NCBI GenBank assembly: GCA_902536935.1
Contig: CACAZM010000007.1
Span: 1 to 64,000, forward strand
DNA from: an uncultured Bacteroidota bacterium
GTDB taxonomy: Bacteria; Bacteroidota; Bacteroidia; Flavobacteriales; Flavobacteriaceae
DNA length: 64,000 nucleotides
Direction: 5' to 3'
Positions 1 through 64,000 of the stretch are shown one piece after another. The notes below the pieces were generated by a model that worked only from the letters and a program-made list of their open reading frames with translations, was not told the DNA's origin and ran no database searches. Positions within the stretch are counted from its first letter, which is position 1. Each line of letters starts with the position of its first letter. A program made the translations under genes and the position numbers.

Positions 1-1201
1 TATTTAAAAGATTATTGATGTTATCAATTGCATCCGCTTTTAATTTATGGGTTTGCGAAAAGCTTCGATTATACTTTGAAAAGATTGGCATAAGTTCTTC
101 TGTCGAGACGTTTAAGTTTTGTCTTAGAATCACTAAAATTTGCTGTTCTTCAGCTGATAGGGGGTAAAAAACAAGGTTGTGGCGAATTCCTCCTTTTACT
201 AGCCTTGGGAGCTTGCGTCTTTGCCACAACACCGAGCCGTATGCTAGTGAAAAAAGAAAAGCACCTGCAATCCCTATGTAAGTAATGTTCCAAAACAGGG
301 TGATTTCATTTAAAAACAATCGATCCTGAGAATACTGGTTTACAAAAACATCTCTAAACGCAAGCGTTTTTTGTAGGTTGTGGTTGGCAGTATAATACAG
401 GGTGTCGCCCTTAAAAAAAGCAGGTGAGTTTTGGCTCGTGTTTGCCGAAATGAGAGTGTGGTCAAAAATCTTTACTCGATTGTTTATAATGTCCAGGATC
501 AAGTCTCCAGGAGTGTTGGAAGGGTGTCCAACTAGATAGAAGAGACTGTCTTTTTGTATGGTTTTGTATGGGCGTATGTCAAGGCCCATTTTTCCTCCAT
601 TTGCCCACTCTCTTGATTTAAAATCAAAAATCCATATTTGTTTACTTTTCTCTCCAGCCAGGCCATTTCTCTTACTAACCGTATGTCCTCCCAAGACGTA
701 AAATTTATCATTTAAAAGAAACGCTTTTCCGTCATATGACTCTTCAGGAATTGAGAAACCACGGGTGGGGTAATATTCCCATTCTTTAGTCGTGTTGTCA
801 AAATAGGTAAAAAAATTATTGGCACGCCAAAAGCCATAACCGCCATAGCGAAACAAAGTGTCTCTGTAAACAAAATCATTTGATTGAAATTGCTTGCGAT
901 GTTGAAATGATTTATCAAGACGAATAGTGGAATCGTTTTCAACGCGGTACAACAGGCCCCCTTTTTGACTTAATAGATGAAGCTGGTTTTGATACCAGAT
1001 AGGGTCATAATCTGGATAGTCTTTAGGGAGTGGGTGAAGTTTAATGATGTGAAGTGCTCCTCCATGAAGGTTCTTTACGGTGATATCTGTTTCATAAAAG
1101 CTGTACATAGAGTTATTGTCATTGCTATAAAAAGTTTTGATAGGTTTTTCCTGCGAAATTGCTTGGCAAAAAACAATAAGAGAAAATAGATATAATCTCA
1201 T
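1..1201 (-). CDS. Kelch-like beta-propeller protein with one membrane segment, C-terminus outside window
   Basis: Open from an ATG at 1201 to the left edge (400 codons visible, no stop seen). It begins with a short signal peptide (MRLYLFSLIVFCQAIS). The next ~280 residues carry kelch-like blade signatures such as YGGYGFW and FYVLGGH, each followed by tryptophan-containing strands (IWIFDF). A single hydrophobic segment follows at about residues 297-321 and then a basic, presumably cytoplasmic stretch (LWQRRKLPRL). The final visible part is rich in helices and could be a DNA-binding or signalling domain, but that is a guess. A periplasmic propeller linked through one helix to a cytoplasmic tail suggests a sensor. 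The gene is divergent from the transferase at 1250. Precise family not recognised. Confidence 0.7.
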   Translation of the reverse strand, partial: MRLYLFSLIVFCQAISQEKPIKTFYSNDNNSMYSFYETDITVKNLHGGALHIIKLHPLPKDYPDYDPIWYQNQLHLLSQKGGLLYRVENDSTIRLDKSFQHRKQFQSNDFVYRDTLFRYGGYGFWRANNFFTYFDNTTKEWEYYPTRGFSIPEESYDGKAFLLNDKFYVLGGHTVSKRNGLAGEKSKQIWIFDFKSREWANGGKMGLDIRPYKTIQKDSLFYLVGHPSNTPGDLILDIINNRVKIFDHTLISANTSQNSPAFFKGDTLYYTANHNLQKTLAFRDVFVNQYSQDRLFLNEITLFWNITYIGIAGAFLFSLAYGSVLWQRRKLPRLVKGGIRHNLVFYPLSAEEQQILVILRQNLNVSTEELMPIFSKYNRSFSQTHKLKADAIDNINNLLN

Positions 1202-1237
1202 TTTTATAAGACTTTTTTTTGGTAATGCAAATATATG

Positions 1238-1245
1238 TATTTTTG
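1238..1245 (+). promoter_or_regulatory. TAnnTTTG -7 element before the sugar-phosphate transferase
   Basis: TATTTTTG, a full match to the Bacteroidota -7 consensus. It lies 4 nt before the ATG at 1250 and overlaps an earlier in-frame ATG (1235), which argues for the later start. Confidence 0.5.
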
Positions 1246-1249
1246 TATC

Positions 1250-2323
1250 ATGGGAATACAATCTATCTCTATACTTTTTTTGTATGGGCTTGTGTTTTCG
1301 TGGTTTACTGTGCCGCGTATTGCGCAGATTGTTCGGAAATATAAAATTTTTAGAAAACCCTCGAAAAGAGACTTACACTGGAGGTTTATTCCTAAGCTAA
1401 CCGGATTGTCATTTTATATTGCGTTTTTAATCGTGTCTTTTGCATTTGTCCCCTACGTAGATGTACAGCGCTTGTCGCTATTTTTGGCTGGTGGCGCATT
1501 GATTTCATATGTTGGAATACGGGATGATATCTACGAGCTTAACCCTTTTGTCAAACTCTTTATACAACTGCTTGCTGTTGGGCTATTTGTGGTGGTAGAT
1601 GATCTGGTGGTAAGGAACTTGTATGGCTTTTTAGGGGTCTATGATTTGCCTTCTGGTTTTGACTATGTGTTTACATTTTTTATCGGAGTCTTTATGATCA
1701 ATTCCTTTAATCTTTGTGATGGGATTGATGGGTTGGCAGCTATGATGGGAATTGTGATGCTTGTGGGCTACGGCATTATCTTTTATGTGATTGGTGACAC
1801 CCTGTTCTTGTCATTTTCTGTGATTCTGATTGGAGGGCTGTTTGCATTTCTTCGCTATAATCTTACTCATAAAAACAAAGTATTTATGGGTGATACTGGG
1901 TCGTTATTTTTGGGCTATGTGTTTTTTTTGTTTACCATGTATATCGTAATCTCTGATTCGGCCATCCTCACAGTTATGCTGCCAGAAAAATACTTGGTGA
2001 TTCTCGCTGTTCTTGTGGTGTATACCATCCCCGTTCTGGATTCGGGAAGCGTCTTTTTTTCAAGAATTTGGAGAAAAAAAAGTCCGTTTGCCCCTGACAA
2101 TAGCCACATACACCATCTCGTTTTGGCCTATGCCAAAAGTCATGCGTTAAGCTCAATCATTATCGCAAGTGGTCTTGCGCTGATTGTAATGGTTTTTTCC
2201 GATTTAGCTTTTGCTTTAGACCCTCAAATCACAGTCTATGTTTACTTTAGTGGGCTGTTTTTAGGGTATGTCATTTTATTTTTTATTCGGCGTATCCTTA
2301 GAAAGCGTGGGGTTAACTGCTAA
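1250..2323 (+). CDS. Undecaprenyl-phosphate sugar-1-phosphate transferase (WecA/TagO/MraY superfamily)
   Basis: Polytopic membrane enzyme that moves a sugar-1-phosphate, probably GlcNAc-1-P, from its UDP carrier to undecaprenyl phosphate, the first step of a lipid-linked surface glycan. Family motifs are all present (numbered from the ATG at 1250): GIRDD near 89-93, NLCDGIDGLA near 154-163, FMGDTGS near 212-218, and HIHH near 286-289, which marks the WecA-type subgroup rather than MraY. About ten hydrophobic segments are visible and the length (357 aa) is normal. An in-frame ATG at 1235 would add five residues but sits on the -7 element. Its 3' end overlaps the convergent Wzz-like gene by 11 bp, and the neighbourhood (Wzz, Wza) fits polysaccharide export. 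Confidence 0.9.
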   Translation: MGIQSISILFLYGLVFSWFTVPRIAQIVRKYKIFRKPSKRDLHWRFIPKLTGLSFYIAFLIVSFAFVPYVDVQRLSLFLAGGALISYVGIRDDIYELNPFVKLFIQLLAVGLFVVVDDLVVRNLYGFLGVYDLPSGFDYVFTFFIGVFMINSFNLCDGIDGLAAMMGIVMLVGYGIIFYVIGDTLFLSFSVILIGGLFAFLRYNLTHKNKVFMGDTGSLFLGYVFFLFTMYIVISDSAILTVMLPEKYLVILAVLVVYTIPVLDSGSVFFSRIWRKKSPFAPDNSHIHHLVLAYAKSHALSSIIIASGLALIVMVFSDLAFALDPQITVYVYFSGLFLGYVILFFIRRILRKRGVNC

Positions 2324-3380
2324 TCTCCTTAATAATTTCTTTTGCTGGAGCTTTTAGAAGAGACCAACCTATGGCAAGCGCCCCGCCCAAAAAGGTCCAG
2401 ATCATAACAATTAACCTGCGTTTGGGTTTTGTGCGCTCATGCGGCACACTAACCGGCTCGATGATCGTAAAAATGGGGGTGTCTTTGTTAACCTGAATTT
2501 TGGCCTGCTCCACCTGTCCGGCCAGCTCCTGAAAAACAGAAGAGATAACTGTGAATTGGGATTCTAATCGCGTCAGTTGGTTTTGATATAAGGTGGAAGT
2601 GATGTTTAGGTTTTGGTCTTTAAAAATCGCAATTGAGTCCTGAATTTGTTCAAACTCTTGGCGTTTGGACTCAAACTGGCGCTCGATAAAATCAAGATTA
2701 TTTCGAGCAGATTGACTTTTAAAAGCAATCACATTGCGCTGTAAAAGGTCTGTAGCGGCCTGGGCCAATCTGGCTGCCACAAGCCGGTCATCGAGCTCAG
2801 CGTGTAAAGAAACCAAGCCTTCTTTTTCGTCGATATCAATGGTTAGAACCTCGCCTAGATATGCAATGAGCCAGCGATCTTCCTCGCGAATGGTTAACAT
2901 AGAACTCTCACTATTTTCGCTTACACTATCAGAGCCAGAAAACAACAGTCCAGGCAAGCCGATCGTATATTTTTTGATGGTGGAGAGCACAGAGGATCCG
3001 CTGGCATTTTCTAAAATGTAGTCGCGCATGCTCATGTCATTGGGTCCAACGGGCTGATTTAAAAGCGAAAGCCCATAGGGAATACTTTTGGTGATTTGAG
3101 GGTATAGAGAAGGAGAAATTTCTTGGGGTTGGCCACCCATAACTGCGGACAAATTAATGCCGGCTAAGGATGCCAGTCCTCCTAAAGATGAGCTCGAGTG
3201 TCCTTCAGATAGTTGGGGCATAAAGGTCGATGAGGCGGTGTAGCTAACTGGAGAAACAAGGGCAACCACAATTCCGATAATAGCAAATAGGGTTGTTGTT
3301 CTCAACACAAAACGTCTTGCTAAAAAAACAGTTTTTAACAGCGCAATCAAATCAATTTCATCGTCCTTATGATCGTCCAT
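2313..3380 (-). CDS. Wzz/GumC-type polysaccharide chain-length or co-polymerase protein
   Basis: Inner-membrane protein of 355 aa with the Wzz architecture: a short cytoplasmic N-terminus, a membrane helix at about 25-45, a large periplasmic part, and a second helix near 325-345. The periplasmic region includes a heptad-rich stretch around 205-275 that should be a coiled coil. No C-terminal tyrosine-kinase domain is present, so it is the short form. Such proteins set glycan chain length or couple polymerisation to export. It starts 12 bp after the Wza-like gene ends, so the two are almost certainly co-transcribed. The last 11 bp overlap the opposing transferase gene. Confidence 0.88.
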   Translation of the reverse strand: MDDHKDDEIDLIALLKTVFLARRFVLRTTTLFAIIGIVVALVSPVSYTASSTFMPQLSEGHSSSSLGGLASLAGINLSAVMGGQPQEISPSLYPQITKSIPYGLSLLNQPVGPNDMSMRDYILENASGSSVLSTIKKYTIGLPGLLFSGSDSVSENSESSMLTIREEDRWLIAYLGEVLTIDIDEKEGLVSLHAELDDRLVAARLAQAATDLLQRNVIAFKSQSARNNLDFIERQFESKRQEFEQIQDSIAIFKDQNLNITSTLYQNQLTRLESQFTVISSVFQELAGQVEQAKIQVNKDTPIFTIIEPVSVPHERTKPKRRLIVMIWTFLGGALAIGWSLLKAPAKEIIKEISS

Positions 3381-3392
3381 AATCGATTCTGT

Positions 3393-5780
3393 TTAATTTG
3401 TGGTTAATGTATTTATAATTAGTGCTAAAGAGGCTAATGTTGACGCTAGACCTATAGTTTCTTGAACATTAAAAGGTCGTTTGGCTTCTTTCTGTGGAAC
3501 AACAATAGTGGCTCCTGGTTCTAGTTTTGGGTAGAACCTAAAAAACAGAAACGATGAGGCTCCTTTTACTTTGCCGTTTTGGAAAACAACAAATACATTT
3601 TTCTTGTCACCAGTAGATTTAAATCCTCCCGCTGATAAGATTGCGCTCTTAACCGAGATTCCACTAGAAAATGGCGCTGAAGTTTCTTGTTGAACTTCTC
3701 CCAAAATTGAAACAGTAGAGTCCTCTTCTAGAAAAATAATCTTGTCTTGAGGTTTTAAAATGATATTTTCAGGGTGGTTGCCTTTTTTTGCCAAGACTTT
3801 TGAAAATTCAACCCCAATTTTGACAGTAGTTTTTTCTTCATTTTCGAAAAGGGTTAGGGTATCTGAAGTGTCTTCAATTTTTTCCTTTGTTTCTTCCAAA
3901 ATAATTCTTTCAACTAATATTTCAAGGTTATCAGACCTTCCTATGCTTCCTCCTGAATCCATAAATAAATCGAAAATTCTGTAATCTTTTTTCCTTATAG
4001 GATAAGCCCCCGGATTAAGAGCCCTCCCTTCAAGGCTAACAAAGTCTGTGGGACGATAGCCAGGTGTACTGCGAACTACTAAAAGGTCTGATGGTAATAG
4101 TTTTTCGTTGCTTGACTTGTCAAAAGAAAAGCTGCGTGAATTAACCATTTCTTTTTTGTTGTCTGTAGAGTTGTTTGAAAATATTTCGATTTTTTCAATG
4201 TTGGCTTTATCTTTAAAGCCATTTGCAATTAGAATTAGATCCCTTGCGGTCATGCCTTGATAAAATTCATAAACATCGGGGGTATTAACCATGCCTTGAA
4301 CAGAGACAGACTTCTTTGGGTTTATGTTTTTCAATGAAATAACAACTAGGCTGTCGTTTGGTTGTAGTTTTACATCTTTACTTTTGGACATAATATCCTC
4401 TAAGTCAATCGTTTTAACTTCATTTACAAATCCTTGTTGAGATCTATATAAAATTGCTGCGTCTGTGTAAGCGTTTGCTGTGAGGCCGCTGGTGCTTTCT
4501 AGTAGGGCAGAAAGATTAGGTGTTTCATCTAAAGGGTAGTTTCCAGGAAGATAAACTTCACCGGAGACACTGACTTTGTTCAAGTAATTGTTAGAAATAT
4601 TTTTTGCTTCAATAATGTCGCCGTCTTGGAGTAGTGATAAGCCGTAATTGTTTTTTGATACTTTTATGATTTTTCGCTGAAGATCTGAAACTCGGTCTAC
4701 ATATATAGCTTGTTTGTATGCTGTCGAAGCAAAGCCCCCTGTGTAAGAAAGCAGGTCTTCTACCTTTTCGCTTTTAAGTGTCTCGAAACGACCCTCGGTT
4801 TTAAACGCACCTTGAACGATAATACGGTTGTGGTGAGGAGCAACCACAATTACATCTTGGTCATTTAGAAAAAAGGACGGGTAGGTTCCTTTGACAAAAT
4901 AATCATACAAATCAATTGTGGTGACTGCTTTTCCGTTTCGCAAAACCTTGATGTCGCGATAGCTTCCATTTTCTGTTGGGCCGCCTGCTGCGTAAAGCGC
5001 ATTTAAAACCGAAGAAAACCCAGAGATTGTGTAGGTGCCTGGGGCTGATACGCTTCCGGTAATGTTCACCACGATGCTTCTCGCTTTTTGCAGGTTTACA
5101 TCTAAGTGCACCTTGGATTCACTTGGAGAGTCTGCGGAAAGGCCCGTGTAGATCGACGCAAACTCGTTTCGGATTTTTCGCTCAGCAGTTGCAAGAGTCA
5201 GCCCTGAAAGGTATAATGGTTTTAAGCGATCGATTCGAACGACCCCTTGGCGAGACAGGGTGACTTCATAGCGGTTTTCCGAGGCGCCCCAAACGTCGAT
5301 ACTGATTTCATCAGAGGGCCCAAGGCGGTACCCCGCAGGGGTTGCCACATAAAACTGAGGGGTTTCAGTAATCGTTTTGTTTGCAAAAAAAGCGCTTCCA
5401 AAAATGTCTGATTCTTCTTCTTGATTAAAACCTTCTGTGGTTTGATTCCCAAACGATGTTATTTGGGGTTGTGTTGGGGTGTACCCTTTTTTTCTATTTT
5501 GATAGTATTCCGACTCGGTCCAAGCGTTGCGAAGCAACGACAAGTCAGATGGGGTTGCGCCTTGAGCTTTGGCAAGACTCTCCAATTGTAATAGGGTGTA
5601 ACCGTTCTTTCTTGCTTCAATAGCGCTGCTGCGCTGCTGATTTGGTGTCATGTTCCGGATTTCAGAAAGAGAGAGGTAGGGGTTTTGCGCATCCGCTACA
5701 CTAGGCAAGCAAAAAAATGTGCAGGTAATTAAGAGAACAAAAAGGGGTTTTGTTAAAATAAAAAAAAGTGGTTTTTGCAT
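3393..5780 (-). CDS. Wza-like polysaccharide export outer-membrane protein with multiple SLBB domains
   Basis: 795 aa with a clear Sec signal peptide (about 1-31, ending SVADA). A poly-export domain follows (about 150-235; it contains YRLGPSDEISIDVWG) and then several SLBB repeats, recognisable by blocks such as VNITGSVSAPGTY, VSVSGEVYLPGNYP, VSVQGMVNTPDVYEF, VSLEGRALNPGAYP and VSILGEVQ. The length is far above E. coli Wza (about 380 aa) but normal for the long SLBB form in Flavobacteriia. The C-terminus is hydrophobic. It should form the outer-membrane exit channel for a surface or exopolysaccharide. It follows the DUF6909 gene with no spacer and precedes the Wzz-like gene by 12 bp, which indicates one transcript. 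Confidence 0.9.
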   Translation of the reverse strand: MQKPLFFILTKPLFVLLITCTFFCLPSVADAQNPYLSLSEIRNMTPNQQRSSAIEARKNGYTLLQLESLAKAQGATPSDLSLLRNAWTESEYYQNRKKGYTPTQPQITSFGNQTTEGFNQEEESDIFGSAFFANKTITETPQFYVATPAGYRLGPSDEISIDVWGASENRYEVTLSRQGVVRIDRLKPLYLSGLTLATAERKIRNEFASIYTGLSADSPSESKVHLDVNLQKARSIVVNITGSVSAPGTYTISGFSSVLNALYAAGGPTENGSYRDIKVLRNGKAVTTIDLYDYFVKGTYPSFFLNDQDVIVVAPHHNRIIVQGAFKTEGRFETLKSEKVEDLLSYTGGFASTAYKQAIYVDRVSDLQRKIIKVSKNNYGLSLLQDGDIIEAKNISNNYLNKVSVSGEVYLPGNYPLDETPNLSALLESTSGLTANAYTDAAILYRSQQGFVNEVKTIDLEDIMSKSKDVKLQPNDSLVVISLKNINPKKSVSVQGMVNTPDVYEFYQGMTARDLILIANGFKDKANIEKIEIFSNNSTDNKKEMVNSRSFSFDKSSNEKLLPSDLLVVRSTPGYRPTDFVSLEGRALNPGAYPIRKKDYRIFDLFMDSGGSIGRSDNLEILVERIILEETKEKIEDTSDTLTLFENEEKTTVKIGVEFSKVLAKKGNHPENIILKPQDKIIFLEEDSTVSILGEVQQETSAPFSSGISVKSAILSAGGFKSTGDKKNVFVVFQNGKVKGASSFLFFRFYPKLEPGATIVVPQKEAKRPFNVQETIGLASTLASLALIINTLTTN

Positions 5781-7430
5781 TTATTTCGTGCTTATTTTTT
5801 CTAAAATCTTTTGAGTAATCGTGTAAGTTGGAACTACGCCAACCTGCCCCAATGAGCCAGAGGCCAAGGTGCTGCCGGTTTCCAGGGGATTGTCCGAGGC
5901 ATAATAGGCATAGCGCAGCTTGACATCTGGGCGAACTGTTTGCCGAATATGCATGGCCGATTGAATCGCTTTTTGGTAATGAACGCCTTCCATTTCAATT
6001 CCGATTACTTTCCATGAGGAGCGACAAAAATACGTTAAAATGTCTTTGTTTTGAAGCGAGGTACCCAAGACCGTGATCATGGTGCCCTCTAGGGTTGCAA
6101 TCTTTGAGTCACTAAAGTCTTCTGACGATAAATCATTATAAAAAGGATAATTGTCAGATGTGCCCTCAAATATGTGGGCTGTTGGCACCATAATGTCTCC
6201 TTTCTTGCCTTTCATAATTCCTGCCTTTCCCATAATGGAGATGGATTCGAGCTGTTGCCCAAGTTGTGTCTTTAAGAGCTCGTCCATTAATTCATAGGCT
6301 TGCTCCCCAAAAGCATAATCAAAAACCATCAGTACCGTTCCTTTTGGAAACGCATATGTTTTGTGTTTTATTTTATCGGTGTCTATAATTTGCGTGTGTA
6401 CATTACAGCCCGACTTGTCTTCGATAATAATAAATCCCTGCTTGGCAGCAAACCGACCAACCTTATTTTGTTTGTTTTCATCAGCGATAAACTGCTCAAA
6501 GAACTCCATGTCTTCAGCGGTTTTTCGTAGGGCTTTCTCTGCATAAAGGGTGTTTAAAAAGCTGTGTTGGTTAGCGGAGATCAGGTGGATTGGTCGCTTG
6601 CTCAGCTTGTGATGTTCCAGGGTTTGATAGAGCTGGTTTGCCCAGCGTTCACCGTGAACATGATGGCCAATCTGATCCCCAAGCATGGCGCTAAAAGTGA
6701 CGGATCGTTTATCGCCATTGCTACGTTCTTGAACAGCAAGTCGCACCATGTGGTAAATCAGCTGAATAAAGCGATTCTGGGATTGGTGGGTTTGAAAGCG
6801 ATGGTAAAAATCAACCACTTCATTGTAAGTGCACTCAAGCAATTGGGCAAGATAGGCCATTGTTGACTCAAGTTCTGTTTTTGCAATGGTTTTGGTGGTG
6901 GTGGCTGCTCCCTCTATTTTTTGCCACTCCCGAGTAGTTTGTTTGGATGAGGAAATGTAAACCCGATCACAAATTTTATCTGCTTCGATGTATAAAAAGG
7001 TTAGGTGGGTCAAAATATCATACACCTCCGAACGGCCTCGAGTCACCTCAATCACCATTTGGTCGTTGTCAATGCGATAGCAGTTCCGTCGCCTTTTGGC
7101 TGGAACAATGGGTTTAAAGCTAGCTGAAGATAGGCCTTCTTCCGCGGTGAGGTTAACGGAAACGCATTCGGCGATTCCTTCCGGCAAACGGTCGATAACG
7201 TAAAGCAGGCCCTTTAGTTCTGTTTTGGTTTCTGCGATCGAGCCGTAGATTTCAGGCTTAAGAGTAAGCAGGGCGTTTCGCAAAGACGCGCCAGAAACAC
7301 CCATCGGTTTGTAAAAGCCGCGGTTGAGCAAATGTCGCATACTGATGTACATGCGTGCTATTGCATTTGAAGACTCTTGAGCTCGCTTTCTTATAGAGGG
7401 TGAAACTGTTGAGTGTTGTGTCATCGACAT
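5781..7430 (-). CDS. DUF6909 family protein with phosphorylase-like C-terminus
   Basis: 549 aa soluble protein matching, as far as I recall, a Bacteroidota-specific family (DUF6909). The N-terminal ~380 residues are helical and unlike anything I can name. The C-terminal ~150 residues contain IGIEMEG followed by a helix and a strand ending in YYASDNP, resembling the substrate-binding EME segment of purine/uridine phosphorylases, so a nucleoside-phosphorylase-like fold is plausible. No signal peptide or membrane segment. It overlaps the upstream GH3 gene by 10 bp and abuts the Wza-like gene, so it belongs to the M23-GH3-DUF6909-Wza-Wzz transcript. A second ATG two codons later is equally possible. 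Biochemical role unknown. Confidence 0.75.
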   Translation of the reverse strand: MSMTQHSTVSPSIRKRAQESSNAIARMYISMRHLLNRGFYKPMGVSGASLRNALLTLKPEIYGSIAETKTELKGLLYVIDRLPEGIAECVSVNLTAEEGLSSASFKPIVPAKRRRNCYRIDNDQMVIEVTRGRSEVYDILTHLTFLYIEADKICDRVYISSSKQTTREWQKIEGAATTTKTIAKTELESTMAYLAQLLECTYNEVVDFYHRFQTHQSQNRFIQLIYHMVRLAVQERSNGDKRSVTFSAMLGDQIGHHVHGERWANQLYQTLEHHKLSKRPIHLISANQHSFLNTLYAEKALRKTAEDMEFFEQFIADENKQNKVGRFAAKQGFIIIEDKSGCNVHTQIIDTDKIKHKTYAFPKGTVLMVFDYAFGEQAYELMDELLKTQLGQQLESISIMGKAGIMKGKKGDIMVPTAHIFEGTSDNYPFYNDLSSEDFSDSKIATLEGTMITVLGTSLQNKDILTYFCRSSWKVIGIEMEGVHYQKAIQSAMHIRQTVRPDVKLRYAYYASDNPLETGSTLASGSLGQVGVVPTYTITQKILEKISTK

Positions 7431-8914
7431 TCTTTAATTAGCTCGTTTGCAATTTTACGGTCATTGGTCAAACGAGGGACCTTGTTTTGTCCCCCCAATT
7501 TACCGATTCTTTTCATATAACGGGAAAATCCGTCTTTTTCAACTCTGCGAATTTCCAGCGGGCGCAACACCTTGCCTTCAATTAGGTCTTGGTAATAACT
7601 GTTTTGTGCACACAAATGTTTGTCGAGAGCCAATCCAAATGCGATCATATTAGTTGGGGGTGTGGTAAACTCAATAAACCACTCGTGGTAAGGCAGTCCG
7701 TTTTTTGGATTCACGTGTGGGGCAACCGTAAATTCGCTGATTTCAACCGAAGTATTCTCACTTGCAAGCAATAGGGCTTGTTCAACTTCTTTTCCGATAA
7801 CATGTTCTCCAAAAGCAGAAATAAAATGCTTTATCCGACCAGAGACGACGATGCGATATGGGGAGGTAGAGGTAAACATCACTGTGTCTCCAATATTGTA
7901 TCCCCACAAGCCTGCGTTGGTAGAAATGATGATTACATAGTTGACCTCTACTTCAACTTCGGACAGTCCAAAACGTGGTGGATATGCATCAAAAAACTGA
8001 TCGGCAGGGATAAACTCATAAAACATTCCTGAGTCAAGCTGCAACAGCATCCCGTTGCTGTCTGGTTGGTCTTGAAATGCAAAGAACCCTTCTGAAGCGG
8101 GATAAAGCTCGACACTCGGCACAACTCTTCCAACCAAGTTTTCAAGTTTTGTTCTGTATGGTTCAAAGTTTACCCCGCCATACACAAACAAATTTAAATT
8201 TGGAAAAAGCTCTCCGACTTTTTTTCCTGTTTTCGCTGCTAATTTTTCGTAATACATACTCACCCAAGGGGGAATGCCGCTGATCAAACGCATGTCCTTA
8301 TTGTGGGTTTCTTCGACAATCGCGTCAACTTTGGTCTCCCAGTCTTCAATGCAGTTTGTTTCCCATGATGGTAATCGATTTTTTTGGAGATATTTCGGTA
8401 CATAATGTGCAACAATTCCTGAAAGGCGCCCCAATGCAATTCCATTTTTTTGCTCGAGGATTGGGCTTCCTTGCAAAAAAATCATTTTCCCATCGACAAA
8501 CGAGGCGTCTCCTGTTGCCGCAATATGACAAAAAAGTGCATTTTTTGCTGCCTCTACATGGGTGGGCATTGATTCTTTGGTCAAGGGGATATACTTGGTG
8601 CCTGAAGTGGTTCCTGAAGTCTTTGCAAAATACAGTGGTTTGCCTGGCCATAATACATTTGCTTCACCAGCAACAACTCGGTCTATATAGGGGCGTAAGC
8701 CCTCATAATCCGAAATTGGTACACGGTCGATAAAGTCTTTATGGGTTTGGATGCTCTCAAACCCGTGGTCTTTTCCAAAAGCGGTGTGCTTGGCTGTTTG
8801 TACAAGCTGATTTAAAACTTGTTTTTGAGATTCAATAGGGTTTTCTGCCCACTTGTTTATTGTTTTTAGCGCTCGTCTTGCCAGTTGCTTGGCCACTATT
8901 TTCCGTAATGACAT
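7421..8914 (-). CDS. GH3 auxin-responsive-promoter family acyl-amido synthetase
   Basis: 497 aa member of the GH3 branch of ATP-dependent adenylating enzymes, named after plant proteins that conjugate acyl acids to amino acids; the bacterial substrate is unknown. The adenylation signature KTSGTTSGTKYIPLT lies at about residues 98-112 and the later GYNIGD and IVVSGR motifs are also present. I chose ATG 8914, which follows the M23 stop codon (8916-8918) by one base; an in-frame TTG three codons upstream is less likely. Common in Bacteroidota, often beside M23 peptidase and tatA genes as here. The co-transcribed envelope genes suggest a role in surface or lipid chemistry, which is inference. Confidence 0.85.
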   Translation of the reverse strand: MSLRKIVAKQLARRALKTINKWAENPIESQKQVLNQLVQTAKHTAFGKDHGFESIQTHKDFIDRVPISDYEGLRPYIDRVVAGEANVLWPGKPLYFAKTSGTTSGTKYIPLTKESMPTHVEAAKNALFCHIAATGDASFVDGKMIFLQGSPILEQKNGIALGRLSGIVAHYVPKYLQKNRLPSWETNCIEDWETKVDAIVEETHNKDMRLISGIPPWVSMYYEKLAAKTGKKVGELFPNLNLFVYGGVNFEPYRTKLENLVGRVVPSVELYPASEGFFAFQDQPDSNGMLLQLDSGMFYEFIPADQFFDAYPPRFGLSEVEVEVNYVIIISTNAGLWGYNIGDTVMFTSTSPYRIVVSGRIKHFISAFGEHVIGKEVEQALLLASENTSVEISEFTVAPHVNPKNGLPYHEWFIEFTTPPTNMIAFGLALDKHLCAQNSYYQDLIEGKVLRPLEIRRVEKDGFSRYMKRIGKLGGQNKVPRLTNDRKIANELIKECR

Positions 8915-8915
8915 C

Positions 8916-9785
8916 TTACTCAAATTCGATTAGTTCTGTAGGGTTGATCGGGTAACCATCGCTCCACAATTCAAAGTGTAAATGAGGCCCTGTTGACAAA
9001 ACACCTGTGCTTCCTGCAAAACCAATGACTTCACCTGAAATCACTAGATCACCTTGATTTACCGCTAAAGATTCGTTATGCTTATAGACAGATATTAGAT
9101 TCTGCTCGTGTTTAATAATAACAACATAGCCAGTCTCTGTTGTCCATTCAGCCAAAATCACAGTTCCATCCGAGACTGCTTTTACTGGTGTTTTTTCTGG
9201 TACTCCAACATCGACTGCAAAGTGGTTTTTTAAAGGATCATAGCCCTGAGTAATCACCCCTGTTAGGGGTGGAAACAGAGTGAAATTACTCTCTGTTCCT
9301 GCTGTTTCAAATAAATTAAAGCGGTCCTCTTGTGAAACTTCTTCACGCAAAAGAGAGTCCTGTGGGTTTGTACTAAAATCCAACTCCTCTATTAAATCAA
9401 TATCTCCCTGAACGTTGCGTGAAGGCATTTCCTCGAGATCCACATTACCGCTCAAGGCGCCAGTAATTGAGGAAATATAACGTTGGTTTAAGAATAACTG
9501 TTGCTGCAAGGAGTCCAAAAGATAGGTGTTGTTAATTGCTTTTCGCCGCATGGCGGTAGAATCGTATCCGGGGATGTATTCTTTTAGTGGGGTTAAGGAA
9601 ATAATCATGTAAGTTGCTCCAATTAAAATTATTGCAGAAATGCTCACAATAGTAAATACGTTAAACCGGCTGAGTTTATAAGACAGTATTTCTTCAAATG
9701 TGTTCTCGTTGAGAAGAACAAAGCGATATTTTGCTAATAATCTAGCGCGTAGCGATTTCTTGTCTTTGTGATTTGATTTGCTCAT
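8916..9785 (-). CDS. M23 family (LytM) metallopeptidase, membrane anchored
   Basis: 289 aa with a basic cytoplasmic N-terminus, one membrane helix (about 43-65), a coiled/helical linker and a C-terminal LytM domain (about 175-280). Zinc-site signatures are seen as NHFAVDVG and the terminal GPHLHFEL, so it is probably an active peptidoglycan endopeptidase rather than a degenerate regulator. The start is set at ATG 9785, because a TTG three codons upstream lies inside a TAnnTTTG element. It leads the M23 > GH3 > DUF6909 > Wza > Wzz run and is divergent from tatA. Confidence 0.9.
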   Translation of the reverse strand: MSKSNHKDKKSLRARLLAKYRFVLLNENTFEEILSYKLSRFNVFTIVSISAIILIGATYMIISLTPLKEYIPGYDSTAMRRKAINNTYLLDSLQQQLFLNQRYISSITGALSGNVDLEEMPSRNVQGDIDLIEELDFSTNPQDSLLREEVSQEDRFNLFETAGTESNFTLFPPLTGVITQGYDPLKNHFAVDVGVPEKTPVKAVSDGTVILAEWTTETGYVVIIKHEQNLISVYKHNESLAVNQGDLVISGEVIGFAGSTGVLSTGPHLHFELWSDGYPINPTELIEFE

Positions 9786-9791
9786 CGGTTG

Positions 9792-9799
9792 CAAATATA
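9792..9799 (-). promoter_or_regulatory. TAnnTTTG -7 element for the M23-GH3-polysaccharide operon
   Basis: TATATTTG on the minus strand, 6 nt before the ATG at 9785. It probably drives the five-gene run down to the Wzz-like gene. Confidence 0.55.
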
Positions 9800-9842
9800 A
9801 CCAACTCTGTTTTGGGGTATCAGGGAGTTCAAAAAACTTTAT

Positions 9843-9850
9843 TACATTTG
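9843..9850 (+). promoter_or_regulatory. TAnnTTTG -7 element for tatA
   Basis: TACATTTG on the plus strand, 16 nt before the tatA ATG at 9867. Full consensus match. Confidence 0.5.
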
Positions 9851-9866
9851 TTTAAAATAATCATTT

Positions 9867-10040
9867 ATGTCCGCAACTTTTGTTCTTTTAGCAATCGGCC
9901 CATGGCAAATTGTTCTCCTTGTTGTTTTAGTTATTCTTCTTTTTGGGGGGCGCAAAATTCCAGAGCTCATGCGCGGTCTAGGCACTGGTATCAAAGAGTT
10001 TAAAGACGCTTCCAAAGAAGACGACCCTGAAAAGGAATAA
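9867..10040 (+). CDS. tatA: Twin-arginine translocase subunit TatA/TatE
   Basis: 57-aa protein with the classic TatA plan: a short periplasmic N-terminus, one membrane helix (about 12-29, IVLLVVLVILLF), the hinge FGGRKIPEL, and an amphipathic helix (MRGLGTGIKEFKDA) ending in an acidic/basic tail. Oligomers of TatA form the pore of the Tat pathway, which exports folded proteins. Length is at the short end but normal. It is transcribed alone between two minus-strand operons, from its own TAnnTTTG element. No tatC is in the window. Confidence 0.93.
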   Translation: MSATFVLLAIGPWQIVLLVVLVILLFGGRKIPELMRGLGTGIKEFKDASKEDDPEKE

Positions 10041-10044
10041 TCCT

Positions 10045-11028
10045 TTAGCGGGTTTCTTGTAAAGACCGAAGTACCGTTTCAATTTCAAATACATAATCTC
10101 GCTTTGGTGTAGATGGTGCAAACACAAAACCTTCCAACACGATGTTTCTGTTATTTGGCTTGTCATTTATAATATACTGTAAAAACGGGCCTGCCATAAA
10201 ATCACCCTTCACTTCCCATGTTCCGCGTATTTCTAATGCGAGTTTCTTTCCAAATGTTGTGCTATATATATATGGCTCGTATGCTTTTTCTGTGATGAAA
10301 TAACTGTTTGGTAAACGCCCTGGGATAAACGCCTTTCCTATGGAATCGTGCTGAATAATAATTTTTTCTAGGTTTTGATTAGCGACAATATCCTCATCAT
10401 AGGGCGTTGTTGTTACCAATAGGTTTATATGTCCTTTTTGAGTTTCTCGTTGAAACCAAGATGTGGTCTCATTTTCCTTAAATATTTTATAGGCGGACGG
10501 CATCGTCAATGTAAGCCCAAACTTTTCATCGAGACCGTGTTTGGTATAGCTCGATTTGCGAATTCTGCGCAAACGTTCAGCACGCTCTTGTATGCGAAGG
10601 GTTTTGATTACTTTTTCAGATTGAGAAACAATGATTTCTGTAAGTGCTGTGGGGGTTGGAGCGGTAAAAACTGCCACGGTCTGCGGTTGCGCATAGGTGT
10701 TTTTGTCGATGCGAACATTGGTTTGATTGCGAATCCCAACCCATAATACACTACGGCTTGACTGCGCGAATCCCGAAAATACCTCGGGGGGAATTTGCTT
10801 GAGATCAAATAATGGCTCTTGTTGGGGCAAGCCCTCTGCAGGATAGGCATACATGTCTCTAACCGCTTGCCCTATTGTTCCTGCCCACAATTGATTGGTC
10901 ATCACCACCGTGATTGTGTTAATGTTGCCGCTGGAAGATAAAACAAGAGGTGTGTTCTTTTTCTTCTGACACGAGATGGTAGTCAGTAGAAGAACTAGGG
11001 GGATAAAGTAGCGTTTCATCGTCTTCAT
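10045..11028 (-). CDS. DUF4837 family lipoprotein
   Basis: 327 aa with a lipoprotein signal (MKTMKRYFIPLVLLLTTISC, lipobox cysteine near position 20) followed by a lysine-rich linker. The body matches the Bacteroidota-restricted DUF4837 family, whose role is unknown. It lies 10 bp downstream of pgk on the same strand and is probably co-transcribed with it. The 3' end converges on tatA with a 4-bp gap. Envelope location follows from the lipobox; nothing catalytic is visible. Confidence 0.85.
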   Translation of the reverse strand: MKTMKRYFIPLVLLLTTISCQKKKNTPLVLSSSGNINTITVVMTNQLWAGTIGQAVRDMYAYPAEGLPQQEPLFDLKQIPPEVFSGFAQSSRSVLWVGIRNQTNVRIDKNTYAQPQTVAVFTAPTPTALTEIIVSQSEKVIKTLRIQERAERLRRIRKSSYTKHGLDEKFGLTLTMPSAYKIFKENETTSWFQRETQKGHINLLVTTTPYDEDIVANQNLEKIIIQHDSIGKAFIPGRLPNSYFITEKAYEPYIYSTTFGKKLALEIRGTWEVKGDFMAGPFLQYIINDKPNNRNIVLEGFVFAPSTPKRDYVFEIETVLRSLQETR

Positions 11029-11038
11029 TTATCAAAAA

Positions 11039-12226
11039 CTAAGCCATGATTGCTGCGATTCCTGGGAGGGTTTTCCCTTCCAAACTTTCAAGCATCGCCC
11101 CTCCACCCGTAGATACATAGCTGACTTCGTTTTCCATATTAAACTGCTTTACTGCGGCTACCGAGTCTCCCCCACCCACAAGCGAGAATGCGCCCTTTCT
11201 CGTGCTTGCTGATATGGCTTCTCCAAGAGCAATCGTTCCTTGTGAAAATTGCGAGAATTCAAAAACACCTAATGGACCATTCCACAGTATGGTTTTACTC
11301 TGCAACACGACCTCGCGAAAAGCTACCACACTTTCTGGACCAGCATCCATTCCTTCCCAACCGTCTGGAATATGGTCGATTGGAAAGATTTGTTGATTTG
11401 CCTCATTTGAAAAACGGTCTCCTGCGACTACATCTGTTGGTAAATGGATTTGAACACCTTTCTCTTTTGCGGTTATCAAAATTGAGAGAGCTAATTCTTG
11501 TTTATCATCTTCGCAAATGGAATTTCCAATTTGTCCACCCATTGCTTTGGCAAAAGTAAATGACATCCCGCCCCCTATAATCAGGTGGTCTACCTTGTCC
11601 AGTATGTTTTCGATAATCGTAATCTTAGAAGATACTTTTGCACCCCCAAGCACTGCCAACACGGGCTTTTCGCCCGTCGACATTACGCGATCTATCGCAT
11701 GAATTTCTTGTGCTAATAGATAGCCGAAATACTTTGCTTTTGGAAAAAATTGAGCAACTATAGTTGTTGAGGCATGTGCGCGATGCGCTGTCCCAAACGC
11801 ATCATTAATATAACAATCCGCTAGCGTTGAGAGTGCATTTGCAAACTGCTCATCTCCTTTGGTTTCTTCGTCATAAAACCTGAGGTTTTCCAACAGCATG
11901 ATCTGGCCTGGTTGTAATGCTTTCGCCTGCGCTTCGACTTCAGGGCCAATCGTCTGTTTTGAAAACTGAATGTCAACACCTAACACCGTTTGTATTTCAA
12001 GAACAATGTGGCGTAAAGACAGGTTATCATCTACCCCTTTTGGTCGCCCCAAATGGGTCATCAATACACAGCTTCCGCCGTCTGCCAATACCTTATCAAC
12101 TGTTGGCTTGGCTGCTTTTATCCTCGTATGATCTGTCACTCGGTTATTCTCGTCGATTGGGACATTGAAATCAACTCGAATTAGTACCTTTTTGTCTGAA
12201 AAATTGGCGGTGTCTAAGGTTCGCAT
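11039..12226 (-). CDS. pgk: Phosphoglycerate kinase
   Basis: 395 aa, full length for a bacterial PGK, interconverting 1,3-bisphosphoglycerate + ADP and 3-phosphoglycerate + ATP in glycolysis. Visible signatures are the N-terminal KVLIRVDFNVP, LMTHLGRP, LLENLRFY, the nucleotide-site ILGGAKVSSK-type segment (VLGGAKVSSKI) and the C-terminal SLVGGGDSVAAV. Cytosolic. It has a promoter element 17 nt upstream and is followed by the DUF4837 lipoprotein gene after 10 bp; it is divergent from holB. Confidence 0.97.
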   Translation of the reverse strand: MRTLDTANFSDKKVLIRVDFNVPIDENNRVTDHTRIKAAKPTVDKVLADGGSCVLMTHLGRPKGVDDNLSLRHIVLEIQTVLGVDIQFSKQTIGPEVEAQAKALQPGQIMLLENLRFYDEETKGDEQFANALSTLADCYINDAFGTAHRAHASTTIVAQFFPKAKYFGYLLAQEIHAIDRVMSTGEKPVLAVLGGAKVSSKITIIENILDKVDHLIIGGGMSFTFAKAMGGQIGNSICEDDKQELALSILITAKEKGVQIHLPTDVVAGDRFSNEANQQIFPIDHIPDGWEGMDAGPESVVAFREVVLQSKTILWNGPLGVFEFSQFSQGTIALGEAISASTRKGAFSLVGGGDSVAAVKQFNMENEVSYVSTGGGAMLESLEGKTLPGIAAIMA

Positions 12227-12243
12227 TTTATGAAATTTGCGTG

Positions 12244-12251
12244 CAAATGTA
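12244..12251 (-). promoter_or_regulatory. TAnnTTTG -7 element for pgk
   Basis: TACATTTG on the minus strand, 17 nt before the pgk ATG at 12226. Confidence 0.5.
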
Positions 12252-12309
12252 CGTTTTTCTTCTCCGTTTTCATTCGTGTTATTTGCTATTTATTTCGTTG
12301 TTGGATGTG

Positions 12310-12317
12310 TATATTTG
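12310..12317 (+). promoter_or_regulatory. TAnnTTTG -7 element immediately before holB start
   Basis: TATATTTG, separated from the ATG at 12321 by only 3 nt. It excludes the in-frame ATG 84 bp upstream as the start and implies an essentially leaderless message. Confidence 0.5.
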
Positions 12318-12320
12318 TTT

Positions 12321-13457
12321 ATGCGATTTGATCAAATCTACGGCCATGACTCTCAAATTAAGGCCCTTAGTGAAAGTATTTCTTTGGGGCGGGTTCCTCA
12401 TGCGCAACTATTTACTGGCCCTGAAGGTGTTGGTATGCTCGCAGTTGCCATCGCATTTATGCGAGCTGTGTTTTGTCAAGAACCAAATGCCGACAAGTCA
12501 TCTTGTGATTTAAAGTTCGATAGGATGACACATCCTGATCTTCACTTTGTCTTTCCTGTGGCGTCTAACGCAAAAGTTAAAACAAAGCCGACATCAGACT
12601 TGTTCTTGGAAGATTGGCGTGTGTTTGTCGAAAACAACCGTTTCGGAACACTGTTTGATTGGTATCAACAACTAGAGATCGAAAACAAACAAGGTCAAAT
12701 CGGTGTTTTGGAATCTGAGGAAATCACAAAGAAACTTTACTTGACGGCTTACGAAGGTGGTTGGAAAGGGGTTATCGTATGGCAGGCCGACAAGCTCAAC
12801 CAAGCTGCAGCCAACAAACTGCTCAAACTTGTGGAAGAGCCCCCTGAAAAGACGCTTCTTATATTCATTTCAAATCATAAAGATCAGGTTCTTGAAACAC
12901 TATGCTCGCGTTGTCAGGGTGTTCACTTTTCATTGTTGCCTAAAGACGCAATTACGAAAGCGTTAATTTCCTATGGGGCAACTCGTGATTTGGCTGACAG
13001 TTTAAGCATACAAGCCAATGGCCAATTGAGTCGTGCTTTGCGTTTGATGAAGGTCGAAGAGGTGCCTTTTGAAGATTGGTTTGTGAGTTGGGTACGCACT
13101 GCGTTTAAAGCAAAGCAAAACAAAGGGTCTGTTGTTGAACTACTAAATTGGAGTCAGCAAATTGCGGGCACTGGACGGGAAACGCAAAAACAGTTTTTGT
13201 TGTTTAGCATCGAACTCTTTCGTCAGGCCTTGTTAGTTCAGTATAATATCACTGAGCTTACAAGCTATAAGCCAAGAGGAGATTTTGATATTTCTCGGTT
13301 TTCGAGTTATGTCCATAATGGCAATATTCATCTGATTATCAGTGAGTTAGAGTCTGCTTACCTTCATGTTGAGCGCAATGGGAGTGCCAAAATGATTTTC
13401 TCTGATCTGTCGTTAAAGCTCACGAGGCACATTCACAACCCTCCTATTCTGTCTTAA
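12321..13457 (+). CDS. holB: DNA polymerase III delta-prime subunit
   Basis: 378 aa clamp-loader AAA+ subunit. The N-terminus MRFDQIYGH..Q is typical. The P-loop position reads GPEGVGML, which lacks the GKT signature, as is normal for delta-prime subunits that do not hydrolyse ATP. A zinc-module-like cysteine region is seen near FCQEP/SSCD, and the LLKLVEEPP and CSRCQ (sensor-1/SRC) motifs are clear. The start is set at 12321 because homologues begin there and a -7 element lies directly upstream; a longer in-frame reading from 12237 adds a hydrophobic stretch that looks spurious. Divergent from pgk. Confidence 0.9.
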   Translation: MRFDQIYGHDSQIKALSESISLGRVPHAQLFTGPEGVGMLAVAIAFMRAVFCQEPNADKSSCDLKFDRMTHPDLHFVFPVASNAKVKTKPTSDLFLEDWRVFVENNRFGTLFDWYQQLEIENKQGQIGVLESEEITKKLYLTAYEGGWKGVIVWQADKLNQAAANKLLKLVEEPPEKTLLIFISNHKDQVLETLCSRCQGVHFSLLPKDAITKALISYGATRDLADSLSIQANGQLSRALRLMKVEEVPFEDWFVSWVRTAFKAKQNKGSVVELLNWSQQIAGTGRETQKQFLLFSIELFRQALLVQYNITELTSYKPRGDFDISRFSSYVHNGNIHLIISELESAYLHVERNGSAKMIFSDLSLKLTRHIHNPPILS

Positions 13458-13548
13458 GTTTGGATTATTTTTTAGTCTTTTCTGCTGGATTTTCTTTGTT
13501 TTTTTGATCTTGTAGTTCGTCAATATCCTAAAGTACGCTTAGACGCCT

Positions 13549-14358
13549 TTATTTTCGTTTTTGTAAAACATAAATCAGCGAAGAGTAGTTTTTTGAATGT
13601 TTTGCAGCGCGATTTGATCGCCATCCAGACCAAAACGCCTTAAGCCATGGAAATTTCGAATGACGGTTTTGTTCTGAAAGCAATGACACATAATAGGCAT
13701 CTAGGCGCAAAGGATAAGTTTTTTCCGTTTCGAACCCGCAATCTTTTGCCATACTTATAAAGCCCTTTGGCGAGAAATGCCACAAATGTCTTGGGACATC
13801 ATAGGCGGCCCACATTGAGCCGTATTTGTTTGCGTCCCAAGATTTATAATTCGGCACAGCAACAAATAGTTTGCCATTGTCTGCTAAAGATTTGAGCGCC
13901 TGCTCAAAAAACGCCTTGGGGTCAGGAAGGTGTTCTACAACATGCCATGCTGTAATCACACGATAGGATTTTGGGGTAGTCCATGTGGATTGATATTTTG
14001 CTTTGGACCCATGGGCTTTGGTGTTGGGCTCAAATCCCTCCGATTGCCAACCTTTGGTGTTCGCAAATTCAACAAAAGACCCTGTGCCTGCACCAAAGTC
14101 TAACAGTTTTCCTTTAGAATTATAGTGTTTGTTGATAATCTTGATTTTGTAGTTGTGATTCCATTGTCTGAACTGCGAATAAACAGCGTAGATGATGGAT
14201 GTTCCTTGTCTTTTATGAGAAATATAGTTTGGGTGGTCATAGTATTTCTCAATCTGTTTCGGTTGGGGTATTGTTTGTAAAATATCGTAGTGATCATGGG
14301 GTTCTAAAACAAAGGAATCTCCTGTAACTAAATGGTCGATGCAAATTGTTTTATTCAT
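13549..14358 (-). CDS. Class I SAM-dependent methyltransferase
   Basis: 269 aa. A class I fold is indicated by KLLDFGAGTGSFV (motif I, near residues 84-96), followed by VITAWHVVEHLPDP (motif II/III region, near 130-143) and LFVAVPNYKSWD. The HVVEHLPDP pattern is shared with UbiG/Methyltransf_11-like enzymes. The substrate cannot be inferred. It starts 29 bp after mnmG ends on the same strand, with a parS-type site in the gap, so it may be the third gene of a ybeY-mnmG-methyltransferase transcript. The 91-bp gap downstream to holB contains no gene I can support. Confidence 0.85.
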   Translation of the reverse strand: MNKTICIDHLVTGDSFVLEPHDHYDILQTIPQPKQIEKYYDHPNYISHKRQGTSIIYAVYSQFRQWNHNYKIKIINKHYNSKGKLLDFGAGTGSFVEFANTKGWQSEGFEPNTKAHGSKAKYQSTWTTPKSYRVITAWHVVEHLPDPKAFFEQALKSLADNGKLFVAVPNYKSWDANKYGSMWAAYDVPRHLWHFSPKGFISMAKDCGFETEKTYPLRLDAYYVSLLSEQNRHSKFPWLKAFWSGWRSNRAAKHSKNYSSLIYVLQKRK

Positions 14359-14372
14359 TATAGAAATGATTT

Positions 14373-14388
14373 TGTTCCACGTGGAACC
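14373..14388. promoter_or_regulatory. parS-type centromere site 1
   Basis: TGTTCCACGTGGAACC, whose inner 14 bases (14374-14387) form a perfect palindrome. This is the widely conserved ParB-binding parS sequence known from other phyla. It sits between mnmG and the methyltransferase gene, touching the mnmG stop codon. An identical site lies 1.9 kb away. Confidence 0.75.
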
Positions 14389-16259
14389 TAACGCCCCATG
14401 TGGACTAACAAAACACTGATGTCACTTGGTGAAACACCGCTGATTCGAGAAGCCTGGGATAAGGTTTGTGGTTGAATTTCTTTCAGTTTTTGTCTTGCTT
14501 CTGTTGATATCGATTGGATCGAATGATAATCAAAACCTTGAGGAATTTTAATGGATTCTAGTCGGTCTAATTTTTGAGCTTGAACCTCTTCTTTCTTTAT
14601 GTATCCTGCATACTTAATCTGTATTTCCGCTTGTTCTAGTGTAGTTTGCGTGGTTTTGTTTTGTTCCAAATAGAGATTAATTGATTCTAGCTGTAGTAAA
14701 TCGTCCATTTTGAGTTGTGGGCGAGCTAGAATCTTGGCGAGTTTCGTGGATTGTTTAATCTCTGCCGTTTTTTTATCTTGTAAAATAGGATTAATATCAT
14801 GTGGTTGTATGCTCGTTTTCTTCATAAATCGGATAAGACTGGCGGCTTGGTGTTGGGATTTTTCCATAACCTCGAGTCGTTCGTCTGATGCTAATCCAAT
14901 TTTATGTGACAATGGGGTTAAACGGGTATCAGCGTTGTCTTGGCGTAACAATGTTCGATATTCTGCTCGAGACGTAAACATTCGATAAGGTTCCTCGGTT
15001 CCTTTTGTAATTAGATCATCAATCAAAACACCGATATATGCCTGGTCTCTACGTAGAGAAAACGGCTCTTGTTCTGTGTGATACAAGTGTGCGTTAATCC
15101 CTGCGATTAGCCCTTGAGCTGCTGCCTCCTCATATCCAGTAGTACCATTTATTTGACCTGCAAAAAACAAACCTGCTATGGGCTTGGTTTCTAAACTGTG
15201 CTTGAGTTGTGTTGGTGGAAAATAATCATACTCTATAGCATAACCAGGCCGAAAAAACTTTACGTTCTCAAAGCCTGAAACAGCTGTTAAAGCACTATAC
15301 TGAACGTCTTCTGGTAAAGATGTTGAGAATCCGTTTACATAAACCTCTACTGTATTCCATCCTTCTGGTTCAACAAAAATTTGATGCCTATCTTTATCTG
15401 CAAAACGATTGATTTTGTCCTCAACAGATGGGCAATAGCGCGGTCCCACGCTTTGAATTCGTCCATTAAACATCGGTGAACGATCAAAACCATCACGTAA
15501 TAAATCGTGAACCTTTGGATTAGTGTAGGTCATGTGGCAGGATCGCTGCGTTTTTAAGGGTTGTGTTGATGGTAAATAGGAAAACGTACTGGGGTGATCG
15601 TCTCCTGGTTGTTCAATCATTTTTGCGTAATCCAACGAGCGACCGTCTACACGAGGCGGTGTACCTGTTTTCATTCTTCCTGAAGCAAACCCTCTTTCTA
15701 AAAGTCTTTCAGTTATTCCAAAAGATGCTCTTTCGCCTGCACGTCCTCCGCCAAATTGTTTTTCACCAATATGAATCAGCCCGTTGAGAAAGGTTCCACT
15801 TGTCAACACCACAGACTTAGCAAAAACCTCTATCCCTAATGAGGTTTTAACCCCACAAACACGTTCATCATCAAATAGCAAATCCGTTACCATATCCTGG
15901 TAAAAATTTACATTCTCCGTCTCTTCCAAATGTAGCCGCCAAGCCTCTGCAAAACGCATGCGATCAGATTGTGCTCTCGGACTCCACATTGCGGGGCCTT
16001 TTGATTTGTTAAGCATCTTAAATTGAATCGCTGTATTGTCGGTAACAATCCCACTATACCCACCAAGAGCATCAATTTCCCGAAGAATTTGACCTTTTGC
16101 AATTCCACCCATCGCAGGGTTGCAAGACATTTGCGCAATGTTCTGCAAATTCATAGTAATCAAAAGCGCTTTACTTCCCATGTTTGCGGCTGCAGCTGCG
16201 GCCTCGGAGCCTGCGTGACCAGCACCTACTACAATGACATCATATTCTTTTGCAAACAT
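14388..16259 (-). CDS. mnmG: tRNA uridine-5-carboxymethylaminomethyl modification enzyme MnmG (GidA)
   Basis: 623 aa FAD enzyme that, with MnmE, modifies the wobble uridine (cmnm5U34) of several tRNAs. The N-terminal dinucleotide fold VIVVGAGHAGSEAA (about 9-22) is intact, as are SCNPAMGGIAKGQ, the GTFLNGLIH segment and the C-terminal SRISGVSPSDIS region. Length is typical. It starts 3 bp after ybeY ends, so it is co-transcribed with ybeY. It is bracketed by two identical parS-type sites, in keeping with the frequent placement of gidA near replication origins. MnmE is not in this window. Confidence 0.97.
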   Translation of the reverse strand: MFAKEYDVIVVGAGHAGSEAAAAAANMGSKALLITMNLQNIAQMSCNPAMGGIAKGQILREIDALGGYSGIVTDNTAIQFKMLNKSKGPAMWSPRAQSDRMRFAEAWRLHLEETENVNFYQDMVTDLLFDDERVCGVKTSLGIEVFAKSVVLTSGTFLNGLIHIGEKQFGGGRAGERASFGITERLLERGFASGRMKTGTPPRVDGRSLDYAKMIEQPGDDHPSTFSYLPSTQPLKTQRSCHMTYTNPKVHDLLRDGFDRSPMFNGRIQSVGPRYCPSVEDKINRFADKDRHQIFVEPEGWNTVEVYVNGFSTSLPEDVQYSALTAVSGFENVKFFRPGYAIEYDYFPPTQLKHSLETKPIAGLFFAGQINGTTGYEEAAAQGLIAGINAHLYHTEQEPFSLRRDQAYIGVLIDDLITKGTEEPYRMFTSRAEYRTLLRQDNADTRLTPLSHKIGLASDERLEVMEKSQHQAASLIRFMKKTSIQPHDINPILQDKKTAEIKQSTKLAKILARPQLKMDDLLQLESINLYLEQNKTTQTTLEQAEIQIKYAGYIKKEEVQAQKLDRLESIKIPQGFDYHSIQSISTEARQKLKEIQPQTLSQASRISGVSPSDISVLLVHMGR

Positions 16260-16262
16260 GTC

Positions 16263-16697
16263 CTACAAGGATTTGTGTTCCACGTGGAACCGTTTTAACA
16301 TTTCATCTTCTTTCTTGCGCATGATCTGTTTTTCATTTGGGGTTTTGTCTGAATAGCCTACACAATGAAGTATACCATGGATGAGTACCCTTGCGAGTTC
16401 ATTTTCAACACTCACACCTTCATAAGTTGCGTTTTCTGACACACGATCTGTCGATACCGCAATATCACAATTAACTTCCTTTTCGGTGGAGTAATCAAAT
16501 GTAATCACGTCTGTGTAATCATTGTGATCTAAGTGTTTTTGGTTGAGCTCCAACAAAGCCTGATCACCCATCAGTGCTATATGAATATCCCCAATTTGCT
16601 TGTTCAACAGCAAAACACAGTCTGACAACCAGTTCAAAAGGTGTCTTTGGTTTAGTACCATAAATTGATTTTGTACTTGTAATGTAATCTTTTTCAC
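16263..16697 (-). CDS. ybeY: Endoribonuclease YbeY (16S rRNA maturation)
   Basis: Metal-dependent RNase of the UPF0054 family acting in rRNA maturation and ribosome quality control. The zinc motif region reads VLIHGILHCVGYSDKT; the last canonical histidine is replaced, as in other Bacteroidota as I recall. I set the start at GTG 16697, giving 144 aa (VKKITLQVQ, aligning with the usual first beta strand), because a TACCTTTG element lies only 4 nt upstream; an ATG at 16733 lies upstream of that element and would add 12 unlikely residues. The 3' end of the gene contains a complete parS-type site, encoding part of FHVEHKS. Leads the ybeY-mnmG transcript. Confidence 0.88.
   Translation of the reverse strand: MKKITLQVQNQFMVLNQRHLLNWLSDCVLLLNKQIGDIHIALMGDQALLELNQKHLDHNDYTDVITFDYSTEKEVNCDIAVSTDRVSENATYEGVSVENELARVLIHGILHCVGYSDKTPNEKQIMRKKEDEMLKRFHVEHKSL
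16276..16291. promoter_or_regulatory. parS-type centromere site 2, inside ybeY 3' end
   Basis: TGTTCCACGTGGAACC, identical over 16 bp to the site at 14373-14388 and in the same orientation. It lies within the last codons of ybeY. Two such 16-mers 1.9 kb apart are very unlikely by chance. Confidence 0.75.
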
Positions 16698-16701
16698 AGG
16701 A

Positions 16702-16709
16702 CAAAGGTA
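16702..16709 (-). promoter_or_regulatory. TAnnTTTG -7 element for ybeY-mnmG
   Basis: TACCTTTG on the minus strand, 4 nt before the proposed GTG start of ybeY at 16697. Confidence 0.5.
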
Positions 16710-16842
16710 GGTGTTTCCTCTGTTGTAAGCCAATATAGAGAACAGTAAAAACCCATAAATATCTGTTTATCAGTGTTTTATACTGCTATTTCTTTGGTTT
16801 CGTGTTATCATGAATAGACAATATCTTTACAAAAAATTTTGC

Positions 16843-18357
16843 ATGGCCAATTCTGTACGCGTTCGTTTCGCCCCAAGCCCAACAGGACCCCTTCATATCG
16901 GTGGGGTACGAACGGCGCTTTATAACTATTTGTACGCGAGGAAACACAACGGGAAATTTGTATTGCGTGTTGAGGACACAGATAAGAAACGCTCTGTTGA
17001 TCGTGCAGAAGAATATATCCAATCTTGTTTAGCGTGGCTTGGTATTAAACCCGACGAGAGCCCCGCCCACCCCGGAAGTTTTGGTCCATATCGTCAAAGT
17101 GAAAGGCGCAATGTGTATCAAAAATATATTGTTGAGCTCGTTGAGAGCGGACTTGCATATTATGCATTTGATTCTTCCGAAAGTTTAGAGCAACATCGTA
17201 ATAACCACGAAAAGAAAGGGAAAACATTTATATATAATTGGCACAATCGAATGAAGCTAAACAACAGCTTGTTTTTAGGAGAGGAAAAAACAAAAGAAAA
17301 GCTGGACAGCGGATGCCCTTATGTCGTTCGTTTTTTGATGTGGGATGAAAAGGAGTCTTCGATATATCGTTGTCACGATTCGGTTCGTGGTAAGGTGGCG
17401 GTTGATTGTAAATTATTGGATGATAAAATACTGTATAAAAGCGATGGTATGCCGACCTATCATTTTGCAAATGTTGTAGACGATCACCTCATGGACATTT
17501 CTCATGTTATACGCGGAGAAGAGTGGTTGCCCTCGTTAGCTTTACATTTAAAGTTATATGATGCCTTTGGTTGGAAACCTCCAGAATTTGCGCATTTACC
17601 ATTGATTCTCAAACCAAATGGTAAAGGAAAACTTTCAAAACGAGATGGGGATAGGTTAGGTTTTCCTGTATTTCCAATACAGTGGAAAGGGGAAATAATG
17701 GGCTATAAAGAAGAAGGTTATTTACCAGTAGCAGTCTTAAATTTCCTTGCATTACTTGGCTGGAACGATGGAAGCGAGAATGAAATTTTCTCATTAGAGG
17801 AGCTGATTTCGTTATTCGATTTGAAAAGAGTTCATCTTGCAGGTGCGCGTTTTGATCCTGAGAAAAACAAGTGGTTTAATCAGCAACACATCCAACGTTT
17901 ACCCCTTTCTGATTTTTGTGGCCTGTGTAAAGCAGTTATCGAAAATCATGGGTTTGTAGTCAATGATAAAAACAAACTAAAGTCTATAGCATTGATGATT
18001 CAACCACGGGTCGTCCTAACCACTAAGCTCTGGCAAGAGCTTAATGTCTTTTTTGAGAGACCGAAAAAGTATGATGAAAAAGCACTCAAAAAGGTTTGGA
18101 AAGCAAAGACGTCCAGTATTCTGCAAGCAGTAGCTAAAGCGCTTTCGCGTGATGGTGATACGACACTAGAAAAGCTAAAAGACATGCTAAAAGGTGTCGC
18201 TGAAGGTGCTGGGCTCGAACATAGTGCATTGATGGGGCCACTGCGTGTTGCGATCGTAGGGTCGCTTTCTGGTCCTGACTTATTCACGCTCATCAATACC
18301 CTAGGTGCAGAAGAAATTATAGGTCGTATTGATTCCGCTTTAAAGGCTATGGAATAA
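16843..18357 (+). CDS. gltX: Glutamyl-tRNA synthetase
   Basis: 504 aa class I synthetase charging tRNA-Glu. It begins MANSVRVRFAPSPTG with the HIGH-type motif PLHIGG around residues 16-21; the KMSKS-type motif reads GKLSKRDGD near 259-267. An in-frame ATG at 16810 would add 11 residues, but homologues start at MA(N)xVRVRFAPSPTG, so I use 16843. A near-consensus TATCTTTA lies at 16822-16829. A separate GlnRS gene is present nearby (19353-21014), so this enzyme is expected to be discriminating. Confidence 0.96.
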   Translation: MANSVRVRFAPSPTGPLHIGGVRTALYNYLYARKHNGKFVLRVEDTDKKRSVDRAEEYIQSCLAWLGIKPDESPAHPGSFGPYRQSERRNVYQKYIVELVESGLAYYAFDSSESLEQHRNNHEKKGKTFIYNWHNRMKLNNSLFLGEEKTKEKLDSGCPYVVRFLMWDEKESSIYRCHDSVRGKVAVDCKLLDDKILYKSDGMPTYHFANVVDDHLMDISHVIRGEEWLPSLALHLKLYDAFGWKPPEFAHLPLILKPNGKGKLSKRDGDRLGFPVFPIQWKGEIMGYKEEGYLPVAVLNFLALLGWNDGSENEIFSLEELISLFDLKRVHLAGARFDPEKNKWFNQQHIQRLPLSDFCGLCKAVIENHGFVVNDKNKLKSIALMIQPRVVLTTKLWQELNVFFERPKKYDEKALKKVWKAKTSSILQAVAKALSRDGDTTLEKLKDMLKGVAEGAGLEHSALMGPLRVAIVGSLSGPDLFTLINTLGAEEIIGRIDSALKAME

Positions 18358-18400
18358 TCATTTTTGATTATCTTTAGTTAAAATCTAAAACTTGCTAATC

Positions 18401-19342
18401 ATGTCCATTATTATTTATTCTTTGCTAGGCTTTCTTGCTTTTATTTTACTCTTTGGAATTTTCTTCATTGTCAAACAACAATCCGCTGCTATTGTTGAGC
18501 GTTTTGGGAGGTTTATTGGGGTTCGTCATTCGGGGCTTCAACTCAAAATTCCAATTGTTGACCGTATCGCTGGACGTGTCAGCTTGCGTGTTCAACAGCT
18601 CGACGTTGTCGTTGAAACAAAAACCAAAGATGATGTTTTTGTTAAAATAAAAGTTTCTGTGCAATACAAGGTGATTAAAGACAAAGTGTTCGATGCATTT
18701 TACAAACTCGACTTCCCTCAAGATCAAATCACGTCTTACGTGTTTGATGTTGTTCGTGCTGAGGTTCCTAAAATGATTTTGGATGATGTCTTTGAGAAAA
18801 AGGATGATGTTGCGATTGCAGTCAAAACAGAACTTAATGATGCTATGGTAAATTATGGATTTGATATCATCAAAACCCTCGTAACTGATATCGATCCTGA
18901 TAGTCAGGTCAAGGACTCCATGAATCGGATTAATGCCTCTGAAAGAGAAAAGGTTGCTGCACAATTTGAAGGGGACGCACAGCGCATCTTGATCGTAGAG
19001 CGTGCAAAGGCCGAAGCGGAATCCAAACGACTACAAGGTCAGGGAATTGCTGACCAAAGGCGAGAAATTGCACGTGGTTTGGAAGACTCGGTCAAAGTAT
19101 TGAATGGTGTTAACATCAACTCCCAAGAGGCTTCGGCACTAATTGTTGTTACCCAACATTATGACACCCTTCAGTCAGTTGGGTCAGCAAGCAATAGCAA
19201 TTTGATTTTGATGCCAAATTCGCCACAAGCGGGCTCAGAAATGCTAAACAATATGGTTGCCTCGTTTACGGCGAGTAATCAAATTGGTGAAGCCATGAAA
19301 AAGCAAAGAGAAGAAGACGAGCGTTCGAAAAATAACGAATAA
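18401..19342 (+). CDS. SPFH/Band 7 (stomatin-like, QmcA-type) membrane protein
   Basis: 313 aa. One N-terminal membrane helix (about 1-25), then an SPFH domain starting FFIVKQQSAAIVERFGRFIGVRHSG-like, with typical VVETKTKDDVFV and a long alpha-helical coiled stretch rich in REKVAAQFEGDAQR and AKAEAESKRLQGQG. Such proteins form large membrane-associated oligomers and influence membrane proteases and microdomains. The ATG at 18401 is preferred; a TTG three codons earlier is in frame but less likely. A TATCTTTA near-consensus promoter lies about 25 nt upstream. Tail-to-tail with glnS (10 bp gap). Confidence 0.9.
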   Translation: MSIIIYSLLGFLAFILLFGIFFIVKQQSAAIVERFGRFIGVRHSGLQLKIPIVDRIAGRVSLRVQQLDVVVETKTKDDVFVKIKVSVQYKVIKDKVFDAFYKLDFPQDQITSYVFDVVRAEVPKMILDDVFEKKDDVAIAVKTELNDAMVNYGFDIIKTLVTDIDPDSQVKDSMNRINASEREKVAAQFEGDAQRILIVERAKAEAESKRLQGQGIADQRREIARGLEDSVKVLNGVNINSQEASALIVVTQHYDTLQSVGSASNSNLILMPNSPQAGSEMLNNMVASFTASNQIGEAMKKQREEDERSKNNE

Positions 19343-19352
19343 CACGGTGTAT

Positions 19353-21014
19353 TTATTTTTTAGACCAATTGTCTCGTAATCCAACAGTACGGTTAAAAAT
19401 GGTGTTAGTTTCCGTGCTGTCTGGGTCAACCACATAGTATCCTTGGCGTTGGAATTGGTAGTTCTTTCCAGGAAGCGGCTTGCCAATATTTGGTTCGATA
19501 AAAGCCTGTTGTTCGGACAATGAGTTTTCGTTAAGAAAACTTGTGAAGTCTACGTCTTTGTGGCCATCTGGATTGGGGTCAGAAAACAATCGATCGTAAT
19601 TTCTAACTTGAATTTGATGGGCGTGTTCTTCCGAAACCCAATGTAGGGTTCCTTTCACTTTGCGCTGACTTTCTTCAGTTCCACTTCCGCTTTTACTCAA
19701 TGGGTCATAAGTACAAAAAACTGTTTTGATCTTTCCATTATTATCCTTTTCAACCGACTCTGCTTTAATAATATAGGCGTTTTTTAAGCGCACTTCCTTA
19801 CCGAGCTTTAAACGGAAAAACTTACGATTTGCTTCCTCACGAAAATCTTCTCGCTCAATCAAAATGGTTTTAGAAAATGGCAATTCGCGACTTCCCGCTG
19901 TCGGATCTTCGGGATTATTTTCTGCAGTTAACCACTCCTCCTGTCCATCTGGATAATTTGTGATAACAACACGTATAGGGTTGAGAACGGCCATGATCCG
20001 TAATGCAATTTTATTTAAATCCTCTCGAATACAGAACTCTAATAAAGAAACATCGATAAGGTTCTCTCTTTTTGCCACCCCCACGGCATGAATAAAGTTT
20101 TTTAATGAAGCTGCTGTGTATCCTCTTCTTCGTAAACCACTGATGGTTGGCATTCGTGGGTCGTCCCATCCTGAAACAGTTTTGTTTTGAACCAGTTGCA
20201 TCAATTTACGCTTACTCGTTACGGTATAATTGAGATTCATACGAGCAAACTCTCTTTGTTTTGGTGCGAGGCCTGTGGTGTATATCTCGGTTAGAAAAGC
20301 CTCATAGAGATCGCGATGGGGTTTAAATTCTAATGAGCATAGAGAGTGTGAAATCTTTTCGATGTAATCCGACTGTCCATGCGTCCAATCATACATCGGG
20401 TAAATACACCATTGATCGCCTGTTCGATGATGGGTTTGAAATAAAATTCGATACATAACAGGGTCACGCAGCAACATATTTGGGGAGCTCATATCACCTT
20501 TAAATCGCAAAACATGACTTCCTTCTTTGTGTTTTCCTGCTTTCATTTCAGTAAAAAGAAGCAGATTTTCTTCAGTAGATCTTGTGCGATAAGGGCTGTG
20601 CTGGCCTGTTTGGGTTGGTGTACCTTTTTGTTTTGCGATTTCTTCTGACTTTTGCGAATCGACATAGGCCTTTCCCAACTTTATTAGATCAACTGCCCAA
20701 TCATACAAGACTTGAAAATAGTCGGAAGCATAGCATTCTTTATCCCAACAAAAACCTAACCAGTGAATGTCTTTTTTTATGGCATCTACATAGAGTTTTT
20801 CTTCTGCTGCTGGGTTGGTGTCATCAAAACGAAGGTTTACAGGCGCGTTATATGACAGGCCCAAACCAAAATTAATGCAGATTGCCTTTACATGTCCGAT
20901 GTGTAAAAATCCATTCGGTTCGGGCGGGAAACGAAAACGTAAAGACTCTTTAGAAAGGCCTTGCTTTAGGTCTTCATCGATAATGTGTTCAATAAAATTT
21001 TTCGATGGGTTCAC
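19353..21014 (-). CDS. glnS: Glutaminyl-tRNA synthetase
   Basis: 553 aa class I synthetase that charges tRNA-Gln directly. Motifs: RFPPEPNGFLHIGHVKAI (HIGH) at about 28-45, and VTSKRKLM (KMSKS-type) near 263-270; the C-terminal beta-barrel anticodon domain runs from about 340. The reading frame opens with GTG at 21014 and has no upstream ATG; a full-consensus TACCTTTG 17 nt before it supports that GTG start. GlnRS genes in bacteria are generally viewed as acquired from eukaryotes. Divergent from folB. Confidence 0.95.
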   Translation of the reverse strand: MNPSKNFIEHIIDEDLKQGLSKESLRFRFPPEPNGFLHIGHVKAICINFGLGLSYNAPVNLRFDDTNPAAEEKLYVDAIKKDIHWLGFCWDKECYASDYFQVLYDWAVDLIKLGKAYVDSQKSEEIAKQKGTPTQTGQHSPYRTRSTEENLLLFTEMKAGKHKEGSHVLRFKGDMSSPNMLLRDPVMYRILFQTHHRTGDQWCIYPMYDWTHGQSDYIEKISHSLCSLEFKPHRDLYEAFLTEIYTTGLAPKQREFARMNLNYTVTSKRKLMQLVQNKTVSGWDDPRMPTISGLRRRGYTAASLKNFIHAVGVAKRENLIDVSLLEFCIREDLNKIALRIMAVLNPIRVVITNYPDGQEEWLTAENNPEDPTAGSRELPFSKTILIEREDFREEANRKFFRLKLGKEVRLKNAYIIKAESVEKDNNGKIKTVFCTYDPLSKSGSGTEESQRKVKGTLHWVSEEHAHQIQVRNYDRLFSDPNPDGHKDVDFTSFLNENSLSEQQAFIEPNIGKPLPGKNYQFQRQGYYVVDPDSTETNTIFNRTVGLRDNWSKK

Positions 21015-21031
21015 TCAGTGATTATTTCTGG

Positions 21032-21039
21032 CAAAGGTA
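21032..21039 (-). promoter_or_regulatory. TAnnTTTG -7 element for glnS
   Basis: TACCTTTG on the minus strand, 17 nt before the GTG start of glnS. Confidence 0.5.
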
Positions 21040-21072
21040 ATTAATTCACACAGGAAGAGCTGCTTTGTTTGC

Positions 21073-21080
21073 TATCTTTG
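21073..21080 (+). promoter_or_regulatory. TAnnTTTG -7 element for folB
   Basis: TATCTTTG, 12 nt before the folB ATG at 21093; it overlaps an in-frame TTG at 21069 and so rules that out as a start. Confidence 0.55.
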
Positions 21081-21092
21081 CCAAAAATAAAC

Positions 21093-21443
21093 ATGGGCCA
21101 AATTTATTTAGAAAACATCCGAACATATAGCCACCATGGTTGTATGAAAGAGGAGACCGTTATTGGTAGTGAATATCGGGTTGACTTATGGGTGGATGCG
21201 GATTTGACGGTTGCTTCTTCATCAGATGATTTAAAAGACACCCCGGATTATGTTGTACTTCACCAAATTGTTGTAAAAGAAATGAAAATACCTTCTCGGC
21301 TATTGGAACATGTAGCACAACGGATTATCGAGCGTATCAAGTCTACCGTTAAAGATTTAGATCATATTCGGGTTCGTGTATCAAAAATCAATCCACCTAT
21401 CGGTGGGGATGTACAGTCCGTTTCTGTATTGTTAGAGGAGTAA
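21093..21443 (+). CDS. folB: Dihydroneopterin aldolase
   Basis: 116 aa, folate biosynthesis enzyme converting 7,8-dihydroneopterin to 6-hydroxymethyl-dihydropterin and glycolaldehyde. Signatures: IYLENIRTYSHHGCMKEE at the N-terminus (typical I.L.gir.y..HGv..eE), DYVVLHQIV, LLEHVAQRI with the catalytic-region glutamate/lysine pattern, and VRVSKINPPIGGDV near the end. Normal length and single-gene unit; the tRNA-Cys gene follows 46 bp downstream on the same strand. Confidence 0.92.
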   Translation: MGQIYLENIRTYSHHGCMKEETVIGSEYRVDLWVDADLTVASSSDDLKDTPDYVVLHQIVVKEMKIPSRLLEHVAQRIIERIKSTVKDLDHIRVRVSKINPPIGGDVQSVSVLLEE

Positions 21444-21489
21444 AGTATTCTCTGGTTGATTAAAATAACTTACTTTTACCATTGAATTT

Positions 21490-21560
21490 GGCACCGTGGC
21501 CGAGTGGCTAGGCAGAGCTCTGCAAAAGCTTGTACAGCGGTTCGAATCCGCTCGGTGCCT
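21490..21560 (+). tRNA. tRNA-Cys (GCA)
   Basis: A complete cloverleaf: acceptor GGCACCG pairs with CGGTGCC, the D arm is GCCGAGTGGCTAGGC, the anticodon loop CTGCAAA carries GCA, and the T arm contains GGTTCGAATCC. The discriminator base is T (U73), the identity element for tRNA-Cys. CCA is not encoded. Confidence 0.95.
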
Positions 21561-21566
21561 CTTTAT

Positions 21567-22238
21567 TTACTTCCATTGGTTTATCGAAGGTAACAAAACG
21601 TCTGGCTCTGGCGCATAGACGCCTTGGTAAATAAAATAGATTCCAAAAATAACTAACAAAACACACACTGATAGTCTGATTTTGTAGATCACAGGAGGAG
21701 TAAGTGTTTTGCTCAACTGTTTGGCAAGCACGATTTTAAGAAACCCTAAAATCAGATAGCCTATCATAACGGTTGAAAAGAAAACGATGATGCGACTGGT
21801 CTCTAGTTCCAATGTCGGTGCGATTGAGACGAGCAAACCCAACCAAAACAAAAAAGTTCCAACATTGATGATGTTTAAGAAAAACCCTTTGATGAAATAT
21901 GAAAATAAATGAAATCCTTTAGGCTCTATTGGTTCGTTTTCGATGATTTCCTCTTTTTTTCGGATCGTTGTAATTGCGCTAATAATGGCATAAACCAGCA
22001 ACAATACACCGCCAAGTATATATAGGTTTGGGTTGTCCTTTATGTCTGCTAAGAGTGATTTTGTACCTAGAAAGGCAACAAGAACAAAGACTGCATCTGC
22101 AAAAACCGCACCTAGGTCAATTAGAAATGCTGGTTTGATCCCTTTGCTAATACTTGTTTCTAGTATTAGGAAAAACAGGGGACCTGTAGCAAAAATCAAC
22201 AGGACCGAAAAAGGTAGTGCTGAAAGAACATCATTCAT
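21567..22238 (-). CDS. LysE/RhtB family export protein
   Basis: 223 aa with six hydrophobic segments, the LysE-family plan. The N-terminus has PFSVLLIFATGPLFFLILETSISKGIKPAF, close to the family signature PGP..l.....a...G...g. with a substituted PGP. Members export amino acids or other small metabolites; the substrate here cannot be told. Its ATG overlaps the stop of the upstream DUF2807 gene by 4 bp, so the two are translated from one message, likely starting at rnr. The 3' end lies 6 bp from the tRNA-Cys gene on the other strand. Confidence 0.82.
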   Translation of the reverse strand: MNDVLSALPFSVLLIFATGPLFFLILETSISKGIKPAFLIDLGAVFADAVFVLVAFLGTKSLLADIKDNPNLYILGGVLLLVYAIISAITTIRKKEEIIENEPIEPKGFHLFSYFIKGFFLNIINVGTFLFWLGLLVSIAPTLELETSRIIVFFSTVMIGYLILGFLKIVLAKQLSKTLTPPVIYKIRLSVCVLLVIFGIYFIYQGVYAPEPDVLLPSINQWK

Positions 22239-22915
22239 TGCTCTTCGGAAAGTTTTGTAAAGAGGATAGACCCTCCTAGTGTTTTGTTATGAACCGTCTT
22301 TAATGGGTTTCCGTAAACCCTGGCTACTCCTCCAAATCGTGTTGTGAGATCAAATAGAGATGTTGATTGTACCTCGCATGATCCACCAAATGTGATTTGT
22401 GCAGTACTTTCTTTTGATAAGGTTCGTTGTGCGTCTACCGTTCCTCCTGATGATATACGGATTTGCTGTTGTTCTACCTCTCCCGCTACATTAATTTTCC
22501 CGCCTGTATTTGCAATGTAGTTTACTTTTTTTGCGAATAAACTTAATTCTATTTCTGCTCCTTTCCTGCTGCGAATATGTAGTTCTTTTGTTTGGAGCGT
22601 GTCTAGAACGGAAAGATAAGCCCCACGGCTTACATCTATTTTGCTGATGTCGCCAGTAAAGAACAACTCAATGTTCGCGTCAATTCCTTTTAAAGTCTGA
22701 AAAGTTTTCATACTGATTTTAAGCCGGCCATCTTTATTCGTTACCGTTACGCCTTTTTTGTTTTTACTTGTTATGGAAATTGCGTTTTTATCTCCTGATA
22801 TTAGCGTAACGTGTAATCCGTCTTTGATGATGAGTTCTGTAAACTCTCCTATTGTTTTTTGTTGACAAAAAACACTTACAGAAAAAAGAAAGAAAACAAG
22901 CCTAAAATTATTCAT
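22235..22915 (-). CDS. Head-GIN (DUF2807) domain secreted protein
   Basis: 226 aa with a signal peptide (about 1-18, MNNFRLVFFLFSVSVFCQ). The body is a right-handed beta-helix-like repeat rich in I/V strands with GG turns (ANTGGKINVAGEV, ISSGGTVDAQ, ITFGGSCEVQ, LGGSILF), typical of the auto-transporter-adhesin head GIN domain common in Bacteroidota. Function unknown; presumably surface-exposed or periplasmic. Lies 29 bp after rnr and overlaps the LysE-type gene by 4 bp. Confidence 0.85.
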   Translation of the reverse strand: MNNFRLVFFLFSVSVFCQQKTIGEFTELIIKDGLHVTLISGDKNAISITSKNKKGVTVTNKDGRLKISMKTFQTLKGIDANIELFFTGDISKIDVSRGAYLSVLDTLQTKELHIRSRKGAEIELSLFAKKVNYIANTGGKINVAGEVEQQQIRISSGGTVDAQRTLSKESTAQITFGGSCEVQSTSLFDLTTRFGGVARVYGNPLKTVHNKTLGGSILFTKLSEEQ

Positions 22916-22944
22916 AGGTAAGCTTTATTCAAAATTACATAAAA

Positions 22945-25092
22945 CTAATCGTCTGTAATGGATAAATCGATTTGTCTCTTAATTAAGTCTGTTGATACGA
23001 TCGTGACTTGAACAGAATCTCCGAGCTGATACTCCTTTTTGGTTTGTTGACCAATCATCTTTAATTGAGCTGCATCATAATAATAGTAATCATCCGGTAA
23101 GTCTTGTATGCGCACAAACCCTTCGCACTTACTCTCCACTAATTCAATAAAAACACCCCTCTCTGTAACTCCTGAAATGGATCCTTTTTGTATAGAACCA
23201 ATATGCTTTGATATATACTTGACTTGCATGAATTTTATGGAATCGCGTTCTGCTTTGATGGCGAGAATTTCCTGATCTGTACAGTGTTTTAAATGTTGCT
23301 CTAAATCGTCTGTTTTTGGTGGGGTTTTTTGAGTGAGATAGTGCTGTAATAAGCGATGAACAATTACATCTGGATACCTCCTTATCGGTGATGTGAAATG
23401 AGTGTAATGTGTAAAATGAAGACCGTAGTGCCCGATGTTTTGTGTTGTATAAATCGCTTTACTCATGCTCCTGATTGCGAGAGTATCAAGCAGATTTTTT
23501 TCGGGCTTTTGATCGATCTGTTGGAGTAATGAATTGATTGATTTTGCAATTGTTTTCGGGGTGTTTAAGTTGAGCTTGTATCCTAATCCAAAAGCGATTC
23601 GTGCAAATTGAGCCAGCTTTTCTTCATCAGGTTCGTCATGAACACGATAAACAAAAGGAGGCGCTTGTTTGCGATTGCCAATATAGGTAGCTACAGATTC
23701 ATTTGCGAGAAGCATAAGCTCTTCGATCAGATGATTTGCTGCTTTACTTTCTTTTACCAAGACCGTTTTTGGGTTGTTTTGATCATCTAAAGCAAAACGA
23801 ACTTCTTGTTTGTTAAAATTGATCGCTCCGTTTTTGAGGCGATTTTTTCTTCTTGTAAACGCGATATTTTGTAGGTGTTGAATTGCTTCAAAAACATCTT
23901 TCTTGACGGTATATTCTGCTGATGTAAGAGAAATCTTTGATGGGATTGTCTTGGATTGTGACGAAATCATATGTTGCGCTTCTTCGTAAGCAAAGCGTGC
24001 ATCTGATAAAATCACTGTTTTACCATACCACTCTGACTTGACTTCACCTACGGGAGTGATTTCAAAAACAGCTGAAAACGTTAACTTTTCTTCATTTGGT
24101 CGAAGGGAACAGATTTGATTCGATAATCTCTCTGGCAGCATCGGAACTACTCTATCCACCAAATATATCGAAGTGGCTCTTTGGTATGCTTCTTTGTCTA
24201 GTACACTTCCTGGATAAACATAATGGGAAACATCCGCAATATGTATACCAACCTCAAATAAATCTTTTGAAAGGGTTTTGAAAGAGATTGCATCATCAAA
24301 ATCTTTCGCATCTTTTGGATCAATAGTAAAAGTTAAAACGTTACGAAAATCACGCCTCTCAGCAATTTCGTCTTTAGTAATCTCTATTTTGAGTTGCGTT
24401 GCATAATCCTCAACCTCTTTATTAAAACTCCATGGTAATCCGTGGGTTGCCATTATGGTATGAATTTCTGTTTCATGGTTTCCGGGTTTACCTAAAATTT
24501 CATTAACAACGGCTTGTGGATAGTTGGATTTCCGTTTCCATTCTTGTATGGAAACTAAAACACAATCTCCTAACTTTGCTTTTCCTATATTTTCTTTCGA
24601 TAATAAAAAAGGAAGATTGATGTTTTTTGGTTGTACAGAAAAAGTATCATCAAATTTTTCGATTATCCCTACATATTGTGTTTTTTGCCTTTTAATGATA
24701 TGAACAACAATTCCTTGTTTTCTTCGCTTTCCTTTTGACGCCATGATTTTGAAAGAGACCATATCGCCATGAAATGCCTTATTAAAATGTCGCCTATCAA
24801 TAAATACGTCCTCCTCAAACTCATCCGAAATTAGGTACCCATTACCTTGACTGTTCACGTCTAAAGTTCCTTCATGAAGACTTGAAGAAGGTTTAATAAA
24901 ATACTTTCCTTTTCCTTGTTCTTCTATAAACCCTTTATTTTTTAATTTTTTTAAAGACTTGGCGATATAATTTCTTCCGCTTGGGTCATGAATTGACAAA
25001 CGACTACAAATTTGTTTGTAGTTGAGTGGGCTTCCATTTTGTTGGATCAAAATGTTGAGAATCGTATCTTTTTTTGTATGTTTTTTTCCCAT
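22945..25092 (-). CDS. rnr: Ribonuclease R
   Basis: 715 aa 3'-to-5' exoribonuclease that degrades structured RNA. Domain order: N-terminal helix-turn-helix (about 8-60), cold-shock domains (about 70-220), RNB catalytic domain (about 245-580) with the metal-binding DPKDAKDFDDAIS and GIHIADVSHYV motifs, and a C-terminal S1 domain (about 630-712, including ERGVFIELVESKCEGFVRI). Full length. Leads an rnr > DUF2807 > LysE run. The 325-bp gap upstream holds no -7 element I could match with confidence. Confidence 0.96.
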   Translation of the reverse strand: MGKKHTKKDTILNILIQQNGSPLNYKQICSRLSIHDPSGRNYIAKSLKKLKNKGFIEEQGKGKYFIKPSSSLHEGTLDVNSQGNGYLISDEFEEDVFIDRRHFNKAFHGDMVSFKIMASKGKRRKQGIVVHIIKRQKTQYVGIIEKFDDTFSVQPKNINLPFLLSKENIGKAKLGDCVLVSIQEWKRKSNYPQAVVNEILGKPGNHETEIHTIMATHGLPWSFNKEVEDYATQLKIEITKDEIAERRDFRNVLTFTIDPKDAKDFDDAISFKTLSKDLFEVGIHIADVSHYVYPGSVLDKEAYQRATSIYLVDRVVPMLPERLSNQICSLRPNEEKLTFSAVFEITPVGEVKSEWYGKTVILSDARFAYEEAQHMISSQSKTIPSKISLTSAEYTVKKDVFEAIQHLQNIAFTRRKNRLKNGAINFNKQEVRFALDDQNNPKTVLVKESKAANHLIEELMLLANESVATYIGNRKQAPPFVYRVHDEPDEEKLAQFARIAFGLGYKLNLNTPKTIAKSINSLLQQIDQKPEKNLLDTLAIRSMSKAIYTTQNIGHYGLHFTHYTHFTSPIRRYPDVIVHRLLQHYLTQKTPPKTDDLEQHLKHCTDQEILAIKAERDSIKFMQVKYISKHIGSIQKGSISGVTERGVFIELVESKCEGFVRIQDLPDDYYYYDAAQLKMIGQQTKKEYQLGDSVQVTIVSTDLIKRQIDLSITDD

Positions 25093-25417
25093 GTTTTAGA
25101 AGATGCAATTTAGAACTTTAAATCCTGAACTGATTAAAAGCTTTTGTGAATTATCAACTTTATTCTATTTATCATTATCATCTTCCTTTTTAAAATAATA
25201 TTTAAGTGATTATAATAGCTTGTTAATATCTACGATAACTCTAATTTTCCTTCTTATATTAGTTGTTTATAATACAGAAATTACTGTTTAAAACATGTCA
25301 GTTAAAAACAACAAAACGTTTGAAAAACACCCAGAAGGTAAAGCTTGTTGATAACCCTGATTTTATAAACATTTCTATCAACAAAAAAGTTAGCTAATTT
25401 TGTAATAAACAAAAACC
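25093..25417. other. AT-rich intergenic region with three DnaA-box-like 9-mers
   Basis: 325 bp between the divergent rnr and rpiB genes, visibly very AT-rich with no credible gene. It carries TTATCAACT (25151-25159, +), TTATCAACA (25346-25354, -) and CTATCAACA (25375-25383, +), each one or two bases from the DnaA box TTATCCACA; the last two form an inverted pair 20 bp apart. It could simply be a divergent promoter region. An origin-related role is a hypothesis, supported weakly by two parS-type sites 9-11 kb away. Confidence 0.3.
25395..25402 (+). promoter_or_regulatory. TAnnTTTG -7 element for rpiB
   Basis: TAATTTTG, 15 nt before the rpiB ATG at 25418. Confidence 0.5.
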
Positions 25418-25846
25418 ATGAACATTTCTATTGGCAACGATCACGCAGGAACAAATTATAAATTAGAATTACTTTCTTATTTAAAGAAAAAAGGACACAC
25501 TGTTGTCAACCATGGTACAGATAACGAAAATAGCATGGATTATCCTGATACGATTCATCCTGTTGCCGCTGATGTTTCAAATCATAAATCTGATTTTGGT
25601 ATTATAATCTGTGGAAGTGGAAACGGTGCAAACATGACGGCAAACAAACATAAAAAAGTCCGTTCAGCTCTTTGTTGGAATTCAAATATTGCATCTCTTG
25701 CTCGCCAACATAATAATGCCAACATTTTAAGTTTACCTGCACGTTTTATCTCGCTTGATGAAGCAAAAGAAATCGTCGATCATTTTTTATCAACTGATTT
25801 TGAAGGAGGAAGACACCAACGAAGAATCGAAAAAATTGATACATGA
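25418..25846 (+). CDS. rpiB: Ribose-5-phosphate isomerase B (RpiB/LacAB family)
   Basis: 142 aa. Interconverts ribose-5-phosphate and ribulose-5-phosphate in the pentose phosphate pathway. Signatures: ISIGNDHAGTNYK at the N-terminus, IICGSGNGANMTANKHKKVRSALCW (the anion-binding loop is GSGNGANM) and the C-terminal FLSTDFEGGRHQRRI. The catalytic cysteine position is conserved in IICGSGNG. Overlaps the following GNAT gene by 4 bp (ATGA), so the pair forms one operon. Confidence 0.92.
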   Translation: MNISIGNDHAGTNYKLELLSYLKKKGHTVVNHGTDNENSMDYPDTIHPVAADVSNHKSDFGIIICGSGNGANMTANKHKKVRSALCWNSNIASLARQHNNANILSLPARFISLDEAKEIVDHFLSTDFEGGRHQRRIEKIDT

Positions 25847-26292
25847 AAATCGATTGGAAAATATATAACTGGAGTGAACTCACAACAGATATTTTATATT
25901 CAATCCTTTCTTTGCGATCAGAGGTTTTTGTTGTAGAACAAGATTGTGTTTATCAAGATATTGATAACAAAGATCAAAAAGCAAAGCATCTGTTGGGTTA
26001 TGACAAGGATCTCTTAATCGCTCATAGCCGTCTTCTCAAGCCAGGGGATTATTTCGATCAACATTCGTTTGGTCGAGCAGTGGTTAAAAAATCACATCGT
26101 GGGTTAGGATTTGGAGATGAACTCGTGAAGCGCTCTATCAAAGAATTAGGAAATCAAACAGAGATAAAAATATCAGCCCAATATCATCTCGAAAAACTAT
26201 ATCAAAACAATGGTTTTGTTTCTGTTGGTGATACTTATCTTGAAGATGGCATTCCTCACATTGCTATGTTTCGGAAACCTTCCACTTCGTAA
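25843..26292 (+). CDS. GNAT N-acetyltransferase, ElaA type
   Basis: 149 aa. Opens with WKIYNWSELTTDILYSILSLRSEVFVVEQDCVYQDID-like sequence, the ElaA subfamily hallmark (LRxxVFVVEQxCxYxxxD). The acetyl-CoA loop region is HRGLGFGDEL (motif A) and the tail contains FVSVGDTYLEDGIPHIAMFR, also typical. Substrate unknown. Translationally coupled to rpiB. Its last 29 bp overlap the convergent rnpA gene, an unusually long tail-to-tail overlap. Confidence 0.9.
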   Translation: MKIDWKIYNWSELTTDILYSILSLRSEVFVVEQDCVYQDIDNKDQKAKHLLGYDKDLLIAHSRLLKPGDYFDQHSFGRAVVKKSHRGLGFGDELVKRSIKELGNQTEIKISAQYHLEKLYQNNGFVSVGDTYLEDGIPHIAMFRKPSTS

Positions 26293-26614
26293 GTATCGCT
26301 GTAAATGCTTGATAAATTTCACTACTGCTTTTTACGATTTTTTTTGTATAAATAAAATAGCCTATTCCAGAAAAAGAATCGCCGAGTACATGTTTTTGAA
26401 GTCGAAAGGATTCTCGCATTCTTCGTTTGAGTAAGTTTCTTGTAACAGCGGTAGTATGTAGGCGTTTCGGTGCAGAAAAACCAACTTTAAATTCGGTCTG
26501 ACTTCGGAGGTATTTTAACGTAATTCCACCAGACGAAATACTTTTTCCCGAATTAAATAACGTTTGAAGTTGAGATTCATTTGTAATGCGTATTTGTTTA
26601 GGAAAAGAAGCCAT
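26264..26614 (-). CDS. rnpA: Ribonuclease P protein component
   Basis: 116 aa basic protein that with RNase P RNA removes tRNA 5' leaders. The diagnostic block RNLLKRRMRES lies near residues 56-66, preceded by KVGFSAPKRLHTTAVTRN. It is the last gene of a minus-strand run and its ATG overlaps the M1 peptidase stop by one base. It is not beside rpmH/dnaA as in many bacteria. Its 3' 29 bp overlap the opposing GNAT gene. Confidence 0.92.
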   Translation of the reverse strand: MASFPKQIRITNESQLQTLFNSGKSISSGGITLKYLRSQTEFKVGFSAPKRLHTTAVTRNLLKRRMRESFRLQKHVLGDSFSGIGYFIYTKKIVKSSSEIYQAFTAILTKWKVSET

Positions 26615-28419
26615 TATTCAGTTATGTAGATATCATTATTTGAATTTATGTCAGCTTTTAAACCCGTTGGATTTAACCGAATGACCTTAATATCTGATAA
26701 AGGGCTTTCGATTTCAAACTGGTATGTTGGAATTGCCCAAGACCAATCGCTTAATTTAGTAATTTTTTGATCGAAAAAAGATTTTTCCCCTCGCATCATT
26801 CGCAAAGGGATATAATAATAATCCGAAGACCCATCAATGGCTTCCACATAGACTTCTACTGGCATCGCCATATTACCAATACGTTCTAAAGTAATTTTTG
26901 TTTTTTGGCCTTTCTCTTCAACTTGCTGAATTCCATAATCAATTGTATTTGTTGTGCGCACCCAATCGTTGAGATACCACTCCAGTTGCATGCCAGAAAC
27001 CTTTTCCGCAATACGCTTAAAATCATTCGGTGTGGGATGACTAAACTGAAACACCTCATAATATCTTTTGATCGTTTTCATGAGGTTCTCAGCACCAATA
27101 ATATAACCGAGTTGGGCCAGAAAAACCGCGCCTTTAGAGTAACTAGCAACACCATAGGTAAAATTATATTGAAACCGATCGGCATGTGTTGTTAATGGCT
27201 CTTCAACTCCCGAATTCACAAGTTGATAATAGCGGTTATAAAAACTGGAATACGGATCCTCTGTTCCTAGAATTTCGGCCTCACAAAGCATATCATAAAA
27301 AGAAGTAAACCCTTCGTCCATCCAGGCGTATTTTGCCTCATTGGTACCCAATAAGTGATGAAACCAACTATGCGCCAGTTCATGAGCAGTTACCCCAAAC
27401 AAGCTTTTATACTCTCGCCCTCCCGTAATAAGGGTACACATGGGATATTCCATTCCTCCATCTCCACCTTGAATAACAGAGTATTGTTTGTAAGGATACA
27501 TGCCGATATTCTTATTAAAAAAAGATAGCATTCTCGCAGTATCAGCCTGCAACCGTTTCCAATTGTCTTGGATATCGGGATTGTTGAGATATAAAAAATG
27601 AAGTTCTACATCATTTGGACCTAAGATCATATCATGGATAAATTCAGGATCAGCGGCCCATGCAAAATCATGAACCATTGGCGCAACAAAATGCCAAGTC
27701 AAGGTTTTACCTTTTGATTTTTTAGTTTTTTCCGCGTAACCGTGACCTATTTCTTCAGGGTTTTGAAGGTAGCCAGTACCGCCAATTACGTAGTGACGAT
27801 CAATGGTGATGGACACCTCGAAATCACCCCAAACCCCATGAAACTCACGCCCAATATATGGGTTCGGATGCCAACCATCTTTATCATACTCAACTAGTTT
27901 TGGGTACCACTGTGTCATGGATAGATCAACTCCTTCCTTGTTGTTTCTACCACTTCGACGAATTTGAACAGGAACTTGACCCTCAAAAGTCATATCCAAA
28001 ACAGTTGAAGCGCCAGGAAGTAGAGGTGTGGCCAAATCAACAACCAAAATAGTTTCTTCTTCCGTATAAGCGAGAGATACCCCGTCTTGTGTTAGGTCAT
28101 TCACATGTAAAAAACCAATCTCATCAGGCAATAGCTTACTGATTCTATCGCCAACTCGCGGATCGGGGTCTTTGATGGTTCTTGACCGTACGTCCATATC
28201 ACTCCCTGGCTGAAAAGCGTTAAAATACAAGTGGTAAAAGACCTGAGAAAGGGTGTCGGGAGAGTGGTTGGCATAGGTGAGCTGTTGTGTTCCACTATAT
28301 CGAAATGTTTCCACATCCATACGGATGTCCATCACATAATCGACTTCTTGCTGCCAATACCCTTTATAGGGCGATTGGGCAAAGCAAAATGCGCATAAAA
28401 GAAAAATAAGATGCTTCAT
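26614..28419 (-). CDS. M1 family aminopeptidase (secreted)
   Basis: 601 aa zinc metallopeptidase. A signal peptide starts at ATG 28419 (MKHLIFLLCAFCFAQ); a longer in-frame reading from 28557 runs into the upstream hydrolase gene and lacks a signal, so I reject it. The zinc site is HELAH near residue 345 with the third ligand glutamate in WMDEGF 18 residues on, and the substrate-binding GGMEYP precedes it. The C-terminal region lacks the full ERAP-like helical domain, as in bacterial short M1 enzymes. Periplasmic or outer-membrane location. Lies 13 bp after the MBL gene and overlaps rnpA by one base. Confidence 0.93.
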   Translation of the reverse strand: MKHLIFLLCAFCFAQSPYKGYWQQEVDYVMDIRMDVETFRYSGTQQLTYANHSPDTLSQVFYHLYFNAFQPGSDMDVRSRTIKDPDPRVGDRISKLLPDEIGFLHVNDLTQDGVSLAYTEEETILVVDLATPLLPGASTVLDMTFEGQVPVQIRRSGRNNKEGVDLSMTQWYPKLVEYDKDGWHPNPYIGREFHGVWGDFEVSITIDRHYVIGGTGYLQNPEEIGHGYAEKTKKSKGKTLTWHFVAPMVHDFAWAADPEFIHDMILGPNDVELHFLYLNNPDIQDNWKRLQADTARMLSFFNKNIGMYPYKQYSVIQGGDGGMEYPMCTLITGGREYKSLFGVTAHELAHSWFHHLLGTNEAKYAWMDEGFTSFYDMLCEAEILGTEDPYSSFYNRYYQLVNSGVEEPLTTHADRFQYNFTYGVASYSKGAVFLAQLGYIIGAENLMKTIKRYYEVFQFSHPTPNDFKRIAEKVSGMQLEWYLNDWVRTTNTIDYGIQQVEEKGQKTKITLERIGNMAMPVEVYVEAIDGSSDYYYIPLRMMRGEKSFFDQKITKLSDWSWAIPTYQFEIESPLSDIKVIRLNPTGLKADINSNNDIYITE

Positions 28420-28432
28420 AATAAGATTGAAG

Positions 28433-29275
28433 TTAAATAAATTCGTTCCACTGGTGGCACGACTGTAAGCGTATCCCTTTTTCTGTTTGATGAACCCGCA
28501 CCAAAGGGGTGTTTGGGTCATGTTCCAAAAAAAGCAAATAGTTGTTTTCAGCTGCAAGATCTAAAAAAGCAGACTTTTCAACAAGCGTTTGTAGTGGACG
28601 AACATCATATCCCATGACATAAGGTAGGGGAATATGCCCAACAGTAGGGATAAGGTCTCCCATAAAGACAAGTTTTTCCCCTTTCCAATCCACCATCGGC
28701 AACATTTGTTTTTCCGTATGCCCATCTACAAAAAGAAGATCTAGACCCAAAGGATTGTCTTTCCCTTTTTCAATAAAACGCAAACGACCAGACTCTTGAA
28801 TCGGGTTTAGGTTATCTTTCAAAAAGGAAGCTTTCTCACGAGGGTTAGGCTGGGTGGCCCATTGCCAATGAGACTCATTTGACCAGTAATCAGCATTTGG
28901 AAATACAGGAACAAAAGAAGTGCGGTCAGCATTCCAAGTAAAACACCCCCCACAATGATCGAAATGTAAATGGGTTAGCAAAACATCCGTAACATCATTA
29001 GGATGAAAACTAGCGCCTATGACAGAATCGACAAGATTATCACCCCCCCAAGGCTTGTAGTAATTAAAAAAACGTTCGCTTTGTTTGTCCCCCATTCCCG
29101 TATCGACCAGAATCAATCGATCACTTGATTCAATCAACAAACACCGCGCACATAAATCAATCAGATTGTTTTCGTCTGCAGGATTGGTGCGTTGCCAAAT
29201 CGACTTTGGCACAACACCAAACATTGCACCACCGTCAAGCTTGAAACGACCCGCAACGATTGGGAATAGGTCCAT
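28433..29275 (-). CDS. MBL-fold metallo-hydrolase
   Basis: 280 aa. Metallo-beta-lactamase fold shown by VDTGMGDK, the metal motif THLHFDHCGG near residues 103-112, FVDGHTEKQM and VFMGDLIPTVGH, then a late LFLEHDP histidine. Similar in pattern to quorum-quenching lactonase and other hydrolases of this fold, but I cannot assign a substrate. No signal peptide. It starts one base after the APC-USP gene stops and precedes the M1 peptidase by 13 bp, so it is co-transcribed with them. Confidence 0.88.
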   Translation of the reverse strand: MDLFPIVAGRFKLDGGAMFGVVPKSIWQRTNPADENNLIDLCARCLLIESSDRLILVDTGMGDKQSERFFNYYKPWGGDNLVDSVIGASFHPNDVTDVLLTHLHFDHCGGCFTWNADRTSFVPVFPNADYWSNESHWQWATQPNPREKASFLKDNLNPIQESGRLRFIEKGKDNPLGLDLLFVDGHTEKQMLPMVDWKGEKLVFMGDLIPTVGHIPLPYVMGYDVRPLQTLVEKSAFLDLAAENNYLLFLEHDPNTPLVRVHQTEKGIRLQSCHQWNEFI

Positions 29276-29276
29276 A

Positions 29277-31466
29277 CTAATCTCTTATGGTTAACCGCAA
29301 AACTGAACAAACAGAGTTTTTGACAAAACGATCCGATTTTAGACCGAGCAAAACATTGTACCAAGCGCTTTTTTCCTGCGATCCGATAATAAGTAAATCA
29401 TAACTGGCAGACACTTCAGAAATCACACCAACCACATCGTTGCTTCTTATTACCACACTACTTTCTTCACGGGACAAGCCTTTTAATAAACTGTTATTTT
29501 TGTTATGAAGTTTTGTTTCTACACTTTTCTTTTTGTCTTTTCCTATCACGTTCAAGAGCGTCAAGCTTGCACCATAGTATTTGCAAATGTTATCAGCCAC
29601 TTGGATAAATTTATTTCCTTCTCGTCCTGGGCGGACAGCCAACACAACTTTTGAAATATTTCTTACCCCATTGTCTTTAAACAAAGCGAGGTTGGAATTG
29701 ATGTTTTTGATGACCCACCCCACAGGGTTACGAACCAAGATTCCCGTATTTTCACGACCACCCCAACCCATAACTAACCATTCACATTTTTGTACCGAAG
29801 TGATGTTTTTGATGGTGTTAACTACATCATGCGTAGGGAGGCTCTCAAAAGTTACTTTGGTGTCTTTAGATTCGCGAAGAGACAAAATACGCCTTTCGAC
29901 AGATTCATCTTTGGGACTAATCAGATTGACATCTTCCAAAAAGGTTTGGTCGGGCGCCTCTATGATGTTGATCGCATTCACACTTTCTTTAGGGTTGATA
30001 GAAGAAGCCACTTCAACGATCATTTCTGGTGAGGTTTCGTCACCGAGTAAGGGAACGACGATTTGAGAATCTGAACTGTATATGCTCTCAATCACCTCCT
30101 CTTGGTCAAGCCCTGTTTCGGAAGTCCCAGCACGCCTTCCTCGAAAAAGAAAAGAGAATATCCCATAGTTTGATAACAAGCCACTGCGGTTGGTTTTTCG
30201 CCCATAAGCTAAGAACACAAAAAAGCCAATGATAAATACCGCCAATACTGATAATAAAGCTTGAGAACCAAGAAAAGCGAGCAAAAACAAACCGCTTAAA
30301 ATTCCAAAGATTTGAATAAAGGGATAAAGTGGCGATTTGTATTTGGGGCGATACCACTGTGCATTCGTTTCTCTAAACACAATCACCGCAAGATTGACCG
30401 AAACAAACATGAGTACCTTAAAAGCACTGGCGAGCTTGGCTATTTTCACAACATCCAAAAAGATGATGGCTAACGCAATTACAACTGCTGTGACGATGAT
30501 TGAAAAAACAGGGGTCAAATATTGTTTACTGATTGAAGTAAAAACTTTAGGCAAAGCACCGTCGCGCGCCATGGCAAAAGGAAAGCGCGAAGAGGCAAGT
30601 AAACCCGAATTGGCCATGGAGAGTAGTGTCATTACCCCCACAACTCCAGCGATATATCCCGCAATAGGACCACCGATTTCAGCTGCGGCGGTATAGATTG
30701 GTCGGATATCGGTAGATAAGGCAGCCCCATCGACAAAACGCACAAGCACCATGGATACACAAACATATACAGCCATAATAAGCAGCAATGAAATAATCAT
30801 GGTACGCGGAAGGTTTTTTTCGGGCTGAGAAATTTCTCCAGCAATTGCAGCAATTTTGGTTACTCCCGCATAGGAGATGTATAAAAAGGCAACCCCACTA
30901 AAAAAGCCAAGGGTACCATCCGATAAAAATTCTGTTGGCGGAACGACGCTTACACTGTTAAATCCAAGCACAATCAACACGACCAAAGAGGTCACACTAA
31001 TCCCAACAATAGCGAGTTGGGCGTCCCCTACTTTTTTAACTCCGAAGAGATTGAGGACCAAAACTAAAAGCAAGGAGACGATCGCCACGATGGTGGTATA
31101 GAACGAGTTCAATTCTACTAACACATACAAATAAGCACTTAACCCAACTAAAGAAAAAGCACTTTTGAGCAATAACGACAACCACAACCCAATTCCCGAA
31201 ACGACCCCAAAAAGAGGGCCAAACGCACGATCGATATACACATAGGTTCCCCCTGATTTGGGCATAGCGGTTGCCAATTCAGCTTTGGATAACACAGCAG
31301 GGATAATGCAAATTCCAGCTACTAAAAACGCCAAAGAAACAGAGGGTCCTGTGATGCCAAAAGCCACACCTGGCAACACAAAAATACCACTTAGCATACC
31401 GCCGATACTAATTGCTATGGCGGATGGCAAACTCAATGTGCGAACAAGGTTTGTCTTACTTTTCAT
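29277..31466 (-). CDS. APC-superfamily amino acid permease fused to C-terminal universal-stress-protein domains
   Basis: 729 aa. Residues 1 to about 420 are a 12-helix amino acid-polyamine-organocation permease beginning with the typical SLPSAIAISIGGMLSGIFVLPG loop and containing GGTYVYIDRAFG. Residues about 460-729 are cytoplasmic with two USP-like halves: the first includes SQIVVPLLGDE and WLVMGWGG, the second KVVLAVRPG, ASLTLLNVIG and DLLIIGSQEKS. The nucleotide-binding G-2x-G-9x-G(S/T) pattern is only partly recognisable. Such fusions are known in bacteria and suggest control of transport by nucleotide or stress state. It follows lepA by 57 bp. Confidence 0.9.
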   Translation of the reverse strand: MKSKTNLVRTLSLPSAIAISIGGMLSGIFVLPGVAFGITGPSVSLAFLVAGICIIPAVLSKAELATAMPKSGGTYVYIDRAFGPLFGVVSGIGLWLSLLLKSAFSLVGLSAYLYVLVELNSFYTTIVAIVSLLLVLVLNLFGVKKVGDAQLAIVGISVTSLVVLIVLGFNSVSVVPPTEFLSDGTLGFFSGVAFLYISYAGVTKIAAIAGEISQPEKNLPRTMIISLLLIMAVYVCVSMVLVRFVDGAALSTDIRPIYTAAAEIGGPIAGYIAGVVGVMTLLSMANSGLLASSRFPFAMARDGALPKVFTSISKQYLTPVFSIIVTAVVIALAIIFLDVVKIAKLASAFKVLMFVSVNLAVIVFRETNAQWYRPKYKSPLYPFIQIFGILSGLFLLAFLGSQALLSVLAVFIIGFFVFLAYGRKTNRSGLLSNYGIFSFLFRGRRAGTSETGLDQEEVIESIYSSDSQIVVPLLGDETSPEMIVEVASSINPKESVNAINIIEAPDQTFLEDVNLISPKDESVERRILSLRESKDTKVTFESLPTHDVVNTIKNITSVQKCEWLVMGWGGRENTGILVRNPVGWVIKNINSNLALFKDNGVRNISKVVLAVRPGREGNKFIQVADNICKYYGASLTLLNVIGKDKKKSVETKLHNKNNSLLKGLSREESSVVIRSNDVVGVISEVSASYDLLIIGSQEKSAWYNVLLGLKSDRFVKNSVCSVLRLTIRD

Positions 31467-31523
31467 TTCAATTGAAAAGTACTAAATAAATTTACGAAAC
31501 AAAAGAGGTTGGGAAAATAAAGG

Positions 31524-33320
31524 CTAGTCGTTCAACTGCAATACTGCCATAAAGGCTTGTTGTGGGATTTCGACATTACCGACTTGGCGCATCTTCTTTT
31601 TCCCTTTTTTCTGCTTTTCAAGGAGTTTTCGCTTTCGGGTAATATCACCACCATAACACTTGGCCGTTACGTCTTTCCGAACCGCTTTGATGGTTTCACG
31701 AGAAATGATTTTGGCACCGATCGCCGCTTGAATCGGAATATCAAATTGCTGTCTTGGAATCAGCTCCTTGAGCTTTTCACACATTTTCTTTCCGAGGGTA
31801 TAAGCGTTGTCGGTATGTACTAAGGCCGATAGGGCATCGACAGGACTAGCGTTCAGCAAAATATCTACCTTGACCAACTTGGACGTCCGCAACCCAATCG
31901 GGCTATAATCAAAAGAGGCATATCCACGAGAAACCGACTTAAGCCGATCATAAAAATCAAATACGATTTCTGCCAAGGGCATATCAAAGGACAACTCTAC
32001 ACGTTCAGGAGTGAGATAGGTTTGATTCGTGATATGCCCACGCTTTTCAATGCACAAACTCATCACATTCCCAACATAGTCTGCCTTGGTGATGATTGAT
32101 GCCTTGATAAATGGTTCTTCTACATGATCAAGAATTGAAGGGTTGGGAAGATCTGTTGGATTGTTGACCAACACAATTTCATCAGGGCTCTTTTTGGTAT
32201 AGGCGTGATAAGATACGTTGGGAACGGTTGTAATCACCGACATATCAAACTCGCGCTCGAGGCGTTCTTGAATGATTTCCAAGTGTAACATTCCCAAAAA
32301 TCCACAGCGAAACCCAAAGCCAAGTGCAGCTGAACTTTCGGGCTGAAAGACCAAAGACGCATCGTTGAGCTGCAGCTTCTCCATGGAGTTTCTGAGCTCT
32401 TCGTAATCTTCAGTGTCAACAGGGTAAATCCCCGCAAACACCATGGGTTTGACCTCTTCAAAACCATCAATCGGTGAGTTTGTGGGGCTTGTGGCCAAGG
32501 TAATCGTATCTCCAACTTGGACCTCTTTAGCCTCTTTAATCCCTGTGATTAAGTAACCCACATCACCCGTCTCTACACGCTTTCGTGGTTCTTGTTTGAG
32601 TTTGAGCGCACCGACCTCATCGGCGTTGTACTCTTTTCCAGTAGCGATAAATTTGATCCGGTCCCCTTTGGTGATTTGACCGTTCATGACACGGAAATAG
32701 GTTTCCACCCCACGAAACGGATTGTAAACGGAGTCAAAAATAAGAGCTTGCAAAGAGGCAAGATTATCCCCTTCGGGAGAAGGAATGCGTGCTATGATAG
32801 CTTCCAAAATAGATTCGATACCAAGACCTGTTTTTGCAGAGCAGTGAATCACCTCTTCTGCCTGACAACCCAATAAATCAACAATATCGTCGGTGACCTC
32901 TTCAGGGTTTGCAGAAGGCAAATCGACCTTGTTGAGAATAGGAATGATTTCCAAGTCGTTTTCTAAAGCCAAATACAAATTGGAAATTGTTTGCGCTTGA
33001 ATACTTTGCGCCGCATCGACCACTAATAGCGCACCCTCACAGGCAGCAATTGAACGGGAAACTTCATAAGAAAAGTCCACATGCCCTGGCGTATCAATGA
33101 GATTAAACACATAGTCTTGACCGTCGAGCGTATAGTTCATTTGAATCGCATGGGACTTGATCGTGATTCCACGCTCACGTTCCAAATCCATATTATCGAG
33201 AAGTTGATCTTGCTTTTCTCGTTCAGTAACCGCGCCAGTTGCATCGAGCAAACGGTCAGCCAAGGTGCTTTTACCATGATCGATATGGGCAATGATGCAA
33301 AAATTCCGAATGTATTTCAT
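31524..33320 (-). CDS. lepA: Elongation factor 4 (LepA), ribosomal back-translocase GTPase
   Basis: 598 aa, full length. From ATG 33320 it begins [22 protein letters not shown]-motifs DTPGHVDF and NKVDLP follow, and the LepA-specific C-terminal domain (about 490-598) ends [17 protein letters not shown] longer reading upstream to 33431 is excluded because a full-consensus promoter element lies at 33340-33347 and homologues begin at MKxIRNF. Acts on the ribosome. First gene of the lepA > APC-USP > MBL > M1 > rnpA minus-strand run. Confidence 0.97.
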
Positions 33321-33339
33321 CAACGAGTTAAAAGGACAA

Positions 33340-33347
33340 CAAAGATA
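33340..33347 (-). promoter_or_regulatory. TAnnTTTG -7 element for lepA
   Basis: TATCTTTG on the minus strand, 19 nt before the lepA ATG at 33320. Confidence 0.5.
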
Positions 33348-33379
33348 CTTAATTGCACCCTGTAAATGCGAATAAAGAT

Positions 33380-33387
33380 TATTTTTG
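33380..33387 (+). promoter_or_regulatory. TAnnTTTG -7 element for the DoxX/Trx gene
   Basis: TATTTTTG, 15 nt before ATG 33403; it overlaps an in-frame TTG at 33385 and so excludes that start. Confidence 0.5.
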
Positions 33388-33402
33388 AAAAAAATTGAAC
33401 CG

Positions 33403-34275
33403 ATGAAACGCATACAAAACGCTTCTCGCATTGTCCTAGGGCTTGTGTTTATCTTTTCCGCTTACACCAAGTTTGTCGGCCCTGGCTTTTTCGAAATCAC
33501 ACTGATTGATCAGGGCTTGTTGTCAAGCAGGGGTCAAGCACAACACGCCGCACGCTTCCTTATCGGGTTTGAGTTTGCCCTCGGATTTCTTATGCTTCTT
33601 CCTTATTACACCAAGCATCTGATGGCGATTGCCAGTTTGATGTTGTTTGGGTTTACCCTTCATCTTGGGTATTTGTGGGCCATCGGGGACACAGAAAATT
33701 GTGGGTGTTTTGGAGAAATAATTTCCATGTCGCCCGCCGAATCGATTGCTAAAAACATACTGATGTTATCGGTTTCGGTTTGGTTGTGGATTAAAGGCGA
33801 CTTAAAACCGATAAACAGAACTATTCTTTTAGGGGGCGCAGCAGTTCTTATCTCTTCTATGTGGGGCTTTTTACCTATTCCGAACCAAGGGGAGTTTCCA
33901 ATAAACGATTACACTTCATTTACCTACTCTGGAAGAACCGATTTGTCATCAGGGGAGAAAATCATCGCCATTCTTAATTTGGATTGTGAGCACTGTCAAG
34001 AATTGAGCGAGGAGCTTGGAATACTTCAAAAAAAGAAACTACTTCCCGACACCTATGCACTCTATTTTATAGAAGGGGAAACAACCGTCGAGCAATTTGA
34101 GCAAATGACAAATAGTGCTTTTCCGTATGCTGAAATCGATGTGAACACCTTTTTTGATCTAATCGGCGAAAGCCCACCACGGGTATACATATTAAAAGAC
34201 GGAGAAGTAGATGCAGTTCTTGACGAAGATATCGCATTAAAAATCGAAAACCGTTATAAAGCAATCGCGTATTAA
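33403..34275 (+). CDS. DoxX/MauE-type four-helix membrane protein with C-terminal thioredoxin-like domain
   Basis: 290 aa. Residues 1 to about 150 hold four or five hydrophobic helices in the DoxX/MauE pattern, with [11 protein letters not shown] after helix 1 and a cysteine pair in ENCGCFGE. The remainder (about 165-290) resembles a thioredoxin-like domain, with a CEHC motif in [11 protein letters not shown] and a later [13 protein letters not shown] strand. Together these suggest a membrane-linked thiol/disulfide or electron carrier. The stop overlaps the ATG of dusB by one base (TAATG), so the two are co-expressed. Confidence 0.78.
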
Positions 34276-35270
34276 TGGCTAAAATCGGAAACATCGAGTT
34301 AGGGCCTTTTCCGCTGTTGCTTGCACCGATGGAAGACGTGAGTGACCCACCTTTCCGCGCACTTTGCAAAGAACAGGGTGCAGATGTGATGTACACGGAG
34401 TTTATTTCGAGTGAAGGTTTGATTCGAGACGCCGCTAAAAGTGTGATGAAGCTCGACATTTATGAAAAAGAGCGACCCGTAGGGATTCAAATTTTTGGCT
34501 CAAACTTAGATTCGATGTTACAAGCTGTTGATATCGTAGAAAAGACAAAGCCAGATATTATTGACATTAACTACGGCTGCCCAGTCAAAAAAGTAGTCTG
34601 CAAAGGTGCAGGAGCAGGTATACTAAAAGATATTCCAAAGATGGTTTCTTTAACCAAAGCCATTGTTGAGAGAACTGCATTGCCAGTTACCGTCAAAACG
34701 CGCTTAGGATGGGACCATGACAGCATACATATTGTAGAGGTTGCCGAACGACTACAGGATGTGGGTGCACAAGCGATTTCCATTCATGGGCGCACTCGGG
34801 CACAGATGTATAAAGGGGAAGCCAGCTGGCATCCAATCGCAGAGGTAAAAAACAACCCAAGGATGTACATTCCAGTTTTTGGAAACGGAGATGTAGATAG
34901 CCCAGAAAAAGCGGTACTCATGCGAGACGATTTTGGATTAGACGGCGCTATGATTGGACGGGCAAGCATTGGAAATCCTTGGTTTTTCGCACAAGTCAAG
35001 CACTATTTTGAAACAGGTCACCACCTATCGACACCAAACATAAAAGACCGTGTAGAGATGGCGAGACGCCACTTGCAAATGTCCATTGAATGGAAGGGAG
35101 AGAAATTGGGCGTATTTGAAACACGTCGCCATTATACCAATTATTTTAAAGGAATCCCTCATTTTAAGGAGTACAGACAACAAATGGTCACCACTGACGA
35201 TTCTGCGGGAGTCTTTGCGGTTTTTGATGAGGTTGAGTCTGTTTTTGGAGAGGAGGAGCTGCTGATTTAG
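34275..35270 (+). CDS. dusB: tRNA-dihydrouridine synthase B
   Basis: 331 aa FMN enzyme reducing uridines of tRNA. The family pattern is complete: LLLAPMEDVSDPPF near the N-terminus, DINYGCPVKKVVCKGAGAG with the catalytic cysteine, TVKTRLGWD, ISIHGRTRAQMYKG, and VFGNGDV followed by DGAMIGRASIGNPWFF. Overlaps the preceding DoxX/Trx gene by one base and the opposing permease gene by 4 bp at the 3' end. Confidence 0.95.
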   Translation: MAKIGNIELGPFPLLLAPMEDVSDPPFRALCKEQGADVMYTEFISSEGLIRDAAKSVMKLDIYEKERPVGIQIFGSNLDSMLQAVDIVEKTKPDIIDINYGCPVKKVVCKGAGAGILKDIPKMVSLTKAIVERTALPVTVKTRLGWDHDSIHIVEVAERLQDVGAQAISIHGRTRAQMYKGEASWHPIAEVKNNPRMYIPVFGNGDVDSPEKAVLMRDDFGLDGAMIGRASIGNPWFFAQVKHYFETGHHLSTPNIKDRVEMARRHLQMSIEWKGEKLGVFETRRHYTNYFKGIPHFKEYRQQMVTTDDSAGVFAVFDEVESVFGEEELLI

Positions 35271-36466
35271 CGCAAAAGCCGTTGGCGTACAACAGCAGAT
35301 GAAATCCATGCGGCCAAAACACTAAGCCCTACCCAAATTACCACCAAAACAAGAAGGTTCTTAAGTGAAAAACCAACAGGATATGGCAATTGTGTTCCCG
35401 GAACCAGAATAAACTCACCAACTGACTGTGCAACAACTAAAACAATTCCAACAGCCAATCCAATGACACCACCGAATCCACTTAAAACCATACCCTGGTA
35501 AAAGAAAACATTTCGGATTTCATGCAAGGGAGAACCCATTCTATGGAGGGTTTGAAGTTGTTCGCGCTTGTCTAAAACCATCATAATAACAGCCCCAACG
35601 ACATTGAACAATGCAATGATTAACACCAACGAAAGGATCAAATAAATAGCGATTTGCTCAGTTTGAAGCATACGGTAGAGTGCTGGATTCAACGCTTCTT
35701 TTTCAATCACCTCAAAAGAAGGCCCAAGTTTAGCCCGAATCCCCTCAATTACACCATTTACTTTTTCCTCCTTAGCGAGATTGATGTTAATTTCGGTATA
35801 GGTGTTAGCAGAAACACCTGTCAAGTTTCTGACAAAACGAATCGGAGCAAATGCATAACTATAGTCAACTTCTTCGCTGATTTGAAACAAACCAACATTG
35901 GTTGCCCATTGCGACACAAAAGGGTTGGGATCAAGCGGATTGATAAGCCCTTGTTTTGGGAGTAAACATTCGACAAAGCCATCATAGTCATATAGACCGG
36001 CGCCAAGCTCAATAGCAGTACCATAGCCCAATAGAATTTCCTCACCAGTGTCGGAGATTATTCGCCCAACAGGAATTTGATCACTAACAGCAAATAACTG
36101 ATCAAAGCGAGCGTCAATCCCCAGAAGGGAAACCAACTTGTTTTGTTGCTCGAATCGCAATACGACTTCTTGGGAAAACACAGGAGCGCTCCCAACGACT
36201 CCCTTTATTTTTTGGAGTTCTATAACCATAGAGTCTGCCAACACAAATGAAGCAGAATTAACAGCGCGAATTTTGAGATCAGGATCAAGGGAGCTAGAAT
36301 AGGAAAGCCCAAAATCATGAAGCCCAGAAAAAACAGATTGGATCACAAAAAAAGCACAAACACCAACACCCATAACAAAAGACGCAAAGCGGTTGATGAG
36401 TTGGACGGTGTTAAATTTGGTTGATGACAACCAATATCTACGGGCGACAAAAAAAGAAAAAGACAT
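35267..36466 (-). CDS. FtsX/LolC-E-type ABC transporter permease
   Basis: 399 aa with one N-terminal membrane helix (about 25-48), a MacB-like periplasmic domain (about 50-270), and three C-terminal helices (about 270-395), including VVGAVIMMVLDKREQLQTLHRMG, the coupling-helix-type sequence typical of LolC/LolE permeases. Probably the membrane subunit of a lipoprotein-release or related mechanotransmission ABC system. The ATPase is not in the window. It starts 7 bp after rbfA ends; rbfA-permease adjacency is a recurring order in Flavobacteriia. Confidence 0.88.
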   Translation of the reverse strand: MSFSFFVARRYWLSSTKFNTVQLINRFASFVMGVGVCAFFVIQSVFSGLHDFGLSYSSSLDPDLKIRAVNSASFVLADSMVIELQKIKGVVGSAPVFSQEVVLRFEQQNKLVSLLGIDARFDQLFAVSDQIPVGRIISDTGEEILLGYGTAIELGAGLYDYDGFVECLLPKQGLINPLDPNPFVSQWATNVGLFQISEEVDYSYAFAPIRFVRNLTGVSANTYTEININLAKEEKVNGVIEGIRAKLGPSFEVIEKEALNPALYRMLQTEQIAIYLILSLVLIIALFNVVGAVIMMVLDKREQLQTLHRMGSPLHEIRNVFFYQGMVLSGFGGVIGLAVGIVLVVAQSVGEFILVPGTQLPYPVGFSLKNLLVLVVIWVGLSVLAAWISSAVVRQRLLR

Positions 36467-36473
36467 AGTAAGC

Positions 36474-36833
36474 TTAAGACTTCAAGGGGTTTTCAGGACT
36501 TTGAAGAGAACGGTCTATTCTTTCGATTTGTTGAAGAGAGTCGTCAATAAAAAACAAAAGATTGGGAACAATACGTAACTGGTTTCGGATTCGATCAGCA
36601 AGACGGTTTTTAATCGCGCCACGTTGCTCTTCCATCTTAGCCAGGATTAAATTGGCATCAGAAAAAGGGAACACAGACAAATAAACTTTTGCGACTTGAA
36701 GGTCGGTATTTACACGAACAGCGGTTACCGAAACAATAAGGTTTTTTATATTTTCTTTACGCAAAAAAAGATGCAGAATTTCTGCAAGGTCTTGCAGAAG
36801 GAGAGCGTTGATTTTCTTTTGTCGATTTGTCAC
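36474..36833 (-). CDS. rbfA: Ribosome-binding factor A
   Basis: 119 aa KH-type factor needed for maturation of the small ribosomal subunit. It begins TNRQKKINALLLQDLAEIL; the central VTAVRVNTDLQVAKVYLSVF and the tail LRIVPNLLFFIDDSLQQIERID match the family. The start is GTG 36833, with a TATTTTTG element 7 nt upstream and no suitable ATG. Co-transcribed with the permease gene (7-bp gap). Divergent from dinB. Confidence 0.9.
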   Translation of the reverse strand: MTNRQKKINALLLQDLAEILHLFLRKENIKNLIVSVTAVRVNTDLQVAKVYLSVFPFSDANLILAKMEEQRGAIKNRLADRIRNQLRIVPNLLFFIDDSLQQIERIDRSLQSPENPLKS

Positions 36834-36840
36834 AATGGCT

Positions 36841-36848
36841 CAAAAATA
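36841..36848 (-). promoter_or_regulatory. TAnnTTTG -7 element for rbfA
   Basis: TATTTTTG on the minus strand, 7 nt before the GTG start of rbfA. Confidence 0.5.
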
Positions 36849-36890
36849 GGAATATATTTCTGGCTATTGTATTACAACGCAATCTATAAT

Positions 36891-36898
36891 TACATTTG
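36891..36898 (+). promoter_or_regulatory. TAnnTTTG -7 element for dinB
   Basis: TACATTTG, only 3 nt before ATG 36902, with a TTG at 36867-36869 (21-bp spacer) as a possible -33 element. Suggests a near-leaderless dinB message. Confidence 0.55.
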
Positions 36899-36901
36899 AC
36901 A

Positions 36902-37978
36902 ATGGATCAATCCCGAAAAATCATACATGTCGATATGGATGCGTTTTATGCATCTGTTGAACAGCTTGACAATCCAGACCTACAAGATAAGGCACTTGCG
37001 GTTGGTGGTGGAACTGAGCGTGGGGTTGTCGCGGCGGCTAGTTACGAAGCGCGAAAATTTGGGATAAGAAGCGCGATGTCAGGAGAGGCTGCGAGGCGAA
37101 AGTGTCCCCACTTGATTTTTGTTAAACCTAGATTTTCGAGATATAAAGAGGTTTCCAAGGTAGTACATTCCATTTTTTATCAATACACAAATTTGGTAGA
37201 AGCACTATCGCTTGATGAGGCTTATTTGGACGTTACCAACAACAAAAAAGGTATTCCTTCTGCAACATTGATTGCGGAGGAAATACGAACTAAAATTTAT
37301 GAGCTCACCGGGCTTACTGCCTCTGCCGGAATCTCAATCAACAAGTTCTTGGCAAAAGTTGCCAGCGATTACAATAAACCAAATGGTCAAAAAACTATAC
37401 CCCCTGAAGAGGTTATCAACTTTTTATCAGACTTAGACGTAAGAAAGTTTCACGGTGTTGGAAAGGTAACAGCAGAGAAAATGTATCGAAAAGGATGGTA
37501 TACAGGGGCAGATTTGCGAAACCAAAGTCTGTCGAACCTAGAAAAACACTTTGGTAAATCAGGCCAGTTTTATTACGATGTCGTACGTGGTATTCATCTC
37601 AGTCCAGTTCGCCCACAACGCAAACCAAAATCAGTAGGTGCAGAGCGCACTTTTGACAAAAACATTTCTAGTGAGATATTTATGGTTTCTCGCCTTGAAG
37701 ATATTGCAAGCGCACTAGATCAACGCCTTCTCAAAACCAAAATCAGCGGAAAGACCATCACCCTCAAAATTAAATACAGCGATTTTGTTACCCAGACCCG
37801 ATCTAAAACCGTTCCGTATTATACTTCAGACATTGCCGTGATTTTGGAGATTGCAAAGGAACTTCTGTTTCAAGAAAAACCCAAAAACTCGGTGCGGCTG
37901 TTGGGGATTTCCCTGAGTAACTTCAAAAAACCATCAACAAAGAAAAAAGTAGAAGCCCAACTTAAGTTGGCCTTTTAA
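36902..37978 (+). CDS. dinB: DNA polymerase IV (Y family)
   Basis: 358 aa translesion polymerase. It begins MDQSRKIIHVDMDAFYASVEQ with the first catalytic aspartates; the second acidic site is LSLDEAYLDVT near 105-115; ASAGISINKFLAKVASDYNKP and GVGKVTAEKM (helix-hairpin-helix) follow, then the little-finger domain. An in-frame TTG two codons upstream lies on the promoter and is rejected. No SOS-type operator is evident. Its stop codon directly abuts the pyk stop codon on the other strand. Confidence 0.95.
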   Translation: MDQSRKIIHVDMDAFYASVEQLDNPDLQDKALAVGGGTERGVVAAASYEARKFGIRSAMSGEAARRKCPHLIFVKPRFSRYKEVSKVVHSIFYQYTNLVEALSLDEAYLDVTNNKKGIPSATLIAEEIRTKIYELTGLTASAGISINKFLAKVASDYNKPNGQKTIPPEEVINFLSDLDVRKFHGVGKVTAEKMYRKGWYTGADLRNQSLSNLEKHFGKSGQFYYDVVRGIHLSPVRPQRKPKSVGAERTFDKNISSEIFMVSRLEDIASALDQRLLKTKISGKTITLKIKYSDFVTQTRSKTVPYYTSDIAVILEIAKELLFQEKPKNSVRLLGISLSNFKKPSTKKKVEAQLKLAF

Positions 37979-39412
37979 TCAACCTTTAATTACCGAGACC
38001 CTCAAGGTGTTAACCATTCCCTTGTTGGCAACAGGCATCGCTAATAGATTTACAATAGAATCACCAGCTTTGACATAACCCTTTTCCTTGGCAATTTGAT
38101 TGACATCCAGAACCGTTTCGTCTGTAGAAACAAAACGATCATAATAGTGGCACTTAACCCCCCACAACAAATTGAGTTGTGATAAAATGCGTTTGTTTGA
38201 AGTAAAGACAAGAATCGAAGAATCCGGACGCCAGGCAGAGATTTGGTAGGCGGTGTACCCACTATTTGTCAGGGTACAAATAGCTTTGGCCTCAATTTCG
38301 GTAGCCATGAGAGCGGCGTGATAGCAAGTGGACTTGGTGATAAAACGGTCATTTTTATTTTGAGGCGCTTGATCGTATTTCCGAATCAGGGGGGAATTTT
38401 CAACACTAATTACAATTTTACGCATGGTTTGAATCACTTCAACAGGGTATTTTCCGACAGAAGTTTCGCCAGACAACATCACGGCATCAGCCCCATCCAT
38501 AACCGAATTTGCAACATCATTCACCTCTGCTCTTGAGGGTGTAAGTCCGTCGATCATTGACTCCATCATTTGCGTGGCGATAATGACAGGAATTCGAGCT
38601 GCTTTGGCTTTAAGGACTAGATTTTTCTGAACAAGTGGAACTTGCTCTGCAGGAACCTCAACCCCCAGATCACCACGAGCGACCATTAAGCCATTGCTGT
38701 GATTGATTATTTCATCAATATTGTCTAGTGCTTGGGGTTTTTCGATTTTGGAAATGATAGGGATTTCGTAGGAGCCATGTTTTTTAATGAGTTTTTTGAG
38801 ATCGATTAAGTCTTCTTTATAACGAACAAAAGATAGTGCAATCCAATCAACCCCTTGTTCGATAGCAAAAACAGCATCTTTTACATCTTTTTCCGTCAAT
38901 GCAGGCAAAGACACTTCCGTGTTGGGAAGGTTGACGCCCTTGTTTGATTTTAGAGGACCGCCCTGAACGACTGAGGCAATAACCTCTGATTGACCATCGG
39001 TTGACTCCACTTCAAAAATCAACTTTCCGTCGTCCAACAAGATGCGCTCTCCTGATTTTACGTCTTTTGGAAAAGATTGATAATTCATATATACATGGTC
39101 GGCAGTACCCTCTTTAATTTTTTCGGTTGTAAATACTATACGGTCGCCCGTTTCTACGACAACACCATCCTTCATTTTACCGACCCGAAGTTTAGGTCCC
39201 TGTAGGTCGGCGAGTATTCCGACATTATATCCCAGTTCTTTGTTGAGATCTCGAATGAGTTGAATACGTTCTTTTGCAGCATCAAAGTCGGCATGAGAAA
39301 AGTTAATTCTAAACACATTTACCCCAGCAACCATCATTTGTTTAATTGTATCGCTTTCGGAGCTTGCAGGGCCAAGCGTTGCTACTATTTTGGTTTTTTT
39401 GATATTTTTCAT
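37979..39412 (-). CDS. pyk: Pyruvate kinase
   Basis: 477 aa, full-length glycolytic enzyme converting phosphoenolpyruvate + ADP to pyruvate + ATP. Motifs: KIVATLGPASS at the N-terminus, FRINFSHAD, LLDDGKL, ISKIEKPQALDNID with the catalytic lysine, GVMVARGDLGVE-type (LMVARGDLGVEV), and ATQMMESMI. The tail (NTLRVSVIKG) is the usual C-terminal domain end. Last gene of acpP > fabF > rnc > IPExxxVDY > pyk. Confidence 0.97.
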   Translation of the reverse strand: MKNIKKTKIVATLGPASSESDTIKQMMVAGVNVFRINFSHADFDAAKERIQLIRDLNKELGYNVGILADLQGPKLRVGKMKDGVVVETGDRIVFTTEKIKEGTADHVYMNYQSFPKDVKSGERILLDDGKLIFEVESTDGQSEVIASVVQGGPLKSNKGVNLPNTEVSLPALTEKDVKDAVFAIEQGVDWIALSFVRYKEDLIDLKKLIKKHGSYEIPIISKIEKPQALDNIDEIINHSNGLMVARGDLGVEVPAEQVPLVQKNLVLKAKAARIPVIIATQMMESMIDGLTPSRAEVNDVANSVMDGADAVMLSGETSVGKYPVEVIQTMRKIVISVENSPLIRKYDQAPQNKNDRFITKSTCYHAALMATEIEAKAICTLTNSGYTAYQISAWRPDSSILVFTSNKRILSQLNLLWGVKCHYYDRFVSTDETVLDVNQIAKEKGYVKAGDSIVNLLAMPVANKGMVNTLRVSVIKG

Positions 39413-39413
39413 C

Positions 39414-39866
39414 TTAAAAGCTAAGTTGTTGTTTTAAGTGGCTAACTTGTTTGGGTAGGGAATAGCAAGATTGAATATCGGGGAGTTCTGCTAATTTTTT
39501 TTGGACGCTTTCTGACACTTTAGCCCCAACAGACAGAAGAAAATCAACGCCTGTTAACTGTTTAAAAAGATAATGGGTCTGAGAAGAGGAAAACAAAAGA
39601 CTTTCAGCGCCTAAAGGACTACTTGTTTCGATTTTGTTTCGAATCAAATGCCAATGAACTCCTTCTTTTCTTCTTTGATAGCTAAAAATTGGAAAGCGCT
39701 CACTCGATTTTTGTGAAGCATAATCTTTGGGACGTCTTCGCAAACGAACAGAAAAAACCTTATTAACATGGTATGCCATTTGATAATCAGGGATTGGTGT
39801 GTGAACACAAATCCAGTCATCATCAGAGTTATCAATAGACAACGAAAGCGTATGCTTAATCATCAT
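39414..39866 (-). CDS. IPExxxVDY-family protein with degenerate motif
   Basis: About 150 aa. The region HTPIPDYQMAYHVNKVFSVRL followed by RFPIFSYQ and WHLIRNK matches, from memory, the Flavobacteriia family usually found between rnc and pyk, exactly the position here. The family-naming motif reads FKQLTGVDF instead of IPExxxVDY, so only V-D and the aromatic class survive. I use ATG 39866 (ATG 39863 is equally possible): a TATATTTG element lies 15 nt upstream, whereas a longer reading to 40118 overlaps rnc in another frame and is not credible. Function unknown; one base separates it from pyk. Confidence 0.75.
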   Translation of the reverse strand: MMIKHTLSLSIDNSDDDWICVHTPIPDYQMAYHVNKVFSVRLRRRPKDYASQKSSERFPIFSYQRRKEGVHWHLIRNKIETSSPLGAESLLFSSSQTHYLFKQLTGVDFLLSVGAKVSESVQKKLAELPDIQSCYSLPKQVSHLKQQLSF

Positions 39867-39881
39867 TGGTTTTTGATCAAA

Positions 39882-39889
39882 CAAATATA
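39882..39889 (-). promoter_or_regulatory. TAnnTTTG -7 element internal to the acpP-pyk operon
   Basis: TATATTTG on the minus strand, 15 nt before ATG 39866, in the 61-bp gap after rnc. May give extra transcription of the IPExxxVDY and pyk genes. Confidence 0.4.
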
Positions 39890-39927
39890 CAACTGTTCGT
39901 GGGTTGCCGGGCATAAAAAGACAGACA

Positions 39928-40680
39928 TTACAGTTTGTTTTTGATTTGTTTTTGTTGGTGAATTCGGTTGCCAAACTTAAAATAAGCTCTTTTAGAGACT
40001 TTTTCTGCCGCTTTCTTTTTATTCGATTCCCGAGCAGAAGCAACAAGATCATTGTTGACAAAGAGCTTTGCTTTAAATACAAGCGATTTGTTAGCGCCCG
40101 AATCTTCGAACACATCAAACTGATAAGTCATTTTTTGCTGCTGAAACCAATTGACCAAAACGTCTTTGTAACTAATTACCCTATCTTCAAAAGCAACCAA
40201 ATCAACGTAAGGCTCGATCACCTTTGTTTTCACAAAAGACTGACATTTTGAAAACCCCACGTCCACAAACACAGCTCCCACTAAAGCTTCAAAAATATTG
40301 CCGTGGATGTCATCTCCATACTGATCCTTGTCAACTTTTGATTGCAGCAAGAGGTACAGTCCCAAGGACTTTCCAATATGGTTTAAAAATTCACGCCGAA
40401 CAATCTTGGAGCGCATTTGTGTAAGGCCTCCTTCATCAGCATCCGGCATTTGGGAAAAAAGATAGTTTCCAATGATTGTACCTAAAACAGCGTCACCGAG
40501 AAACTCTAATCGCTCGTAGTTTATTTTTCGACCGTCTTCACCTACTTTTTCAAGAGACCTATGGGTAAATACACGCTCAAAAAGGATGAGATTTTTTGGC
40601 GGATATCCTATGATATCCGCAATGGTTTGTTTGAACGAATGATTGGGTTTAGATTTTCCTAGAAGCGAAATCAACCCCAT
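39928..40680 (-). CDS. rnc: Ribonuclease III
   Basis: 250 aa double-strand-specific RNase for rRNA and mRNA processing. The RNase III signature reads NYERLEFLGDAVLG near residues 58-71, with the second acidic pair in FEALVGAVFVD; a C-terminal dsRNA-binding domain (about 165-240) contains VFEDSGANKSLVFKAKLFV and ARESNKKKAAEKVSKRA. Starts 6 bp after fabF in the acpP operon. Confidence 0.96.
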   Translation of the reverse strand: MGLISLLGKSKPNHSFKQTIADIIGYPPKNLILFERVFTHRSLEKVGEDGRKINYERLEFLGDAVLGTIIGNYLFSQMPDADEGGLTQMRSKIVRREFLNHIGKSLGLYLLLQSKVDKDQYGDDIHGNIFEALVGAVFVDVGFSKCQSFVKTKVIEPYVDLVAFEDRVISYKDVLVNWFQQQKMTYQFDVFEDSGANKSLVFKAKLFVNNDLVASARESNKKKAAEKVSKRAYFKFGNRIHQQKQIKNKL

Positions 40681-40686
40681 AACAGT

Positions 40687-41937
40687 TTAGACAAATTTTC
40701 GCATCACCACACAGGCATTATGCCCACCAAAGCCAAAAGTATTACTCATCGCCACATTGACTTCCCTTTCTTGTGCTTTGTTGAAAGTGAAGTTGATGTT
40801 TGGATCGATATTATCATCATCTGCGAAATGGTTGATTGTCGGCGGAACGATATTGTGTTGGATCGACATAATGGTAGAAATTGCCTCAATTGCACCAGCA
40901 GCACCCAACAAATGCCCGGTCATGGACTTTGTGGAGTTGATATTCATCTTGTATAGGTGGTCCCCAAACACCTTTTTCAAAGCGTTAGATTCTGCCACAT
41001 CTCCAAGAGGAGTTGAAGTACCATGCATGTTCACAGCATCTACTTCAGAGGCCGATATCCCAGCGTCTTTTAGTGCATTTTCCATGACAAGGGTTGCACC
41101 ATCCCCGTCGGGGTGAGGAGCCGTCATGTGGTAGGCGTCCGCAGAAAGGCCACCGCCAGCAATCTCGCCATAGATTGTGGCACCTCTTTGCTGTGCGTGT
41201 TCTAAGGTTTCCAATACTAAAGCGCCAGCACCTTCACCCAACACAAAACCATCCCGGTCTTTATCGAATGGGCGAGAAGCCGTTTCGGGTTCATCATTTC
41301 GGGTAGATAGTGCATGTAACGCATTAAAGCCCGCAACACCAGAGATTGCAACACAAGCTTCAGACCCGCCACAAAGCATAACGTCAGCATGACCTAAACG
41401 GATATAGTTTAGCGCGTCAATAAGAGCATTTGCAGAAGAAGCACAAGCAGAAACAGTCGCAAAGTTTGGTCCTTGAAACCCATACTTTATGGAAATCATT
41501 CCAGGCGCAATGTCTGGGATCATTTTTGGAATAAAAAACGGATTAAATCGTGGGGTGCCATCGCCCGCTGCAAAACTGAGCACTTCATTTTGAAAAGTTT
41601 GAAGACCACCAATACCAGCACCCCAAATTACGCCAACACGACTTTTGTCGATAGCGTCAAGGTTAAAACCAGCATGTTCGATAGCTTCGTCGCTAGCGAC
41701 CATCGCATATTGGGTGAAGCGATCCATTTTTCGCGCTTCTTTGCGATCAAAATAATCATTAGGGTCGAACCCTTTTAGCTCACAAGCAAATTGAGTTTTA
41801 AATTTTGAGGCGTCGAAATAAGTAATCGGAGCGCTCCCACTTTTACCAGATACTAAACCGTTCCAGTACGCGGGTATCCCGTTACCTATAGGGGTCAACG
41901 CGCCTAGACCAGTTACGACAACGCGTTTGTGTAGCAT
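40687..41937 (-). CDS. fabF: 3-oxoacyl-ACP synthase II
   Basis: 416 aa condensing enzyme of fatty acid elongation. Catalytic triad contexts are visible: VSACASSANA (Cys near 164), NMHGTSTPLGD (His near 304) and KSMTGHLLGAAGAIEA (Lys/His near 336-341), with NTFGFGGHNA at the C-terminus. Length is typical. It follows acpP by 6 bp, the standard pairing of elongase with its carrier protein. Confidence 0.97.
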   Translation of the reverse strand: MLHKRVVVTGLGALTPIGNGIPAYWNGLVSGKSGSAPITYFDASKFKTQFACELKGFDPNDYFDRKEARKMDRFTQYAMVASDEAIEHAGFNLDAIDKSRVGVIWGAGIGGLQTFQNEVLSFAAGDGTPRFNPFFIPKMIPDIAPGMISIKYGFQGPNFATVSACASSANALIDALNYIRLGHADVMLCGGSEACVAISGVAGFNALHALSTRNDEPETASRPFDKDRDGFVLGEGAGALVLETLEHAQQRGATIYGEIAGGGLSADAYHMTAPHPDGDGATLVMENALKDAGISASEVDAVNMHGTSTPLGDVAESNALKKVFGDHLYKMNINSTKSMTGHLLGAAGAIEAISTIMSIQHNIVPPTINHFADDDNIDPNINFTFNKAQEREVNVAMSNTFGFGGHNACVVMRKFV

Positions 41938-41943
41938 AAAAAA

Positions 41944-42177
41944 TTATTTTCCGCCCTCGATATATTGGATAGCTTGTCCAACGGTGGCGATATTCTCAGC
42001 TTGATCGTCAGGGATCTGGATATCGAATTCCTTTTCAAATTCCATGATAAGTTCTACAGTATCCAAAGAGTCTGCACCCAAATCGTTGGTAAAACTTGCT
42101 TCAGAAACGACTTCGTTTTCATCAACACCTAATTTATCTACGATTATGGCTTTTACACGTGATGCAATATCAGACAT
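41944..42177 (-). CDS. acpP: Acyl carrier protein
   Basis: 77 aa acidic carrier. It begins [20 protein letters not shown], and the phosphopantetheine attachment serine is in [11 protein letters not shown] near residue 37. The start is ATG 42177; a reading extended ten codons upstream is not supported by family length. First gene of the fatty-acid/rnc/pyk operon, with a promoter element 27 nt upstream. Confidence 0.97.
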
Positions 42178-42204
42178 ATAAGAAGTTTTAATGTTAGTTG
42201 GGGG

Positions 42205-42212
42205 CAAAAATA
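42205..42212 (-). promoter_or_regulatory. TAnnTTTG -7 element for the acpP operon
   Basis: TATTTTTG on the minus strand, 27 nt before acpP ATG 42177. Confidence 0.5.
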
Positions 42213-42307
42213 AGAAAACTTTGGCTCTATCAACTCAATCCGAATAAAATCTTAGCATTCTTGTAAAATTACCCCACTCTCTGTTCTTATACCCACTTGA
42301 GAATCCT

Positions 42308-42315
42308 TAAGTTTG
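42308..42315 (+). promoter_or_regulatory. TAnnTTTG -7 element for the PurN-RnhA fusion gene
   Basis: TAAGTTTG, 17 nt before ATG 42333. Confidence 0.5.
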
Positions 42316-42332
42316 TATTGTGATTCATAACG

Positions 42333-43376
42333 ATGGTCAAACATCACAAAATTTTGATTTTTGCTTCTGGATCGGGAACAAATGCCGAGCAAATTATTCG
42401 TCACTTTTCTCCCAAACCCAGTGTAGAAGTCTTGGGGGTTTACTCTAACAACCCTTCTGCCTTTGTTTTAGAACGCGCGAAGCAATTGGGCGTTTCAACC
42501 CATGTTTTTAATCGTGAACAGTTCAACAACCCAGCTGATTTGCTGAAAAACTTGCAGGCCCAATCACCAGACCTTATTGTACTTGCGGGGTTTTTATGGA
42601 AAATCCCCTCTCATATTATTGATGCATTCCCCCACAAAATCATCAATATTCATCCTGCTTTATTGCCCAAACATGGCGGCAAAGGGATGTATGGCCACCA
42701 TGTTCATCAAGCGGTGATTGATGCAAAAGAAACTGAAAGCGGAATAAGCATTCACTATGTCAACAATCAGTATGACCAAGGAGCAATTATTTTTCAAGCC
42801 AAAACTTTGATAAACCCAGATGAGGACCCAGATAGCCTGGCACAAAAAATTCATAAGTTAGAACACAGGCACTTTTCGGAAGAAATTGAAAAACTACTTC
42901 TTGTAGTAGACAAACAAGTCAATTTGTATACGGATGGCGCAGCAAGCGGTAATCCGGGGCCTGGGGGTTATGGCTTAATCTTAGAATGGGAGGGAACCCC
43001 TCATAAAAAAACACACTCCCAGGGCTTTATTCACACCACTAACAACAGAATGGAGCTCAGGGCTGTCATTAAAGGACTTCAAATGCTTAAAAAATCCCCA
43101 CTTGATGTTGTCGTATATACAGACTCGAAGTACGTTAGTGAGGCAGTTAATAAAAAGTGGGTGCTTGGCTGGGAAAGAAAAGGATTTAAAAACAAAAAAA
43201 ACGCAGATCTTTGGATTAAATTTTTAGAAGTATTTCGCAAACATAATGTGAGAATTAAATGGATTAAGGGGCACAATCAACACCCACAAAACGAATACTG
43301 TGATAAGATGGCAGTAAAGGCATCAAAACAAACCGAGAGTCACATTAAAGATACTGGATACCAAAACAAAAAATAG
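42333..43376 (+). CDS. Fused phosphoribosylglycinamide formyltransferase (PurN) and ribonuclease HI (RnhA)
   Basis: 347 aa in one uninterrupted frame. Residues 1 to about 190 are PurN, which formylates GAR in purine synthesis: SGSGTNAEQII at the N-terminus, INIHPALLPKHGGKGMYG with the catalytic Asn/His, and NNQYDQGAII with the Asp. Residues about 195-340 are RNase HI: YTDGAASGNPGPGGYG (Asp), NNRMELRAV (Glu), YTDSKYV (Asp) and EYCDKMA (Asp), so the whole DEDD set is kept. The join is nearly linkerless (LLLVVDKQVNLYTDG) and offers no ATG or GTG there. In related genomes these are, as I recall, separate neighbouring genes. Followed 3 bp later by the PfkB gene. Confidence 0.9.
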   Translation: MVKHHKILIFASGSGTNAEQIIRHFSPKPSVEVLGVYSNNPSAFVLERAKQLGVSTHVFNREQFNNPADLLKNLQAQSPDLIVLAGFLWKIPSHIIDAFPHKIINIHPALLPKHGGKGMYGHHVHQAVIDAKETESGISIHYVNNQYDQGAIIFQAKTLINPDEDPDSLAQKIHKLEHRHFSEEIEKLLLVVDKQVNLYTDGAASGNPGPGGYGLILEWEGTPHKKTHSQGFIHTTNNRMELRAVIKGLQMLKKSPLDVVVYTDSKYVSEAVNKKWVLGWERKGFKNKKNADLWIKFLEVFRKHNVRIKWIKGHNQHPQNEYCDKMAVKASKQTESHIKDTGYQNKK

Positions 43377-43379
43377 ACA

Positions 43380-44306
43380 ATGGCAGATAACAAAGTATTA
43401 ATTGTTGGAACGATGGCTTTTGATGAAGTCGAAACCCCAACAGGGTCAAGCGGAAAAATCATAGCCGGTTCAGCGACATACATTGCGCTAGCAACTTCTT
43501 TTTTTGATATCGAAAGCGCCATTGTCTCGATAGTGGGCCGGGACTTTCCCCAAGATTACTTCAAAGAGCTAAGCAAAAGAAATATCAATTTGGAAGGGGT
43601 GGAGATTGACAATTCAGGAGACACTTTTTATTGGAAAGGACGCTATCACAAAAACTTAAATCGTCGCGATACTTTAGCTACCGACCTAAACACACTCGCC
43701 AATTTTAATCCGATTGTTCCCAGTCACTTTAAAGACTCAGAGGTTGCCTTGTTGGGCAATTTGCACCCGCGTATTCAATTGTTGGTCCTTGACCAAATCA
43801 ACATACAAAAAACAACAATTATTCTCGACACCATGGACTATTGGATTGAGAGAACTTGGGACGAGCTGGTTCAGGTTGTTTCTAAGACAGATGTAATTAC
43901 CATTAATGACGAGGAGGCACTTCAAATGACAAACGCAACCAATGTTATGTCAGCAGCAAAGAAAATTAGCGATATGGGCCCAAGCTATGTAATCATTAAA
44001 AAGGGTGAACACGGCGCATTGCTTTACCACAAGGAGCAGACTTTTTTAGCACCAGCAGCAGTTTTAGATAATGTTGTTGACCCAACAGGCGCAGGAGACT
44101 CTTTTGCTGGCGGCTTAGCAGGGTTTTTAGCCAGCCAGTCAAAGCTTGACTTTGAAACTATGAAAACAGCAATGGTGTATGGCTCATCTGTTGCTTCGTT
44201 TTGCGTAACAGACTTTGGGACAAAGTCGATTGTAAACACAACACTCTCACAAATAAAAGAACGAGTTAAGTACCTAAAAACACTCGTTCACTTTGAGTCC
44301 CCTTGA
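43380..44306 (+). CDS. PfkB-family sugar/nucleoside kinase
   Basis: 308 aa ribokinase-fold kinase. The N-terminus MADNKVLIVGTMAFDEVETP and GKIIAGSATYIALATSFF give the substrate-side glycine region; the C-terminal DPTGAGDSFAGGLAGF near 235-250 holds the anion hole and catalytic Asp. The substrate is not evident; its constant position between purN/rnhA and a PurF-like gene in Flavobacteriia suggests nucleotide or sugar-phosphate metabolism (inference). Starts 3 bp after the PurN-RnhA stop. Confidence 0.9.
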   Translation: MADNKVLIVGTMAFDEVETPTGSSGKIIAGSATYIALATSFFDIESAIVSIVGRDFPQDYFKELSKRNINLEGVEIDNSGDTFYWKGRYHKNLNRRDTLATDLNTLANFNPIVPSHFKDSEVALLGNLHPRIQLLVLDQINIQKTTIILDTMDYWIERTWDELVQVVSKTDVITINDEEALQMTNATNVMSAAKKISDMGPSYVIIKKGEHGALLYHKEQTFLAPAAVLDNVVDPTGAGDSFAGGLAGFLASQSKLDFETMKTAMVYGSSVASFCVTDFGTKSIVNTTLSQIKERVKYLKTLVHFESP

Positions 44307-44359
44307 AAAAACCAAAATGAAAGCAAAACAAGGCAAACAAATTTTTTACTTTTACCAGA

Positions 44360-46255
44360 ATGAGTGATTCGATCAAACACGAATGTGGTATAGCGCTCCT
44401 TCGGCTATTAAAACCACTTCAATATTATCAGAACAAATATAACAGTTTGTTTTTTGGAATTTATAAGATGTATTTAATGCTTGAAAAACAGCACAATCGC
44501 GGTCAAGACGGTGCAGGTTTCGCGAGTATAAAATTAGACATGAACCCAGGGGACAGTTTTATGAGTCGTGTACGGTCCTCTGAAAACCAACCCATTCAAG
44601 ATGTTTTTTCAACAATAAACAGTGAACTGAACGACGTTTTTCAAGAATTTGGGAAAAACAATCTGACCGATCTTGAAATTAAACAAACATATCCTTATTT
44701 AGGAGAATTGATGATGGGTCATTTGCGATATGGAACATTTGGAAATAACGAAATCGGCAGTGTGCACCCGTTTTTACGTCAAAACAATTGGATGCACCGA
44801 AACCTAGTGTTGGCTGGAAATTTCAACTTGACCAATGTCAATGAGCTTTTTGACAACTTGGTCAACTTAGGGCAGCATCCAAAGGTAAAAGCAGACACCG
44901 TTACCGTGATGGAAAAAATAGGGCATTTTTTAGATGATGAAGTTACAAAAGAGTACAAAAAGTTAAAAAAGCAAGGTTACTCCAAGCAAGACGCCTCGCC
45001 AATTATTGCAGAAAACTTAAAAATTCCAAAAATCCTGAAAAAAGCTACCAAAAATTTTGATGGGGGCTATGTGATTAGTGGGATGCTTGGGCACGGAGAT
45101 GCATTTCTGATGCGTGACCCAAATGGGATCCGTCCTGCTTATTATTTTCAGAACGATGAGTTTGTAGTAGCCGCCTCCGAACGACCTGCGATTCAAACTG
45201 TTTTTAATGTCCCCTTTGAAGACATTAACGAGGTGTTACCTGGCCACGCTCTGATTATTAAGAAAAACGGCAAAACCTCAATGAAAGAAATTTTACCAGC
45301 TGAAGAACTAAAGGCGTGCTCTTTTGAGCGCATATATTTCTCGAGGGGAAATGATGCTGAGATTTACAATGAAAGAAAAGCTCTAGGAAGACACCTTTTT
45401 GCCAAAGTGCAAAATGCGATCAATGATGATTTTAAAAACACGGTTCTTTCTTACATCCCTAATACTGCAGAAACTGCTTTTTACGGCCTTGTAGAGTCGG
45501 TACAAGCCCATTTAAAGAAACAAGCATTAGAGACTTTGCAATCAAAAACCAACCCCACAAGGGCAGACCTAGAAAAAACACTAAACTGTAGCCCACGGAC
45601 GGAAAAAGTGATTTTAAAAGATGTAAAACTTCGAACATTTATTACTGAGGACAGTAGTCGAGAAGACTTGGTTGCCCACGTCTATGACATCACCTATAAA
45701 ACAGTAAAGCCTACAGACAATTTGATTGTTATTGATGACAGCATTGTTCGGGGGACAACACTAAAGAAAAGTATCTTAAAAATCCTTGACAGATTGTCTC
45801 CAAAAAAGATTGTGGTAGTTTCAAGCGCACCACAAATTCGTTATCCAGATTGTTATGGAATTGACATGGCACGTCTTGAAGATCTTATTGCTTTTCAGGC
45901 CATGCTTGCTTTGTTGACAGAACATGATAAAGAGTCGATGTTGGAAACGGTTTATAAGGCTGCTAAAGCGGAAATGAAAAAGCCAGACGTTGAGGCAACA
46001 AACGTCGTCAATGCATTATACGAGGCGTTTTCAACAGATCAGATTTCAAAAAAAATAGCGCAACTTGTTAAGGAAGATGGGATTCGTAGTGAAGTTGATG
46101 TGATTTTTCAAGATGTTGAGAGTCTGCATCAAGCGTGTCCTAAAAATTTAGGAGATTGGTATTTTACGGGTAATTATCCAACTCCAGGCGGCAATCGTGT
46201 TGCAAATCAAGCATTTATCAATTTTATTGAAGGCAACAAGCAGCGAGCATATTAG
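44360..46255 (+). CDS. Amidophosphoribosyltransferase-like protein (PurF family, long form)
   Basis: 631 aa, longer than classic PurF (about 470-505). The N-terminal glutaminase region opens MSDSIKHECGIALLRL: the nucleophile would be Cys9, so an eight-residue propeptide must be removed, as in B. subtilis PurF. EKQHNRGQDGAGFAS and GHLRYGTFG are conserved glutaminase segments. The PRPP loop is intact as NLIVIDDSIVRGTTL near 457-471, with RDPNGIRPAYY in the central domain. Inserts include a helical segment around 190-230. It is the long Bacteroidota paralogue; whether it is the main purine-pathway enzyme cannot be told here. Two small-RNA cassettes follow. Confidence 0.88.
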   Translation: MSDSIKHECGIALLRLLKPLQYYQNKYNSLFFGIYKMYLMLEKQHNRGQDGAGFASIKLDMNPGDSFMSRVRSSENQPIQDVFSTINSELNDVFQEFGKNNLTDLEIKQTYPYLGELMMGHLRYGTFGNNEIGSVHPFLRQNNWMHRNLVLAGNFNLTNVNELFDNLVNLGQHPKVKADTVTVMEKIGHFLDDEVTKEYKKLKKQGYSKQDASPIIAENLKIPKILKKATKNFDGGYVISGMLGHGDAFLMRDPNGIRPAYYFQNDEFVVAASERPAIQTVFNVPFEDINEVLPGHALIIKKNGKTSMKEILPAEELKACSFERIYFSRGNDAEIYNERKALGRHLFAKVQNAINDDFKNTVLSYIPNTAETAFYGLVESVQAHLKKQALETLQSKTNPTRADLEKTLNCSPRTEKVILKDVKLRTFITEDSSREDLVAHVYDITYKTVKPTDNLIVIDDSIVRGTTLKKSILKILDRLSPKKIVVVSSAPQIRYPDCYGIDMARLEDLIAFQAMLALLTEHDKESMLETVYKAAKAEMKKPDVEATNVVNALYEAFSTDQISKKIAQLVKEDGIRSEVDVIFQDVESLHQACPKNLGDWYFTGNYPTPGGNRVANQAFINFIEGNKQRAY

Positions 46256-46314
46256 TAAACACAGAAAACATTTAATTTTTTTTTCGAAAATCGTTATGGT
46301 TCCTAAAAAAAATG

Positions 46315-46322
46315 TACTTTAG
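46315..46322 (+). promoter_or_regulatory. -7-like element of RNA cassette 1
   Basis: TACTTTAG, seven of eight positions close to TAnnTTTG (the last two bases read AG). Its -33 region is weak. Confidence 0.4.
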
Positions 46323-46398
46323 CAAAGCCATAACATAAGTAGGTTAAGTTCATGGTAAGATTTGGGGCAAAAAAGGAGGAGTCTTTCCTCCTTTTTTA
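46323..46398 (+). ncRNA. Candidate structured small RNA, copy 1
   Basis: Predicted transcript of about 70-75 nt. Hairpin 1 (46327-46356): GCCAU pairs with AUGGU, AAC with GUU across a bulged C, then an A-A mismatch, then UAA with UUA closing the loop GUAGG. A single-stranded linker AAGAUUUGGGGC (46357-46368) leads to hairpin 2, a perfect 12-bp Rho-independent terminator. No open reading frame is compatible with both copies. It may be a trans-acting RNA or match a known Bacteroidota motif such as Flavo-1, which I cannot verify. Boundaries are approximate. Confidence 0.6.
46369..46397 (+). terminator. Rho-independent terminator of RNA copy 1
   Basis: AAAAAAGGAGGA (46369-46380) pairs perfectly with TCCTCCTTTTTT (46386-46397) around the loop GTCTT. 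The stem ends in a T-run. Confidence 0.85.
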
Positions 46399-46483
46399 TT
46401 TTATCCGCAACTGTAGTGTTACGGCCTTTTTAATCCGCCAACAATATATTTTTAAAAAGTCTTTTGATTTCAAAAAAATAGTG

Positions 46484-46491
46484 TACTTTAG
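46484..46491 (+). promoter_or_regulatory. -7-like element of RNA cassette 2
   Basis: TACTTTAG, with TTTG at 46463-46466 and a 17-bp spacer as a plausible -33 element. Confidence 0.45.
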
Positions 46492-46567
46492 CAAAGCCAT
46501 AACATAAGTAGGTTAAGTTCATGGTAAGATTTGGGGCAAAAAAGGAGGAGTCTTTCCTCCTTTTTTA
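46492..46567 (+). ncRNA. Candidate structured small RNA, copy 2
   Basis: Identical to copy 1 from the -7 element to the end of the terminator; hairpin 1 at 46496-46525, linker 46526-46537, terminator 46538-46566. Only its upstream sequence differs, giving it a better -33 element, so the two copies may be expressed under different conditions or strengths. The convergent sodA gene ends 51 bp downstream. Confidence 0.6.
46538..46566 (+). terminator. Rho-independent terminator of RNA copy 2
   Basis: Same perfect 12-bp stem with loop GTCTT and T-run as in copy 1. Confidence 0.85.
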
Positions 46568-46623
46568 TTTTACAAAAAAAGAGCGAAATGCCCCTTTATT
46601 TTTTTGACAGCTATTACGATTTT

Positions 46624-47229
46624 TTATTTGGCTGCTTCAAAGTGATTTGCGACCACCTCCCAATCAATGACATTAAAAAAAGCATCTATATACTCGGGTC
46701 TGCGATTTTGATAGTTGAGATAGTAGGCGTGTTCCCAAACATCAAGTCCTAGAATAGGGACTCCACCACATGCAACACCAGGCATAAGAGGGTTGTCCTG
46801 ATTCGCGGTTGAGCAAACCTCTAAACGCCCACCTTTATGAACACACAACCAAGCCCATCCGGAACCAAATTGAGTTGCGGCAGCAGCACTAAAGGCAGTT
46901 TTAAACTCATCAAATGAACCAAACGAATTATGAATTGCATCCGCCAAACCGCCCGAAAGAGTTTTTGGATTTGGGCTCATCAAGCTCCAAAACAGACAAT
47001 GATTATAAAACCCACCCCCATTGTTACGAACAGCGCCATTGCTCATATCTAGGTTTTGAAGAATATCCATAATAGACTGAGATTCAAGGACTGTGCCAGC
47101 AATAGCTGCATTGAGTTTGGCGGTATATCCAGCGTGATGCTTGGTGTGGTGAATCTCCATGGTTCGTGCATCTATATGCGGTTCCAAGGAGTCATAAGAA
47201 TATGAAAGCTGAGGAAGTTCGAAGGACAT
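46624..47229 (-). CDS. sodA: Superoxide dismutase, Fe/Mn family
   Basis: 201 aa cytosolic enzyme dismutating superoxide. Metal ligands are recognisable: His in [13 protein letters not shown] (near 27), His in FYNHCLFW (near 77), and Asp and His in [12 protein letters not shown] (near 162-166). The start of the protein, [19 protein letters not shown], is canonical. The choice of Fe or Mn cannot be made from sequence alone. Single-gene unit with its own promoter; it converges on the RNA cassettes. Confidence 0.96.
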
Positions 47230-47252
47230 AATTTTTTATTTGTGATGAACAA

Positions 47253-47260
47253 CAAATTTA
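47253..47260 (-). promoter_or_regulatory. TAnnTTTG promoter for sodA
   Basis: TAAATTTG on the minus strand, 23 nt before sodA ATG 47229. A TTG 19 bp upstream of it fits the -33 element. Confidence 0.5.
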
Positions 47261-47297
47261 TGTAATATTAAACAACTGACAAGATAATAAAAACACT

Positions 47298-50200
47298 TTG
47301 AAACAAAACCCGAACCCTTCATTTCTTATTTACGACGCCTCCGCAGGTTCGGGAAAGACCTATGCGCTTGTAAGGCATTACTTACATACGGCTTTGAACA
47401 CTAACAACCCAGAAAAATACCAGTCGATTTTAGCCATAACATTCACAAACAAAGCGGCGCAAGAAATGAAGACGCGCGTTTTGACACAGCTGAGAGAATT
47501 TTCGTCTGCACAAATTTTACTTGAGCCAACTGAGCTTTTTTTAGAAATTGTTGCTTTATGCGGGACAACAAAGCAAACGATACAACAACGCGCGACGAAA
47601 ACCCTATACCATCTTCTTCAGCATTACGGCCACTTTTCCATTACGACTATTGACAGCATGACCCACCAAATCGTACGCACATTTTCTAGGGATTTGGGGC
47701 TGAGTTCCACCTTTGAATTGATGTTGGAAACAGACCAATTTATTGAGCAAGCCGTCGATTTCTTAATAGAACAAACAGGTGAAAACAAGCAGCAAACAAA
47801 AATTCTGACAGATTTTGTCATTCAAAAAGCCAAAGACAGCCGGTCGTGGGACATTTCATATGACTTGAACAATATTGCATCGTTGATTTATAATGAAAAC
47901 CATTACCAGCAGCTTCGACAAATAAGCGACAAAACATGGACAGACTTTTTGCAGCTACAAAAACAAATTCAGGCTCATAGAGCAAATGCGATTGTAGCCA
48001 TTAACAAGAGATCAAAATCTTTATATGATAAGGTCATCAATTTACATATTGATGAGGCATCATTTTCCCACAGAGAACTTCTCAATCAATTGGAGAAAGG
48101 ACGGTCTGAAAACCCAAGCTCGATCCCAAGCAATCGATTGCTTAGTCAAAATAAAAACCAAAAACTGTTAAAAAAGTCTGCAAGACAACACGAACAAGAC
48201 GCTCTGAGTCTTTTGCAAAACGACATCGATGAGTGGATTGATGAGGTTGCTCATCAACAAAAGAAATACACCCTTTTTAACCTTATCGAAAGACAGCGCG
48301 TTCCACTTTCTACCCTTCATGCAATTTATCAAACTATACAAGAGTTACAAGAAAAACAAGACATAAGATTGTTAGGTGGTTTTAACTCCCTGTTATTTGA
48401 AACAATAATTGGGATGCCAACACCATTTATTTACGAGCGCCTAGGTATTAAATACAAAAATTTTTATGTCGATGAGTTTCAAGACACTTCGGTTTTACAA
48501 TGGAAGAATCTCATCCCACTATTAGAAAATGCCACAGCAAGTAAAGAAAGCACGATACTTTTGGTTGGGGATGCCAAACAATCGATATACCGCTGGCGTG
48601 GAGGTTGTCCTGAGCAGTTTATGCGACTTATCAAAGGAGAAACGCCATTTTCCATTTCTCCCGAAGTCATTAAACTACCGAAAAACTACAGAAGCCTAGA
48701 TACAATTGTAACGACCAACAATAGTTTTTTTAAACAAGTGGCGGCAAAATTGACAGCGCCCGACTATCAAAACCTATTTATAAAGGGAGCGAATCAAGAA
48801 ACCAACAACAAACCCGGAGGGACACTGACTTTTTCGTTTGTTGAGGGACAAACACTGTATGAGCGCGAGCCAAATTATCTCGAAGCTGTATACCAACAAA
48901 TTATCGACTGCGAAAGCCGTGGCTACAAGCGCAACGAAATTTGCGTTTTGGTGCGCACGCGCAATCAAGGGGTTTTGACTACCGAATATTTAGCTCAGCA
49001 AAAGATCGATGTGATTTCTGCAGAAACGCTACTTCTTTCACAAAGTAGAAAGGTCAATGTCTTGTTGAGTTGGATACGACTGCGATCAAATCCAACTGAT
49101 GAAGTGTCTCGGAAAGTGATTTTAGATTATTTCCGAAATAATGATCAACACCCTTATGACTGGGATCGATCAGGGCTAAAAAAACGCATAAAGGATTTCG
49201 TTGATCTAATCAACAACAACACACACACGTTTTCTTATAAACGGCTTGCTAAAGCAAACCTCTATGAAGCAGTAGAATACACGATCGAAGCATTTGGAAT
49301 GACAGCAAGCCTTTGCCCATACCTTTCGGGGTTTTTAGAGGAAATCTTAGAATTCACAAGGAGTAAAGCAAGTAGCGACAATGGGTTTTTATCACATTGG
49401 GAAGAAGTGAAAGACCGCCGATCGATCCGTTTAACTTCGAAAAATAATGCCGTTGAAGTTATGACGATTCACAAAGCCAAAGGCCTTGAGTTTCCAGTAG
49501 TGATTTTTCCTTTTGCCGAAACAAAAATCTACTCCACCCAGCCTATAACACATTGGCTCCATGTATCAGAGAGTGAATTTGTGGGCTTTTCTTCTTTACT
49601 GGTAGGGTTGAATAAAGACTTCTCAGAAACTAGTGATGAAAATCATGCGATATACGAGGCTGCTAGAGAAACACAAGCTTTGGATGCGCTCAACACCCTT
49701 TATGTTGCCATGACTCGTCCCGAAAAAGAGTTACACATTGTTAGTTATGAACCGAAAAAAATATCCAATACATATGCAGATTTATTTGTAGAATTTGTCA
49801 AAACAAATAGTTTACCACAGTTGGGCGATCACCAATACATAAGCGGAGAACTTTCCATAAACAACGCTAATTTACCACTAGATCATCTCACAAAAACCAC
49901 AAAATGGATCGTAAACCCAAACGTTGATGCCATATTCCGAAAAAACCAGGCCTTTCGAGCACAAGACAAAAACAATGCGGTTGATTTCGGTTATGTATTT
50001 CATGAAATCATGGCTCGTATTTATGTAAAAACAGATGTAGAGGGGGCGGTACAATTTGCTCATAGTCAAGGACATATACGAATAGATCAACTCAATCAGC
50101 TTCAAAATTTAATTCACGAACTTGTTAACCACACAGAATTGGAAAACTTTTTTAACCCCAATTACACCCAATACAACGAAAGAACCCTTTTATGCCCAAA

Positions 50201-50405
50201 GGGCTCTCCATTGCGCCCAGATTGCTTTGTATTACTTCCCAACAAAGCGGTTGCTTTATTAGACTATAAGACAGGAAAACCCAGACCCGAACACAAAGAC
50301 CAACTGCTTGAATACGCTTCTTTTTTTGAGAAATTAGGGCATCAAATCACTCAAAAAACAATCGTTTATGTGGACCAAAAAGTGTCATTGGAACATATTT
50401 ACTAA
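47298..50405 (+). CDS. AddA/RecB-like UvrD-family helicase with C-terminal nuclease domain
   Basis: 1035 aa. Superfamily 1 helicase: Walker A in YDASAGSGKTYALV (about 13-26), ITFTNKAAQEMKTR (motif Ia), VDEFQDTS (Walker B, near 393), VGDAKQSIYRWRGG (motif III), EVMTIHKAKGLEFPVVIFP (motif V) and LYVAMTRPEKELHIV (motif VI). The C-terminal ~150 residues carry a PD-(D/E)XK nuclease signature, VALLDYKTGKPR near 985-996. It should work with the AddB-like protein encoded 1.5 kb downstream to process double-strand breaks. The start is TTG 47298, giving KQNPNPSFLIYDASAGSGKT, which matches where homologues begin; no ATG is available. Confidence 0.9.
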   Translation: MKQNPNPSFLIYDASAGSGKTYALVRHYLHTALNTNNPEKYQSILAITFTNKAAQEMKTRVLTQLREFSSAQILLEPTELFLEIVALCGTTKQTIQQRATKTLYHLLQHYGHFSITTIDSMTHQIVRTFSRDLGLSSTFELMLETDQFIEQAVDFLIEQTGENKQQTKILTDFVIQKAKDSRSWDISYDLNNIASLIYNENHYQQLRQISDKTWTDFLQLQKQIQAHRANAIVAINKRSKSLYDKVINLHIDEASFSHRELLNQLEKGRSENPSSIPSNRLLSQNKNQKLLKKSARQHEQDALSLLQNDIDEWIDEVAHQQKKYTLFNLIERQRVPLSTLHAIYQTIQELQEKQDIRLLGGFNSLLFETIIGMPTPFIYERLGIKYKNFYVDEFQDTSVLQWKNLIPLLENATASKESTILLVGDAKQSIYRWRGGCPEQFMRLIKGETPFSISPEVIKLPKNYRSLDTIVTTNNSFFKQVAAKLTAPDYQNLFIKGANQETNNKPGGTLTFSFVEGQTLYEREPNYLEAVYQQIIDCESRGYKRNEICVLVRTRNQGVLTTEYLAQQKIDVISAETLLLSQSRKVNVLLSWIRLRSNPTDEVSRKVILDYFRNNDQHPYDWDRSGLKKRIKDFVDLINNNTHTFSYKRLAKANLYEAVEYTIEAFGMTASLCPYLSGFLEEILEFTRSKASSDNGFLSHWEEVKDRRSIRLTSKNNAVEVMTIHKAKGLEFPVVIFPFAETKIYSTQPITHWLHVSESEFVGFSSLLVGLNKDFSETSDENHAIYEAARETQALDALNTLYVAMTRPEKELHIVSYEPKKISNTYADLFVEFVKTNSLPQLGDHQYISGELSINNANLPLDHLTKTTKWIVNPNVDAIFRKNQAFRAQDKNNAVDFGYVFHEIMARIYVKTDVEGAVQFAHSQGHIRIDQLNQLQNLIHELVNHTELENFFNPNYTQYNERTLLCPKGSPLRPDCFVLLPNKAVALLDYKTGKPRPEHKDQLLEYASFFEKLGHQITQKTIVYVDQKVSLEHIY

Positions 50406-50410
50406 TTTTG
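50403..50410 (+). promoter_or_regulatory. TAnnTTTG -7 element for the OmpA-family gene
   Basis: TAATTTTG, overlapping the stop codon of the AddA-like gene and 24 nt before ATG 50435; it excludes an in-frame TTG at 50408 as the start. Confidence 0.5.
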
Positions 50411-50434
50411 CAGCGAAACCAATCGGATAAAAGA

Positions 50435-51796
50435 ATGAAAAATCGAATATTATTTCCTCTAATTTTGGGAGCGCAAGCTTTGATCTTGCATGCACAAACA
50501 GTAGTTAACCCTTGGCAAATAACACTTGGGGCAAATGCAGTTGAGTTCTACGAAAGAGGCGGTATACAATATCAAACTGGAAATGACGGGGTTCAATTCG
50601 ACAATAAAATTAATTATTCAAAATACCTTTCCTTTTTAGAGGTTTCTCGATATCTTGGAAAGGGAATTTCATTTCATGTTGGGGGGTCTCTTAACCAAGT
50701 TGACAGGATTACGTCAAATCCATCTGATAATCCAGACTTATATTTTAGCGTTGATGGCGGGTTCACCCTTTCATCGACGACTTTTTTTGACACTGGGAAC
50801 TTAAAACCCACCTTAAGTTTAGGAGTGGGGTATACAAATATCAACGACTACGACCACATGACAGCCAATGCGGGGGTTGGATTGACTTATATGTTTGACC
50901 AAAGTTTTGGCCTCACTTTGAAAGCAAAACGAAAAGTGTTTTCACGGGACGCCAGCGATTTAATTAGTCAGCTGCCAACCGATGGAGATTATGTTAATCA
51001 GTTTCTTTTTGGGTTTAGCTATGCATTTGGTAACGGAGATTCGGATCGTGACGGCGTTAAAGATGATGTAGATGCATGTGTAAACACTCCTGGTCTTCCG
51101 GAGCTAAATGGTTGTCCAGACGATGATGGAGATGGGGTTCGCAATAGCGAAGACGACTGTCCGGATGTTCCAGGCTTAATAGCTTTGGCAGGTTGTCCAG
51201 ATATGGACGGTGATACGGTTGCTGACAAATACGACTCCTGTCCAGAAACGCCAGGCATACCAGCATTGGATGGTTGTCCTGATGCAGACGAAGACGGGGT
51301 TGCTGATAATGACGACAATTGTCCAGAGGAATTTGGTCCAGTCGAAAACAATGGTTGCCCATGGTCAGACAGAGATGAAGACGGAGTCTTTGACAAAGAC
51401 GATAATTGCCCAGATGTTCCAGGTGCTGTCACAAACGCAGGTTGCCCAGAGTATCCAATTGAAGGGCTTGAGGAACTGTCCGTCAAATTTGGATCAGATT
51501 CATTTGAGATTGATCCTACTTTTGAAGAGCAACTAGCCGAAGCATTTCGCATAATTGAAGCGAACAGTACGGCAAAAATCATTATCGAGGGACATGCCGA
51601 TTCTACAGGAAACGATCAAATTAATCTTCCACTTTCAGAACTCAGAGCAAGTCAAGTTTTAGATTATCTTATTCAAGCGGGAATCAGCCCAGATCGGCTA
51701 AGCATTGTCGGTTACGGCTCGTCTCAACCATTAGGAGACAATAACACTTCTGATGGACGTGCGCAAAACCGCCGAGTAGATTTTGCGGTGGAGTAA
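50435..51796 (+). CDS. OmpA-family outer-membrane protein with thrombospondin type 3 repeats
   Basis: 453 aa. Signal peptide about 1-21 (ends LILHAQ); beta-strand-rich N-terminal domain to about 195, likely a small outer-membrane barrel; then five or six calcium-binding TSP3-type repeats of the form DxDxDGVxDxxDxCP (about 200-335); then a C-terminal OmpA/MotB domain (about 345-453) with the peptidoglycan-binding IIEGHADSTG and LSELRASQVLDYL motifs. It tethers the outer membrane to the cell wall. An independent promoter separates it from the AddA-like gene and a terminator follows, so its place between the two nuclease genes seems incidental. Confidence 0.93.
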   Translation: MKNRILFPLILGAQALILHAQTVVNPWQITLGANAVEFYERGGIQYQTGNDGVQFDNKINYSKYLSFLEVSRYLGKGISFHVGGSLNQVDRITSNPSDNPDLYFSVDGGFTLSSTTFFDTGNLKPTLSLGVGYTNINDYDHMTANAGVGLTYMFDQSFGLTLKAKRKVFSRDASDLISQLPTDGDYVNQFLFGFSYAFGNGDSDRDGVKDDVDACVNTPGLPELNGCPDDDGDGVRNSEDDCPDVPGLIALAGCPDMDGDTVADKYDSCPETPGIPALDGCPDADEDGVADNDDNCPEEFGPVENNGCPWSDRDEDGVFDKDDNCPDVPGAVTNAGCPEYPIEGLEELSVKFGSDSFEIDPTFEEQLAEAFRIIEANSTAKIIIEGHADSTGNDQINLPLSELRASQVLDYLIQAGISPDRLSIVGYGSSQPLGDNNTSDGRAQNRRVDFAVE

Positions 51797-51822
51797 TAGG
51801 AACCAAAAGTCAAACAACATAT

Positions 51823-51853
51823 AAAACGCAGTGAAAATTCATTGCGTTTTTTT
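51823..51853 (+). terminator. Rho-independent terminator after the OmpA-family gene
   Basis: AAACGCAGTGAA pairs with TTCATTGCGTTT (one G-T pair), followed by a run of T. Located between the OmpA gene and the AddB-like gene. Confidence 0.75.
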
Positions 51854-51867
51854 ATTTTTATTTTACT

Positions 51868-54585
51868 ATGAAAAATAGCTTTCTTTATGAAATAGTGAGC
51901 TCACTTTCAAACTCCAATTGGGGGGAACTGTGCTTTATTGTACCCAATAAGCGATCGGCCCTACATTTGACCCGAGAGATTACTGCTCAGCTTGAGAGCC
52001 CAACGATTGGTCCTGAAATTTTAGACATTGATTCATTTATTCGCAACCTTTCTAGACTTGAGACCCCACCAAAAATGGAACAATTGTTTGCGTTATACAA
52101 TAGTTATTGTCAGACCGTTGACAGCAAAGAAAGGGACAACTTTATAACCTTTCTCAGTTGGGGTGACACCTTGCTAGCCGATTTGGACGCGATAGACAGA
52201 AACCTTTTACATCGCAAGGAGGTGTTTGGCCTATTGTCTGGAATGCAAGAGATTAAAGCGTGGGGTTCAGACGATAACACATTTGTTAGACGCTATCTCA
52301 GCTTCTGGAAAGCTTTGCCAAAAATATATGATTCCTTTTCCCGTGCTCTTTTAGAAAAAGGTCAAGGAACAACAGGAATTCTTTGTCGTGAAGCAGTTCG
52401 CAATTTAGAGGTTTTTTTAGAAGCCCAACCAAAGACCAGCTTTATCATTTGTGGCTTTAATGCACTTACCGAAAGCGAGTCGATCTTATTTCAATCTATT
52501 TTAGCTCAAGATCGTGGAAAAATTTACTGGGATGCAGACACCTATTTTTTGCAAAACCCTAAGGAACAATCGGCGAAATACCTGAACAGCTATAAAAATT
52601 GGCCCTACTATGAAAACCAACCCTTTTTAGGAAGTCACAACACATTTTTAAAACAAAAAGAGATTGAGGTTATCGAAACCTCAGGGAGGATTGCACAAGC
52701 AAAACAGGTGGGCAGTATCCTTGAGGACCTTTCGACAACAAAGCTTGATTGGGAAAGCGTAGCGGTTGTTTTACCTGACGAATCCCTACTCAATCCCATT
52801 CTTCACGCCCTACCACCAGATGTAAATAAACTCAATATTACCATGGGGCAGCCCTTGCAACAACAACCTATTGCGCTTATGATCGAGGCCTTATTTGACC
52901 TCCACATGAATCAAACTAAAAAAGGATTTTATTATAAAACAGTAGTGCAAATCTTTACCCATGAATTGATTCGAACATTCTGCGCAAAAAACGAACTTGA
53001 AGACCCAAAAGAGTTTGCACAATCAATAATCTATGGGAACCACCGGTTTTTGACCTTACACGATCTTAAGAAAGTAAACCTGTTCAAAGACCTCGGCTTT
53101 CTGTTTTCTCCTTGGAATAATCCCATAGAGGCGGTTCGATCGATATGTAGATTATTTCAATTGCTGCTGACCACAGCAGATCCCGATGACGACCAACGAC
53201 TGGATTCAATCCATTTATTTTTAACTTTTTTTAATCAAATTGATCTTCAGCTGCGCACGCACCCTTTTATCAAACAAATAAGTGAATTACGAACGATATA
53301 TAACGCACAAATCGGAATGCACAAATTGCCGTTTTCAGGAGAGCCACTACAGGGGTTACAAATTATGGGAATGCTCGAAACACGATTGTTAGACTTTGAT
53401 ACGGTGATTATCACACAAGCTAATGAGGGGATTTTACCCGAAAAGTCAACTGATGATTCTTGGATACCTTATGAGATGAAAAAGCAGTTTGGGCTTCCAA
53501 CTCGAGATGAGAAAAACGCCATTTTTTCATATCATTTTTATCGATTGATGTATCGTGCCAAAAAAGTTTATATACTGTATGATGGACAAGGAGACGAGCT
53601 TGGCGGAGGTGAGATGAGCCGTTTTGTACGCCAATGGGCAACCTGGTTGCCAGAAAATCATAGTATGCGATTTTTTAATCAAAGCGTTACTCTAAATACG
53701 GATACTAGACAACGGCTTGAAATTCCCAAAACACCTAGTCTTCTCAAACGCTTAGAGGATATGGCACAGAAAGGGCTGTCTGCTACAGCATTGTCGAATT
53801 ATATTGCCGACCCAATCCAATTTTACAACAATTATGTTCTTCGTATTTTGGAGAACGAAGAATTGCAGGAGTCGATTGCTTATCAAACCTTGGGAACTGT
53901 TATTCATAACACTTTGGAGGAATTATACACCCCTTACGTTACGAAACAATTGATGGTTCAGAACATTGAGAATATGCAAGACACCCACATGGAAACCCTT
54001 CAAAAACACTTTGAAGATGAATTGGGTAAATCTAGCCACACAACAGGTAAAAACCTGTTGTTGTTTACGGCAGCAGCGCATAGCATAAGAAGCGTTTTAG
54101 AGGCCGACAGAAAAGATATTTTGGCGGGATCAACTATTGAACTGTTGGGTCTCGAAGAATACCGTAAAGTCAAACGGATCTATGCAGGCCTCGAACATCC
54201 TGTTACATTTCATGGCGTTATTGACCGCATTGACAGCAAGGATGGGATTCTACGGATTTTGGATTATAAAACAGGCCAAACCAAAATTAAAGAACTGCAC
54301 CCAAGTGAGATATCAGACTGCTTATCCAACTCCGTTTATGCCAAGTCTTTTCAATTATTGTTTTATAGCATGCTTTGGTTAGAAGACGACCCGAACAGCC
54401 CGTTTTATGCAGGGGTTATTTCGTTAAAAAACATGATTAGCGGAACTATGTTTCTTGGGCTGGGTACAGGTAGAACAAAACGTACGGAACTTGTAACAGA
54501 AGATCTTGAAAACTTTGAAAAAGAGCTTGAAAAACTTGTGATCGAAATCTATACGCCAGACATCGCTTTTAAGGAGGTGATTTAA
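51868..54585 (+). CDS. AddB-like PD-(D/E)XK nuclease/helicase-related protein
   Basis: 905 aa. The N-terminal half resembles an inactivated SF1 helicase (LCFIVPNKRSALHL in place of a Walker A; GMLETRLLDFDTVIITQANEGILP is the typical AddB/RexB motif around 493-516). The C-terminal part (about 635-900) is a RecB-type nuclease: LSATALSNYIADPIQFYNNYVL, GTVIHNTLEELY, and the catalytic FHGVIDRIDSKDGILRILDYKTG near 780-803. I do not see the four-cysteine Fe-S cluster of Firmicutes AddB. It probably pairs with the AddA-like protein. Its 3' end overlaps the convergent membrane-protein gene by 4 bp. Confidence 0.85.
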   Translation: MKNSFLYEIVSSLSNSNWGELCFIVPNKRSALHLTREITAQLESPTIGPEILDIDSFIRNLSRLETPPKMEQLFALYNSYCQTVDSKERDNFITFLSWGDTLLADLDAIDRNLLHRKEVFGLLSGMQEIKAWGSDDNTFVRRYLSFWKALPKIYDSFSRALLEKGQGTTGILCREAVRNLEVFLEAQPKTSFIICGFNALTESESILFQSILAQDRGKIYWDADTYFLQNPKEQSAKYLNSYKNWPYYENQPFLGSHNTFLKQKEIEVIETSGRIAQAKQVGSILEDLSTTKLDWESVAVVLPDESLLNPILHALPPDVNKLNITMGQPLQQQPIALMIEALFDLHMNQTKKGFYYKTVVQIFTHELIRTFCAKNELEDPKEFAQSIIYGNHRFLTLHDLKKVNLFKDLGFLFSPWNNPIEAVRSICRLFQLLLTTADPDDDQRLDSIHLFLTFFNQIDLQLRTHPFIKQISELRTIYNAQIGMHKLPFSGEPLQGLQIMGMLETRLLDFDTVIITQANEGILPEKSTDDSWIPYEMKKQFGLPTRDEKNAIFSYHFYRLMYRAKKVYILYDGQGDELGGGEMSRFVRQWATWLPENHSMRFFNQSVTLNTDTRQRLEIPKTPSLLKRLEDMAQKGLSATALSNYIADPIQFYNNYVLRILENEELQESIAYQTLGTVIHNTLEELYTPYVTKQLMVQNIENMQDTHMETLQKHFEDELGKSSHTTGKNLLLFTAAAHSIRSVLEADRKDILAGSTIELLGLEEYRKVKRIYAGLEHPVTFHGVIDRIDSKDGILRILDYKTGQTKIKELHPSEISDCLSNSVYAKSFQLLFYSMLWLEDDPNSPFYAGVISLKNMISGTMFLGLGTGRTKRTELVTEDLENFEKELEKLVIEIYTPDIAFKEVI

Positions 54586-55052
54586 TTGGATATTTTTCGA
54601 ATCACCCCAATCCCATAATAGAGGTACGAAAACGATTGTAAACCTAAAAACAGCCAAAGCACAGGCAAAAGAGAAGGCAGGTTTTCCATCACTTGATCAA
54701 GAGCTTTTAGCTCCTCTTCGTCCAGATCGTTGATAGCAGGGTTATCCGCCATAGCAGACTCAATGATATCAGGGTCAATACTGGCAGACATCAACCAAAA
54801 CACAAAAACTAACACAGCAATAAGCCCAGCAAAAGCAGCATAAACGATTACCAAATAAGACATCACCTTATCAAAGCCCCCAATTCTCAGGTCAGACAGG
54901 ATTTTTTTTCGGGTGGACCACAACCAAAACGGCACTAAGCCAGCGAGCAGGGTTAAGAAAACCCCACCGTTAATAAGGTATTGAATTAGTTGAAAGGCGG
55001 ATAGGGTTAGGGCAATATAAAAAATGATGTTTTGCTTTTTACTAAAGGACAT
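54582..55052 (-). CDS. Hypothetical four-helix membrane protein
   Basis: 156 aa with hydrophobic segments at about 9-27, 29-46, 64-88 and 128-150, and an acidic soluble stretch between the third and fourth (DPDIIESAMADNPAINDLDEEELKALDQ). I do not recognise the family. A near-consensus TATTTTTA lies about 25 nt upstream of the ATG at 55052. Divergent from the 28-codon peptide gene. Confidence 0.7.
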   Translation of the reverse strand: MSFSKKQNIIFYIALTLSAFQLIQYLINGGVFLTLLAGLVPFWLWSTRKKILSDLRIGGFDKVMSYLVIVYAAFAGLIAVLVFVFWLMSASIDPDIIESAMADNPAINDLDEEELKALDQVMENLPSLLPVLWLFLGLQSFSYLYYGIGVIRKISN

Positions 55053-55127
55053 AAAACAAGAGTTTAATCAGTTGTAAAAATATGAAAAACTGCTGGGTTT
55101 TGGTTGGAAATAAAACACCAAAAACAA

Positions 55128-55135
55128 TATCTTTG
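55128..55135 (+). promoter_or_regulatory. TAnnTTTG promoter for a 28-aa peptide gene
   Basis: TATCTTTG, 4 nt before ATG 55140, with TTG at 55104-55106 (21-bp spacer) as a -33 candidate. Confidence 0.5.
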
Positions 55136-55139
55136 TATA

Positions 55140-55226
55140 ATGGGAGTTGGAGGAGTCTTTTTTGCGAGTATTGCACTTTGTATTGGAGTGGCAATTGTTG
55201 CAGAAATTGTTGAGCGAATTAAATAA
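55140..55226 (+). CDS. 28-aa single-pass membrane peptide
   Basis: A short reading frame starting MGVGGVFFASIALCIG and ending AEIVERIK. It is a single hydrophobic helix with a charged C-terminal tail. The case for a real gene is the full-consensus promoter placed 4 nt before its ATG and the absence of any other gene within 170 bp downstream. No homologue recalled; a regulatory or membrane-complex accessory role is possible but unproven. Confidence 0.5.
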   Translation: MGVGGVFFASIALCIGVAIVAEIVERIK

Positions 55227-55405
55227 GTGCACTATTTATTAAACGCAGGGTGTCTTCATTTTAATAAGTGTTGGCAAAAATCAACTCAACCACCAACTGA
55301 TCGATTCCATTAGAATCCATTATTAAAACTCAACAACTTATTTTTTTAAATTGCTCTGAAACATCATGTTGAGATGTTTTTGTAACTTTAAACAAATCAA
55401 AAGTT

Positions 55406-55750
55406 ATGGAACATATTTCACTATTCTTTCAAGTTTTTGTTGCGGTTTCTGTTCTGATTGTTTGGGTATTTCGATATCACAATGTGATTAGAGAGTTTCA
55501 GCAGTTTGGATTTTCAGATGTTTTTAGAAATTTTGTTGGCGCATCCAAAATTGCCATTTCAGCCTTACTGTTGACAGGAATCTGGTATGTGGACTTAACT
55601 CCTTATGCCGCGATTGGCATGGCGGCATTTATGTTGGCGGCACAATTGTCTCATCTGCGAGTCCAAAACCCTTTTTTACAACGCCTCCCTTCGCTATCTT
55701 TCTTTCTGATGTCGGTTTTTGTTGCGTTATTCCATTTCGGAGTGATTTAG
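55406..55750 (+). CDS. DoxX-like membrane protein A
   Basis: 114 aa, four hydrophobic helices (about 8-25, 48-65, 70-86, 92-112). RNFVGASKIAISALLLTGIWYV after the first loop matches the DoxX-like small membrane protein pattern (K near the start of helix 2). Function unclear. A TAACTTTA near-consensus element lies at 55383-55390. One base separates it from a second gene of the same type, so the pair probably form a heteromer or arose by duplication. Confidence 0.75.
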   Translation: MEHISLFFQVFVAVSVLIVWVFRYHNVIREFQQFGFSDVFRNFVGASKIAISALLLTGIWYVDLTPYAAIGMAAFMLAAQLSHLRVQNPFLQRLPSLSFFLMSVFVALFHFGVI

Positions 55751-55751
55751 G

Positions 55752-56090
55752 ATGGATTATTATTTAACCATTGTTCTGTTTTCAGGCATTTCTTTTGTAG
55801 CGTACGGAATCAATTCTTTTATTTCAAAACGCATGAGAAAAGAGTTTAAAAGGTGGGGTCTAGAAAATAAACGAATAATTATCGCAACTTGTCAGCTCGC
55901 TGGTGGAGCCGGTTTACTTTTGGGCTTGAAATGGAGCACGCTACTGACTCTCTCTTCGTTTTTTTTGGGAGCGATGATGTTGGTGGCGATAGGAGTTAGA
56001 ATCAAAGTCAAAGATGACATTTCAGACATTTTACCTGCATTTGCTTATTTAGTGCTTAGTGTGATGATATTTTTTGGGGCGAAAGGATAA
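55752..56090 (+). CDS. DoxX-like membrane protein B
   Basis: 112 aa with the same size and four-helix layout as its upstream neighbour. The corresponding segment reads RIIIATCQLAGGAGLLLGLKWS, preceded by a basic loop (FISKRMRKEFKRWGLEN) comparable to RYHNVIREFQQFGFSD in the first. Probably a diverged tandem paralogue. Translationally coupled (1-bp gap). Followed by a 73-bp gap to the convergent SRPBCC gene. Confidence 0.72.
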   Translation: MDYYLTIVLFSGISFVAYGINSFISKRMRKEFKRWGLENKRIIIATCQLAGGAGLLLGLKWSTLLTLSSFFLGAMMLVAIGVRIKVKDDISDILPAFAYLVLSVMIFFGAKG

Positions 56091-56163
56091 CGTAAACACT
56101 TGTGTTCTAAATTTTTTCTTAATTTAAATATGCTAAATTTAGTTAATAATATGTTCTGTTCAA

Positions 56164-56652
56164 TTAGGAAAACCAAGGGTGTTTTCCAAACAGATTCTTT
56201 TTTACAACTTTCTTATTGGTTAAATAAAAATCTAGCCCCATCAATACGGAGCCTAAATACTTTTTTAGCATTGGTCGTACAACAAAAAAACTCACTAGTG
56301 GATATAATACCCTAGGGACTTTATTTGATTTATATGGCCAAACGGTAATTGAAATTAGACACCCTGAAGTTGATTTTGTAATTTTCCATTTAACTTTTGA
56401 TTTTTTTCCATCCCTCTTTCCAATGGTTAGTTCAAACCCGTGATTTGGATTCCACAAGGTAAATTCTCTTACGAATGTCAAACCATTAAGATAAATTATT
56501 TCATCTACCTTAATTTCACCCCATGAAACCACCCTGTTTTGTAAGCAGTAAGGATGGAAAAGTTCTAAAGCTTCTTTAGAAGAAATAACTTTCCATACAT
56601 CATCTATACGATGCTTTAAAAAGAGTCTTTTTGAAATCTTAAATCCACCCAC
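56164..56652 (-). CDS. SRPBCC (START-like) ligand-binding protein
   Basis: 162 aa. Begins with a beta strand and a short helix typical of polyketide-cyclase-like SRPBCC proteins (FKISKRLFLKHRIDDVWKVISSKEALELFHPYC); the following alternating strands and long C-terminal helix (MLKKYLGSVLMGLDFYLTNKK) fit. The ligand is unknown. The first gene of the accessory-looking segment; base composition becomes noticeably more AT-rich from here. Possibly co-transcribed with the small gene upstream at 56763-56900. Confidence 0.7.
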   Translation of the reverse strand: MGGFKISKRLFLKHRIDDVWKVISSKEALELFHPYCLQNRVVSWGEIKVDEIIYLNGLTFVREFTLWNPNHGFELTIGKRDGKKSKVKWKITKSTSGCLISITVWPYKSNKVPRVLYPLVSFFVVRPMLKKYLGSVLMGLDFYLTNKKVVKKNLFGKHPWFS

Positions 56653-56762
56653 AATCGATTTAAATATAATTAATTTGTTAAAAACATGTTTATGAGGATT
56701 AAAATAAGTACAACTATAAAGAAGAAGAAAAACAAATGGGTTAATTTTTTGAATTCTTGCCT

Positions 56763-56900
56763 CTAAAACCGCTCAGAAATATTTTTGAAAAAGTTAGCTT
56801 TAGGAAACCACTTTAAAAAGAAGGTTATTATCTTGAATAAAATCCACAAAATGGCAATTACTGATGCAAATATTCCTATTTCTTTAAATCGTTTTAGCAT
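56763..56900 (-). CDS. Small (45 aa) single-pass membrane protein
   Basis: Reads MLKRFKEIGIFASVIAILW at the start, continues through one long hydrophobic helix (about 9-32), and ends FFKNISERF. A basic N-terminus and a basic tail flank the helix. It is 110 bp upstream of the SRPBCC gene on the same strand. No strong promoter match seen; support comes only from protein-like composition. Confidence 0.4.
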   Translation of the reverse strand: MLKRFKEIGIFASVIAILWILFKIITFFLKWFPKANFFKNISERF

Positions 56901-56946
56901 AATACAATTTATAAAAACTTAAATTAGTACCACTAAAAACAATATC

Positions 56947-57465
56947 ATGAAAAAACTAATAATTTTACTATTTATTGTTGGATGCTCAACTCCGACAATC
57001 ACACCCACAGTTATCGGCTATGAAAACGATAACGGAAAAAATTTTGATATCATAAGTGGAAATCTAAGCTCAACAGATGTTGTAAAAGCATATTTTGACG
57101 CATACAATGCTAAAGACTTACAAGCTGTATATAATTTAGAACATAGTGACGTTGTACTTTATGCACCAAACGGGATAATGATCGAAGGTCCAAAACAACA
57201 TTTGGAGCTTGGCGAGCAGTTTCTTGAAGCAAACCCTATTGCAAAGTGGGAAATAGTTTGGTCTATGTCAGCGGATGTTAAGTATGATGATATGCCAGAA
57301 GAAAACTGGGTTACATCGGGCTTATTAGTTACATATGGAAAAGATGAAGAATCAACAACATCAGTTAGTCGTGTAGTTGATCTTATGATAGTTGATGGGA
57401 AAGTTAAAAAAGGATATGTATATCAACGAGAACTTTCAGACTCTGAAAAACCAACCATAGATTAA
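56947..57465 (+). CDS. NTF2-like (SnoaL-type) lipoprotein A
   Basis: 172 aa. Lipoprotein signal MKKLIILLFIVGC with the cysteine at 13. The mature part shows the NTF2-like pattern VVKAYFDAYNAKDLQAVYNLEHSDVVLYAP-type (helix, then strand with the conserved DxVxYxP), followed by alternating strands. Such domains often bind small hydrophobic ligands; catalytic residues cannot be assigned. It is similar in size and layout to the lipoprotein at 58653, suggesting paralogues separated by integrase debris. TACCACTAAAAA precedes it and recurs before the gene at 57496. Confidence 0.72.
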   Translation: MKKLIILLFIVGCSTPTITPTVIGYENDNGKNFDIISGNLSSTDVVKAYFDAYNAKDLQAVYNLEHSDVVLYAPNGIMIEGPKQHLELGEQFLEANPIAKWEIVWSMSADVKYDDMPEENWVTSGLLVTYGKDEESTTSVSRVVDLMIVDGKVKKGYVYQRELSDSEKPTID

Positions 57466-57495
57466 TTTAAATAATACCACTAAAAATAAAATTAT

Positions 57496-57627
57496 ATGCC
57501 AAGCAAGTTTTTTGGAAACAGTAAAGACAAAAATTCCCACACCCCAAAAGGGGTTAAGCACAAGATGACCAAGAAAAACAATAAACAAAAATCTTCAGGG
57601 GTTCGTAAAGTAGGAAGGGGAAATTAA
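57496..57627 (+). CDS. Small basic protein (43 aa)
   Basis: Reads MPSKFFGNSKDKNS at the start and ends SSGVRKVGRGN; 14 of 43 residues are Lys/Arg, with no hydrophobic core. Likely a nucleic-acid-binding or ribosome-associated peptide, or disordered; this is inference. The stop codon lies inside the start of an integrase-derived fragment (57617-57670), so the C-terminal few residues may have been altered by recombination. TACCACTAAAAA lies 10-21 nt upstream. Confidence 0.5.
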   Translation: MPSKFFGNSKDKNSHTPKGVKHKMTKKNNKQKSSGVRKVGRGN

Positions 57628-57670
57628 ACCATACAACAGAAGCTATTTTAATGGGGGATTGGAAGCTTTT
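57617..57670 (+). pseudogene. Internal fragment of a tyrosine-integrase gene
   Basis: About 54 bp closely matching 61933-61986 of the intact integrase; I count roughly six mismatches. In frame it would read EIKPYNRSYFNG before losing the frame. Nothing else of the gene flanks it directly, so it is a recombination remnant. A related C-terminal fragment lies at 58536-58595. Confidence 0.75.
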
Positions 57671-57685
57671 CTATAAATTCATAAC

Positions 57686-58072
57686 TTATTTATTTTCATT
57701 TAGCTCTTTAAACTCATTGTATTCCTTTTTACCAAAATACATCCTGCTCACTAACAAGATCACTTCATCGGTTAAATCTACAGCGTTTTCTGAAGAAAGA
57801 TTAAATTTACTACCATCCATACTAATTAATTGATTTTTTTTAGAGCTCAAATCAATAGAGGTGTAAAAATGATACCTTATTACATAATCGAGTGTTAGAT
57901 TAGTTTTTTTATAGTTCTGTTGAAACAAAGATTTATCAGAAATTGTTGTTTTCAAAATTCTGTTGGGTTTTGAAAAGTTATTGCTGAATCTTAAAGAAGG
58001 TAATTCAACCTCTTGCCCAAAAGATAAAAGTGGAATGAATAACAAAACTGATAATTGAACCCTAATTTTCAT
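57686..58072 (-). CDS. Hypothetical secreted protein (128 aa)
   Basis: Signal peptide about 1-19 (MKIRVQLSVLLFIPLLSFG), then a polar mature part with no cysteines and no motif I recognise. It lies between two integrase remnants and may be cargo acquired with them. Family unknown. Confidence 0.6.
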   Translation of the reverse strand: MKIRVQLSVLLFIPLLSFGQEVELPSLRFSNNFSKPNRILKTTISDKSLFQQNYKKTNLTLDYVIRYHFYTSIDLSSKKNQLISMDGSKFNLSSENAVDLTDEVILLVSRMYFGKKEYNEFKELNENK

Positions 58073-58162
58073 TATTCAAATTTATGAAACAATGCCTTAC
58101 AGCAAAATAAACTATTGGACGGTTAATGGCATAAAGCTTAATAGAGAAAAGATGCCTGTGGT

Positions 58163-58372
58163 TTAGGGTTTTGCTTTTGGAATAAAAGCAATTAAGACGA
58201 TTGATAGTGGCACAATAAAACTTCCCCAACTTGCCGTAAACTTTTTTTCAAAAACTTTTCCTGTAAATTCAGCAACTGACTTTTCTGTTTTATATCTGTG
58301 ATAATCTGAAGCAATCATTAAAAGACATAATAACACACCACAAACTATAGCTATGAACTTCTGATTCTTCAT
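58163..58372 (-). CDS. Small two-helix membrane protein (69 aa)
   Basis: Hydrophobic helices at about 5-22 and 50-65 flank a basic soluble stretch (HRYKTEKSVAEFTGKVFEKKF). Family not recognised. Its ATG overlaps the TGA of an upstream 49-codon gene (AATGA), so the two form a two-gene operon. Confidence 0.6.
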   Translation of the reverse strand: MKNQKFIAIVCGVLLCLLMIASDYHRYKTEKSVAEFTGKVFEKKFTASWGSFIVPLSIVLIAFIPKAKP

Positions 58373-58518
58373 TTATTCTTTTTATAGTAATAAAACCCTG
58401 TCAAACTTATAACTAAAAAAATGGTGAAAATCAGCCACTTATAAATTCCTCCGTAGTGTAGAATCAGAACAATACAACCACTACTAATCGCCGCTAAAAT
58501 TGAATTTGATTTTTTCAC
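58369..58518 (-). CDS. Small two-helix membrane protein (49 aa), GTG start
   Basis: Reads MKKSNSILAAISSG at the start, has two hydrophobic helices (about 7-22 and 28-43) and ends YYYKKNK. The start is GTG 58518, with a full-consensus TATATTTG element only 3 nt upstream, and the stop overlaps the ATG of the next gene. The promoter plus translational overlap make it a credible gene although short. Confidence 0.55.
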   Translation of the reverse strand: MKKSNSILAAISSGCIVLILHYGGIYKWLIFTIFLVISLTGFYYYKKNK

Positions 58519-58521
58519 TCT

Positions 58522-58529
58522 CAAATATA
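58522..58529 (-). promoter_or_regulatory. TAnnTTTG -7 element for the small membrane protein pair
   Basis: TATATTTG on the minus strand, 3 nt before GTG 58518; implies a leaderless GTG-initiated message. Confidence 0.5.
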
Positions 58530-58535
58530 AACATA

Positions 58536-58595
58536 ATCATCTATGGAGGATTAGAAGAAGCTGAATCGAAAGAGAAATATATGCCTATGGTTTAA
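58536..58595 (+). pseudogene. C-terminal fragment of a tyrosine-integrase gene
   Basis: Reads IIYGGLEEAESKEKYMPMV then stop, alignable with the C-terminus of the intact integrase (YLRGLEVAELEESDMPMIL then stop). No upstream integrase sequence remains. Together with 57617-57670 it may represent one integrase gene interrupted by about 0.9 kb of cargo genes. Confidence 0.6.
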
Positions 58596-58652
58596 CATTT
58601 AATTAATATATTTTATATTTATATTCAATAGTTTATTTACAAAACACTAAAA

Positions 58653-59174
58653 ATGAAAAAATATATTATAATTTTAATTTCAATTTTAACAGTTGGATGC
58701 ACATCTACTGGAGTTCAAGTTACATTTGATGATGAAAAATCAAACTTAATAAGATCTCATTTTCAAAATTATTTAGCTAATGATATGGATGGATTAAAGT
58801 CATTATGGTCAAGTAATCTAAAGGTTTATCCTAACAGTACCGAAGCTGTTTCTTTAGATGAGCTTGTAGGAATGCTCGAAGCACAACATAATACTTTTTC
58901 ACCAATCACTATGACTTTTGGTGGTGAGAGTTCAGAAGTTAATGCTTTTGTTGAGACGACTAGTTATCCTGATACACCAATTAGTGAGGCATCTACTTGG
59001 TCTCAAGCTTGGTTTACTTGGAATGCGACTAGCAAGTTGACGGGGGAAATTATCTCGTTACCTGCACACATAAGTTTTAAATGGGGCGATGATGGTAAGA
59101 TTTCGGAAGAGTATCACTTTTATGACACTACAGCGATGGTTGCTGCAATTGCAGCATCAAGCGAGGCGGAATAA
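58653..59174 (+). CDS. NTF2-like (SnoaL-type) lipoprotein B
   Basis: 173 aa with lipoprotein signal MKKYIIILISILTVGC. The mature part has the helix LIRSHFQNYLANDMDGLKSLWSSNLKVYPN, in the pattern of an NTF2-like fold, and alternating strands with SLPAHISFKWGDDGKISEEYHFYD. Similar in design to the lipoprotein at 56947, though sequence identity looks low. Followed by a hairpin terminator at 59193-59216. Ligand unknown. Confidence 0.72.
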   Translation: MKKYIIILISILTVGCTSTGVQVTFDDEKSNLIRSHFQNYLANDMDGLKSLWSSNLKVYPNSTEAVSLDELVGMLEAQHNTFSPITMTFGGESSEVNAFVETTSYPDTPISEASTWSQAWFTWNATSKLTGEIISLPAHISFKWGDDGKISEEYHFYDTTAMVAAIAASSEAE

Positions 59175-59192
59175 CATAAATTTACATTTATT

Positions 59193-59216
59193 AAAGCCCT
59201 CTTTTAGAGGGTTTTT
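59193..59216 (+). terminator. Rho-independent terminator after NTF2-like lipoprotein B
   Basis: CCCTCT pairs with AGAGGG around a TTT loop, followed by five T residues. Confidence 0.75.
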
Positions 59217-59282
59217 GTTTTTTAGACTTTATCTCACCGTGTTAATCTTTAAATAATTAAATTTGGAAATCAAAAACCAAAA

Positions 59283-60581
59283 ATGAAAGCACCAGTTAAA
59301 ATTTACTTTCTAAAATTAATATTTTTAGCGATCTTCCTTTCCTGCTCGTCGGAAGAAATAGACGACCCCCAAGACCCTACTCCGACTGACAATGTCTCAG
59401 GTGGAAATGGAGGTGGAGGCGAAACCACTGCTACTGTTTTTGAAAGACTTCAGGGGAGCACATTTAGACAAATAGAATCCCCAGACGATTGTGGGACCTG
59501 TGAAGATGAAATAAACTATTATATATTTAAGTCTGATGCACTTCAAATTACAGGCACTACATTAGACGGCGCGTGCGAACAGAACGATTCACAACCGATA
59601 GGAACATGCGCAGAATGCGCAACAGTTCAAGAAGACTCTGTAGACAGGCTAACTCTTTGTGTGGGCTCTTTGTGCCAAACAATCACATTCCTCTCCAATG
59701 ATGAAATACAATTCGATTTTCCAACAGCAAATATAACATGGACAGCACAACGCTTTACTGACGAACCCCCTTGTAAAGAATGGGACCCTGTAGGATCGGG
59801 CTCAGAAACAGTTCTTGGACGGCTTGCGGGAAAAACCTTTAGGCAAATAGAATCTCCAGACGATTGTGGAACCTGTGAAGATGAAATTAATTATTACATG
59901 TTTAACGAAGAGGGCCTTCGAATTACCGGCACCACACTAGATGGCGTTTGTGAACAAAACGATTATGCAGCATTTGGAGACCAATATCAAATTGAAATAA
60001 ACTCTAATGATTTACTTAGAGTATGTCAAGGAAGTTTTCTAAGAGCTTGTCAAGAGATCACTTTTTTATCTGATACTGAAATTCAGTTTGTCCTTGACAC
60101 ACCGATTTCTACAAACACGTGGACTGCCCAATTATTTACAGAAGACGTTCCTTGCACCCAATGGGGGTTTAAAGCATATTTTACTGAGCAATTTGGCGGG
60201 GCCTTATTATCAAATGTTTCATATGAACCATTTACAGCAACTTTTGAATGGCCCTCATCAGCAGAGGTTTGGGCAGGGTTCGCTAATTCATATCAAGAAA
60301 TATACCCACTTACATTTCCAAATGGAGGAAATATAACCTTTATGGCAGCAACTTCAGGAACGGACATTGATGTTTATTTAAGATTAGAATATGAACCTCA
60401 TCCAAATGTTGAACCAGCACACGACACGTCACCAATAACAATCTCAGGAACAGACCCAAAGGAGTATACCATTGAAATATCTCCTCAAGGCACTAATACT
60501 TATAGTTCAATGATATTTTATTTGATGACAAGAGACCAAGAGTTAACCGTATCTTCGGATATTGAAATAATTACGTATTAG
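59283..60581 (+). CDS. Lipoprotein with two tandem cysteine-rich domains and a C-terminal beta-sandwich-like domain
   Basis: 432 aa. Lipoprotein signal with cysteine near 21 (FLAIFLSCSS), a low-complexity linker (NVSGGNGGGGETT), then two copies of a ~115-residue domain (about 52-165 and 178-288), each opening with TFRQIESPDDCGTCEDEINYY and carrying TGTTLDG and a CxxITFLS(N/D)xEIQF strand. The repeats share long near-identical DNA. The last ~130 residues (EVWAGFANSYQEIYPLTFPNGG, RLEYEPHPNVEPAHDTSP, QGTNTYSSMIFYLMTRDQELTV) recall a domain found at the C-termini of flavobacterial laminarinase-associated proteins, so surface glycan binding is possible. Domain naming uncertain. Confidence 0.75.
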   Translation: MKAPVKIYFLKLIFLAIFLSCSSEEIDDPQDPTPTDNVSGGNGGGGETTATVFERLQGSTFRQIESPDDCGTCEDEINYYIFKSDALQITGTTLDGACEQNDSQPIGTCAECATVQEDSVDRLTLCVGSLCQTITFLSNDEIQFDFPTANITWTAQRFTDEPPCKEWDPVGSGSETVLGRLAGKTFRQIESPDDCGTCEDEINYYMFNEEGLRITGTTLDGVCEQNDYAAFGDQYQIEINSNDLLRVCQGSFLRACQEITFLSDTEIQFVLDTPISTNTWTAQLFTEDVPCTQWGFKAYFTEQFGGALLSNVSYEPFTATFEWPSSAEVWAGFANSYQEIYPLTFPNGGNITFMAATSGTDIDVYLRLEYEPHPNVEPAHDTSPITISGTDPKEYTIEISPQGTNTYSSMIFYLMTRDQELTVSSDIEIITY

Positions 60582-60599
60582 AAAACTCTTTTGTACGCT

Positions 60600-60628
60600 A
60601 AAACAACCTCTCAACGAGAGGTTGTTTT
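60600..60628. terminator. Bidirectional terminator hairpin
   Basis: A perfect 12-13-bp stem (AAACAACCTCTC with GAGAGGTTGTTT) around loop AAC. It serves the lipoprotein on the plus strand and the GNAT remnant on the minus strand. Confidence 0.8.
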
Positions 60629-60987
60629 TAAGTATTTTCCCAATCCCAAATGACAACATCCCATTTACTTTTTTCGTAGCTAAGAGTGCTTAATGCTTTG
60701 AATCCAACCTTAAGGTGAATTCCAAGAGAGGCGTTGTTTTTTTGATCTACATCCGTAATTGCAAAAGCATAGCGATTTTTATAAGCTTTTTTAAAATGAA
60801 TGTAAAGTTGTTGTGCTACCCCTAGCCCTCTAAATTCTTTTGCCACACATAGTTGGCCCACGACCAAATAATTAAAGTCTTCAATGGTTCTGTTTCTGAA
60901 GCTTATTTTGTTGATTTGATTTGAAAGGTCTCTCAATAATGGGTGTTCTGATAATAAGGATTTATCAGTGGCCAGCACGTAACCCAC
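60628..60987 (-). pseudogene. GNAT acetyltransferase, apparently missing its N-terminal third
   Basis: 119 codons from GTG 60987. The sequence begins directly in the mid-domain strand (VVGYVLATD) and contains the acetyl-CoA loop context LCVAKEFRGLGVAQQLY and the late DVDQKNNASLGIHLKVGFKAL, so motif A and the C-terminal half are intact, but the ~50 residues that normally precede them are absent. In frame upstream a stop (TAA) occurs at 61000-61002, only 5 bp from the truncated tRNA. The most economical reading is truncation by the recombination that shaped this junction. A short functional protein cannot be excluded. Confidence 0.6.
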
Positions 60988-61006
60988 AACCCGATTACTT
61001 TAATTC

Positions 61007-61055
61007 GGTCCTATAGCTCAGTTGGTTAGAGTAGCTGACTCATAATCAGTTGGTC
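61007..61055 (+). pseudogene. Truncated tRNA-Met (CAT) gene, 5' 49 nt only
   Basis: Acceptor 5' strand GGTCCTA, D arm TAGCTCAGTTGGTTAGAG, anticodon stem-loop GCTGA-CTCATAA-TCAGT with anticodon CAT at 61041-61043, and variable bases TGGTC are all tRNA-like. Immediately after, where the T arm should start, the sequence becomes AAAACAAAGACG, with no T loop and no pairing 3' acceptor strand. The break 86 bp before an integrase gene marks it as a used attachment site. A CAT anticodon could be Met or, if lysidinylated, Ile. Confidence 0.75.
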
Positions 61056-61140
61056 AAAACAAAGACGTTACTCGCAACAGGCTAAATGTCAATTAATTGT
61101 AACTCAAAAAAGATTGTTACATTATCTAATTGCCATATAG

Positions 61141-62190
61141 TTGCCAAATAATAGCCTATCCTATCCCAAAGTATGTATAAGATATGACGGTCTATACTAC
61201 ATAGATTTTAGACTCAATAGTAAGCGAGTTAGGATGTTTAGTGGATGTAAGATAAACTCATCACTTGCACCTAACTCATACCCATCCAAACTAAGACACT
61301 CAAAGACTGCGTTACTTGCTAAAGAAGTGTATGATTATTTAGTGAGTAATGACTACTCTTTTGAAAAGCCACTTAGGGGTGTTGATCTGTTTGATAGTCT
61401 TATAGAGTCTAAGCTTAGTGAACCTTTATCTGCTATGTATAGAAAGACACTTAAGTTTATTGCATCGCTTCTTAGGCAGGAACTAATTTTGAGAGGTAGC
61501 TTAAGCAAGCAGTTCTTAAATAGCATACCACTTAAGTACAATAATAACACCTCTTACAACACAACAAGAAGACACTTAAATGTGATAATAAACTACCTCC
61601 ACAACAATGGATTTACTATTGAGAAATCAACGCTTAAAACACGTAAACAAGAAGAAGTGTTGCACAAGCCTATAAGCGACATAAAAGACCTCTTAGAACG
61701 CATTAAAACACACAATAATAACCTGTATATATGTGCTTTACTAACCTATGGATGTTTACTTAGACCACACCATGAAATAAGGTTGCTTAGGTGGGGTGAT
61801 TTTAGTGATGATTTATCGTATATCACACTCTCAGGAAGCCGAGTTAAGTCAAAGCGTAATCGTGTCGTTCCTGTGCCTGAATATGTACGTAAAGAGCTTA
61901 GTGTTGGGGATAGAAACAACAACATATTTTCGGGGGATATTAAGCCATATAACAGAAGCTATTTTAATGGGGTTTGGAAGCGTTTTAAGGCACTTAATCT
62001 TGAGATTGACAAAGACATTACACTCTACTCATTTAGACACACAGGGGCGATAGAAATCTTTAAACGTACAGGCTCTATACACAAGCTTCAAAGAGCTATG
62101 GGGCATTCAAGTTTAAACGTATCACTAACCTATTTAAGGGGTTTAGAAGTAGCAGAACTTGAAGAAAGTGATATGCCGATGATTTTGTAG
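61141..62190 (+). CDS. Tyrosine recombinase / phage-type integrase
   Basis: 349 aa from TTG 61141 (an in-frame stop precedes it directly and the next ATG is about 31 codons on). An N-terminal arm-binding-like region, a SAM-like core-binding domain (about 65-170), and a catalytic domain (about 175-349). Catalytic residues seen: Arg in CLLRPHHEIRLLRWGD, Lys in SRVKSKRNRVVPV, YSFRHTGA where the first His of HxxRH is Tyr, His in AMGHSSLNVS, and the nucleophile Tyr in LTYLRG. Sits beside a broken tRNA-Met, its likely target. TTGCCA is repeated 11 bp apart around 61130-61146, possibly arm-type sites. Confidence 0.88.
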   Translation: MPNNSLSYPKVCIRYDGLYYIDFRLNSKRVRMFSGCKINSSLAPNSYPSKLRHSKTALLAKEVYDYLVSNDYSFEKPLRGVDLFDSLIESKLSEPLSAMYRKTLKFIASLLRQELILRGSLSKQFLNSIPLKYNNNTSYNTTRRHLNVIINYLHNNGFTIEKSTLKTRKQEEVLHKPISDIKDLLERIKTHNNNLYICALLTYGCLLRPHHEIRLLRWGDFSDDLSYITLSGSRVKSKRNRVVPVPEYVRKELSVGDRNNNIFSGDIKPYNRSYFNGVWKRFKALNLEIDKDITLYSFRHTGAIEIFKRTGSIHKLQRAMGHSSLNVSLTYLRGLEVAELEESDMPMIL

Positions 62191-62211
62191 TTTTAAGCAA
62201 AACATCACATT

Positions 62212-64000
62212 ATGAAAACTTTTATTTCTCTATTTGCTCTTTTCTTATCACTATCACTTACTGCACAAACAAATACAGCTACTTGGTATTTAAATGATAC
62301 AAGTGGGAACGGTATACAATCACCATCAAGCACAGCAAGTGGATCTTATTCTACAGCTATGGGACAGCTTTCAGCAGCAAGTGGAAATTATTCTACAGCT
62401 ATGGGGATTAGAACAATAGCAAGTGGATATGCTTCTACAGCAATGGGATATGAAACAACAGCAAGTGGACCTTATTCTACGGCTATGGGAAGAGGAACAA
62501 CAGCAAGTGGGATTTATTCTACAGCAATGGGATATGAAACAACAGCAAGTGGATCTTATTCTACAGCTATGGGGTATTATTCTACAGCAAGTGGGAATTA
62601 TTCTACAGCAATGGGAAGAGACGCAACAGCAAGTGGATGGTATGCTGTAGCAATGGGGGATTTAACAACAGCAAGTGGAAATTATTCTACAGCAATTGGA
62701 AGGAACACTACAGCAAGTGATTATGCCTCAACAGTTATAGGTCAACACAATCTTTTAGGCTCAACAGTTACTAACAGCGCTACACAGTTTAGTACAGACA
62801 ACACAGCTTTTGTAATTGGAAATGGATCAGATTCAGATAACAGAAGCGATGCGTTTGTAGTTAAGTTTAATGGTGATGCAACTCTTGCAGGAAGTATGAC
62901 CGCTACTTCATTCATTGGTGATGGTTCACAACTTACTAATCTGCCCTCAAGTGGTGCAGACTCTCCTTTTAGTTATAATAGTAATGAAGCAGGTGGTATT
63001 GAGGTTGCTAACTATACTACAGCAAGCGGATCGAGAGCATTCGCTGTTGGTAATGATAATTCAGCAAGTGGAAGCAGTTCTACAGCTATGGGAAGAGGAA
63101 CAATAGCAAGTGGGGATGATTCTACAGCATTGGGAGCTAATACTGAAGCGATTGGACTTCACTCAACAGCTATGGGTATGTATAGTAAAGCAAGTGGAAA
63201 CAGCTCTACAGCTATGGGTTATTACACAGAAGCAAGCGGGAATTATTCAACAGCAAGTGGATCTAATTCTACAGCAAGTGGAACTTATTCTACCGCGATG
63301 GGAAGAGGCACAACAGCAAGTGGATCTTATTCTACAGCTATGGGGTATAACTCGGAAGCAAGTGGAAACCGATCTACAGCAATGGGTGAAAGAACAACAG
63401 CAAGTGGAGATTATTCCACTGCTATGGGTTATTACACAACTGCAAGTGGAGATTTTTCAACTGCATCAGGAGAAGGTACAACAGCAAGTGGAATGATTTC
63501 AACAGCTATGGGTGCAGGGACAACAGCAAATGGAATGTTCTCAACAGCTATGGGATATTTTATAACAGCAAGTGACAGGTCATCTTTAATAATTGGTCAA
63601 CACAACTTATTAGGCTCAACAGTTACTAATAGCGCTACAGATTTTAGTTTAGAAAACACAGCCTTTGTAATTGGAAATGGAACTAATTCAGCCAATAGAA
63701 GCGATGCACTTGTAGTTAAGTTTAATGGTGATGCAACTCTTGCGGGGAATCTCAACATAAATTCTGATGCACGCCTTAAAGCAAACATTGTATCGCTTGG
63801 CAGTACACTTGCCAAGATATTACAAATAGATGGTAAGAGCTATACAATGAAAAAGGACGAGAGTGAGAAACAAAAGATAGGTCTGCTTGCACAAGACATA
63901 GAGAAAGTATTTCCTGAACTCGTATCAGAAAGTCACGGCGTTAAGTCTGTAAACTATCAAGGATTAGTTCCTGTTCTTATTAATGCACTTAAAGAGCAAC
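62212..64000 (+). CDS. YadA-head-type repeat protein with C-terminal peptidase S74 chaperone domain, 3' end outside window
   Basis: 596 codons visible, open at the right edge. Signal peptide MKTFISLFALFLSLSLTAQ. Two blocks of 14-residue YadA-head repeats (consensus TASGxYSTAMGxxT): about 10 at 62329-62745 and about 14 at 63014-63591, forming a left-handed beta-roll. Each block ends with a near-identical cap (IGQHNLLGSTVTNSAT and NTAFVIGNG, then VVKFNGDATLAG). The end of the window enters a peptidase S74 (endosialidase-chaperone) domain: NSDARLKANIVSL with the Ser-Lys pair, IGLLAQDIEKVFPELV, and GLVPVLINALKEQ. Likely a trimeric surface fibre or adhesin, self-cleaved after folding. Lies 21 bp after the integrase. 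Confidence 0.85.
   Translation, partial: MKTFISLFALFLSLSLTAQTNTATWYLNDTSGNGIQSPSSTASGSYSTAMGQLSAASGNYSTAMGIRTIASGYASTAMGYETTASGPYSTAMGRGTTASGIYSTAMGYETTASGSYSTAMGYYSTASGNYSTAMGRDATASGWYAVAMGDLTTASGNYSTAIGRNTTASDYASTVIGQHNLLGSTVTNSATQFSTDNTAFVIGNGSDSDNRSDAFVVKFNGDATLAGSMTATSFIGDGSQLTNLPSSGADSPFSYNSNEAGGIEVANYTTASGSRAFAVGNDNSASGSSSTAMGRGTIASGDDSTALGANTEAIGLHSTAMGMYSKASGNSSTAMGYYTEASGNYSTASGSNSTASGTYSTAMGRGTTASGSYSTAMGYNSEASGNRSTAMGERTTASGDYSTAMGYYTTASGDFSTASGEGTTASGMISTAMGAGTTANGMFSTAMGYFITASDRSSLIIGQHNLLGSTVTNSATDFSLENTAFVIGNGTNSANRSDALVVKFNGDATLAGNLNINSDARLKANIVSLGSTLAKILQIDGKSYTMKKDESEKQKIGLLAQDIEKVFPELVSESHGVKSVNYQGLVPVLINALKEQ
62329..62745 (+). repeat. 42-bp coding repeats, block 1 (YadA head)
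   Basis: About ten tandem 42-bp units, each encoding a 14-residue TASG/STAMG repeat. Repetition extends to the DNA level (TCTACAGC, GCAAGTGGA), so slippage or recombination could change copy number. Confidence 0.85.
63014..63591 (+). repeat. 42-bp coding repeats, block 2 (YadA head)
   Basis: About fourteen 42-bp units of the same type as block 1. The ~150-bp cap after it (63592-63756) nearly repeats the cap after block 1 (62740-62900), so the head has been duplicated as a module. Confidence 0.85.

Follow-up and report, generated by a model that had tools for sequence, protein, structure and literature searches.

One stretch of the window, by which we mean the 64,000 nucleotides of uncultured Flavobacteriaceae DNA analysed here, raises the question of why the same short unit should stand twice, without a change, between a purF-like gene and a superoxide dismutase (SOD) gene. 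The first-pass annotation had read this as a 91-bp perfect duplicate, 169 bp apart, running from a -7-like promoter element to just past a terminator, and had proposed tandem small RNA (sRNA) genes. The duplicate is exact: positions 46313-46403 and 46482-46572 form a maximal exact repeat of 91 bp, with a start-to-start distance of 169, and the ends of the repeat fall where the proposed unit does, each copy starting 2 bases 5' of a TACTTTAG box and ending just past a hairpin with a T-run.

In copy 1, which like copy 2 lies on the forward strand, the -7 promoter box TACTTTAG (TAnnTTTG across the family) occupies 46315-46322 and the inferred 5' end of the RNA is near 46327. The fold and the family alignment then place the 5' hairpin at 46327-46356, with its apical loop GUAGG at 46339-46343, followed by the G-rich linker AAGATTTGGGGC at 46357-46368, which is predicted to be mostly unpaired and of which AGATTTGGG is invariant, and by the terminator at 46369-46403, recognised from the fold and from covariation in the family and made up of a 12-bp stem (46369-46397) and a T-rich tail. 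The identical elements of copy 2 are the box at 46484-46491, the 5' hairpin at 46496-46525 (apical loop 46508-46512), the linker at 46526-46537 and the terminator at 46538-46572 (stem 46538-46566 plus tail). A single open reading frame (ORF) of 60 aa or more reaches into the repeat (46531-46752, with a TTG start within the copy 2 linker), and it is not common to both copies, as had been noted. Since another species of the window's genus (G012) carries one unit identical to those of the window and one at 99% identity, the identity of the units is, as far as sequence can tell, no less suggestive of purifying selection than of recent duplication. A degenerate third piece (26.5 bits) lies on the window's contig just past the window, at 65645-65710 (L004, about 855-890), where TACTTTAG is followed by ATGGTAAGATTTGGG and the loop is missing.

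The fold proposed at first was reproduced in all its parts, namely a 5' hairpin of 11 pairs with an A-A mismatch and a bulged C, a G-rich linker of 12 nt and a terminator hairpin with a 12-bp stem. The predicted energy was -21.9 kcal/mol (z -2.8), with 4 of 200 shuffled sequences equally stable. The minimum-energy fold holds 4 extra pairs, between the linker and bases 5' of the hairpin, which are absent from the centroid, and the predicted unpaired probability averaged 0.93 in the loop (lowest 0.46) and 0.89 in the linker (lowest 0.52).

The scan against Rfam that the first-pass annotation had recommended gave no sign of a known leader family. At the gathering thresholds the whole window yielded one tRNA elsewhere and nothing at the repeat, and no family reached threshold either in 46200-46700, where the best sub-threshold score was that of sraA (30.7 of 56 bits, E-value 0.0077), or in the six-copy array of Zobellia (L044, 700-2100). 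BASRCI337 appeared below threshold with an E-value of 0.00016 (26.5 of 229 bits), and both it and sraA are read as low-complexity or terminator matches. Two motifs, Flavo-1 and 6S-flavo, which are named in the available part of a 2010 motif paper (PMC2864571), were not among the Rfam matches for the window or for 46200-46700.

The unit is found throughout the family. Although 56 of 60 relatives gave a DNA match at E≤1, many of these are chance matches; the strong ones came from the window's genus and from many further genera of Flavobacteriaceae. Covariance model searches, which spanned the family and the order, detected the sRNA at E≤0.01 in 173 of the 199 genomes from the family, or in 147 of the 164 of good quality, and at E≤1e-6 in 163 of the 199. 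A search in other Flavobacteriia had been suggested at first. An exact scan of named genomes with a 22-base core returned at least 118 stretches, and among 80 of their titles were Zobellia, Maribacter, Winogradskyella, Aquimarina, Flavobacterium and other Flavobacteriaceae, the remainder of the 80 being labelled only as Bacteroidota or Flavobacteriia bacterium. In the order-wide sample 75 of 246 genomes had a model match that reached E≤0.01, and outside the family, within the order, the best score was 40.4 bits and no match was convincing; the loop and the linker were missing from the three matches inspected in other families (L174, L175 and L179) as well as from one at 31.8 bits within the family (L177). 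No viral contig contained the exact 22-base core pattern. Most of the sampled Flavobacteriaceae genera carry the putative sRNA gene, often in several copies at one place.

Three elements are kept across the family, namely the 5' hairpin and its near-invariant loop UAGUAGGUUA, the linker AGAUUUGGG, which is near-invariant too, and a terminator whose stem covaries. The model gave 232 matches across 100 loci preselected by the exact core. In a first alignment, which took the best 150 of these matches (120 distinct rows) and was fitted, like the second, to the covariance model, both-side changes were seen in 10 of 13 terminator pairs, with 99.8% of cells paired. The 5' hairpin had both-side changes in none of its 11 pairs, six of which were invariant, so this alignment tells little about it. 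A second alignment, of 67 diverged matches (59 distinct), showed both-side changes in 3 of the 11 pairs of the 5' hairpin (94.6% of cells paired) and in 11 of the 13 of the terminator (99.0%), and in all 67 rows the loop AGUAGGU and the linker AGAUUUGGG, with AGATTTGGG, were identical. The covarying pairs that had been proposed as a check are therefore present in relatives, above all in the terminator, and the claim of a conserved hairpin with a G-rich linker is upheld by the compensated 5' hairpin of the diverged copies and by the invariant linker. Departures from the core are rare, one being a broken linker in L070 near 6644.

The place of the arrays is also largely conserved. The window's units are flanked upstream by a purF-like amidophosphoribosyltransferase gene (44360-46255, forward strand) and downstream by a convergent SOD gene (46624-47229, reverse strand), names that come from NCBIfam matches under the curated cut-offs (purF, 127 bits against 350; Mn superoxide dismutase, 231.7 bits against 363). 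Among these 118 stretches, going by crude ORF calls, 93 of the 103 with an upstream flank had a purF-like gene there on the strand of the array, 79 of the 98 with a downstream flank had a convergent SOD gene there, and the order purF-array-SOD was found in 61 of the 84 holding both flanks. Counting the exact core only, with variant copies excluded, these 84 stretches had one copy (37), two (20), three (13), four (9), five (4) or six (1), numbers that fit but do not prove the idea that the dose of the RNA matters. Elsewhere in the window, a single ORF at 42333-43376 fuses a PurN-like formyltransferase with ribonuclease HI.

The claim of tandem sRNA genes, each with its own promoter and terminator, is thus borne out by family-wide conservation, a covarying terminator and a conserved -7 box, and we conclude that this is a real, family-wide family of tandem sRNA genes, outside Rfam and with a testable candidate regulator. 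Each unit would be an independent gene, with a Bacteroidota-type promoter and its own terminator, and its presumed transcript would be an sRNA of about 75 nt in which the 5' hairpin presents the loop UAGUAGGUUA, the linker AGAUUUGGGG is single-stranded and the terminator hairpin closes the 3' end. The best explanation, and in our judgement the probable one, is a trans-acting multicopy sRNA driven in much of the family by a LytTR regulator. From this anatomy, and by analogy with LhrC and FopS, we infer that the sRNA would pair in trans with mRNAs via the loop, the linker or both, and the tandem copies would presumably raise its output.

The target prediction that had been suggested found no target in gene samples covering about a tenth of three genomes, a coverage at which a real target could be missed. 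At the start sites of 886 genes there was no clear enrichment of seeds: complementary words enriched at starts, such as CATGAA, mostly contain ATG and so reflect the start codon, while ACTTAT, which does not, was observed 64 times near starts against 39.6 expected. In 974 genes, sites of 8 bases numbered 46, as against 31 in a control interval, and duplex energies for 964 genes pointed to no obvious target class. The neighbouring SOD gene was considered and rejected as a target: its start region gave a mean of -17.3 kcal/mol against the sRNA, compared with -14.2 for mononucleotide shuffles (98 genes), with a preferred site in 50, but the pairing structures were ragged and unlike one another (40 of 91 viewed). 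For rpsF, no consistent pairing was seen in 12 loci.

The absence of seed enrichment at start sites bears on the main rival to trans-acting pairing, a protein sponge. CsrB and RsmZ titrate CsrA, and the sRNA might likewise be a decoy that titrates an RNA-binding protein through its loop and linker, the number of copies setting its capacity. The near-invariance of both unpaired elements throughout the family and the presence of several copies per genome would suit such a role. Against this, no partner protein is known and the RNA is short, with a single loop, and antisense sRNAs such as FopS are also multicopy (PMC11697453, in its available text), and we regard the decoy as unlikely, if well worth keeping in mind.

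It is a good deal more doubtful that the units are not free RNAs but mainly terminators, and 3' ends left by processing of the purF mRNA, which would act locally in cis between purF and the convergent SOD gene. Their position after purF and convergent to SOD, and the A-rich and T-rich arms that flank the stem, are what this reading would predict, but a conserved -7 box stands before each single copy, some copies lie away from purF (for example L023 and L036), and the conservation of the loop and linker exceeds what a terminator needs. Nor is it credible, although UCCUCC does occur in both copies of the window, that this arm acts as an anti-Shine-Dalgarno mimic binding ribosome-binding sites, since it lies within a stable stem, and the sequence of that stem is free to covary. 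The resemblance to the anti-Shine-Dalgarno end pointed out in the first-pass annotation did not hold up in the family, TCCTCC being found in only 23 of 346 copies selected by AGTAGGT and GATTTGGG, and GGAGGA/UCCUCC is, judging from these sequences, the form taken in the window's genus by a terminator stem that varies freely. A CCAAAT motif 3' of the terminator in 17 of the same 346 copies was dropped because several of these share one other element ending GGGGTGGCGAGC.

Returning to a trans-acting sRNA, what might control it is suggested by the DNA upstream. Removing redundancy reduced 364 upstream regions, which included duplicate loci, to 139, and in these the TAnnTTTG box matched at all six fixed letters in 66, at five in 67 and at four in 6. 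Two TTnAYC-like direct repeats, spaced 20 bp apart, stand some 57 and 37 bp 5' of the box. With a repeat matrix trained on the 139 regions and scored as the best of seven shifts, 248 of 303 ordinary copies reached 9 or more, as did 2 of the 45 copies that have a second type of promoter and 1 of 16 rows (14 distinct copies) from the window's genus. In random sampled DNA, a fraction of 0.00012 of 2.5 million positions exceeded the median score of the sRNA promoters. The second promoter type is marked by ATACCAGTA, which lies within the box or immediately ahead of it (as in the last copy of L044), and its general lack of direct repeats hints at a second regulator.

A candidate for the first regulator came from a scan of 1.2 Mb of three relatives and the window with the matrix, in which one of the best 45 sites precedes the gene of a LytTR-domain response regulator, a link that was noticed among those sites and is therefore post hoc. 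The direct repeats stand before the LytTR gene in all 29 scored orthologues of more than 80% identity, which include the discovery gene, are related and hence not independent tests, and leave one close orthologue unscored for want of upstream DNA; the background rate is 3.0% of 794 genes scoring 10 or more. The repeats also precede two orthologues at 62% (L245 and L246), and the promoters of three at about 65% (L244, L247 and L248) and of three more at about 53% scored low. The orthologue in G036 (L281) scored 14.8, or 8.1 with a too-early start, and that in G033 (L268) 3.4. Autoregulation of LytTR genes in general was rejected, as 1 of 28 in five genomes reached 10 (2 of 30 loci unscored).

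The two genes also tend to occur together, in counts that ignore phylogeny: LytTR (E≤1e-60) and the RNA (E≤1e-6) were both found in 146 of 199 genomes, LytTR alone in 3, the RNA alone in 17 and neither in 33, the RNA cut having been picked after the list was inspected and scoring as absent those 10 of the 173 genomes whose matches were weaker. This co-occurrence counts for less in view of shared ancestry and of the 17 genomes with the RNA alone. Those examined among the 17 were six that were scored, the window's genus and G201, with G200 (L336) unscored. We had predicted that RNA-bearing genomes lacking a close LytTR would have lost the repeats, and this failed for four of the six scored; three of these exceptions (G032, G078 and G213) have a divergent syntenic LytTR, and in G123 none was located. 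The other two of the six fell short of scoring for repeats, and in the case of G134, which scored low, the -7 box was, by eye, mis-anchored.

Synteny gives a further line of evidence. In the 9 orthologues checked, the LytTR gene lies between priA and the bS6 (rpsF)/bL9 genes, and divergent LytTR genes (35-42%), all below the cut and with direct repeats missing from their own promoters, occupy the same slot in the RNA-bearing G032, G078, G201 and G213. None of 16 LytTR loci from the RNA-less G014, G028, G035, G060 and G166 was in this slot, some of them being near contig ends. An orphan LytTR response regulator adjoins the bS6/bL9 genes in many Flavobacteriaceae (L240-L248, L311-L313 and L316). 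In much of the family the upstream direct repeats are a putative binding site of the orphan LytTR encoded between priA and rpsF, and one regulator protein may switch the sRNA genes on in many members of the family.

The window's genus is a natural case without this regulator. LytTR is absent from its usual slot in G000, G005 and G011, where rpsF directly follows priA, and 13 genomes of the genus had no LytTR match at 1e-60. Given the empty slot in those three genomes and the scarcity of the repeats, expression of the window's two copies is probably constitutive or controlled in some other way. Taken as a whole, the family-wide circuit, in which a LytTR beside rpsF would drive arrays of an sRNA with a near-invariant core, itself a core regulator of the Flavobacteriaceae, and the small-genome genus of the window would keep two copies without the regulator and nearly all of the operator, is a tentative proposal that we hold at somewhat under an even chance. 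Direct tests can be designed, since the RNA is usually found at one place, its core is near-invariant, its paralogues can be counted, its promoters are of two types and a candidate regulator can be named.

Neither a circuit of LytTR and tandem sRNA arrays nor an sRNA kept across the whole of the Flavobacteriaceae is described in the literature that we found, which, supplements aside, held no description of the window's RNA, the available part of the Bacteroides thetaiotaomicron map (PMC7366714) included. Studies of F. psychrophilum (PMC9723704) and F. columnare (PMC5395568) report sRNAs, as far as their accessible text goes, and overlap with the present family is possible. Rfp18 and the other Rfp sRNAs of Flavobacterium psychrophilum come from the same bacterial family, and Rfp11, 13, 15 and 18 are said in the accessible text to be conserved in other species (PMC9723704). 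Compared by description only, Rfp18 pairs through a third stem-loop according to that text (PMC9723704), whereas the window's RNA has two hairpins.

Like the LhrC genes, the arrays consist of several near-identical tandem genes, each with a promoter and a terminator. LhrC seeds are CU-rich and LhrC belongs to another phylum, whereas the loop and linker here are AG-rich and the candidate regulator is an orphan LytTR. LhrC of Listeria monocytogenes is likewise a multicopy sRNA, and the abstract of its report names a two-component system, LisRK (PMC4132741). Within the phylum, the closest multicopy sRNA family that we came across is FopS/GibS of Bacteroides (RF04319), which, in the available text of PMC11697453, shares with the present RNA several paralogous copies, a conserved seed and a terminator. 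The FopS model gave 16.5 bits per copy against a cut-off of 56, and, for the six-copy array of Zobellia, was not among the matches listed up to E 1. According to the same text, the 5' part of FopS is single-stranded, without a hairpin, and its copies are intergenic, antisense or derived from 3' UTRs (PMC11697453), whereas the RNA of the window carries a 5' hairpin before its linker and its copies stand in one tandem array.
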